In this document: positions 1-35,590 of the stretch, piece after piece
Position numbering within the stretch: the first letter of the stretch is position 1
Layout of the letters: every line of letters starts with the position of its first letter
Source: Lentisphaeria bacterium
Lineage (GTDB): Bacteria; Verrucomicrobiota; Lentisphaeria; Oligosphaerales; Oligosphaeraceae
Direction: 5' to 3'
Assembly (NCBI GenBank): GCA_024405215.1
Contig: JAKSPB010000033.1
Span: forward strand, 1 to 35,590
DNA length: 35,590 nt
Position numbers and translations under genes: made by a program
Notes under the pieces: generated by a model
The model's database searches: none
What the model saw: only the letters and a program-made list of their open reading frames with translations
What the model was told of the DNA's origin: nothing

Positions 1-107
1 TTTTTGCTTTGGCGCTTATGCACGACGCGAAAACTGAGAAAAGAAAGCGTCATTTCGGCGTATGGGTTCGCCGAGCAGTCAAACGCCTTTTTTGTATGGA
101 AAGAACC

Positions 108-752
108 ATGTCTGACGAAGAAAAGAAAGAAGATACGATCTCCGTGGAAGATGCCGCCACCCAATATCAGTCCGCCGATGAGGCGCGGGAGAAAGGCAAT
201 GCGCAGGAACAGCCTGCGGAGGAAGTCTCGGAAGAGAAGACCGCCGAGCCTCCTGTGCCGCCTTCGCTGGAGGAGCAGCTTGCGGAGATGAAGGGGAACT
301 ATCTGCGCGCCTTGGCGGATCAGGAGAACTACCGCAAACGGATGGCGCGGGAGATGAACGACGTGAAGGAATCCACACGGATTCGCACCCTGGGAGATGT
401 GCTTGGAGTCTATGACCTCCTGCAAATGGCCGTCGAAGCGGCCAAGAATGCGCAGGACGTGGCGGCGTTGCGCCAGGGCATCGAGATGACCTTCAGTGAA
501 TTGAAGCGCACTTTCTCCAATCTGGGAGTTTCGGTTCTAGACGCCCATGGCCAGGTCTTTGACCCCGCCATTCACCAGGCGGTGGGAACGCAGCCCAGCG
601 ACGAGGTCCCCGAGGGGACGGTCATGATTCAGTGGAAACCCGGTTTCAAGGTCGGCGACAAACTGCTTCGTCCGGCCATGGTGGTGGTTTCCAGCGGTGC
701 GGCAAAACCGGCTGAAGGAGAGGAGAAGCCTGTTGCCGAGGCAGAGAAATAA
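108..752 (+). CDS. grpE: GrpE, nucleotide exchange factor of the DnaK chaperone
   Basis: GrpE releases ADP from DnaK in the cytoplasmic DnaK-DnaJ-GrpE protein-folding machine. The 214-residue product has an acidic, low-complexity N-terminus (about residues 1-50), a charged helical coiled-coil stretch (about 52-100, including NYLRALADQENYRKR) and the family's C-terminal beta-domain signature (FDPAIHQAV...VPEGTV...GFKVGDKLLRPAMV). I chose ATG 108 because GGAAAG lies just upstream and the protein then begins MSDEEKK; the frame stays open upstream to position 9 but that extension is basic and unlike GrpE. It lies 24 bp before dnaJ, the usual pairing. No CIRCE element or clear heat-shock promoter is visible in the short upstream sequence, and dnaK is not in the window. 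Confidence 0.95.
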   Translation: MSDEEKKEDTISVEDAATQYQSADEAREKGNAQEQPAEEVSEEKTAEPPVPPSLEEQLAEMKGNYLRALADQENYRKRMAREMNDVKESTRIRTLGDVLGVYDLLQMAVEAAKNAQDVAALRQGIEMTFSELKRTFSNLGVSVLDAHGQVFDPAIHQAVGTQPSDEVPEGTVMIQWKPGFKVGDKLLRPAMVVVSSGAAKPAEGEEKPVAEAEK

Positions 753-776
753 TCGTAACGGGGGAGGTTTGGTTCC

Positions 777-1928
777 ATGAGCGAATCTCAGGATTTCTAC
801 AGTGTTCTTGGCGTTTCCAAGGATGCCACGGCCGATGAGCTGAAGAAGGCTTATCGGAAATTGGCCTTGAAATACCATCCGGACCGCAATCCGGACGACA
901 AGGAGGCCGAGGAGAAGTTCAAGGAGGTCAACAACGCCTATCAGGTGCTGGGCGATCCCGAAAAACGTCAGCGCTACGATGCGATGGGGCATGATGCCTA
1001 TACGCGCGGCGGCGCGGGCGGCGCGGGCGGACCTGGCATGGATCCCATGGATATCTTTAGCCAGATGTTCGGAGGTGCCGCGGGTGCGGAGGGCTTCGAC
1101 CTGGGAGATCTTTTTGGCTTTGGCGGACGTCGCCATCGCAACGGGCCACGCCGCGGCGACGACCTGCTCTATGAGATGGAAATCGATTTCGAGGACGCGG
1201 TCTTCGGCGCCGACAAGTCAATTACCATTCCGCGTTCGGAGAAGTGCGAGCACTGTCATGGCGAGGGATGCGAGCCGGGGACTTCCAAGAAGACCTGCCC
1301 CGACTGCCATGGAACGGGCCAGATCAGCCAGTCCCGCGGCTTCTTCAGCATGAGCCAGCCTTGCGGACGGTGCCGCGGGCAGGGCGTCATCATTGAGAAA
1401 CCCTGCAAGGAGTGCCATGGAAGCGGCACGGTGCGCAAGACCAGCAAGCTCGACGTGCATGTGCCGGCGGGCATCGACACGGGCAACCGTCTGCGTCTGG
1501 CCGGCCAGGGCGCGGCCGGCGTTCAGGGTGGCGCCAATGGCGATTTGTATGTGGCGATCAATGTCAAGCCCAACGACATTTTTGAGCGAAACGGCAACGA
1601 CCTCTACTGCAATGTCCCCGTTCCTTTCGTGACAGCTGTGCTTGGCGGCGTCATTACGGTTCCCACCATCACGGGGCCGGAGGATCTGAAGATTCCCGCC
1701 GGTGTCCAGAGCGGTACGCGTTTCCGTATGAAAGGCAAGGGCATGCCCAACGCCCGCGGCGGTTCCCGCGGCGATGCGTATGTCTGCGTGCAGGTTGAGA
1801 TTCCCTCCAGTCTTTCTTCCGAGCAGAGCAAGAAGATGAAGGAGTTTGCCGCTTTGTCTTCCAGCACCTCCCAATATCCCCACCAGGCATCGTTCCAGAA
1901 GAAGGCCCAGCGCTGGATGAGAAAGTAG
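777..1928 (+). CDS. dnaJ: DnaJ (Hsp40) co-chaperone
   Basis: DnaJ delivers unfolded clients to DnaK and stimulates its ATPase. The 383-residue protein is a full type I DnaJ: a J domain (about 5-70) with HPD at residues 34-36, a Gly/Phe-rich linker (about 78-118), four zinc-binding CxxCxGxG repeats starting near residues 157, 174, 196 and 210, and the C-terminal substrate-binding beta domains. ATG 777 has a strong GGGGAGG ribosome binding site 8-10 bp upstream. It follows grpE closely and is very likely co-transcribed with it. The length is normal for the family and all zinc cysteines are present. Confidence 0.97.
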
Positions 1929-1959
1929 TGTTGTCTGAATCGTTTCTCCCTGGACATCC

Positions 1960-2979
1960 ATGATCATTCGTTCACGTGCATATCCGCGAGCTGCTCTGAT
2001 CGGCAATCCCTCCGATGGCTATCATGGGAAGACCATTGCCTTTGTCTTCAGCAATTTCCATGCGGATGTGGAACTCTACGAGAGCCCGGAACTGGAATTG
2101 CTGCCGGCGCGTCGAGACGGCAGCGTCTTCCAGAATCTGGATGCACTGGCGGCGGATGTGGCCCAGTTCGGCTATTACGGCGGCATCCGTCTGCTGAAAG
2201 CCGGTCTGAAGAAGTTCTGGGAGTATTCCCAGGAGCAGGGCTGGAAACTTCCCGAACGGAATTTCACTATCCGCTACAGCAGCAATATCCCGAACCGTCT
2301 GGGGATGGCTGGTTCTTCCGCCATCATCACCGCGGCGTTGCGTGCGGTCTTGCGCTTCTATCGAAAGAACATTGAGCCGGCATATCTGGCGAATCTGGTT
2401 CTTGCTGTGGAACGGGAGGAACTGGGGATTCCCGCCGGACTTCAGGATCGCGTCGCCCAGGCGTTCAATTATCCGGTCTACATGGATTTCAATGCGGAGT
2501 TCATGGAGAGGAACGGCGCTGGACGTTACGAGTTGCTGGAAATTCCCGACGACCTGAAATTGTTTGTAGCCTATCGAACCGATTTGGCCGAGGGATCCGA
2601 AATTCTCCACAGCCGCCTTCGCGACGACTACAACGACGGTGTCAAGGCCGTGCGCGACGCCATGCTGGAGTGGGCATTTCTGACGGAGCAAGTCCGGGAG
2701 GCCATTGCGGAGCATCACTACGAGAGGCTGCCTGCGCTGATCAACCGGAATTTTGATTTGCGGTGCGAAGTCTGCGCAGGCTCCATCAGTGCGAAGAACC
2801 GCCAGATGGTGGAACTGGCCCGCAAGAATGGCGCATCGGCGAAATTTACCGGCTCCGGCGGCGCCATCATTGGCACTTACGAAGATGAGGCGATGTTCCT
2901 GCGGATGAAACAGGATTTCGCGGAGAACTCCATCGGCGTCATCAAACCCAGGATTGTCCGTCTGGGAAAAAGAGGCTAG
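1960..2979 (+). CDS. GHMP-family sugar kinase, glucuronokinase-like
   Basis: GHMP kinases phosphorylate small molecules with ATP; this one most resembles the sugar-1-kinase branch, including plant-type glucuronokinases. In the 339 residues I see the ATP-binding motif NRLGMAGSSAI (about 112-122) and the C-terminal glycine-rich motif KFTGSGGAIIG (about 295-305). The substrate cannot be read from sequence. The next gene, 21 bp downstream, is a sugar nucleotidylyltransferase, so the pair may perform sugar to sugar-1-phosphate to NDP-sugar salvage. That pathway is inference from neighbourhood and family. It starts 31 bp after dnaJ, so it could be co-transcribed with the chaperone genes. Alternative substrates such as heptose, fucose or galacturonate are possible. 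Confidence 0.85.
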   Translation: MIIRSRAYPRAALIGNPSDGYHGKTIAFVFSNFHADVELYESPELELLPARRDGSVFQNLDALAADVAQFGYYGGIRLLKAGLKKFWEYSQEQGWKLPERNFTIRYSSNIPNRLGMAGSSAIITAALRAVLRFYRKNIEPAYLANLVLAVEREELGIPAGLQDRVAQAFNYPVYMDFNAEFMERNGAGRYELLEIPDDLKLFVAYRTDLAEGSEILHSRLRDDYNDGVKAVRDAMLEWAFLTEQVREAIAEHHYERLPALINRNFDLRCEVCAGSISAKNRQMVELARKNGASAKFTGSGGAIIGTYEDEAMFLRMKQDFAENSIGVIKPRIVRLGKRG

Positions 2980-3000
2980 CAGAGCCGAGGGAAGATTCTA

Positions 3001-3741
3001 ATGAAGTGTGTCATTCTCGCCGCCGGCTATGCGACCCGACTTTATCCGCTGACGGAGAATTTTCCCAAGCCATTGCTGGAAGTCCAGGGAAAGACCATCT
3101 TGGACTGGCTGCTGGAAGATATTGCGTCCACGGGGCGCGTCGACGAATTCATTGTCGTCAGCAACCATAAGTTTGCCCGCCATTTTCAGGAGTGGGTTGC
3201 GGCTCGTCCGCAATGGAAGATCACCGTCCTGGATGATGGTACCACTTCCAACGAGACGCGCATCGGCGCGGTGCGCGACATCGCCCTGGCGGTGGAGAAA
3301 TGCCGGATCCAGGAGGAAATGCTGGTCATAGCCGGCGACAACCTGCTGGATTTCAGCCTGAAATCCCTGCTGGGCTACGCACGGCGGCAGGGGACTTCCT
3401 GCATCCTGCGTTATGCGGAACCCGATGTGGCGCGGCTGCGGAAATGCGGCGTGCTTTCCGTGGATGACGCAGACCGTGTGCTTTCCATGGTGGAGAAGCC
3501 CGCAGAGCCTCCAAGCCATTGGTGCTGCCCGCCGTTCTATTATTTCATTCGTGAGGATGTCTCGCGGGTGCAGCAGGGGCTGGATGCCGGATGCGGGATT
3601 GATGCTCCCGGCAGTTTCATCGCCTGGCTCTGCTCCCAGGTGCCGGTCCATGCCATGGAGATGCCCGGGGCGCGCTACGATATCGGCAACCTGGAAAGCT
3701 ACCGGAAAGTCCGGGAGACCTACCGCGGGATCCAAGGGTAA
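3001..3741 (+). CDS. Sugar nucleotidylyltransferase (NTP-transferase family)
   Basis: Enzymes of this family join a sugar-1-phosphate (or a choline- or heptose-phosphate) to a nucleotide, releasing pyrophosphate. The 246-residue protein starts with the nucleotide-binding signature VILAAGYATRLYPLT followed by the FPKPLLEVQGK motif, and has a metal-binding type AGDNLLDF near residue 110 and a VEKP motif near residue 163. There is no C-terminal left-handed beta-helix, so it is a single-domain enzyme. It sits 21 bp behind the GHMP kinase, with AGGGAAG about 8 bp before its ATG. The two genes probably form a salvage pair making an activated sugar for surface glycans; nucleotide and sugar are unknown. 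Confidence 0.88.
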   Translation: MKCVILAAGYATRLYPLTENFPKPLLEVQGKTILDWLLEDIASTGRVDEFIVVSNHKFARHFQEWVAARPQWKITVLDDGTTSNETRIGAVRDIALAVEKCRIQEEMLVIAGDNLLDFSLKSLLGYARRQGTSCILRYAEPDVARLRKCGVLSVDDADRVLSMVEKPAEPPSHWCCPPFYYFIREDVSRVQQGLDAGCGIDAPGSFIAWLCSQVPVHAMEMPGARYDIGNLESYRKVRETYRGIQG

Positions 3742-3752
3742 CCCCTTGACGT

Positions 3753-4484
3753 TTATCGGAAGGTGGGAGGAAGGACGGAAAGTCCGCCCATGATGACTCG
3801 GGCCAGTTTTTCGTGTCCTCTTGCATTGGGATGGAGGCGGTCGTCCACTGGGTCATGCATATAGATGCCGTATGCCGGACGTTGCGGAAGCAGGCCTGAT
3901 GTGGAGAACAGGTCAATGACAGGGGCCGACCAGATGGCGCCGGCTTCGCGGATGACTTCGGCGTAGTCGTCCATGAAGAGGCCCAGTGCGTTGGCGTAGG
4001 ATTCGTCCGGTTGGATGTTGTTCGGACCGAACTGGGAAAAGCCCCGATGGAGCGGCGTCGCCAGGACGATCTGCTGCTCGGGGAAGGTGTCCCGGATATA
4101 CGCCATGGCGGTGTTGATCCGTCCACGAACGCATCCGCAGTCCGTATTCGCGATTCTATGCAGACGGCGCACGTCGGTGCCGTTGTGGTTCGTCATTTTC
4201 ATTTCCGTATGCCACCATTCGCCTAGGGGGATGTCGGCATTGAAATCATTGGTTCCCGCGAAAATGAAGATGGCATCCACTTCGCCGGGATGCTCGTTGT
4301 TCAGTTTTTCCGCCTGATCCTTGATGTCAATCCATTGCTGGCCGTTGATGGCATAGACGAGGGGGACAATTCCCATCCAGTCCTGCAGATCCTGCCAGTA
4401 ATTGCGGGTCGTCCCCACGTGAATCGCGTCTGTGATGGAATCTCCAAGGAAAGCGACCTTCTTTTCGCGCCATGACAAATTCAT
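3753..4484 (-). CDS. SGNH/GDSL-family hydrolase
   Basis: SGNH hydrolases are esterases or acetyl-hydrolases, often acting on acylated sugars. The 243-residue product shows block I GDSITD (14-19, nucleophile Ser16), a block II glycine in AINGQQW (about 48), block III GTND (77-80) and block V DRLHPNARGH (catalytic Asp215 and His218). The frame is open further upstream, but I take ATG 4484 because AGGAG lies 8 bp before it and the extension runs into a palindromic repeat. There is no signal peptide, so it is probably cytoplasmic. It converges on the nucleotidylyltransferase gene with only 11 bp between stops. A role in deacetylating sugars is plausible but unproven. Confidence 0.9.
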   Translation of the reverse strand: MNLSWREKKVAFLGDSITDAIHVGTTRNYWQDLQDWMGIVPLVYAINGQQWIDIKDQAEKLNNEHPGEVDAIFIFAGTNDFNADIPLGEWWHTEMKMTNHNGTDVRRLHRIANTDCGCVRGRINTAMAYIRDTFPEQQIVLATPLHRGFSQFGPNNIQPDESYANALGLFMDDYAEVIREAGAIWSAPVIDLFSTSGLLPQRPAYGIYMHDPVDDRLHPNARGHEKLARVIMGGLSVLPPTFR

Positions 4485-4512
4485 GAGAAAATCTCCTAGT
4501 TCATTTAGCCTT

Positions 4513-4672
4513 GGAGCCACTTGCAAAAGTCGCTTTGGCCACTTTTCGCTCTTTCGTGGCATTTTGCTCCAAGTGCTTCGCGTCGTAGCGGGCTACGCCT
4601 TGTCGCACTTGAAGCAAACTGCCTCCGAAATCCCTGAAAAGTGCCTTCAAATGGACTTTTGCAAGTGGCTCC
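4513..4672. repeat. Nested 160-bp palindromic intergenic element
   Basis: The stretch folds on itself at several levels. The outer arms 4513-4531 and 4654-4672 (GGAGCCACTTGCAAAAGTC and its reverse complement) match at all 19 bp. Further in, CACTTTTC 4540-4547 pairs with 4636-4643, then 4563-4576 pairs with 4605-4618 (13 of 14), and the tip CGTAGC 4584-4589 pairs with GCTACG 4592-4597. It lies between coaBC and the SGNH gene, 29 bp before the latter's start. It has no transposase. Its form suggests a REP/MITE-type repeat or a large RNA hairpin. The small open frames across it on both strands are products of the palindrome, not genes. Confidence 0.8.
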
Positions 4673-4681
4673 TTGATTTAT

Positions 4682-4712
4682 CCGCATCCCGCATGAGACA
4701 TCGGGAATGCGG
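4682..4712. terminator. Hairpin after coaBC, possible weak terminator
   Basis: CCGCATCCCG (4682-4691) pairs with CGGGAATGCGG (4702-4712) as ten base pairs with one bulged A, around a ten-base loop. It lies 68 bp beyond the coaBC stop on the minus strand. No uridine run follows in that direction, so termination is uncertain. Confidence 0.35.
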
Positions 4713-4779
4713 GTAATAAAAATCCTGAAAACGGAATTTCAAATGGTGTTCGCCAGGTCCAGGTCCGCCAGATTCGACG

Positions 4780-5943
4780 CTATTTGACAAGGTGCTTGGC
4801 GATGTGATTCAGGATATCGTGGGCCACTTCCGCCTTGTCCTTCAGAGGTAGCTGCATCGGTGCCTCGTCTGGGGAATAGAGGGTGATCTGATTGGTGTCG
4901 GTGGCGAAGCCGCATCCTGGCTTTCGGATGTCGTTGGCGCAGATGAGGTCGCAGCGCTTCTTGCGCAGCTTGTTGATGGCATTGATTTCCACGTCGTCGG
5001 ATTCCGCGGCAAAGCCCACGAGATAGGGATGGTCTTCCCGTGACCCCAGTTCCGCCAGGATGTCCGGCGTGCGCAGCAGATGGAGGATCAGGGACTGTCC
5101 GTCGATTTTCTTGATCTTCTGGGGGACATAGTGGTCGGGCGTGAAATCGGCGACGGCCGCCGCCAGGATCGCGAAATCCAGATGGTGCCAGTGGTCTACA
5201 ACCGCCTGGTGCATTTGCGCGGCAGAGCGTACGGAAATGGCATGGAGGTTGGGGAGTTCCGGCAGCGTGGTCTGAAGAGGTCCATGGATCAGATGGACTT
5301 CCGCTCCGCGGACGGCTGCGGCGATGGCCAGGGCCACGCCCATCTTTCCCGTGGAGCGGTTGGTGAGATAGCGCACGGGATCCAGGTCTTCCGCCGTGGG
5401 CCCGGCGGTGATGAGGGCGCTCTTGCCTTGCAGGTCGTTCTTGGAGAGCGCGGCGTCCACGAAATGCAACAGCGTTTCGGTAGGCGTGATCTTCAGTGCG
5501 CCCATGGCACCCAGTTCCAGAGGCGTTTCGCCCAGGCATAGGCGGCTGCGGGAGGGCATCTGCGTTTGGAAGAGCACGGGGTCTTCGTCGACTGCGTCAG
5601 GAAGCCTGGCGGGAACCGCCAGGACCGGCTTCCCGGCTTCCTGCAAATATGCCAGCGCCTTGCCCCGCCGGAAGACCTCCAGGACCTGCGGAGAGACAGG
5701 AGCCAGCAGAATCAGGTCCTGTTGGCGGAATGCTTCGGCATCCAGCTTCTCGATTGCTTTGCAGGGATGTCCGGAGATGGTAGCCCAGGCCAGTTCGCTG
5801 ACAAAGGCCAGGGCGGAGGGGCCGTCGTAGGCTGTGGGGGCGACTTGGACCGTGTACTTCTTCTGACGAAGACGGGTGATCAGTTCCGGGGCATAGGAGA
5901 GGGCGGCAGGACCGTCGGCGATGATGAGAATGCGACCAGCCAT
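4780..5943 (-). CDS. coaBC: CoaBC: phosphopantothenate-cysteine ligase with a degenerate decarboxylase domain
   Basis: CoaBC normally joins cysteine to phosphopantothenate (CoaB) and decarboxylates the product (CoaC), two steps of coenzyme A synthesis. The C-terminal CoaB half (about 176-387) is intact: ITAGPTAEDLDPVRYLTN, STGKMG, AAAVADF, KIKK, GFAAE and LICANDI are all present. The N-terminal half keeps the flavoprotein outline but lacks key CoaC features: the GGIAAYK-type start reads DGPAALSYA, the HIxL segment with the catalytic histidine reads KLDAEAF, and PAMN reads PARL. A cysteine near the flap (RLCLGET) remains. I infer a working ligase and a doubtful decarboxylase. The start at 5943 has no strong ribosome binding site, and at 387 residues it is slightly short for the family. 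Confidence 0.88.
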   Translation of the reverse strand: MAGRILIIADGPAALSYAPELITRLRQKKYTVQVAPTAYDGPSALAFVSELAWATISGHPCKAIEKLDAEAFRQQDLILLAPVSPQVLEVFRRGKALAYLQEAGKPVLAVPARLPDAVDEDPVLFQTQMPSRSRLCLGETPLELGAMGALKITPTETLLHFVDAALSKNDLQGKSALITAGPTAEDLDPVRYLTNRSTGKMGVALAIAAAVRGAEVHLIHGPLQTTLPELPNLHAISVRSAAQMHQAVVDHWHHLDFAILAAAVADFTPDHYVPQKIKKIDGQSLILHLLRTPDILAELGSREDHPYLVGFAAESDDVEINAINKLRKKRCDLICANDIRKPGCGFATDTNQITLYSPDEAPMQLPLKDKAEVAHDILNHIAKHLVK

Positions 5944-6007
5944 GGGATGGATGAATCTTTCGGTGCGGTGAGGGCGAACCTAAATTTGATTTTTGGGGGT
6001 GTTCCAG

Positions 6008-6094
6008 GCGCAAGCCTCCGGCAAGGGCGCGCGTGCGCATCACGGTGGCCAGGCGGGGGCTTTCCTGCTCCGAAAGCGCAAGCCTTCGGCAAGG
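6008..6094. repeat. Short direct repeat pair between two genes
   Basis: GCGCAAGCCTCCGGCAAGG at 6008-6026 recurs as GCGCAAGCCTTCGGCAAGG at 6076-6094, 18 of 19 bases identical, in the 165-bp gap between coaBC and the secreted-protein gene. Each unit can form a small stem around CCTTCGG. The function is unknown. Confidence 0.6.
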
Positions 6095-6108
6095 CGTCGC
6101 GGGCGGAA

Positions 6109-8412
6109 CTAGCGTTTCTTGGTTTTCTTTGCGGGCTTGCGATCCAAGACCTTGGCTTCCATGTGTTCGGAGCCGGCGGCACCAGGGCGGATCGTCAAGT
6201 TGGCGTTGGGGACCTCGATGGTCTTGATCGTGGGATCCTTCAGGGATCCTGCCAGCGCGCGCTTGTTTTCCTCGCCGGGAACGCCCTTGAGGACCAGCTC
6301 CGGTGCCAGGCAGAGCGGACGATGATCCAACTGCGCCCAGCATTTCTCCCAGGCCTGGCGTTTTTCTTCCGTGGGCTGGAAGTCAGAAATGCCCAAGGCG
6401 GCAAGGGCCTGCAATAGGAAATGCTGTGCCAGGAACTGGGTGGTCTGCCCGTTGAGGGTGAAGCCGTAATCCGCCAGGTTGTCGCGCTGTAGATCCAGAT
6501 ATTGGTCCGGACGGGGAAGGACGGACGCTGCGGCAAGGTCCATGTTCGCCTGCTGCTGGAAGACCCAGAGCGGCCAGGCGTCCTGCAGGATGGCGGACGC
6601 ATCGTCGGTCATTCCGTTCTTCGCCAGGACTGTCGTGGCAATGGCGACGGTGGCCAGACGCTCCGCCGCGTAGGTCATGCTGGGAATGTTGGCGTCGGCG
6701 CCGAACATGTCGGGGAGCATGGGCGAGAGTTCCAGGCCGGATTCCGCAGCAAGCGCCAGACGCAGCAACTGTGCCTGCCGCTGTGGGTTCTGGGCTGTGG
6801 CGTCTTGTCCGAGGAACATGGCCAGCCAGGGGGAGAAGGGATGATCCGCCAAGGAGTTGATGGTCTTTTCCCCTAGGGCGTTGCGCAATTCCTTCAGATC
6901 ATTCTGGAGCTGCTTTGTGTTGTCTTCGGGAAATTCCAGGCGATGGGCTTCCAAGGCCAGGCCGACAAGCGCCGCAGTCTCCAAGGCTTCTTCCGGGCCG
7001 GGAAGGGGTTCTTCGTTCATGGTGGGCTTGGGAAGACGCGTGGGGTAGAGCACCTCCGGCAGGTAGTTGCCTTCTGCGTTGATCTGGGTGGAGATGTGAC
7101 GATAAAGCTGGCGGAGATTTCGGCGGCAGAGCGATCCGGTGACATTGTCTTCGGGAAGGACTTCTGCTGCCCGTTGGAGGGCCAGGTAGGCCAGTGCGTT
7201 GGTCTTCAGATCGCTGATACGGGCCGGCACCTCGAACTCGCCCGCGTCGTCCAGGTCTTCGTCTTCCACCACCATGGCGAAAGTGCGTTCGTTGGATTTG
7301 CGACGTTCCCTGGCGACGAGCTGGCCGTTTTCCGCCTTTTCCGCAGCATCCAGGTGCTTTAGCGCCTTGAGGAGAACTTTGGCGGTGTTTTGGATGGCCT
7401 CGGAGGAGCGGTTCTGCGGGGACAGTTCCTTGCCGTAAAAGTGGGCGTACGTCAAGGTGTAAAGCAGTGCGGCCTGGTCGAACATGGAGGTCTGGCCATC
7501 CGCGCGGCTGGCGAACCACTCGGGGAATGGCTGCGTGATATTGCCGGCGTTGGCGTTGACCAATGACAGGAGCCTTTCCTTCAAGGGCCGGAGAGAGGTC
7601 GCGTTGGGCTGTCGGACGATTCGCGCAGGATGGGCGCGGAAAAGCCGCTGCGACCCCTTCTCGTTCGCAAAATAGCTGTCGCATTCAAAGAGGGTGACCT
7701 TGAAGGGGACGCTGGAGGCGCCCATTTGCATCCAGAGGCTCATGGCGCTCCATAGGTTGGCTTCCGCAATCAGGTTGCTGACACGGGTGATGGAGAACTG
7801 GCGTTCCTCGGTCAGAAGATAGCGTCCGGTCAGCTGTTCCGGCGGAAAGGCGAATGCCGCTGTCTGGTCGAAGGCAATGCCGACGACGCTGGAAAGGAGC
7901 AGGCGTGAGGAATTGACCACAAAGTCGTTGACAGGCAGGACTGCCTGGACGATGTCCAGCCGCAGGGAGTTCCAGGCGTTGGGATTGTCCAGCTTGGTCT
8001 TGACGATGTATGAGAGCTGGCGTTTCTCTTCCTGGGCCTGTTTGAGCTGGCCCTCCAGGTCAGCTTTGATGGCGGCCGCGTATTCCGGCTCACGCTTTTC
8101 AATAATGGTCAGCAGGAACGACAGCGCGTCCTGGAAGTTCTTTCCGGCCGCATAGTAGGTCCGTCCGGGAAAGATTCCGTCTCCCAGAGTGATAAAGAGG
8201 ACGCGTGGCGAGTCGTCCTTGATCGGGGAGAGAACCACTAGTTCCTTTGCCGTCTTTTTGGCAAGAAGGCCCTCGCGGAGTTGCGCCGTGAAAGATTTCA
8301 GCGCATCCTCCTGGCAGGCAAGCGGCGTCTTGATCTCTCTGAACCAGGGACCTTCCTGGGCCTGGAGGAAACTGACACCGAACAGCAATAGGAACAGAAG
8401 GATGAGTTTCAT
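6109..8412 (-). CDS. Large secreted helical protein of unknown function
   Basis: I do not recognise a family. The 767-residue product starts MKLILLFLLLFGVSFLQA-QEGP, a clear signal peptide with a cleavage site after about residue 18, so it is exported. The rest is mostly helical: a charged stretch near 110-150 (KADLEGQLKQAQEEKRQLS) and a long region (about 420-700) with helix-rich, Ala/Leu-rich segments that recall alpha/alpha-toroid folds; that comparison is only impressionistic. The C-terminus is basic and Lys-rich (KPAKKTKKR). I start it at ATG 8412 because of the signal peptide; the frame is open 50 codons further upstream but that part crosses a terminator hairpin. It is transcribed in the same direction as asd, which lies upstream. 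Confidence 0.7.
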   Translation of the reverse strand: MKLILLFLLLFGVSFLQAQEGPWFREIKTPLACQEDALKSFTAQLREGLLAKKTAKELVVLSPIKDDSPRVLFITLGDGIFPGRTYYAAGKNFQDALSFLLTIIEKREPEYAAAIKADLEGQLKQAQEEKRQLSYIVKTKLDNPNAWNSLRLDIVQAVLPVNDFVVNSSRLLLSSVVGIAFDQTAAFAFPPEQLTGRYLLTEERQFSITRVSNLIAEANLWSAMSLWMQMGASSVPFKVTLFECDSYFANEKGSQRLFRAHPARIVRQPNATSLRPLKERLLSLVNANAGNITQPFPEWFASRADGQTSMFDQAALLYTLTYAHFYGKELSPQNRSSEAIQNTAKVLLKALKHLDAAEKAENGQLVARERRKSNERTFAMVVEDEDLDDAGEFEVPARISDLKTNALAYLALQRAAEVLPEDNVTGSLCRRNLRQLYRHISTQINAEGNYLPEVLYPTRLPKPTMNEEPLPGPEEALETAALVGLALEAHRLEFPEDNTKQLQNDLKELRNALGEKTINSLADHPFSPWLAMFLGQDATAQNPQRQAQLLRLALAAESGLELSPMLPDMFGADANIPSMTYAAERLATVAIATTVLAKNGMTDDASAILQDAWPLWVFQQQANMDLAAASVLPRPDQYLDLQRDNLADYGFTLNGQTTQFLAQHFLLQALAALGISDFQPTEEKRQAWEKCWAQLDHRPLCLAPELVLKGVPGEENKRALAGSLKDPTIKTIEVPNANLTIRPGAAGSEHMEAKVLDRKPAKKTKKR

Positions 8413-8442
8413 GGCGTAAGGGAGATGGATGGCAGAGAGGGA

Positions 8443-8473
8443 AAAAAGGAAGGCGCCGTTATGTGGCGCCTTC
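8443..8473 (-). terminator. Rho-independent terminator on the minus strand after asd
   Basis: On the minus strand the perfect 9-bp stem GAAGGCGCC / GGCGCCTTC (8473-8465 and 8457-8449) has a 7-base loop and is followed by CTTTTTT. This is a textbook intrinsic terminator shape, about 120 bp after the asd stop and just before the next gene's start. Confidence 0.6.
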
Positions 8474-8513
8474 GACCGCAGGAGCGCAAAACACGCAAAA
8501 AAGGCAAGGCAAA

Positions 8514-8550
8514 CAAAAGCCGCCTTCGGCGGTTTCGCCGAAGGCTTTTG
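8514..8550 (-). terminator. Second hairpin after asd, possible tandem terminator
   Basis: CGCCGAAGGCTTTTG (8536-8550) pairs with 8514-8531 over 15 bp, with a 3-base GCC bulge and a short loop. Read on the minus strand the stem ends in GGCTTTTG followed by TTTG. It lies 43 bp after the asd stop, so it and the T-rich hairpin at 8443 may act in series. Confidence 0.5.
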
Positions 8551-8592
8551 CCTATTTTGCAATTTTGCGCGTTTTGCTCTCCGTCTTTCGCT

Positions 8593-9594
8593 TTACAGGA
8601 GTTCGGCGATCTGGACGGCGTTCAGGGCGGCGCCCTTCAGCAGCTGGTCGCCGCAGACGAAGAAGGCCAGGCTGTTGGGAACCGCCAGGTTGTAGCGGAG
8701 ACGGCCGGCCAGGACGTTGTACTGTTCGTTGGACTCGCTGGGCATGGGGAAATGGTTGTTCGCCGCATCGTTGACGATGGTGAGGCCGGGGGCCTTGCTC
8801 CAGGCTTCCAGGGCGGCTTCCACGGAGACCTTGTCCGCGAATTCCAGGGTGATGGCTTCCGCATGGCTGCGGAGGACGGGGACGCGCACGCAGGTGGCGC
8901 AGACGCCGATGCCGTCGTCGTGCATGATCTTCTTGGTCTCGTTGACCATCTTCATCTCTTCTGTGTTGTAGCCGTTTTCGCCGATGTCGGTGTTGTGGCT
9001 GAAGACGTTGAAGGCGTAGGGCCACTTGAAGACCTTGGGTTCGGGCTTGCCGCCGGCCAGCACGACCTTGGTCTGTTCCAAGAGCTCGTTCATGCCCTTG
9101 GCGCCGGCACCGGAGGCGGACTGGTAGGTGCAGACGTTGATGCGCTTCACGGGGGAGAGGTCATAGAGGGGCTTCACTGCAACCAGCATGATGATGGTGG
9201 TGCAGTTGGGGTTGGCGATGATGCCATGGTGCTTCTTGATGTCCTCGGGGTTGACTTCGGGGACCACCAGGGGCACATCGGGATCCATGCGGAAGCAGCT
9301 GGAGTTGTCCACCACGACGGTTCCAGCCTTGACTGCGGAGGGAGCGAACTCCTTGGAGATGGAGCCGCCTGCGGAGAAGAGTGCCACGTCGATGTCCTTG
9401 AAGGAATCGTGGGTGAGTTCTTCGATGGTATAGGTCTGGCCCTTGAACCGGGTCTGCTTTCCTGCGGAGCGGGCACTGGCCAGAAGGCGGAGGTTCTTCA
9501 CGGGGAAGTTCCGCTTTTCCAGGGTCTTCAGCATTTCCACGCCGACGGCACCGGTGGCACCTACCACCGCGACATTGAGGGGACGGTTTGCCAT
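8593..9594 (-). CDS. asd: Aspartate-semialdehyde dehydrogenase
   Basis: This NADP-dependent enzyme reduces aspartyl phosphate to aspartate semialdehyde, the branch point to lysine/diaminopimelate, threonine and methionine. The 333-residue protein has the N-terminal nucleotide-binding motif VVGATGAVG (about 8-16), the catalytic cysteine in NPNCTT, the QSASGAGAKGM segment and a conserved C-terminal SLAFFVCGDQLLKGAA. I chose ATG 9594 (MANRPLN) because AAAGGAAA lies upstream and homologues start just before the VGATG motif; the open frame further upstream overlaps the intergenic hairpin and htpG. It lies 71 bp after htpG, in the same direction, and is followed by two hairpins. Confidence 0.95.
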   Translation of the reverse strand: MANRPLNVAVVGATGAVGVEMLKTLEKRNFPVKNLRLLASARSAGKQTRFKGQTYTIEELTHDSFKDIDVALFSAGGSISKEFAPSAVKAGTVVVDNSSCFRMDPDVPLVVPEVNPEDIKKHHGIIANPNCTTIIMLVAVKPLYDLSPVKRINVCTYQSASGAGAKGMNELLEQTKVVLAGGKPEPKVFKWPYAFNVFSHNTDIGENGYNTEEMKMVNETKKIMHDDGIGVCATCVRVPVLRSHAEAITLEFADKVSVEAALEAWSKAPGLTIVNDAANNHFPMPSESNEQYNVLAGRLRYNLAVPNSLAFFVCGDQLLKGAALNAVQIAELL

Positions 9595-9626
9595 TGTTGT
9601 TTCCTTTGGAGTGTTTTGTTTGAGAC

Positions 9627-9648
9627 GGGGCGGAATTTCTTCCGCCCC
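9627..9648. other. Perfect hairpin between htpG and asd
   Basis: GGGGCGGAA (9627-9635) and TTCCGCCCC (9640-9648) form a perfect 9-bp stem. On the minus strand the 4-base loop is GAAA, a stable GNRA tetraloop. No T run follows, so it may be an mRNA processing or stability element between the two genes rather than a terminator. Confidence 0.6.
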
Positions 9649-9665
9649 ACAGGGTGTTATGGGGA

Positions 9666-11615
9666 CTACTTCAGGGAATCGGCCATCAGGGACGCGATCT
9701 GCTTCGCGAAGTCGCGAGGATCGTCGATGGGCAGGTTCGCCATGAGACGGGCGGAGTCGAAAAGCATCTTGGCGTAGTCCGCCAGCTTCGGGCTCTCCGC
9801 GTCCTTGGCCAGGACGTCGCGCAGGGCGGCGATGAGAGGATGGGCGGGGTTGATCTCCAGGATCTGCTTGGTCTCGGGGACTTCCTGCTTCAGGGCCTTC
9901 ATCATGCGCTGCATCTGCTGGCTCATGGCCCACTCGGCGTCCACCAGGCAGCAGGCGCTGTCGGTAAGGCGGTTGGAGAGCTTGACCTGGGAGACCTTCT
10001 CCTTCAGGAGCTCCTGGAGCTTGGCGACCAGGGCGGAGTTGGTCTCCTCGGCTGCCTTGCGCTCGTCGGCCTTGGCCTTCTTCTCCTCCTCGGTGTCCAG
10101 ATCCACATCGCCTTTGGAGATGTCACGCAAGGGCTTGTCCTTGTAGGATTCGATGGAGGGGATGACGAACTCGTCCACGGGATCCGTCAGGAAGAGCACC
10201 TCGAAGCCCTTCTTCTGGAAGGCCTCGAGCTGCGGGGAGTTCTTGGCGTTGACCAGGTCCTCCGCGGTGAGGTAGTAGATCTCCTTCTGGGTTTCGGGCA
10301 TCCGGGTCACGTAGTCGGCCAAGGTGGTGCGCTTGCCGTCTTCCAGGGTGGTGCTGTGGAACATCATCAGGTTCTGGATCTTCTCGGTGTTTTCGAAGTC
10401 CTCGCGGAGGCCTTCCTTGAGGACGGCGCCGAAACTGGTGTAGAAGGCATCGTAGCGCTCGGGGGCGTTCTTCAGCATGTCCGCCAGGGTGTCCAGGACC
10501 TTCTTGGTGATGTTCTTGCGGATGATGGTCAGGGCACGGGCCTCTTGGAGCATTTCACGGGAGACGTTCAGTGGCAGGTCGGCGGAATCCACTACGCCGC
10601 GCAGGAAGCGCAGGTAGCGGGGCAGGAGCTGTTCGCAGGTGTCCGTGATGAAGACGCGATGCACGTAGAGCTGGAGGCCTTTCGGGCGGTTTTCCTGGAC
10701 CAGCATGTCCCACATGGGCTTCTGGGGGATGTAGACCAGCGCCTTGAATTCGGCCTGGCCTTCCACGGACCAGTGGATGGTCTCGAAAGGCTCCTGGTAG
10801 TCGTGGGAGAGGTGGCGGTAGAACTCGTCGTATTCCTCCTTCTTGATGTCGTTCTTGGCACGCAGCCAGATGGCCTTCTGGGAGTTCAGCGTTTCTTCCA
10901 CGATGGAGACCACGGGGGGCACGGGCTTTCCGTCGGCGTCCTTGACTTCCTTCCCGTCGGCGTCCTTGACAGGCTCCTGGTGCTCCACGTCCATGGCGAT
11001 GGGATGTTCCACGAAGTCGGAGTACTTCTTGACGATGTTGCGGAGGCGCCACTCTTCCAGGAACTCGGTCTCGTCGTCTTTCAGATGGATGATGACATCG
11101 GTGCCGCGGGTTTCCTTGGTGACGTTCTCGAGGGTGTAGAATCCGTCTCCTTTGGAAATCCACTTGACGCCCTGGGATTTGTCGCCGGCGCGGCGGGTGA
11201 TCAGGGTGACTTCGTCGGCCACCATGAAAGCGGAGTAGAAGCCCACGCCGAACTGGCCGATCAACTCAGGAGGAAGCTCCTCCTTGTTGGCCTTGAGATT
11301 CTCCAGGAAGTGCTTGGTGCCGGAGTTGGCCACGGTGCCGATGTTCTTCTCCACTTCCGCTGCGGTCATGCCGATGCCGTTGTCGCGGACGGTGAGGGTC
11401 TTTGCGTCCTTGTCCACGATGAGCTTGATCTTCCATTCCGGAGAGTCTTCCAGCACGGAAGGGTCCTTCAGGGATTCGAAGCGCGCGCGGTCGATGGCGT
11501 CGGAGGCGTTGGAGATGATTTCGCGCAGGAAAATCTCCTTGTTGGAGTAGAGGGAATGGATGACCAGGTCGAGCATCTGCTTGACTTCGGTCTTGAATTC
11601 GTGTTGTTCAGCCAT
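9666..11615 (-). CDS. htpG: HtpG, Hsp90-family chaperone
   Basis: HtpG is the bacterial Hsp90, an ATP-driven cytoplasmic chaperone. The 649-residue protein shows the N-terminal GHKL ATPase elements: YSNKEIFLREIISNASDA, DNGIGMT, GTVANSGTKHFLENL and GQFGVGFYSAFMVAD. The middle domain contains KALVYIPQKP and LPLNVSREMLQE, and a C-terminal dimerisation region follows. ATG 11615 (MAEQHEFKTEV) matches the usual family start; no strong ribosome binding site is visible. It is slightly longer than the E. coli protein, with an acidic loop near residues 220-250 (DADGKEVKDADGKP). The gene follows the acetyltransferase-like/TIM-barrel fusion across a gap holding two hairpins. Confidence 0.96.
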   Translation of the reverse strand: MAEQHEFKTEVKQMLDLVIHSLYSNKEIFLREIISNASDAIDRARFESLKDPSVLEDSPEWKIKLIVDKDAKTLTVRDNGIGMTAAEVEKNIGTVANSGTKHFLENLKANKEELPPELIGQFGVGFYSAFMVADEVTLITRRAGDKSQGVKWISKGDGFYTLENVTKETRGTDVIIHLKDDETEFLEEWRLRNIVKKYSDFVEHPIAMDVEHQEPVKDADGKEVKDADGKPVPPVVSIVEETLNSQKAIWLRAKNDIKKEEYDEFYRHLSHDYQEPFETIHWSVEGQAEFKALVYIPQKPMWDMLVQENRPKGLQLYVHRVFITDTCEQLLPRYLRFLRGVVDSADLPLNVSREMLQEARALTIIRKNITKKVLDTLADMLKNAPERYDAFYTSFGAVLKEGLREDFENTEKIQNLMMFHSTTLEDGKRTTLADYVTRMPETQKEIYYLTAEDLVNAKNSPQLEAFQKKGFEVLFLTDPVDEFVIPSIESYKDKPLRDISKGDVDLDTEEEKKAKADERKAAEETNSALVAKLQELLKEKVSQVKLSNRLTDSACCLVDAEWAMSQQMQRMMKALKQEVPETKQILEINPAHPLIAALRDVLAKDAESPKLADYAKMLFDSARLMANLPIDDPRDFAKQIASLMADSLK

Positions 11616-11644
11616 GATATTTTGTTTGATGGAGTTGTCCTGGC

Positions 11645-11697
11645 GCCTTCTCCCGGCAGGGGGAGAAGGCACCTGAAATCGGCACCGTCCGGTGCCG
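11645..11697. other. Two adjacent perfect hairpins before htpG
   Basis: GCCTTCTCCC (11645-11654) pairs with GGGAGAAGGC (11661-11670), 10 bp with a 6-base loop. Ten bases on, CGGCACCG (11680-11687) pairs with CGGTGCCG (11690-11697) around TC. They fill the 101-bp gap between the upstream fusion gene and htpG on the minus strand. Neither has a T run; they could be Rho-independent-like pausing sites, RNA stabilisers or protein-binding palindromes. Confidence 0.6.
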
Positions 11698-11716
11698 GGA
11701 AAGTGCGTGTGGAGCC

Positions 11717-13159
11717 TTATTCGATGGCGTCGCGGAATTGCGCGACGGCTTCGGCCAAGGTGCCGGGGTACTTGTGGCCGCCTCCCAGGACGACAAAGCC
11801 GTTGAAGTTCCCGCAGCGCAAGATGGAGAGCATCTCCAGGACCTCGCCGTTGCCCTGGGCGAATTTCGCGGGCGTGCCGTCCCAGAGCGCGTCAGCCATG
11901 TCCAGCTGGCTGATGGTGTGGATGAACCGTCCGATTCTCCAGGAGCCCAGGAAGGGATGCTCGCCTGCCAGCGCGAATTCCGCCGGGTTGAAGACGAAGG
12001 CGCGGGGGTCCTTGCGCCCCTTGGTGGCGGTGGCCAGGAGGGCCTTGGCGGTTTCGGAGCTGATGCCGGTGTTCACGAAGTCCAGCTGGATCTTCAGTTT
12101 CTTGAAAACCTTTTCAGCCTCGGGGAGTGCGGCGGCCAGCGGCGCGATGACGCGGGTGATGCCGGCTGCCGCCCAGTCGTCCGCGCGCTTTTCCCAGTCG
12201 GCGGGGAAGGCGGGAAGACGCAGGGCGGAGATGCCGATGCCGTTCTCCTTCAGCTCGGCCACGGCGGCCTGCAGCTTGGCTGCGGGCAGGTAGGCTGCCG
12301 CTTTGCCCTGGATGAAGTCAAGTTCGATCCATTCCAGGCCTGCGGCCTTCAGGTTCTCGACCATCTCCGGAACGTAGCGCCCGCAAAGGGATGCGGCTGC
12401 CGCCAGATGGAAGGACTCCTTGGCGAAGATGCTCTTGGCGATGGCGGCGCGCTGAGAGACGCAGTCTGCGCAGGCGGGGTTGATGCACAGCGCGAAGGCC
12501 GGGTCGTCCTGCCCGACTTCCAGCAGGGTGTCCATCATGGCCTGCGCGTCAATGAGACGGACCTGGGCATTGCCGATGCGCGCCACGGCGGAGATTCCTT
12601 CCAGGCGGAGCAGACTGTCCAGTCCGATGAAGTCTCGGTGGGGGCCGGGATAGCAGGGCCACTTGCGGGTGACTGACTTTCCCTTGGCGTCCAGGGAGGT
12701 GGTCTCCACTGTGCGGAGATAAGGCAGGTCGAGCCAGGCTTCCACGGAGTGGAGCATGGTGTTGCGGTCCATGTCCACGCCTAGCAGGCAGATCTGTCCG
12801 CCGGCTTTTGCGATGCGGTCGTAGGGGCTGCCTTCGCCGTGTGCGGTAGCTGCCTTCAGGTGGTCGGCCAGGAGGCTCTTCGCCTTGGCGCCCACCGCAG
12901 CCAGCGTGCCCACGGGCGCGTCGCTGACCACGGCGCCCTTCCAGTTGCGGACCAGTTCCGTGAGGATGCCCAACTTGCCGAAGACAGGAACCACCAGGGT
13001 GCCCTTGGGGCCCAGGACATTCAGGAAGGCCTGGATGATGCCTTCGGGACCGCCCTCCACGGGGCCAAGGGCTACGACGGAGCTATGCAGCAACACCACG
13101 CCGCCTTTCTTGATGCCCAGGTTCTGGAGGGATTTCTCAAGTTCTGTACGTTTCAACAT
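11717..13159 (-). CDS. Fusion: AAC(3)-like acyltransferase domain plus sugar isomerase-like TIM barrel
   Basis: The first half (about 1-260) matches the aminoglycoside 3-N-acetyltransferase (YokD/FrbF) family: GGVVLLHSSVVALGPVEGG, GPKGTLVVPVFG, a central HGEGSPYDRI and HSVEAWLDLPY. Many family members act on substrates other than antibiotics. The usual RS-x-HP segment is not seen. The second half (about 270-480) looks like a xylose-isomerase/AP-endonuclease-type TIM barrel (SFHLAAAASLCGRYVPEMVENL...GLEWIELDF...FNGFVVLGGGHKY). The 480 residues form one open frame without a break. ATG 13159 has AAAGAGG upstream. It lies 14 bp after the cyclase-family gene and is surely co-transcribed with it. 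The reaction is unknown; drug resistance should not be assumed. Confidence 0.75.
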   Translation of the reverse strand: MLKRTELEKSLQNLGIKKGGVVLLHSSVVALGPVEGGPEGIIQAFLNVLGPKGTLVVPVFGKLGILTELVRNWKGAVVSDAPVGTLAAVGAKAKSLLADHLKAATAHGEGSPYDRIAKAGGQICLLGVDMDRNTMLHSVEAWLDLPYLRTVETTSLDAKGKSVTRKWPCYPGPHRDFIGLDSLLRLEGISAVARIGNAQVRLIDAQAMMDTLLEVGQDDPAFALCINPACADCVSQRAAIAKSIFAKESFHLAAAASLCGRYVPEMVENLKAAGLEWIELDFIQGKAAAYLPAAKLQAAVAELKENGIGISALRLPAFPADWEKRADDWAAAGITRVIAPLAAALPEAEKVFKKLKIQLDFVNTGISSETAKALLATATKGRKDPRAFVFNPAEFALAGEHPFLGSWRIGRFIHTISQLDMADALWDGTPAKFAQGNGEVLEMLSILRCGNFNGFVVLGGGHKYPGTLAEAVAQFRDAIE

Positions 13160-13173
13160 GATGGGAACCTCTT

Positions 13174-13815
13174 TTATTCTTCGACTTCTGCCAGGATGCG
13201 GCAGGGGATTTGCTTGACGGAGGGAATCGGAAAGAAAATGACGCTGACGAGGGCCGTCTCCGGCAAAGGAGCCAGGAGGCCGGGCTCGCAGACGGTGCAG
13301 ATGCCGGCGCCAAAGAGCTTCAGGAAGACGCCGTCCAGGCTGGTGCTTTCATAGACATCCGAGAGGATGCAGCGGCAGCCGGTGGAGATGATCCAGTCCA
13401 CGGCGTCCATGGCGAGCCAGACCGTGCGTTGCTCAATTTCCCAGAAGTGACGGTTTCCTAAGGCGTTGATGACCAGGAAAGGCGTCTTGATGTCGCCGCC
13501 TGCCGCCTGCCGCAGATCTTCCGCCGTGATGCCGCCGGAGCGGTCCGGACGGTCCAGGTGGATGGTGCGGCAGGGAATGCGGTAGAGCAGTTCCGGGGGG
13601 AAGTTCTTGGCATCCCAGCCATTGTCCGTCTCCTTGATATGTCCGGGGAAGTCGATGTACGATCCCGTCATGGAGGAGAGCGTCAGCTTGTGCACCAGGC
13701 CGGTGTAGCGGCAGCTTGCGGATTTCAGCGCGACTTCGCGGTTGTCGATGCTGTAGCTATGGCTGTCGTCGAAGCTGCGCTGGTCGGCTGCTCTGGATAA
13801 ATCAATAAGACGCAT
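13174..13815 (-). CDS. Cyclase / kynurenine-formamidase-like family protein with altered metal motif
   Basis: The 213-residue product resembles the cyclase family (PF04199), metal-dependent amidohydrolases that include bacterial kynurenine formamidase. It starts with the typical MRLIDLSR and has YIDFPGHI, NALGNRHFWE and a Cys-rich end. The family's metal motif HxGTHxDxPxH reads MTGSYIDFPGH here: both upstream histidines are replaced, while the aspartate and the last histidine remain. It may use a different metal site, or have lost catalysis. It is the first gene of a two-gene unit with the acetyltransferase-like/TIM-barrel fusion, so the two may act on the same compound. Confidence 0.68.
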   Translation of the reverse strand: MRLIDLSRAADQRSFDDSHSYSIDNREVALKSASCRYTGLVHKLTLSSMTGSYIDFPGHIKETDNGWDAKNFPPELLYRIPCRTIHLDRPDRSGGITAEDLRQAAGGDIKTPFLVINALGNRHFWEIEQRTVWLAMDAVDWIISTGCRCILSDVYESTSLDGVFLKLFGAGICTVCEPGLLAPLPETALVSVIFFPIPSVKQIPCRILAEVEE

Positions 13816-14061
13816 TTTGCGAAAGGGATGGCTTGCTCCCTGAAAAAAAACTGCGGGAGGCAGGAAAATCCTGCGAAAAGGGAAAACGCCTTAAAATAAT
13901 GCCCCTACAGGGATTTGTGCGTCTGTTGCCAAGGCTAATTTCCGGGGCGACGAGTCCGACGCGTCTGGGCGAAGGACGAATTCTTCGAACGGCTTCCGTA
14001 CTGTGCGCTGCCGTCGTCGTTTTGCGCCCCCGTGGGCTGAGATACTGTCGCCGCGTTAAAA

Positions 14062-15165
14062 CTACAGATCCAGCCCCTCGAAGCCTGTCCAGACATTCCG
14101 TCCTGTGTAGGTGCGTGCCGTGGCTTCGCCGTGCAACACCTTCAGTACGGGCAGGGCCATGGCTTCCTGTTCCATTTCCCCCGGATAGGCCACAAGGGGG
14201 GCGATGAAGCCGCATCTGGCGCGAAGGCCGTCGACCACGTCGGCATAGCGGACCAGCCCGCCAGTGAGAAGGATGGCGTCCACGTGTCCGCTGAGAACGG
14301 CGCTCATGCCGCCGATGAGCTTGGCGATCTGGTAGATCATCGTCTGCCAGACAAGCGTTGCCTTGCGGTCACCTTGCTCGACGAGGGAATGGACGGTCGC
14401 CGCGTTGGAGGTCCCGAAGAGTTCCACGAAGCCGCCGGAGCGTGCGCAGAGGAGCCGTGTCTCCTCCAGGGAATGCCGCTCGATGTAGTCAAGGAGCTGT
14501 AGGACGGGCACCGAGCCGATGCGGGTCGGCGTGAAGGCGCCTTCGCCGTCCGAGCCCAGATTGCCGTCCACCATTCGTCCGTGGTCGTGTGCGGCGACCG
14601 TGATGCCGCCGTCGATATGGGCCACGATGAAATTGCAATCCTCGTATCGTAGCCCCAGCTTTGTCGCGTGGAATTCGGCGACGGCTTTCTGGTTGAGGAC
14701 GTGCGCCTGGGGGAGGCGGTAGAGCCCCTTGATGCCCGTCAGCCGTGCCAGGTCGCCGAACTCGTCCACATTCGTGGGATTGAGCGTGTACGCCTTCTTG
14801 CCATATTCGCAGGCGAATTTCCAGGCGAGCATGACGCCGAGTTTTGCAGGGTGTTCCGTGCCGCTGAGTCCGTTCGCCGTGTCTTCCACGAGTTTGGGAT
14901 CGACGATGGTGACGCCGCTGGGCTGCGAGCAGGCACCGCCGCCGCGTCCAACGCAGGCGTCAATGGATTCGGGGGCGACGTTCTCTTCCTGCAGCATCTC
15001 CATGATGACGCCGTAGCGGAAGGGAAGCTGGTCGTTGACATGGGCAAATTGGAGCAGCACCGAGGAGTCATGGAAGAGGCTTCGTTCAAAGACAACTCGC
15101 TCGTCGTCGAAGAGGCTTACCTTGGTCGATGTCGATCCGGGATTGATGATCAATAGTCTTGTCAT
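14062..15165 (-). CDS. buk: Butyrate kinase (or branched-chain fatty acid kinase)
   Basis: Butyrate kinase interconverts butyryl phosphate plus ADP and butyrate plus ATP, the last step of one fermentation route; relatives act on isobutyrate. The 367-residue protein belongs to the acetate/butyrate kinase (ASKHA) fold, with the start RLLIINPGSTSTKVSLFDDE, GRGGG near residue 75, the ATP-site HIDGGITVAAH and the later LTGGLVRY. I take ATG 15165 (MTRLLIINPG) because the family starts there. No phosphotransbutyrylase gene is in the window. A likely promoter is seen about 150 bp upstream. Confidence 0.92.
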   Translation of the reverse strand: MTRLLIINPGSTSTKVSLFDDERVVFERSLFHDSSVLLQFAHVNDQLPFRYGVIMEMLQEENVAPESIDACVGRGGGACSQPSGVTIVDPKLVEDTANGLSGTEHPAKLGVMLAWKFACEYGKKAYTLNPTNVDEFGDLARLTGIKGLYRLPQAHVLNQKAVAEFHATKLGLRYEDCNFIVAHIDGGITVAAHDHGRMVDGNLGSDGEGAFTPTRIGSVPVLQLLDYIERHSLEETRLLCARSGGFVELFGTSNAATVHSLVEQGDRKATLVWQTMIYQIAKLIGGMSAVLSGHVDAILLTGGLVRYADVVDGLRARCGFIAPLVAYPGEMEQEAMALPVLKVLHGEATARTYTGRNVWTGFEGLDL

Positions 15166-15310
15166 AGGAGGCTTCTGCAATTGCCTCAAGGCATTTTTAC
15201 TGACAGTGCAAGGAATCGCGGCAGACCGTCTCCGCGGATTGGACTCCCAGAGGGGCAGGCAGCAAGACCGACATCCGTAAAATAGACTTTCGGCGTCTTG
15301 TTTTCGGCTA

Positions 15311-15338
15311 AATATATTCTCAAAACATGTAACTTCAA
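15311..15338 (-). promoter_or_regulatory. Candidate sigma-70 promoter of buk
   Basis: Read on the minus strand, TTGAAG (15338-15333) and TATATT (15316-15311) are 16 bp apart, in an AT-rich patch. A transcript would start near 15304 and have a leader of about 140 bases before buk. Confidence 0.45.
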
Positions 15339-15831
15339 AAGAAGGACTTTGTTATTCGCACATTTTCGCTGGGCGGGAGGAAATTTCCTGTCTCAAAGGC
15401 GATGCAGCAGAAGAAAACGCCGGATCGGAAAGCCCTATTTCCTTAAGCAGTCCTCTTGTTTGCTGCAAAAACGACAGGGCTGTTTCTTTCTGGGCGCCTT
15501 CTTTTCACAACCACCGCCTAAGAACTGGCCTTGTGGTGGCGGGAAACGGATTCCGGGATTATGTTATGGCCGGAACGGTTCCGTGGCAAGCTTGAAGGCG
15601 CGATGTATTTTTGATTCGATGTTTTGGGGAAAATGTATTATGAAAACAATCCTGCGTTTTTTTGCGGGGTTCCGCTATCCCAGAAGGGGCTTTCTGTTTT
15701 TGGGGGCATGTTAATGGCAACGTGTTGTGTTTCTCGATGTTGCTTGTATTGTCTGTTGTGTTTTTGTTTTCAAGTCGCATCAATGGGCCAGCTCGTTGTC
15801 GCCTCCCGCTAAGGAATCGTCAACAGATGAT

Positions 15832-15868
15832 GTGACAAATTGACAAGACTTTACCATAAATGTATAAA
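15832..15868 (+). promoter_or_regulatory. Overlapping promoter boxes abutting the Tet(M)-like start codon
   Basis: TTGACA (15840-15845) and TATAAA (15863-15868) have ideal 17-bp spacing, but the start point would fall just inside the ATG at 15870. A second set, GTGACA (15832-15837) and CATAAA (15855-15860), also with 17-bp spacing, would start 2-4 bases before the ATG. This points to a leaderless or near-leaderless message, in keeping with the lack of a ribosome binding site. Confidence 0.45.
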
Positions 15869-15869
15869 A

Positions 15870-17771
15870 ATGTCTAAGCTCATAACTGGAATTCTAGCAC
15901 ATGTTGACGCAGGCAAGACCACGCTGTCGGAAAGCCTGCTGTTCAAGAGCGGAGTAATCCGCACGCAGGGACGCGTGGATGCCAAAGACGCTTTCCTTGA
16001 CCATAATGCCATTGAACGTCAGCGTGGAATAACCATCTTTTCGAAGCAGGCCAATCTCTCCGATAAAATCACATTGATCGATACTCCCGGACACGTGGAT
16101 TTTGGTGCCGAAATGGAACGCGCACTTTCCGTCCTGGACTGCGCGATTCTCCTGATCAATGCCAGTAACGGCATTCAGAGCCATACCAGAACGCTGTGGA
16201 ATTTGCTTGAAGAGTATAAAATCCCTACGCTGATTTTCGTGAACAAGATGGATCTGCCCGACACCAATCGGGAGGTCCTGCTTGCAAAATTGCAGAAAGG
16301 CTTGAGCGCAGGAGTGGTCGACTTTTCCTGCGAGTGCCTCTTCGGCAAGGATTTCAATGAGCAGATCTCTGGACTTGATTACGATCTGCTGGAAAAATAT
16401 CTGAATGGCGGTGTTCCGGATATCGAGGACATCTTGCGTCTGGTGTCGGAGCGCAAGTTGTTTCCATGCGTCTTCGGTTCCGCCTTGCGGAATGACGGAG
16501 TGGATGAGTTGCTGGACGTCCTGAACAAATACTTCGCCGTCCCGCAAACGGGAGATGAGTTCGGGGCACTGGTCTATAAGATTTCTTCGGACTGCCAGGG
16601 GAATCGTCTGACGAACCTGAAAGTAACGGGGGGGGCTTTGAAAGTCAAGGAATATCTTGGCGAAGAGAAAATCAACGAAATCCGCATATACAATGGCGAG
16701 AAGTTCGAACAGGTCAATGAGGTCGGGGCAGGGGAGCTTTGCACGGTGGTTGGACTTAAGGATTCCTTTGCGGGCAAGGCGTATGGCGCGGCTCATGGCG
16801 TGACGGACTTCAAACTTGAACCTGCCTTGATCTACGCAGTCAATATTCCCGATGGGCTTGACGATACGAAGATGCTCCAGATTCTGCACGGACTAGAGGA
16901 GGAGTTGCCCGAAATTCATGTGGAATATTCCAAGCAAGAGCACGAAATCCACGTCATGCTGATGGGAGTCGTGCAGACAGAAGTCATCAAGACCATCTTG
17001 CGGGAACGATATGGCATTGACGTGACCTTCGGAGAGGGGCGTATTGCCTATAAGGAGACCATCCTCGAACCCGTGGTCGGCGTGGGGCACTACGAACCGC
17101 TGAAACATTATGCGGAAGTGCATCTGAAATTGTCGCCATTGCCTTGTGGAAGCGGAATGCGTCTTGCCTGCAACTTGAGCGTCGAGCAATTGGACACCAA
17201 CTGGCAGCGCTTGATTCTTACCCATCTGCGGGAAAAGACTCACGTCGGTGTCTTGACGGGAAGCCCGCTGACGGATATGGAGATCGAAGTGACAGCGGGA
17301 CGTGACCATCTGAAACACACCGAAGGCGGCGATTTCCGACAGTCAACCTACCGCGCGATTCGTCAAGGGCTGATGGGGGCGAAATCCATATTGCTTGAGC
17401 CTATCTATGCCTACGAGGCGGTTGTTCCCAATAACTGTGTCGGACGATTCATGGCCGATCTCAATAAAATGCACGGCACTTGTGCACTGGATGAGACCTC
17501 AGAGGACTTCTCCACTTTGCATGGAAAGGTTCCCGTGGCGACAATGCAGAATTACTTGAATGACCTGCGCGCGTATACCAAGGGGCAGGGCGTCCTGGGC
17601 ATGGTCGTGTGCGGCTATGAGCCATGCCACAATCAAGACGAAGTGGTAGCCGCGCGCGGTTATGATCCAGATGCTGATCAGGAGAATCCATCCTCCAGCA
17701 TCTTCTGCGCACATGGCGCTGGATTTCTGGTGCCATGGAATATGGTGAAGGAATATCAGGACATCAAGTAA
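15870..17771 (+). CDS. Tet(M)-like ribosome-protection GTPase (EF-G superfamily)
   Basis: The 633-residue protein has EF-G/Tet(M)-type architecture and a length close to Tet(M). The GTPase motifs are AHVDAGKT (10-17), RGITI (52-56), DTPGH (71-75) and NKMD (125-128); the C-terminal part carries EF-G domain IV/V features such as SPLTDMEIEV and YEAVVPNN. Tet(M) relatives remove tetracycline from the ribosome, but many divergent chromosomal members have no proven resistance role, and I judge this a divergent one. ATG 15870 gives the expected start; there is no Shine-Dalgarno. The coding sequence carries a run of eight Gs at 16628-16635, a possible slippage site. No Tet(M)-type leader peptide was found. 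Confidence 0.8.
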   Translation: MSKLITGILAHVDAGKTTLSESLLFKSGVIRTQGRVDAKDAFLDHNAIERQRGITIFSKQANLSDKITLIDTPGHVDFGAEMERALSVLDCAILLINASNGIQSHTRTLWNLLEEYKIPTLIFVNKMDLPDTNREVLLAKLQKGLSAGVVDFSCECLFGKDFNEQISGLDYDLLEKYLNGGVPDIEDILRLVSERKLFPCVFGSALRNDGVDELLDVLNKYFAVPQTGDEFGALVYKISSDCQGNRLTNLKVTGGALKVKEYLGEEKINEIRIYNGEKFEQVNEVGAGELCTVVGLKDSFAGKAYGAAHGVTDFKLEPALIYAVNIPDGLDDTKMLQILHGLEEELPEIHVEYSKQEHEIHVMLMGVVQTEVIKTILRERYGIDVTFGEGRIAYKETILEPVVGVGHYEPLKHYAEVHLKLSPLPCGSGMRLACNLSVEQLDTNWQRLILTHLREKTHVGVLTGSPLTDMEIEVTAGRDHLKHTEGGDFRQSTYRAIRQGLMGAKSILLEPIYAYEAVVPNNCVGRFMADLNKMHGTCALDETSEDFSTLHGKVPVATMQNYLNDLRAYTKGQGVLGMVVCGYEPCHNQDEVVAARGYDPDADQENPSSSIFCAHGAGFLVPWNMVKEYQDIK

Positions 17772-17936
17772 ACGACAGTTCTATTTTCGGGCGGCTGACG
17801 TTTCAGGCTTCTTATATTCCAATGTCATTGCGAACAGCAGGGGATGTCCTTTCTGCCTGCTAGCTCTGGTATACGCGGGCAGTCGTGGAAATTGGGCTTT
17901 CTTCCTGGAAGGAATCCGGAGAAAACAAAGGGAAGT

Positions 17937-17965
17937 TTGACGAAAGAAGCCAGGAATGCTATATT
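17937..17965 (+). promoter_or_regulatory. Near-consensus sigma-70 promoter of the LacI gene
   Basis: TTGACG (17937-17942) and TATATT (17960-17965) are separated by exactly 17 bp. The start point would be about 17972, just before the palindrome at 17975. This is the best promoter seen in the window and likely drives the regulator and the genes after it. Confidence 0.7.
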
Positions 17966-17974
17966 AGCTCCGTT

Positions 17975-17996
17975 GCAAGACAAAGGTTTGTCTTGC
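17975..17996. promoter_or_regulatory. 22-bp perfect palindrome, candidate LacI-family operator
   Basis: GCAAGACAAA (17975-17984) and TTTGTCTTGC (17987-17996) are perfect inverted repeats around GG. The site begins about 3 bp after the predicted transcription start and 21 bp before the LacI gene's ATG. Its size and symmetry suit a LacI-family dimer, so it is a likely autoregulatory operator. In RNA it would form a tight hairpin in the leader. Confidence 0.6.
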
Positions 17997-18016
17997 GAGG
18001 GAATGCAAAGTGCGAG

Positions 18017-19075
18017 ATGATAAAACTCAAAGACATAGCACAAGAACTGAACCTTGACGTTTCGGTGGTGTCCAGGGCATTGAATCCGGGACGTACACCG
18101 CATCCGATTCGCGAAGAGACCAGGAAATTGGTGCTTGCCACGGCCCAGCGGCTGGGATATCATCCGAATCGCCAGGCTTCTTTCTTGAAAAAAGGCTCGG
18201 GCGCCACGATCTTGTGTTTTGTTCCCGATGTGGGGCATCGCGTGGTGGCGGATTTGGTTTACGGGATTTCCGAGGCGGCAGGCGAGGCAAATTTCCCTGT
18301 GAATTTCTTCTTCGGGAAAAAGGAAGAGGATTTCTTCGATTTTTTCAAAAAAATTCATTCCGTTCCTCACGCGGCAGTCATTTCCTATGCGCCGCAGTTG
18401 AAAATTCCTGAACAAGGATCCCACGATTTACTGCCAACTCTTTCAGACGAGTACAAAAAAGTCATTTTGGATTATTCAAGGAAGCATAGTTCCTTTCTGC
18501 TTCTTAACTTGGAAAGCAATTTGAATTTATGCGAAGATGATGAAATTCAAAGGATCAATCGCATTGAGATTGATGAACAAGTTGGCGGGCGCAGGGTTGC
18601 GGAACATTTTCTCGAATGCGGATGCGAACGTTTTTTCTGCGTCAGCGGGAGGCAGCGCTATCCACTGCGCGAAAAAGGGTTCCGCGATGCAGCAACGCAA
18701 TACGGAATCAAATGCGAGGCCTTGACATGTCCTCTTCTGGCCAAGCTGGATAAGAACGGAGTAAAGACAGGCGTTTTCGCCGAAAGCGATTTCCTGGCAT
18801 ACGATCTCATCGGATTGTGCAAAGAAATGGAAATTGCATTGGGCGAAAATATTCTTCTGGCCGGCTATGATGACATATTTGCCAGCGCCTGGCTAAATCC
18901 CTCGTTGACGACGATTCATCAGCCCACGCGCCAGGAAGGGCATCTGGCTGTGAAAAAAGTCATAGATTCCCTGACGGCAAGTTCGCAGCCGAGCATAGAA
19001 CGAATTGAACCGACGCTGATTGTCCGGGAGACAACCGGCGGAAAGCGAATCAGCGACCACCTCCTGAACATCTAG
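18017..19075 (+). CDS. LacI-family transcriptional regulator
   Basis: The 352-residue protein has the LacI N-terminal helix-turn-helix and hinge (MIKLKDIAQELNLDVSVVSR, about 1-25, then a YHPNRQA-like segment) followed by a periplasmic-binding-protein-like effector domain with AESDFLAYDLIG, LAGYDDIFASAW and STLTTIHQP-like LTTIHQPTRQEG. Such proteins sense sugars and repress catabolic genes. The frame is open upstream to 17885, but that part covers the promoter and palindrome, so ATG 18017 is chosen. The next gene starts 8 bp after its stop. It most likely controls the glycan genes that follow, and itself, through the palindrome upstream. Confidence 0.92.
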   Translation: MIKLKDIAQELNLDVSVVSRALNPGRTPHPIREETRKLVLATAQRLGYHPNRQASFLKKGSGATILCFVPDVGHRVVADLVYGISEAAGEANFPVNFFFGKKEEDFFDFFKKIHSVPHAAVISYAPQLKIPEQGSHDLLPTLSDEYKKVILDYSRKHSSFLLLNLESNLNLCEDDEIQRINRIEIDEQVGGRRVAEHFLECGCERFFCVSGRQRYPLREKGFRDAATQYGIKCEALTCPLLAKLDKNGVKTGVFAESDFLAYDLIGLCKEMEIALGENILLAGYDDIFASAWLNPSLTTIHQPTRQEGHLAVKKVIDSLTASSQPSIERIEPTLIVRETTGGKRISDHLLNI

Positions 19076-19083
19076 TTTTTCCC

Positions 19084-20352
19084 ATGGAAGCCATGTCCAT
19101 TGATTTTTTCATCGAACAAGCCAAACGTTTGTCTGTTGCCGGGAAGGCCGATGTGGTCGTTGCAGGCTGCGGTCCTGCTGGTGTTGCGGCTGCGGTGACG
19201 GCGGCGCGCCTCGGCTGTTCCGTGATCGTCCTGGAGAGTTCCTCCATGCCAGGAGGAATCATGACAAGCGGTCTGATGTCGAATGTCATTGACGCGGCGG
19301 GCAAGGGAGGTTTTCTGCAGGAGATGCTGGATTATCTTGAGGCGCAGGGAGCCGGAGGAGACTATAACAGCTATGAGCCGGAAGTGGTCAAGCATTTTTT
19401 TGATTTGGTGTTGACGCAGAACAAAATACGCATACGATACAACACTCTTGTGGTTTCCGTGATAAAAGACGCCGACCGCATATCTGCCGTTGTGACAGAG
19501 TCGCCGTCTGGCCGGGAGGCATTTGTTGGGGAAGTCTATGTGGATTGCACAGGCAACGGCACTCTGGCGTATCATGCGGGCTGTGACTATGAATACGGCG
19601 CGCCGGAAAACGGTGCGCCGCAGGCCGCGAGTCTCTGCGCCGTATGCTGTGGCGTTTCCGCAGATCGCATTCCAGACTACTGCAAGCAGGCGGGAGATAT
19701 CGGTAAACTGACCCTGCTTCATCAATTGGAAAAATTCGGCTGTTCTCCGAGTTATCGCATGCCGACCTTGTTTCGTGTCAAAGATGATGAGTATCTGCTG
19801 ATGTCCAATCACGAATACAACATCCATCCGGACGACGCCGATGCGATTTCTGCAGCGCTGACACACGCCCGCCTGGAGATTTTCAAGCAGATAGAAACAT
19901 TGAAGAAGAATGTTCCCGAATTTGGCGGATTATGCCTGGTGACGACGGCTTCGGCGTTGGGATTGCGCGAAGGGCGAAGAATCAGGACACGCTACTGGCT
20001 GACGGCAGACGACTTGCGTGCCGGCAGATGCCACGACGATGCCATTTGCCGCGTCAATGTCGCTGTCGACATTCATCGTTCCGTCAAGAATCGGCAGAGT
20101 GGATACGACAATGGCGGAATCATCAGCAAGCCATACGACATACCTCTCCGGTCTTTGCAGCCCTTGCAATGTTCCAATCTTCTTTTGGGCGGCCGCTGCA
20201 TCGGCGGCGACTTTTATGCCCATTCAACATACCGGGTGTTAGGCAATGCAATTCCGACGGGCGAAGCTGCCGGAAAGGCTGCGGCTGCGGCTGCGAAGAT
20301 GAAAAAAACTGCCTCGCAGATAACATTTGATGATTTTTGTGGAGTTCAATAA
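19084..20352 (+). CDS. FAD-dependent oxidoreductase (PF12831-like)
   Basis: The 422-residue protein opens with a Rossmann FAD motif, [14 protein letters not shown] (GCGPAG at 28-33), with the ribose-binding glutamate at about 51 (VIVLESSS), then MPGGIMTSG and [14 protein letters not shown]. It ends in a second FAD signature ([26 protein letters not shown] and GEAAGKAAA). Members of this family are often found in glycan-use loci of PVC and Bacteroidota bacteria, and their substrates are mostly unknown. There is no signal peptide, so it is likely cytoplasmic. It begins 8 bp after the LacI gene, and ATG 19093 is an alternative start. A role in oxidising a sugar is inference from context. Confidence 0.85.
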
Positions 20353-20404
20353 TTGTTTTTTCAAGTTCCGTAGTCAACGCAAACCCAAAAAAGGAAACAA
20401 GTCC

Positions 20405-21073
20405 ATGAAACGAAATGCCTTCACTTTGATTGAATTGCTGGTGGTGATCGCCATCATCGCCATCCTGGCCAGCATGCTTCTGCCTGCATTGAGCAAGGCC
20501 CGCGAAAAGGCCCGCCAGATTGCCTGCATCAACAACCTCAAGCAAATCAGCCTTGCGACAATCATCTACGCAGGCGACTACGAAGACTACATTCCGATTG
20601 ACGCCACTGCGCGCTACTACTACCATAGAGTGCTGATCACCCAGGGATTGTTTGGCGGTGACAACTGGACAAGCTTTATCACCGCTCATCCGACAACTGG
20701 CATTTTCCCGAATTTCAAGTGCCCGAGCGAAGGAAAGGAATACGCAAAGTCCGGCGCTTCATGGGGATACACCCACTATGGCCAGGACCGCGGCATGGAC
20801 AAGGCGATTCTCACGAACCCGGCTGAGAATCAGAGCCTTAAAAAATTGAAGATCACCGGCTACAATTCTCCGTCAGAGAAAGTCTGGGTTGGTGATTCCG
20901 ACTGCGGCATTATGATCAGTCATTACCAGATTTCCTATCCTGTTGCACAGCGCCACGGCAACTACTACTGGAACATGACCTATCTGGATGGTCATGCAAG
21001 TTCGCTGAGCTACATTCCCCCGAAACCGAATAAGGATTACGATACATATCCCTTCTGGGCAAGCGATCTGTAA
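20405..21073 (+). CDS. Prepilin-like protein with N-terminal methylation motif
   Basis: The 222-residue product begins [14 protein letters not shown], a canonical type IV prepilin/type II pseudopilin signal: prepilin peptidase would cut before Phe6, and Glu5 of the mature protein is present. The hydrophobic helix [23 protein letters not shown] follows, then a small globular domain. A C-terminal [15 protein letters not shown] resembles the H-X9-DG motif of Lentisphaerota and Planctomycetes pseudopilins, with ten rather than nine spacer residues. Such genes are present in large numbers in Victivallales-type genomes and are often next to hydrolases; their roles are unknown. AGGAAA lies about 9 bp before ATG 20405. 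Confidence 0.88.
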
Positions 21074-21118
21074 TTGCTGATAGGCAAAGAAACCAATGAC
21101 CTGCGAAGGAGAAGTCCA

Positions 21119-24100
21119 ATGATGAAACAACTGATGGTCTTTGCAATATCCTGCATCTTGGCGTTGTCTGCCACGGCAGGAATGAAAGAAACATTCGTCT
21201 GCGATTTCAAAAAGGACATGATTCCGCAGGTCATGGCCGCCCCATGCCAAGGCACGCCGGTAGCAAATGCAAGAATCGTGGATTCCTCCCTGCGCATTGG
21301 AACGCAGGATGATGGCTCCAATGCGCGCCTGGTATATCGCTTGAATGACACCAGGCAGGCGGCCAGGCTTTTGGGGGCGGCTTCTCCATTTCCGCTGCGT
21401 CAGGGAAAACTGAGCTTCTCGTTTCGGCCAGTCGACTGGCAATTGGGAACGACGGGATTCAATATGCTGCTTGAAGTGAGAGGACCGGAGCGGGCCCGCC
21501 TCCATGTCACCTATTTGCTCCCTTCCACGACTGGCAAGCCTTCTGTGCAGGTGTGCTATGGAACGCCCGGGGCGGCTGTTCAGGGAAGCCGCAAGATTCC
21601 CGCATTATTCCCTTACGTTGCTCTTGACCTTGAAAGGGAATGGCACGATGTTGTGTTTGAATGGTCCCCCGCAGCGGTTGAGCTGACTGTCGATGGCCAG
21701 TCCCAGAAGCTGCCGACAAGCAACCTTGAGTTGCCTGAACAGGGATTTTTTGCAGACACATTGATCGTTGGAACAGATATTCCAGCCAATGTTCTGGGAC
21801 AGAGTGATATACGAAATCTGAAAATAGAAACCGAGGCAGTGGCCAGCCCTTCGTCTCAAGGAAAGGCACGCCCGTTCATGGTAGTGCCAGTGGCTCCAGC
21901 TCCGTCCATTGACGGCATCATCCATGAAGAGGAATATTCCCAGGCGCTGAAGACAACGGGCTGGCTGAGTATTCCCAAGGCGCATTATGCAAGCCACCAG
22001 GGCATTTTCTACTTCTCGTACGACGCAGATTATATCTATGTCGCTCTGAGCAGTCAAGGACATCATCGTCTGCCGCAGGCTCAAAAACACGACCACGATG
22101 CAAACGTCTGGGAGGATGACAGCGTTGATTTCATGATAGATCCGACTCCAGACACGCCGGACTTTTATCATTTCATTTTCAACTGGGGCAAAGCTGTCTA
22201 TGACGAGCACGTCGTGCCCGATGCAAACAGCGCTCTGGGAGTTGGCTGGAATGGTAGGGGAGTGCAGGTCGAGACAACGGCAACCGACGAGATTTGGCAG
22301 CTGGAAGCGGCCATACCATTTGAAACGCTTGGAAAAAAGCCTCGACCGGACATGGAATGGGCATTCAATTTCTGCGAAAGCAATCCTGGAGATGGCCTAT
22401 ATACGATGATCAACGCCCACAGCGGCTATCTTGAACGTGACAAATTCGGCGTAATGCAGTTTGGGAAGGAGCAGGGGCCCGTTTTCCGGCTGGAGGCCCT
22501 GGGTGATTTGGACCAGGGCAGGGCGGACATCCTCTGCAATGCGGACAGGCTTGAATTGCATTGCCTGCGCTATGATGAAACTGCCATGACCGAGTTTCCT
22601 GTATTCGGCGAGGAAGTGGAAGCCATCGGGGGAGTCTGCCATTACAAAAGTGACCAGGACCTTCTCGGAAAGAGCGGAAATCTCTACCTCAATGCGTATA
22701 GGCAGAATCAACTTGTATATTCCGCGAAATATCCGTACCAGGTTACAGAGGCGGCGGCGATTGAAAACCTGCGGCGAGTTCCAGGCGAGAACACTTCGGA
22801 CAACATGCTTCGGGTCACGACTTCGCAGACGCCTGATAAAAAGACAAGCCTGTTGTTTTCGTTGCAGGATTCACGTGGAGAGACGGTAGGCGTTTTCCCC
22901 AAGATTGCTGTCCAGGAGCGTCGGCAGGAATCGCTGCTGCCGTTGAAGGACATTGAACCAGGCAACTACAAACTTTGCATGGATGTCGTTGATGACAATG
23001 GACATGTCATTCGCAGTGCCATGGGACGGAATTTGACTGTATTTCCCAGCGCACTGCCGTGGACTGGCAATACGCTGGGCATTAGCGATGACGTCGCATT
23101 TCCATGGGAACCACTTGAAGTCAAAAAGGATGCTGAAGCGATTGAAGTGTGCTGCTGGAACCGCCGCTACACATTTACAGACAATGAACTATTTCCGCTG
23201 ATCGAGTCTGGAGCAAATGCCTATCTTGCCTCTTCGCCTCGTTTGTCGGCCATAGTTGGCGGACGGGAAAGCACAGGAAAGGGCACAAGCTGGAAAATCG
23301 AGACGGCTACAAGACGCCAGGCGGTTCTTCGCAATTCCGGCAACATGGCGGGCGTCGGGAAAGTCGAGGTTGCCGCAACCATCGATTATGATGGATTCAT
23401 CTGGTTCGATATCGCCTTTGCGCAGAGCCATGCGAAAAGCCTTGAGCATCTCTCCGTGGATTTTGTCATGCCGAATCATTTGGCTAAGCTGTTGAATTCC
23501 GGATACCGTGATTTGACTGACACGGGATTTCTTCCTGATACCTGGACAAAGAAACTGTTCGGCCAATTTGGCTCCTTCTGGTATGGCAATGAAGAAGGAG
23601 GGCTGAGTTTCGGTCTGGAATCGGATCAGCATTGGAGCAATAAGGATGTCGGAAAACAATTGACACTGCACCGTGAAAAGGACGGCTGCCATGCAACTCT
23701 GAACATGATTGACCAGCCGACCGCAATGCCATCAGATTTCCAATACGGCTTCTATGTCATGCCGACTCCTGTCAGGCCAAGGCCCAAAGTCGCGCGGACC
23801 TTGCGTCCGAATCACGTTTTCGGACATAATGGCGCTGCACGGCAGGGAAAAGACTACCCAGATAACCTATCATGGTGGACGGCGACATATTCCTATCAAG
23901 GATATCCCGAATGGAAGACCACTCCTGAAGGCATCCAGGAGTTCGCCGACGGATATGCCTGGCCCATCGAAGTCCAGCCTTACTGGAACTATGACATCCT
24001 TCCCAGCAAGGAGTACCGCACGGCCTGGTATGCCGCGTATTCCAGTATCGGACGCAATGCGCCGGAAACCATCTGGCAGGGAGAACTCTGGCGTTCAGGG

Positions 24101-25045
24101 GACAAGGACAAGCTGTATGGAGATTCCCTCTATACCTACCAGGATGACATGATAGAAGTCTGCAAGGGCGACGACTACTGCGATTTCTATCTTTGGCGTC
24201 TTGACAAGAGCCGCCGCGAGAATCCCAAAATCGACGGCATCTATTTCGATTTGATGATGTGGCCGTCCTGCGCACGACCTGAGCATAATCATGGCTACGA
24301 TTCGCCATCCGGCAGAAAGTCCACGTTTGCCATCCGTGAGCATCGTCGTTTTCTGGAACGCATCTATCAGTATCTCCATCAGAATGACGATGAGTCGCCT
24401 GTCGTGATGCACATGTCTGGTGCGACATCCCGCATTGGCGGCTTCAGTTTCTCCGATTACTTCCTGGAAGGTGAACTGTGGTGTGATGTCCTGGTGCGGG
24501 ACCATAGTTACAAGAAGATGAAATTGTCCCAGATGCGCGCCGAACTGCTTCCGCACATCTATGGCCAGGGAATCATCTACATCAGCCAGCTTTACCGCAT
24601 CCTGCCATTTGTGCCTGCAATGGAACGCAAGACCTGGAAAGCGTCCCCCTGGGCGGAACGTCATCTTGCAGGCTTGCTGCTGCTGCACGATGTCATGCCG
24701 GACCGTACGTCGCTCAATGATGTCGCCCTGAAAATATGGAAAGGCCTGGATCGTTTTGGATTGACTGAGGCGTCGGAATATTTGCCGTATTGGGAGACAG
24801 AAGCGCAAGGACATCGAATCAATGCCGACGGTGAAAACACCGCAGTGACAATCTGGCGTGAAGCCGATGGGCGTGAGTTGCTGATGTTCTTCAACAACCA
24901 AGACACACCATTTGATTTCAACATGGACAATTGTTTCGGGCGGACAGCTACTGACATGGAAAGCGGAGAGGTGCTCCAGGTGAATGGAGATGCCTTGACT
25001 GTTCCCGTGGCTCTGCGTGATTTCCGTCTGATAGAATTAAAATAA
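21119..25045 (+). CDS. Secreted modular glycoside-hydrolase-like protein with CBM9-type domain
   Basis: The 1308-residue protein starts with a signal peptide (MMKQLMVFAISCILALSATA), so it is exported. Residues about 20-240 look like a LamG/concanavalin sandwich. About 258-448 is a CBM9/DOMON-like sugar-binding domain (PSIDGIIHEEEY, DADYIYVALSS, WEDDSVDFMIDP, WQLEAAIPFETLG). A beta-rich linker runs to about 890. The last third (about 895-1200) looks like a TIM-barrel glycosidase domain, with YPEWKTTPEGIQEF, KIDGIYFDLMMW and GELWCDV; its assignment to a known GH family is not certain (DUF6067/GH123-like is my best guess). GAAGGAGAAG precedes ATG 21119. It is co-directional with the pseudopilin and the enzymes after it. 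Confidence 0.75.
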   Translation: MMKQLMVFAISCILALSATAGMKETFVCDFKKDMIPQVMAAPCQGTPVANARIVDSSLRIGTQDDGSNARLVYRLNDTRQAARLLGAASPFPLRQGKLSFSFRPVDWQLGTTGFNMLLEVRGPERARLHVTYLLPSTTGKPSVQVCYGTPGAAVQGSRKIPALFPYVALDLEREWHDVVFEWSPAAVELTVDGQSQKLPTSNLELPEQGFFADTLIVGTDIPANVLGQSDIRNLKIETEAVASPSSQGKARPFMVVPVAPAPSIDGIIHEEEYSQALKTTGWLSIPKAHYASHQGIFYFSYDADYIYVALSSQGHHRLPQAQKHDHDANVWEDDSVDFMIDPTPDTPDFYHFIFNWGKAVYDEHVVPDANSALGVGWNGRGVQVETTATDEIWQLEAAIPFETLGKKPRPDMEWAFNFCESNPGDGLYTMINAHSGYLERDKFGVMQFGKEQGPVFRLEALGDLDQGRADILCNADRLELHCLRYDETAMTEFPVFGEEVEAIGGVCHYKSDQDLLGKSGNLYLNAYRQNQLVYSAKYPYQVTEAAAIENLRRVPGENTSDNMLRVTTSQTPDKKTSLLFSLQDSRGETVGVFPKIAVQERRQESLLPLKDIEPGNYKLCMDVVDDNGHVIRSAMGRNLTVFPSALPWTGNTLGISDDVAFPWEPLEVKKDAEAIEVCCWNRRYTFTDNELFPLIESGANAYLASSPRLSAIVGGRESTGKGTSWKIETATRRQAVLRNSGNMAGVGKVEVAATIDYDGFIWFDIAFAQSHAKSLEHLSVDFVMPNHLAKLLNSGYRDLTDTGFLPDTWTKKLFGQFGSFWYGNEEGGLSFGLESDQHWSNKDVGKQLTLHREKDGCHATLNMIDQPTAMPSDFQYGFYVMPTPVRPRPKVARTLRPNHVFGHNGAARQGKDYPDNLSWWTATYSYQGYPEWKTTPEGIQEFADGYAWPIEVQPYWNYDILPSKEYRTAWYAAYSSIGRNAPETIWQGELWRSGDKDKLYGDSLYTYQDDMIEVCKGDDYCDFYLWRLDKSRRENPKIDGIYFDLMMWPSCARPEHNHGYDSPSGRKSTFAIREHRRFLERIYQYLHQNDDESPVVMHMSGATSRIGGFSFSDYFLEGELWCDVLVRDHSYKKMKLSQMRAELLPHIYGQGIIYISQLYRILPFVPAMERKTWKASPWAERHLAGLLLLHDVMPDRTSLNDVALKIWKGLDRFGLTEASEYLPYWETEAQGHRINADGENTAVTIWREADGRELLMFFNNQDTPFDFNMDNCFGRTATDMESGEVLQVNGDALTVPVALRDFRLIELK

Positions 25046-25063
25046 CAAAAAGGAAGAAGTGCA

Positions 25064-26146
25064 ATGTATCACATAGACAGTGATCCAAGTTATGACTATC
25101 GTGTTTATCAGCCTGCTGTTGAGGAATACGAAAAGCTTGTGGCCCGCAGAAATGACTTTCTGGCGAAAAACCAAAGCTTTATACAGGCAAATCCGTCACC
25201 GTTCCAGGTAGATCCCGACAGTTTCATGCCCATTACAGGGTCGTTTATCTACGCCCATGCACCTGACTACCGCAGCAGCATGATTGGCTTGAATGCGAAC
25301 CAGTGGCGTGAACGCCTGATGCGCCTGCAGGAGATCGGCGTGGATACAGTCATCTTTCAGGCAGTGGCCTGGAAGGAGCTGCAGGAATGCTATTATCCGA
25401 GCAAGATTTTCAGTTCTTTCAAGACCTGGGATGTGGTGACGCCCGCGATGGAGGCCGCCAATTCCCTGAACATGAAATTCTATCTGGGGGAATTAGGCTC
25501 CGTGGACAACTGGCAGGGCAAATGGGATGGCGAAGAAAGCAGCCTGAAGAAGGAGCAGGATGAACACTGGCAGTGCCTTCAGGAACTCTTCCGTATTTAC
25601 AAGGGTGGCTTCCAGGGCGTGTATTTTAGTTCAGAATCTGGTTATGTGGGCGAACGCAATCGCTCGTTTGAAAATGCCGTGGCTAAGTTCTATGGAGAAC
25701 TGTTCACGCATGTGAGAAAGACCATGCCGGGGCTGCCCATTCTGATTTCACCTTATTCGTATGACTGCGGCGAGAAAATCGACGACATGGCGGACTACTG
25801 GCAGACGATCTTCTCGAAGGCTGCTCCTGACTATCTTGCTCCGCAGGACTCTGTTGGAACATTGTGCGTGCCTCTGGAAACCCAAGGGAAAATATACGAG
25901 CAATGGCATAGGACGGCCCAACATATCGGATGTCAGCTTTGGTCGAATATCGAAATCTTCAATGTCGATTTTCCCAAGGCCGGACGTTCCTTGCTTAATA
26001 CGGCGGATGTGGAACGCATCAAGGTCCAACTGCTGGCGTCCAGGGGAGTCGCAAAGCGCATTACCTGGGAGATGCTCTATTTCCTTGAGGAAACAGGTGG
26101 GGGCAACGCAGCCCTGCTTCGGCAGTTCCTGAAAAAACTGGCTTAG
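25064..26146 (+). CDS. DUF4434-type TIM-barrel protein, putative glycosidase
   Basis: The 360-residue product resembles DUF4434 (PF14488) proteins, with the typical ITGSFIYAHAPDY start of the barrel at about 57, then NQWRERLMRLQEIGVDTVIFQ, GELGSVDNW and GFQGVYFSSE. Those proteins are thought to be glycoside hydrolases but few have been tested. There is no signal peptide, so it probably acts in the cytoplasm on imported oligosaccharides. Its ATG has AGGAAGAAG upstream and it follows the large secreted protein by 18 bp, so the two are likely co-transcribed. I cannot assign catalytic residues with certainty; acidic residues in GVYFSSESG are candidates. Confidence 0.75.
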   Translation: MYHIDSDPSYDYRVYQPAVEEYEKLVARRNDFLAKNQSFIQANPSPFQVDPDSFMPITGSFIYAHAPDYRSSMIGLNANQWRERLMRLQEIGVDTVIFQAVAWKELQECYYPSKIFSSFKTWDVVTPAMEAANSLNMKFYLGELGSVDNWQGKWDGEESSLKKEQDEHWQCLQELFRIYKGGFQGVYFSSESGYVGERNRSFENAVAKFYGELFTHVRKTMPGLPILISPYSYDCGEKIDDMADYWQTIFSKAAPDYLAPQDSVGTLCVPLETQGKIYEQWHRTAQHIGCQLWSNIEIFNVDFPKAGRSLLNTADVERIKVQLLASRGVAKRITWEMLYFLEETGGGNAALLRQFLKKLA

Positions 26147-26267
26147 TCTGCCATCGCTTGTTGAATCGGGTAGGTGGAGGTCTCCAAGGTGCTGGAAAGC
26201 AACGAATGATTGAGAGAGGTTGGCCGTTTTTTTCATTTCAAGCATTGTTTTTCGGATGCAGACGACG

Positions 26268-28466
26268 ATGGCAATTACAGTTTTTGAGAATCCTCTGCTT
26301 TTCAAGTTAAGCACTGCTCATACGCATTATTCTTTCAGGATTAACCAGATAGGGCTTGCTGAACATATAAGCTACGATGTTGCTGTGGATGACGGAAGCG
26401 GGCTTTGTCAACTGGCTGAGGCCGTCAATGCTCACCCATTCGAGCCCTATTGGACTGACTTGACCACTTTTCCCCAGGCCAACTGCAAGGATTTGCTTCC
26501 CCAGGAATTCGGCGGCTTCAATACAGGTGACTACCGCATTCCAGCACTGATTTCCAAAGGTGAGGACGGAACACCTGCCACCGATTGGCGCTATGTGTCC
26601 TATCGGGTCTATTCAGGTGTTCCGATTCTTGAAGAACTTCCTTGTGCGTATGTCGGCAATGATAGTGATGTGCAAACGCTGGAACTGAAACTGGTAGATT
26701 CGGTTACCGGGCTGGCGGTCTATTTGGATTACGTGGTTTTCCCACGATGCGATGTGATTGTGCGAGGTCTGCGGGTCGTGAATGAAGGCAGACGGGCGGT
26801 GACACTGGAGCGCGTGATGTCGCTTCAGTTGGATTTGCCTGCTGGCGACTACGACAGCCTGAGCCTGGTTGGATATTACGGCCAGGAGCGTCTGCCTGAA
26901 CGGCGGGCGTTGGGACGCGGCGTGCTTCAGTTTTCCTCCGTGAGGGGAATTAGCAGCCATGGCGTCAATCCTGCCTTTGCAGTGATGGAACAAGAGGCGA
27001 CTGAAGACCATGGTCGTGTATGGGGCTTCATGTTGGCCTACAGCGGAAATTTTCTCGGCGAAATCGAAGTGCCGCAGATGCGGTCGCCGCGTGTACTTCT
27101 GGGAATCCACCCTGAATTGTTCAGCTGGAGACTTCGGCCGGGGGAGAGCTTCACCGCGCCACAGGCGTTCATGACCTTCACCGATGAAGGCGTCGGCGGC
27201 ATGTCGCGCCATTTCCATGATTTCTTCCGCAACCATTGGCTTCCCAGCCGTTGGGCGTTGTGTCAACGTCCTATTCTCATCAACAATTGGGAGGCGACGT
27301 ATTTTGATTTCAGCGAAGAGCGGCTGCTGGACATTGCGCGAACAGCTGCGCCGTTGGGTGTGGATATGCTGGTGCTGGATGACGGATGGTTCGGCAGGCG
27401 GCGTGACGACACAAGTAGTCTGGGCGACTGGTTTGTCAATGCCGGCATCATTCCTGACATGGCGGGCATGGTCAGAAAAATCAACGCCCTCGGCATGAAA
27501 TTCGGCCTGTGGTTTGAGCCGGAAATGGTTTCCGAAAACAGCGAGTTCTTCCGTGCGCATCCCGAATGGGTCATTCAGATTTCCGGGCGCGGGCGCTCGA
27601 TCGGGCGTCATCAGATGATGCTTGACATGGGCAATCCAGAAGTGGTGGAAGCCATCTTCCGGCAAATGAAGAAATTGCTGGAAACAGTCCATGTTGAATA
27701 CATCAAATGGGATTGCAACCGAACCATGACGGAATGCGGTTCCAGTTGGCTTCCGGCAGACAGGCAGGGGGAGGTGGCGCATCGCTTCGTGCTGGGGACC
27801 TACAGCCTCTACAGAAAGCTGCTGGAGGCGTTCCCCTATCTGCTGATAGAAGGGTGTGCAGGGGGAGGCGGGCGCTTCGATGCGGGCATTCTGCGCTATT
27901 CGCCGCAGATATGGTGCTCTGATGTCAGTGACGCCTGCGAGCGGATGCGCATCCAGATGGGGACCTCCCTGTTTTATCCATGCTCCGCCATGGGCGCGCA
28001 TGTGTCGGCCTGTCCGAATCACCAGACCGGACGCGTCACTCCTTTCGCCACCCGTGGCAACGTGGCGCTGTCAGGCGCCTTTGGATATGAACTGGATCTG
28101 GCGAAGCTTTCCAAGGAAGAGCAGGAGATGGTCAGGGAGCAGACCGCCCTTTATCATCAGCTCAATCCGCTGGTGGCCTCTGGCGACCTTTTCCGGCTGG
28201 AGGCGCCAGGACGGCTTGACAAGGTCGTCTGCTGGAGTTTCATTGCAAAGGACAAGACGCAGGGATTTGTGATTCTCTGCCGTCTTCAGATGCATCCCTA
28301 TGCCGCGCCGCTGCGCATCAGGCTGAAAGGCCTTCGGCCTGATGCCTATTATCAAATCGACGGCAAACGGCTTACAGGCAAGGCACTGATGTCTGTCGGC
28401 ATCTGTGTCGCACTGGAGGAACGGGATGCCGCCAGCCGCATTCTGATATTTGCAAAGGAAAAATAG
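26268..28466 (+). CDS. GH36 alpha-galactosidase
   Basis: GH36 enzymes cleave terminal alpha-galactose residues with retention. The 732-residue protein has a full-length architecture: an N-terminal beta-sandwich, then the catalytic barrel with NNWEATYFDFSEE, LVLDDGWFGRRRDD, GLWFEPEMVS, the nucleophile in KWDCNR (Asp482) and the acid/base in CSDVSDACER (Asp552 or Asp555), and a C-terminal sandwich. I chose ATG 26268 (MAITVFENPLLF) because family members start in the same way; ATG 26256 is a second possibility and neither has a strong ribosome binding site. There is no signal peptide, so galactosides must be imported first. It closes the glycan gene series begun by the LacI gene. Confidence 0.93.
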   Translation: MAITVFENPLLFKLSTAHTHYSFRINQIGLAEHISYDVAVDDGSGLCQLAEAVNAHPFEPYWTDLTTFPQANCKDLLPQEFGGFNTGDYRIPALISKGEDGTPATDWRYVSYRVYSGVPILEELPCAYVGNDSDVQTLELKLVDSVTGLAVYLDYVVFPRCDVIVRGLRVVNEGRRAVTLERVMSLQLDLPAGDYDSLSLVGYYGQERLPERRALGRGVLQFSSVRGISSHGVNPAFAVMEQEATEDHGRVWGFMLAYSGNFLGEIEVPQMRSPRVLLGIHPELFSWRLRPGESFTAPQAFMTFTDEGVGGMSRHFHDFFRNHWLPSRWALCQRPILINNWEATYFDFSEERLLDIARTAAPLGVDMLVLDDGWFGRRRDDTSSLGDWFVNAGIIPDMAGMVRKINALGMKFGLWFEPEMVSENSEFFRAHPEWVIQISGRGRSIGRHQMMLDMGNPEVVEAIFRQMKKLLETVHVEYIKWDCNRTMTECGSSWLPADRQGEVAHRFVLGTYSLYRKLLEAFPYLLIEGCAGGGGRFDAGILRYSPQIWCSDVSDACERMRIQMGTSLFYPCSAMGAHVSACPNHQTGRVTPFATRGNVALSGAFGYELDLAKLSKEEQEMVREQTALYHQLNPLVASGDLFRLEAPGRLDKVVCWSFIAKDKTQGFVILCRLQMHPYAAPLRIRLKGLRPDAYYQIDGKRLTGKALMSVGICVALEERDAASRILIFAKEK

Positions 28467-28550
28467 CCACAACCATCCTGAACAACCCAACGCCACGGCG
28501 TAGCCGAAGGCGAAGACGGACGCCGCAAAGCGACTGGTGAAATGGCGAAA

Positions 28551-28578
28551 CGTCCGCAGAGGACATCATCTGCGGATG
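28551..28578. terminator. Hairpin between convergent genes
   Basis: TCCGCAGA (28553-28560) and TCTGCGGA (28569-28576) form a perfect 8-bp stem, extendable by a G-T and a C-G pair, around an 8-base loop. It sits after the GH36 gene and overlaps the end of the small minus-strand gene. No clear T run follows on either strand, so it is only a possible bidirectional terminator. Confidence 0.4.
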
Positions 28579-28841
28579 TGTCGCACGGACCTCCGCAACA
28601 GCACCTGGCCAGCTATCGCCTTGTTCTCTGCGAGTTTCAAGTCGGCAAGCATTGCAAGAACATCAGAAAAGAAGCGGTATTCTCCCTCCACGGGAAGGTC
28701 TATCTTGAAATCGTCCTCTGTCGCCGTGTCAAATGAAATCTCCTCGAACCGCCTTTCAAACAGCAATTTGCCATCTCGGGTGAACTCTTTTCTCGAATAT
28801 ATGAAACCGTTCGCCTGGTCAATTATGAAGACACGCGACAT
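28566..28841 (-). CDS. Small protein of unknown function
   Basis: I do not recognise this 91-residue product. From ATG 28841 (AGGGAC upstream) it reads MSRVFIIDQANGFIYSRKEF and continues with a KLLFERRFEEISF stretch and a helical C-terminus. The pattern of an aromatic-rich strand followed by 'RDGKLLFERRFEEI' faintly recalls the LolA/RseB-type lipoprotein-sensing fold, which would make it a fragment; this is weak. The frame stays open upstream past 28880 with plausible residues, so the gene could be truncated or start at TTG 28880. It follows the threonine dehydratase-RidA gene on the same strand and carries an eight-C run just upstream. Confidence 0.45.
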   Translation of the reverse strand: MSRVFIIDQANGFIYSRKEFTRDGKLLFERRFEEISFDTATEDDFKIDLPVEGEYRFFSDVLAMLADLKLAENKAIAGQVLLRRSVRHIRR

Positions 28842-28933
28842 GGGACGTCCCTTATAGAAAGAATTATCAATGGAAGGCAATTTATACCGTCCCCCCCCTT
28901 GATTCAGCTTTATGCTATGAGGATGCCGCAGAA

Positions 28934-30373
28934 CTATTCCTTGTAGGCAATGACTTCAACCTCGACCAGGGCATTTTTCGGCAAGGCGTCAACTCCTGCA
29001 CAGCTTCTTGCGGGTTTCCCCGTGAAGAATTTGCCGTAGATTTCATTGAAGGCGGCAAAATCATGGATGTCCGAGAGGAAGCAAGTCGTTTTCACTACGT
29101 GGGTCATATCGTAGCCGGCAGCGGCCAGGATTGCCTGGATGTTCTTCATGACCTGTTCGGTTTGGGATTGGATGTCGGTTCCGACAAGTTGTCCGTCTGC
29201 CGGATTCAATGCGATTTGCCCGGAAAGATAGAGGAAATTGCCGCATTGGATGGCTTGGGAGTAGGGGCCAACCGCCGCCGGCGCCTTGTCGGTGGAGACA
29301 ACGTGGAAGCTCTTTTGCTGCTTATTGTCGGCGGCTACAATGGATTGAAGCAGGTCGGGGTCTATGTTGCCGCCTGAAATAACGCATACGATATTCTGGC
29401 CTTCGACGTTGAGCTTGCCGCTTAGGACGGCCGCCACGGAAAGGGCGCCTGCCCCTTCGGCGGTGACATTGCACTCCTTGTAGAGAACACGAATGGCGTT
29501 CTTGATGTCTTCTTCCGTCACGGTGACGATTTCATCCACGTAGTTCTTGCAGACCTCGAAGGTGATGTCGCCAGGACGGGCGACGGCAGTGCCGTCCGCT
29601 ACCGTAGATACCTTGTCCAGGGCAACTACTTTGCCTTCCTGCATGGAAAGCGCCATGGCATTGGAGGAAACCGATTGGACGCCGATGACGCGGCATTGGG
29701 GATTGAGGCCCTTGACGGCCAGTGCGATTCCGGAAATCAACCCGCCGCCGCCGATGGGGACGATAACGGCGTCGGCCTGGGGCAGTTGGTGCATGATCTC
29801 CCAGCCTATCGTTCCCTGTCCGGCAATGATGTCCACGTGATCGTAGGGAGGAACATAGGTCGCCCCTGATTCCTGGACGAATTTTTCACAGGCGAGCTTT
29901 GCGTCGTTGAAAGAACCGTCCACCAGGATGGCATGGGCATTCTGATAGGATTTGACGGCATTGATCTTCTTCTTCGGCGTGGAGCTAGGAAGGAAAATCG
30001 TTGCCTGCATATTGAACTTGTCTGCGGCAAATCCCACGCCTTGGGCATGATTGCCGGCAGAACAGGTGGCGACGCCTTTGGAGCGTTGGTCCGCAGAAAG
30101 CTTGCTCATCATGAAATAGGCGCCTCGGACTTTGAAGGCCCCAATGTTCTGCTGAGTCTCCAATTTGAGGTAAATATGGTTCTTCTGGTCCAAATTGGGC
30201 ATTTCCACCAGATCCGAGACTTTCGCTACGCCTTGCAAGGCCTGAACGGCGTGGAAAATCATGGGCATGGCCGCGCCGGGAGTCAAGGGAGCATTTTCTG
30301 CGCCTTCCAGAGGGAGCAACGCGGCAAATGTCCAAAGAACGAGGGAAAATACGGCAAAAGAGAAGCGTTTCAT
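28934..30373 (-). CDS. Threonine dehydratase-RidA fusion with apparent signal peptide
   Basis: Residues about 35-345 are a PLP-dependent threonine/serine dehydratase: the PLP lysine Lys81 in GAFKVRGA, SAGNHAQG (105-112), the phosphate-cup GGGGL (208-212) and SGGN (333-336). There is no ACT regulatory domain. Residues about 355-479 are a RidA (YjgF/UK114) domain, with AVGPYSQAI, LYLSGQI and the conserved arginine of PARSC (Arg456). RidA hydrolyses the reactive enamine/imine products of such dehydratases, so the fusion makes chemical sense. The first 25 residues (MKRFSFAVFSLVLWTFAALLPLEGA) look like a signal peptide, which would place this normally cytoplasmic activity in the periplasm. The closest start has no Shine-Dalgarno, and a later start would remove the signal. 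Confidence 0.88.
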   Translation of the reverse strand: MKRFSFAVFSLVLWTFAALLPLEGAENAPLTPGAAMPMIFHAVQALQGVAKVSDLVEMPNLDQKNHIYLKLETQQNIGAFKVRGAYFMMSKLSADQRSKGVATCSAGNHAQGVGFAADKFNMQATIFLPSSTPKKKINAVKSYQNAHAILVDGSFNDAKLACEKFVQESGATYVPPYDHVDIIAGQGTIGWEIMHQLPQADAVIVPIGGGGLISGIALAVKGLNPQCRVIGVQSVSSNAMALSMQEGKVVALDKVSTVADGTAVARPGDITFEVCKNYVDEIVTVTEEDIKNAIRVLYKECNVTAEGAGALSVAAVLSGKLNVEGQNIVCVISGGNIDPDLLQSIVAADNKQQKSFHVVSTDKAPAAVGPYSQAIQCGNFLYLSGQIALNPADGQLVGTDIQSQTEQVMKNIQAILAAAGYDMTHVVKTTCFLSDIHDFAAFNEIYGKFFTGKPARSCAGVDALPKNALVEVEVIAYKE

Positions 30374-30785
30374 TTTTTTAATTTTTCAGTTTTGCTTCAA
30401 CATAAACGAAGCGTCCGATGTGTACTATAACGTAACAATTGGTGCTTTTCACCCTTGGGGACTTTCGTAAGTGCCTTGATGATTTTCGACTTGAAAACTC
30501 GTCAGGAGCAATCGTCGGACGGCGGAAGGCGCGGAGGTCTTGGAAATGCCCTGGGTGCTTGACGCGGGGCATAGAGGGGTTGTTGTAATTGGCATCGAAT
30601 GGTTGTTTTGTGCCAATTTCAAAAAAAACAAGCAAAGAAAGGGAGCCAAGAAGAGCGCACTTGTAAAAATACATGGATTACAGGTATAAATTAAGGAGTT
30701 GAGATGGGCGAGGTGAAATTGCCTCGAGCGAATCCCGTGAGTGACCTAATGGCTTTCCCTTTGGAAACTAACAGCTTGAGCAAGC
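30374..30785. other. Intergenic region between divergent genes
   Basis: These 412 bp separate the dehydratase-RidA gene from the GPH symporter. They contain a sigma-70-like promoter near 30661-30690 pointing to the symporter, a strong AAGGAG-ATG at 30697-30706 that opens a different reading frame, and GCTTG-AG-CAAGC directly before the symporter's ATG. The rest shows nothing I can name. Confidence 0.55.
30661..30690 (+). promoter_or_regulatory. Candidate sigma-70 promoter of the GPH symporter
   Basis: TTGTAA (30661-30666) and TATAAA (30685-30690) are 18 bp apart. Transcription would start near 30697 and give a leader of about 90 bases that contains the AAGGAG-ATG at 30697-30706. Confidence 0.5.
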
Positions 30786-32258
30786 ATGGCAGAAGAAAAA
30801 CAGATGGAAAACAAAACGAAAAACAGCGTTCCGATGAAAACACGGATTCTGTGGGGCTTTGGCGGCCTTTCGGACAACGTGATGTTCAATGTGCTCAATT
30901 TTCTGTTTCTCTATGTGTATGTGAACTATTTCAAGATGGATCCCGCGCTTGTGGGAATTGCGCTGGCCATCCCCCGTTTCTTCGACGCCATCACCGACCC
31001 GATGGTCGGAAACTTCTCGGACAACTTCCGCAGCAGGTGGGGTCGTCGCCGTCCGTTGATTTTCTTCGGCGTCATTTCCTGCGCGATACTTCTGCCGTTG
31101 CATTGGACGCCGCCGTGTCTTGACACCGTGAACAATGCATGGTATTGCAATGGGCCGTTCCTCTACATCGCCGGCCTTGGCTGTCTTTATGCGCTGGCGT
31201 ATACCTTTTTCGGCGTTCCTTACACCGCGCTGGGGTTTGAATTGACCGACGACTATGACGAGCGCACACGGGTTCTTGCCTGGCGCATGTATCTTGGCCT
31301 CATCGGGGCGTTGACGCTGCCTTGGATCTACAAGGTCTGCGTCGATCCCGAAAAATTCAGCAACATCCAGCAGGGTGCCATCATCACCTCCATCGGTGCC
31401 AGCGTCTTTATGATCATCACAGGCATGCTGCCTGTCTTCGGATGCAAGGAAAAGCCTGTTCCCCCGAAAGTGGTGGACAACGAAAACCATGAGCTGAAGA
31501 AGCAGAACATGTTCGCGGCCTTTGCGGATACCTTCCGCAACAAGCCTTTCCTGATTCTCGTGCTGGGATTCTTTGTTGTGCTGTGCGGCACGGACGCCTG
31601 CGGTTCCATCGGGAATTTCCTCAACCTCTATTTGGTCTTCAATGGCGACGAGGTGGGAAACGCCAAGCTGGCCGGAACCATCGGTTCCATGGGAGCCATC
31701 ATTCGCTATTTCAGCATCTTCTTCATTGTCTTCCTCTCCCGGAAGACGGGCAAGCGGGAGGCCTTCCTGACCGGCATGGTGATTTGGATCATCGCCTATT
31801 CCTCCATGTGGTTCACCATCACCCCGAAACATCCCTATGCGCAGCTCATCTCCTGGGGAATCTGGGCTTTGGCCAACCAGGGGCTGTGGCTTACGCTGGA
31901 TTCCATGATGGCGGATATCTGCGACGATGATGAGTTGCAGACCGGTCGCCGTCGCGAGGGGATCTTCGGAGCTGTGCGTGGATTCATCCAGAAGGCCTCC
32001 GGTGCAATTACCGTGCTGATCAGCGGCTTCATGCTGAAATTCACTGGATTCGATGTGAATGTGGCGCAGACGAGTGGCCTGCCCCCTGAAGTCGCTTTCA
32101 AAATGAAGGCTTTTTTCGTGGTGTTTCCCGTTCTCGGCTGCGTTCTTGCATTCATTTGCTTCCTCTATTATCCCATCAGCAGAAAACGCTCTCACGAAAC
32201 CAGACGGATCCTGGAGGAACGCGCGGCCGCAAGGCAACAAGCCAATATGACGAAGTAA
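30786..32258 (+). CDS. GPH-family (glycoside-pentoside-hexuronide) cation symporter
   Basis: The 490-residue membrane protein belongs to the MFS-type GPH family, which imports sugars, glycosides and hexuronides with H+ or Na+. Signs include FGGLSDNVMFNVLNFLFLYVYVNYF at the first helix, the DAITDPMVGNFSDN motif with RWGRRRPLI after it, FFGVPYTALGFELT, and about 12 hydrophobic segments (the last ends in YYPISRK). The MenB-like cytoplasmic loop RTRVLAWRMYLG is also present. The start is ATG 30786; ATG 30804 is a second option. Both lack a good ribosome binding site, and the 5-bp hairpin GCTTG/CAAGC abuts the first. A role importing galactosides for the nearby GH36 is plausible. Confidence 0.88.
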   Translation: MAEEKQMENKTKNSVPMKTRILWGFGGLSDNVMFNVLNFLFLYVYVNYFKMDPALVGIALAIPRFFDAITDPMVGNFSDNFRSRWGRRRPLIFFGVISCAILLPLHWTPPCLDTVNNAWYCNGPFLYIAGLGCLYALAYTFFGVPYTALGFELTDDYDERTRVLAWRMYLGLIGALTLPWIYKVCVDPEKFSNIQQGAIITSIGASVFMIITGMLPVFGCKEKPVPPKVVDNENHELKKQNMFAAFADTFRNKPFLILVLGFFVVLCGTDACGSIGNFLNLYLVFNGDEVGNAKLAGTIGSMGAIIRYFSIFFIVFLSRKTGKREAFLTGMVIWIIAYSSMWFTITPKHPYAQLISWGIWALANQGLWLTLDSMMADICDDDELQTGRRREGIFGAVRGFIQKASGAITVLISGFMLKFTGFDVNVAQTSGLPPEVAFKMKAFFVVFPVLGCVLAFICFLYYPISRKRSHETRRILEERAAARQQANMTK

Positions 32259-32602
32259 GCGATAACGATCAAGTGCGCCAAGGGGAAGAGGGGCAGGCTT
32301 TTCCGCTTGGCGCTTTGGGGGTGTTCGCAGTAGGCCAATGGAGGTCGTCGGGTGCAAGTGAACGAAGAAAAGCCCGGGGAAAAATGGGAATCGCCCTGTT
32401 GCCGCATGAATTGGGAACTACATTCTTGAGTCGCCGTTTGGGATTTACGGCATGGACTTGTCCTGTGTCCGAGGCACAAGCTTCTGGAAAATGTCAAGGC
32501 AGAACATGCAGGAAACATAAATATGTAATTCTCCATGAATTTTCCATTCGTGTTGTATATTAGGACCGATGTTTTCGTTACTTCATTGATTTTGCTGGAA
32601 TT
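32259..32602. other. Intergenic region after the symporter
   Basis: These 344 bp hold a hairpin near 32274-32312 and no gene I can support. The open frame crossing the first 300 bp looks like composition, not a protein. Confidence 0.5.
32274..32312 (+). terminator. Hairpin after the GPH symporter, possible terminator
   Basis: GCGCCAAG (32274-32281) pairs with CTTGGCGC (32305-32312), with GGAA/TTCC able to extend the stem inward after one mismatch, and the next bases are TTT. It starts 15 bp after the symporter's stop. The T run is short. Confidence 0.45.
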
Positions 32603-34312
32603 ATGGCTGAAAATTTCTTTCTGGACAATACCGATCTCCAATTTCACTTTGATCATGTGGATTTGGCGGAGGTCTTCCGTCTTCGCGAAGACGACTTCAC
32701 GCAAAAGGCAAAGTATCCTGCCGCGCCTGCTGATTTGAAGGAGGCCTTGGCGGATGCGCGTGCGAGGTTGGAAGAGGCCGGCGAACTGGCGGGCGAGGTC
32801 ATTGCACCGCGGGCGACGCAGGTGGATCGAGACAACGTTCACCTGGCAGGCGGACATGTCGACTATCCGCACGGCACACAGGAGAATCTGGCTGCTATTC
32901 AGGCGCATAATCTGTGCGGCGTGACGCTGCCTCGGCAGTACCAGGGACTGAATCTCCCTACGACGGTCTATTCCATGATGACCGAAATGGTTTCCCGTGG
33001 TGATGCCTCCTTGCAGAATCTCTTCGGACTTCAGTCCATTGCGGAGACGCTTTATCGCTTCGGCAGTGATGAGCAACGCGATCGGATGCTTCCTCGCTTC
33101 GCGAATGGCGAAGTGGATGGCGCCATGGCTCTGACGGAACCTGAAGCCGGTAGCGATCTGCAGAGCGTCCAGACGAAGGCCACGCTGGATCCTGCCACGG
33201 GAAAGTGGTTCATCAATGGCAAAAAGCGTTTCATTACCAATGGACGGGCTAAGGCGCTCCTGGTGCTGGCGCGGACCGAAGAGGGGACGACGGATGGCCG
33301 TGGGCTTTCCATGTTCTTGGTGGAGTCCTGTCCGCAGTTGAAGATCAGTGGCATTGAGGACAAGCTCGGCTTGCATGGTTCGCCGACTTGCGAACTGACT
33401 TTTGAGAATGTGCCTGCCGAGCTGGTGGGAAGTCGTCGGATGGGATTGATCCGTTACGTCATGAGCCTGATGAATGGCGCGCGTCTGGCGATTGCCTCTC
33501 AGTCGGTGGGGATTGCGGAAGCTGCCTATCGCTGTGCGAAGGAGTATGCGGCGCGGCGCTTCCAGTTTGGAAAATCCATTGACAAGATTGGCGCCGTAAA
33601 TGCAATGCTGGTCAAGATGCGTACCAGCCTTCTGGCGGGGCGTGTGCTGCTTTACGAGACCAGCCGCGTGGTGGATCTGCGTGACGCCTATGAGGATCGC
33701 GTTCGCCGTGGCGTGGCGGCCGACGATGAGCGTTCGAAGGCAAAGGAGTATGGGCGTCTGGCGGATGTCCTGACTCCTATGACCAAGGCTTTCAATACGG
33801 AGATGTGCAACCGCGTCGCCTATGATGGTATCCAGGTGCATGGCGGCAAGGGGTATATGCGCGATCATCTGGCGGAGCGATACTACCGTGATGCGCGTAT
33901 AACCAATATCTACGAAGGAACCACGCAGCTGCAGATTGTCGCGGCGATTGCCGGAGTGAAGAAACGCTCCTTGGTTTCTCGCTATGAGGAACTGGCTGCG
34001 ATGCCGTATGAAGGCGAGACCGCAGAACTGGCTCAAGCTTTCAATGCGGCTCGTCCCAAGGTGGATGAGGCGATTGCCATCGTGGATCAGCATAATGACA
34101 ATACGCTTTTCTTTGACCAGATGGCCTATTCCGTGGTCCGCATGGAGACCATTGCCTTCCTGGGGATGCTTCTGGTCCGCGATGCGCATCTTGCGCCGGA
34201 ACGGTTGGTCCTTGCGAAGGAGTTTGCTGCGGAATATCTGCCTGAGTTCGAGATGAATTACCAAATTGTCAAGAATCAGGTCCTGCCGGATCCCAAGATT
34301 CTTGAGATGTAG
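32603..34312 (+). CDS. Acyl-CoA dehydrogenase
   Basis: Acyl-CoA dehydrogenases introduce a 2,3-double bond in acyl-CoA using FAD and pass electrons to ETF. The 569-residue protein has ALTEPEAGSDLQSV near residue 177, GLHGSPTCELTFENVP, IQVHGGKGYMRDH and the catalytic glutamate in IYEGTTQLQ (Glu438). It is longer than the usual 380-residue enzymes, with about 60 extra N-terminal residues and a C-terminal extension, as in the FadE- and DmdC-type branches. The substrate is unknown; short or branched acyl groups would fit with a butyrate kinase in the same region. It has its own upstream region, with TATATT at 32556 as a weak promoter candidate. Confidence 0.93.
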   Translation: MAENFFLDNTDLQFHFDHVDLAEVFRLREDDFTQKAKYPAAPADLKEALADARARLEEAGELAGEVIAPRATQVDRDNVHLAGGHVDYPHGTQENLAAIQAHNLCGVTLPRQYQGLNLPTTVYSMMTEMVSRGDASLQNLFGLQSIAETLYRFGSDEQRDRMLPRFANGEVDGAMALTEPEAGSDLQSVQTKATLDPATGKWFINGKKRFITNGRAKALLVLARTEEGTTDGRGLSMFLVESCPQLKISGIEDKLGLHGSPTCELTFENVPAELVGSRRMGLIRYVMSLMNGARLAIASQSVGIAEAAYRCAKEYAARRFQFGKSIDKIGAVNAMLVKMRTSLLAGRVLLYETSRVVDLRDAYEDRVRRGVAADDERSKAKEYGRLADVLTPMTKAFNTEMCNRVAYDGIQVHGGKGYMRDHLAERYYRDARITNIYEGTTQLQIVAAIAGVKKRSLVSRYEELAAMPYEGETAELAQAFNAARPKVDEAIAIVDQHNDNTLFFDQMAYSVVRMETIAFLGMLLVRDAHLAPERLVLAKEFAAEYLPEFEMNYQIVKNQVLPDPKILEM

Positions 34313-34523
34313 GGGCTATTGTCTCGTAGGTTTGATTGCTCGCATCGTCGCGCGGGGGAGGGCGTCGATGCGGCGGATAGTGGATTTCAAGGGGGGGAAC
34401 AATGAAAGTGGGGAATTTTATGGGATTTTGCAAGATTTTTCTTGCGACAGACTCCTTTTTTCCATATCTTTTCAATGAGCGGATGGCCTGTCAGGTATCG
34501 GGAAGAACGCGAGGCTGGTAAGG

Positions 34524-34982
34524 ATGGCAAAGAAGGTAACAAAGCGATGGCGTCAGGAGTGGACGCAGCCACTCCCAGGTATCGGTGGAGAAGTGCGCGC
34601 GCGTAGGCAAAGGCTTGGATTGACTTATGGGCAGCTGGCCGATGCGATGGGAATACATTGGACTACCCTGCGGAATTGGGAATTGGGAAAAGGGGGCAGG
34701 CAGAGGAATCCGCAGAAGACAAGGTTGGTCAGAAGGTTTCTATCGGGGGAATATGATGAGATATTGCAAAAGAAAAAGGAGGAGAGGGACTTTGCAGGAG
34801 ACGAAAGGGAACTGCTGCAACTTTGCCTGTGCTTTTATCATCTGCATTGGTATCACGAGATGCTCTCTTGCCTGGAAAAAACGGAACGATGGGGAGAGTT
34901 TCAGGAAAGGGTCGAAGAAATTGTCAGGAGAAATGCCATGGGAGAGAAAAGAACTCCGGACAGCCTCCAAAAATCCAGATAA
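34524..34982 (+). CDS. XRE-type helix-turn-helix protein A
   Basis: The 152-residue protein has an HTH of the Cro/C1-XRE type at about 20-58: GGEVRARRQRLGLTYGQLADAM then GIHWTTLRNWELGK. A conserved VRRFLSGEYDEIL follows (about 68-80), and the C-terminal half is helical and charged (LLQLCLCFYHLHWYHEML, then FQERVEEIVRRN). It is probably a DNA-binding regulator. The next gene is a close paralogue, 12 bp downstream. Codon use is unlike the neighbours: many AGG/AGA arginines and A/G-rich sequence, which hints at recent acquisition. ATG 34524 has AAGG only a few bases upstream, so the start is not firm. Confidence 0.78.
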   Translation: MAKKVTKRWRQEWTQPLPGIGGEVRARRQRLGLTYGQLADAMGIHWTTLRNWELGKGGRQRNPQKTRLVRRFLSGEYDEILQKKKEERDFAGDERELLQLCLCFYHLHWYHEMLSCLEKTERWGEFQERVEEIVRRNAMGEKRTPDSLQKSR

Positions 34983-34994
34983 GGAGAGAGAAGG

Positions 34995-35459
34995 ATGATG
35001 AAAGCCGAAGAGGAAGAAGAGAGCATTCCGTTTGATGGGGCCTTTTCAAAGGGAGATCGAGAGAGGTTACGCCAACGAAGGATGGCGTTGCATCTTACTC
35101 AGGAGAAACTCGCAGACATTCTTGAGGTGAAATGGGAAACCGAAAGAAATTGGGAGAATGGGAAAAGCACCCAGTGTCGGTTGACACATATTTCGCTTGT
35201 CAAACGCTTTTTGAATGGCGAGCTGGATGAGCAGATCGTGGAAAGGCAGGAATATGAAAGGCTGAAAGCATGGCTGAGGAAGTGCTTGAAGAAAAATATG
35301 CTGCGAAACTTCGAATGGGCGCTTAAAATTTACCGCCATCGTCCAGAGGCGGGACGCCGCTTGCTGGAAGAACTTCGGCAGCTGGTGAAGCAAATGTTTG
35401 TACAGAACTTTGATGATATGGCAAGGGAAGACGCGGGACCGGAGGAAGGAATCGAATAA
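34995..35459 (+). CDS. XRE-type helix-turn-helix protein B, paralogue of A
   Basis: The 154-residue product aligns with protein A over the HTH and the segment after it: RQRRMALHLTQEKLADIL, VKWETERNWENGK and VKRFLNGELDEQI match RQRLGLTYGQLADAM, IHWTTLRNWELGK and VRRFLSGEYDEIL. The C-terminal part (LRKCLKKNMLRNFEWALKIY, then LLEELRQLVKQM) has diverged. It is likely a tandem duplicate. The ATG pair at 34995/34998 has AGAGAGAAGG upstream, so it is translated efficiently if transcribed with protein A. No toxin, recombinase or methylase gene is visible beside it, but the window ends 131 bp later. Confidence 0.78.
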   Translation: MMKAEEEEESIPFDGAFSKGDRERLRQRRMALHLTQEKLADILEVKWETERNWENGKSTQCRLTHISLVKRFLNGELDEQIVERQEYERLKAWLRKCLKKNMLRNFEWALKIYRHRPEAGRRLLEELRQLVKQMFVQNFDDMAREDAGPEEGIE

Positions 35460-35590
35460 TTCTCGCCCCTTGCGATCCTTCGGGCGCCGCGTCTTAGGTG
35501 TGCAAAAGGGGGTGGGACGCAGGGAAACCGCGGGGAAAACGAAAAAAAACGCAAAAAAGATGGAAAAAATCCCCGGAGCGGCTTGCAATC

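Follow-up and report, generated by a model that had tools for sequence, protein, structure and literature searches.

Antibiotic_NAT family enzymes share the published catalytic motif TxPhiHPhiAE, and the family includes AAC(3)-IVa, for which a Zn site has been described, as well as FrbF, YokD, and BA2930, which have the same fold and lack aminoglycoside activity (PMC8956665). Isatin hydrolase and KynB, of the Pfam Cyclase family, carry the metal motif HxG[T/A]HxDxPxH (PMC6117287). A search of the open-access literature for an acyltransferase followed by a xylose-isomerase-like barrel returned no characterized enzyme with this domain order and no description of the architecture, in agreement with a preliminary description of the DNA studied here, whose author knew of none. 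Here we analyze such a fusion, together with its cyclase-family neighbor, in a 35,590-nucleotide stretch of a Lentisphaeria bacterium (contig JAKSPB010000033.1, positions 1 to 35,590, hereafter the window) and in related genomes.

Results

The fusion is a single conserved gene

The 480-residue open reading frame runs uninterrupted from ATG to stop and is preceded by a good ribosome-binding sequence, AAAAGAGG (Table 1). The coding pattern of GC content by codon position matches between the two halves, with third-position values of 0.82 in the N-terminal and 0.86 in the C-terminal half, indicating that both share one coding frame. The preliminary description, which read the gene as an AAC(3)-like domain followed by an isomerase-like barrel in one frame, is borne out by the Antibiotic_NAT match, the barrel model, and the full-length relatives. 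It had named two outcomes that would speak against this reading, namely no barrel similarity in the second half or separate halves in all relatives. Neither was found: 13 of 58 relatives match AP_endonuc_2, the second half is predicted to fold as a (beta/alpha)8 barrel, and every relative checked has the two halves fused. The fusion is thus a real, widely conserved two-domain protein.

Table 1. Positions of the fusion gene, its domains, and other features in the window
Feature	Position	Strand	Evidence or remark
480-aa fusion gene	13159 to 11717	-	ATG to stop
Antibiotic_NAT / AAC(3)-IV-like acyltransferase domain, residues 1-240	12440..13159	-	Pfam PF02522, NCBIfam, PDB match 6mn3
Zn-type Cys motif C225-x4-C230-x2-C233	12461..12487	-	conserved in 76-77 of 77 copies; aligned to Zn-binding extension of AAC(3)-IVa
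Xylose-isomerase-like (AP_endonuc_2-type) TIM barrel without canonical metal ligands, residues 243-480	11720..12433	-	AlphaFold, Foldseek, alignment
Cyclase-family (KynB / isatin-hydrolase-like) gene, 213 aa, directly upstream of the fusion	13174..13815	-	Pfam PF04199, E 2.5e-8
817-aa open frame	6109-8562	-	no Pfam or NCBIfam match; similar-sized related frame at the corresponding place in L031
EF-G-like GTPase	15840-17771	+	best NCBIfam match tetracycline ribosomal protection protein, 398.6 bits, well below cutoff 775

The fusion is present in 53 of 149 related genomes with E below 1e-113, and a scan of species genomes gave 158 loci. According to their record titles, the best 80 of these 158, which were analyzed further, come from about nine phyla (Lentisphaerota, Kiritimatiellota, Verrucomicrobiota, Planctomycetota, Hydrogenedentota, Latescibacterota, Gemmatimonadota, Armatimonadota, and Acidobacteriota). 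A near-full-length protein is encoded in 76 of the 80; the others reflect contig edges or extraction, except for L049, where the fusion gene (L049:10001-11431) has one in-frame TAG near codon 130 and is either a pseudogene or an assembly error. A scan of viral contigs found no relative. In a tree of the N-terminal domain one gain of the fusion suffices, consistent with, though not proof of, a single origin, the deepest join being poorly supported (51/71). One free-standing AAC(3)-like protein (L122, genome G099), with the Cys motif LCDSPSCSVC, no barrel, and a long tree branch, may be related to the fused N-terminal domain as a single-domain form. Searching 338 genomes of the phylum with the barrel profile gave no free-standing close relative, the weak matches being ordinary barrels. 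Antibiotic_NAT also occurs in other long open frames, such as those of 1366 aa in G004:C25 and 1047 aa in G036:C27. A 724-aa frame (L134:811-2985, genome G032) is another fusion with this fold, in which Antibiotic_NAT (E 2.7e-42) precedes a region that weakly resembles neutral/alkaline ceramidase (E 8.7e-5, under the cutoff).

The acyltransferase domain retains its catalytic residues and replaces its aminoglycoside contacts

The window protein matches PF02522 (Antibiotic_NAT) at E 1.3e-41 and 143.2 bits, against a gathering cutoff of 25, which places it in this family, and every one of the 58 sequences in alignment A2 matches it with E no higher than 0.1. By sequence and by structure its best PDB relative is AAC(3)-IVa (6mn3), with ~31% identity over residues 4-240. 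Alignment indicates that the first domain keeps the full Thr-His-Glu catalytic set of the AAC(3)/Antibiotic_NAT fold: T134, H137, and E140 fit the TxPhiHPhiAE motif, with no variation at H137 or E140 in any of 77 aligned copies, or at T134 among the 58 sequences that make up A2. H137 aligns with His154 of AAC(3)-IVa, whose mutation inactivates that enzyme. The Cys-rich C-terminal extension is likewise common to AAC(3)-IVa (group 1) and the fusion, and its conserved Cys motif would be expected to bind Zn.

These features could suggest an AAC(3) aminoglycoside-resistance enzyme with an accessory C-terminal domain, since its nearest solved relative is AAC(3)-IVa and both the catalytic dyad and the Zn-type Cys motif are retained. 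However, NCBIfam AAC_3_IV covers residues 5-240 at 117.8 bits, far under its cutoff of 420, and no curated AAC(3) equivalog cutoff is passed, the best score being 119.7 bits for a model with a cutoff of 270. In the alignment, the positions that touch aminoglycosides in AAC(3)-IVa hold other residues, specific to this family (F60 for W63, C169 for E185, and H174 for C190, with D67 deleted), so the substrate is probably no aminoglycoside drug; only E249 to Asp is conservative. Most relatives have Tyr or Phe where the window protein has C169. H174 lies within a family-specific signature, PGPHRDFIG (residues 171-179), whose PGPHR part is invariant in the fusion and which, with the fused barrel and a different genomic setting, sets it apart from AAC(3)-IVa. 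The chromosomal context and strictly co-occurring cyclase also argue against resistance, as do FrbF, YokD, and BA2930, which use this fold without aminoglycoside activity. Together these points make a resistance enzyme very improbable, and the domain is probably an active acyltransferase on an amine other than aminoglycosides. FrbF, YokD, and BA2930 resemble it in serving other substrates with the same acyltransferase fold and differ in being single-domain proteins without the barrel. We know of no linked cyclase for any of the three.

The second domain adopts a xylose-isomerase-like barrel without the canonical metal ligands

No significant Pfam match was obtained for the C-terminal half of the window copy, in which AP_endonuc_2 (PF01261) remained below threshold (E 0.074 with the whole protein and 0.019 with the half alone; 13.2-15.1 bits vs. 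a cutoff of 31.1). Among the 58 relatives, the 13 matches to this family at E <= 0.1 reach a best E of 2.4e-6. A sequence search of the PDB with the barrel profile gave no meaningful match. AlphaFold modeled the whole protein with pLDDT 95.5 and pTM 0.89, and the barrel half alone with pLDDT 96.6 and pTM 0.93, as eight strands and eight helices. Foldseek comparison of the barrel model with the PDB placed xylose-isomerase-like barrels at the top (2q02, 3tva, 3cqj, and 6wn6, with E down to 8.8e-7), and most of its best matches, including UlaE, YcjR, and AsbF, are of this kind. The predicted structure thus gives the second domain the (beta/alpha)8 fold of the xylose-isomerase-like superfamily. 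With YcjR (a 3-keto-glucoside 4-epimerase), UlaE, and AsbF (AP_endonuc_2) it shares an eight-stranded barrel and colinear alignment, with TM-scores of about 0.65-0.71 by query length; it differs from them in its short length (about 238 residues), its position behind an acyltransferase, and its lack of the canonical metal ligands.

Known isomerases and epimerases of the xylose-isomerase-like fold use a metal. In the fusion, the four canonical ligands (Glu, Asp, His, and Glu, at the ends of strands 5-8) are absent at the aligned positions in a sequence alignment of low identity; these positions hold a variable residue or Asn, Asn or Ser, a non-His residue, and Gly or similar. The alignment was made by MAFFT with a larger set of canonical barrels taken from related genomes, because an hhalign comparison of the barrel with only two of them fell short of significance (probability 0.45), probably owing to the two-sequence template. 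The sugar or polyol rearrangement proposed for the barrel in the preliminary description is consequently unsupported in its canonical metal-dependent form.

Barrel residues E279, P340, D423, G436, E439, E442, and S445 are invariant and N363 nearly so, and they tend to lie on the C-terminal side of the barrel, a bias that is weakly significant (p 0.048). The proposed rearrangement amounts to a bifunctional enzyme in which acyl transfer precedes or follows a true isomerase or epimerase step on the same sugar-like metabolite. The superfamily of the fold, the invariant polar residues E279, D281, N363, D423, and E439 in strand ends or loops on the C-terminal side, and two loci, L077 and L097, in which free-standing canonical barrels lie close to the fusion are in keeping with it, but the absence of all four family ligands at the aligned positions, in a fold whose known isomerases depend on metal, makes it unlikely. 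Loss of the ligands could also indicate an inert scaffold, a dimerization or docking surface for the strictly co-occurring cyclase-like partner with no ligand pocket, and the invariant E442, S445, R448, and C449 lie on one helix that may be an interface. We regard this as less likely still, as invariant residues also occupy the loops that bind substrates in the barrel fold and the whole barrel is retained in all full-length copies.

A metal-poor cyclase-family gene accompanies the fusion

The gene upstream of the fusion was previously described as overlapping it. The association holds, in that the two form a conserved, co-occurring pair, but the genes are adjacent, with a 14-nt gap. In 60 of 81 loci a cyclase homolog shares the strand of the fusion, and in none is it on the opposite strand. 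It is directly upstream in 52 loci (including L041, where an N run hides the gap length), further upstream in 5, and directly downstream in 3; for those directly upstream the median gap is 34 nt, and five overlap by 4 nt. A 717-aa frame in L041 that could be taken for a three-domain cyclase-acyltransferase-barrel fusion was rejected, the end of the cyclase being hidden by the run of ~100 Ns. Each of the 50 relatives that have the cyclase carries at least part of the fusion as well, and 5 fusion genomes, at least one of them at a contig edge, lack the cyclase (Fisher p 2.6e-34, a value inflated by shared ancestry). In about ten genomes both are present on different contigs or far apart.

The partner belongs with KynB and isatin hydrolase by Pfam and retains the Asp and final catalytic His of their motif, but its own motif reads MxG[T/S]Y[I/L]DxPGH in place of HxG[T/A]HxDxPxH. 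The first His is Met in 53 of 60 partners and the second is Tyr in all 60, while the Asp is kept in 55 and the last His in 60. Two of three metal ligands are thereby replaced in the window partner, by Met49 and Tyr53. In phmmer the cyclase gene had two matches among RNA cyclic phosphodiesterases (E 0.005 and 0.04), both judged to be chance.

A minority of loci carry a longer cluster

In a minority of relatives (for example L061, L063, L067, L077, L084, L152, and L154) the pair is part of a longer cluster, in which the cyclase and the fusion are joined by a divergent ROK regulator, a creatininase-family hydrolase, and a DegT/StrS aminotransferase, and in some cases by a Gfo/Idh dehydrogenase as well. 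The aminotransferase is operonic in about 7 loci, and a creatininase occurs in 10. Since such families commonly act on keto and amino sugars or cyclitols, we propose an amino-sugar or aminocyclitol-like substrate. PDB relatives of the DegT protein include perosamine synthetase, ArnB, and scyllo-inositol transaminase, and do not settle the substrate. No aminotransferase, creatininase, or ROK gene stands beside the fusion in the window, so the amino-sugar context rests on this minority of relatives. The neighbors in the window are butyrate kinase upstream and htpG and asd downstream, and give no hint of the substrate.

Discussion

Our analysis confirms the fusion and partly supports its earlier interpretation, which appears half right: conserved residues argue well for acyl transfer, but not for a classical metal-dependent sugar rearrangement. 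We favor, with a probability of roughly 0.55, a metabolic acylation module for the CoA-dependent N-acylation of a metabolite resembling an amino sugar or an aminocyclitol, in which the barrel would be a metal-free domain for binding or a remodeled catalytic one. In this mechanism the N-terminal domain would move an acyl group from CoA onto an amine, which His137, activated by Glu140, would deprotonate. The barrel may bind, present, or sequester a sugar- or cyclitol-like substrate or product, or may perform non-metal chemistry, and these roles seem more likely for it than classical metal-dependent isomerization. The fusion protein would act jointly with its cyclase-like neighbor, which is also short of two metal ligands. 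As a set, the ROK, creatininase, DegT, and Gfo/Idh neighbors found in some lineages are compatible with an amino sugar or aminocyclitol being oxidized, transaminated, and N-acylated. A further and more speculative proposal, which we consider fairly unlikely, is that the resistance-type acetyltransferase fold, metal-free barrel, and metal-poor cyclase-like partner make up an undescribed module, found in several phyla, that shares a non-metal reaction sequence on one amino-sugar-like metabolite.

Carriers of this gene can receive the annotation “aminoglycoside acetyltransferase”, suggesting drug resistance, whereas the evidence points to metabolism. Here acyl transfer and a sugar-isomerase-type fold are combined in a single chain. 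Metal ligands have gone from the fusion as well as from its partner gene, and the two are kept together across phyla. They define a two-gene system whose substrate could point to a new pathway for amino sugars or aminocyclitols in Lentisphaerota and their relatives.
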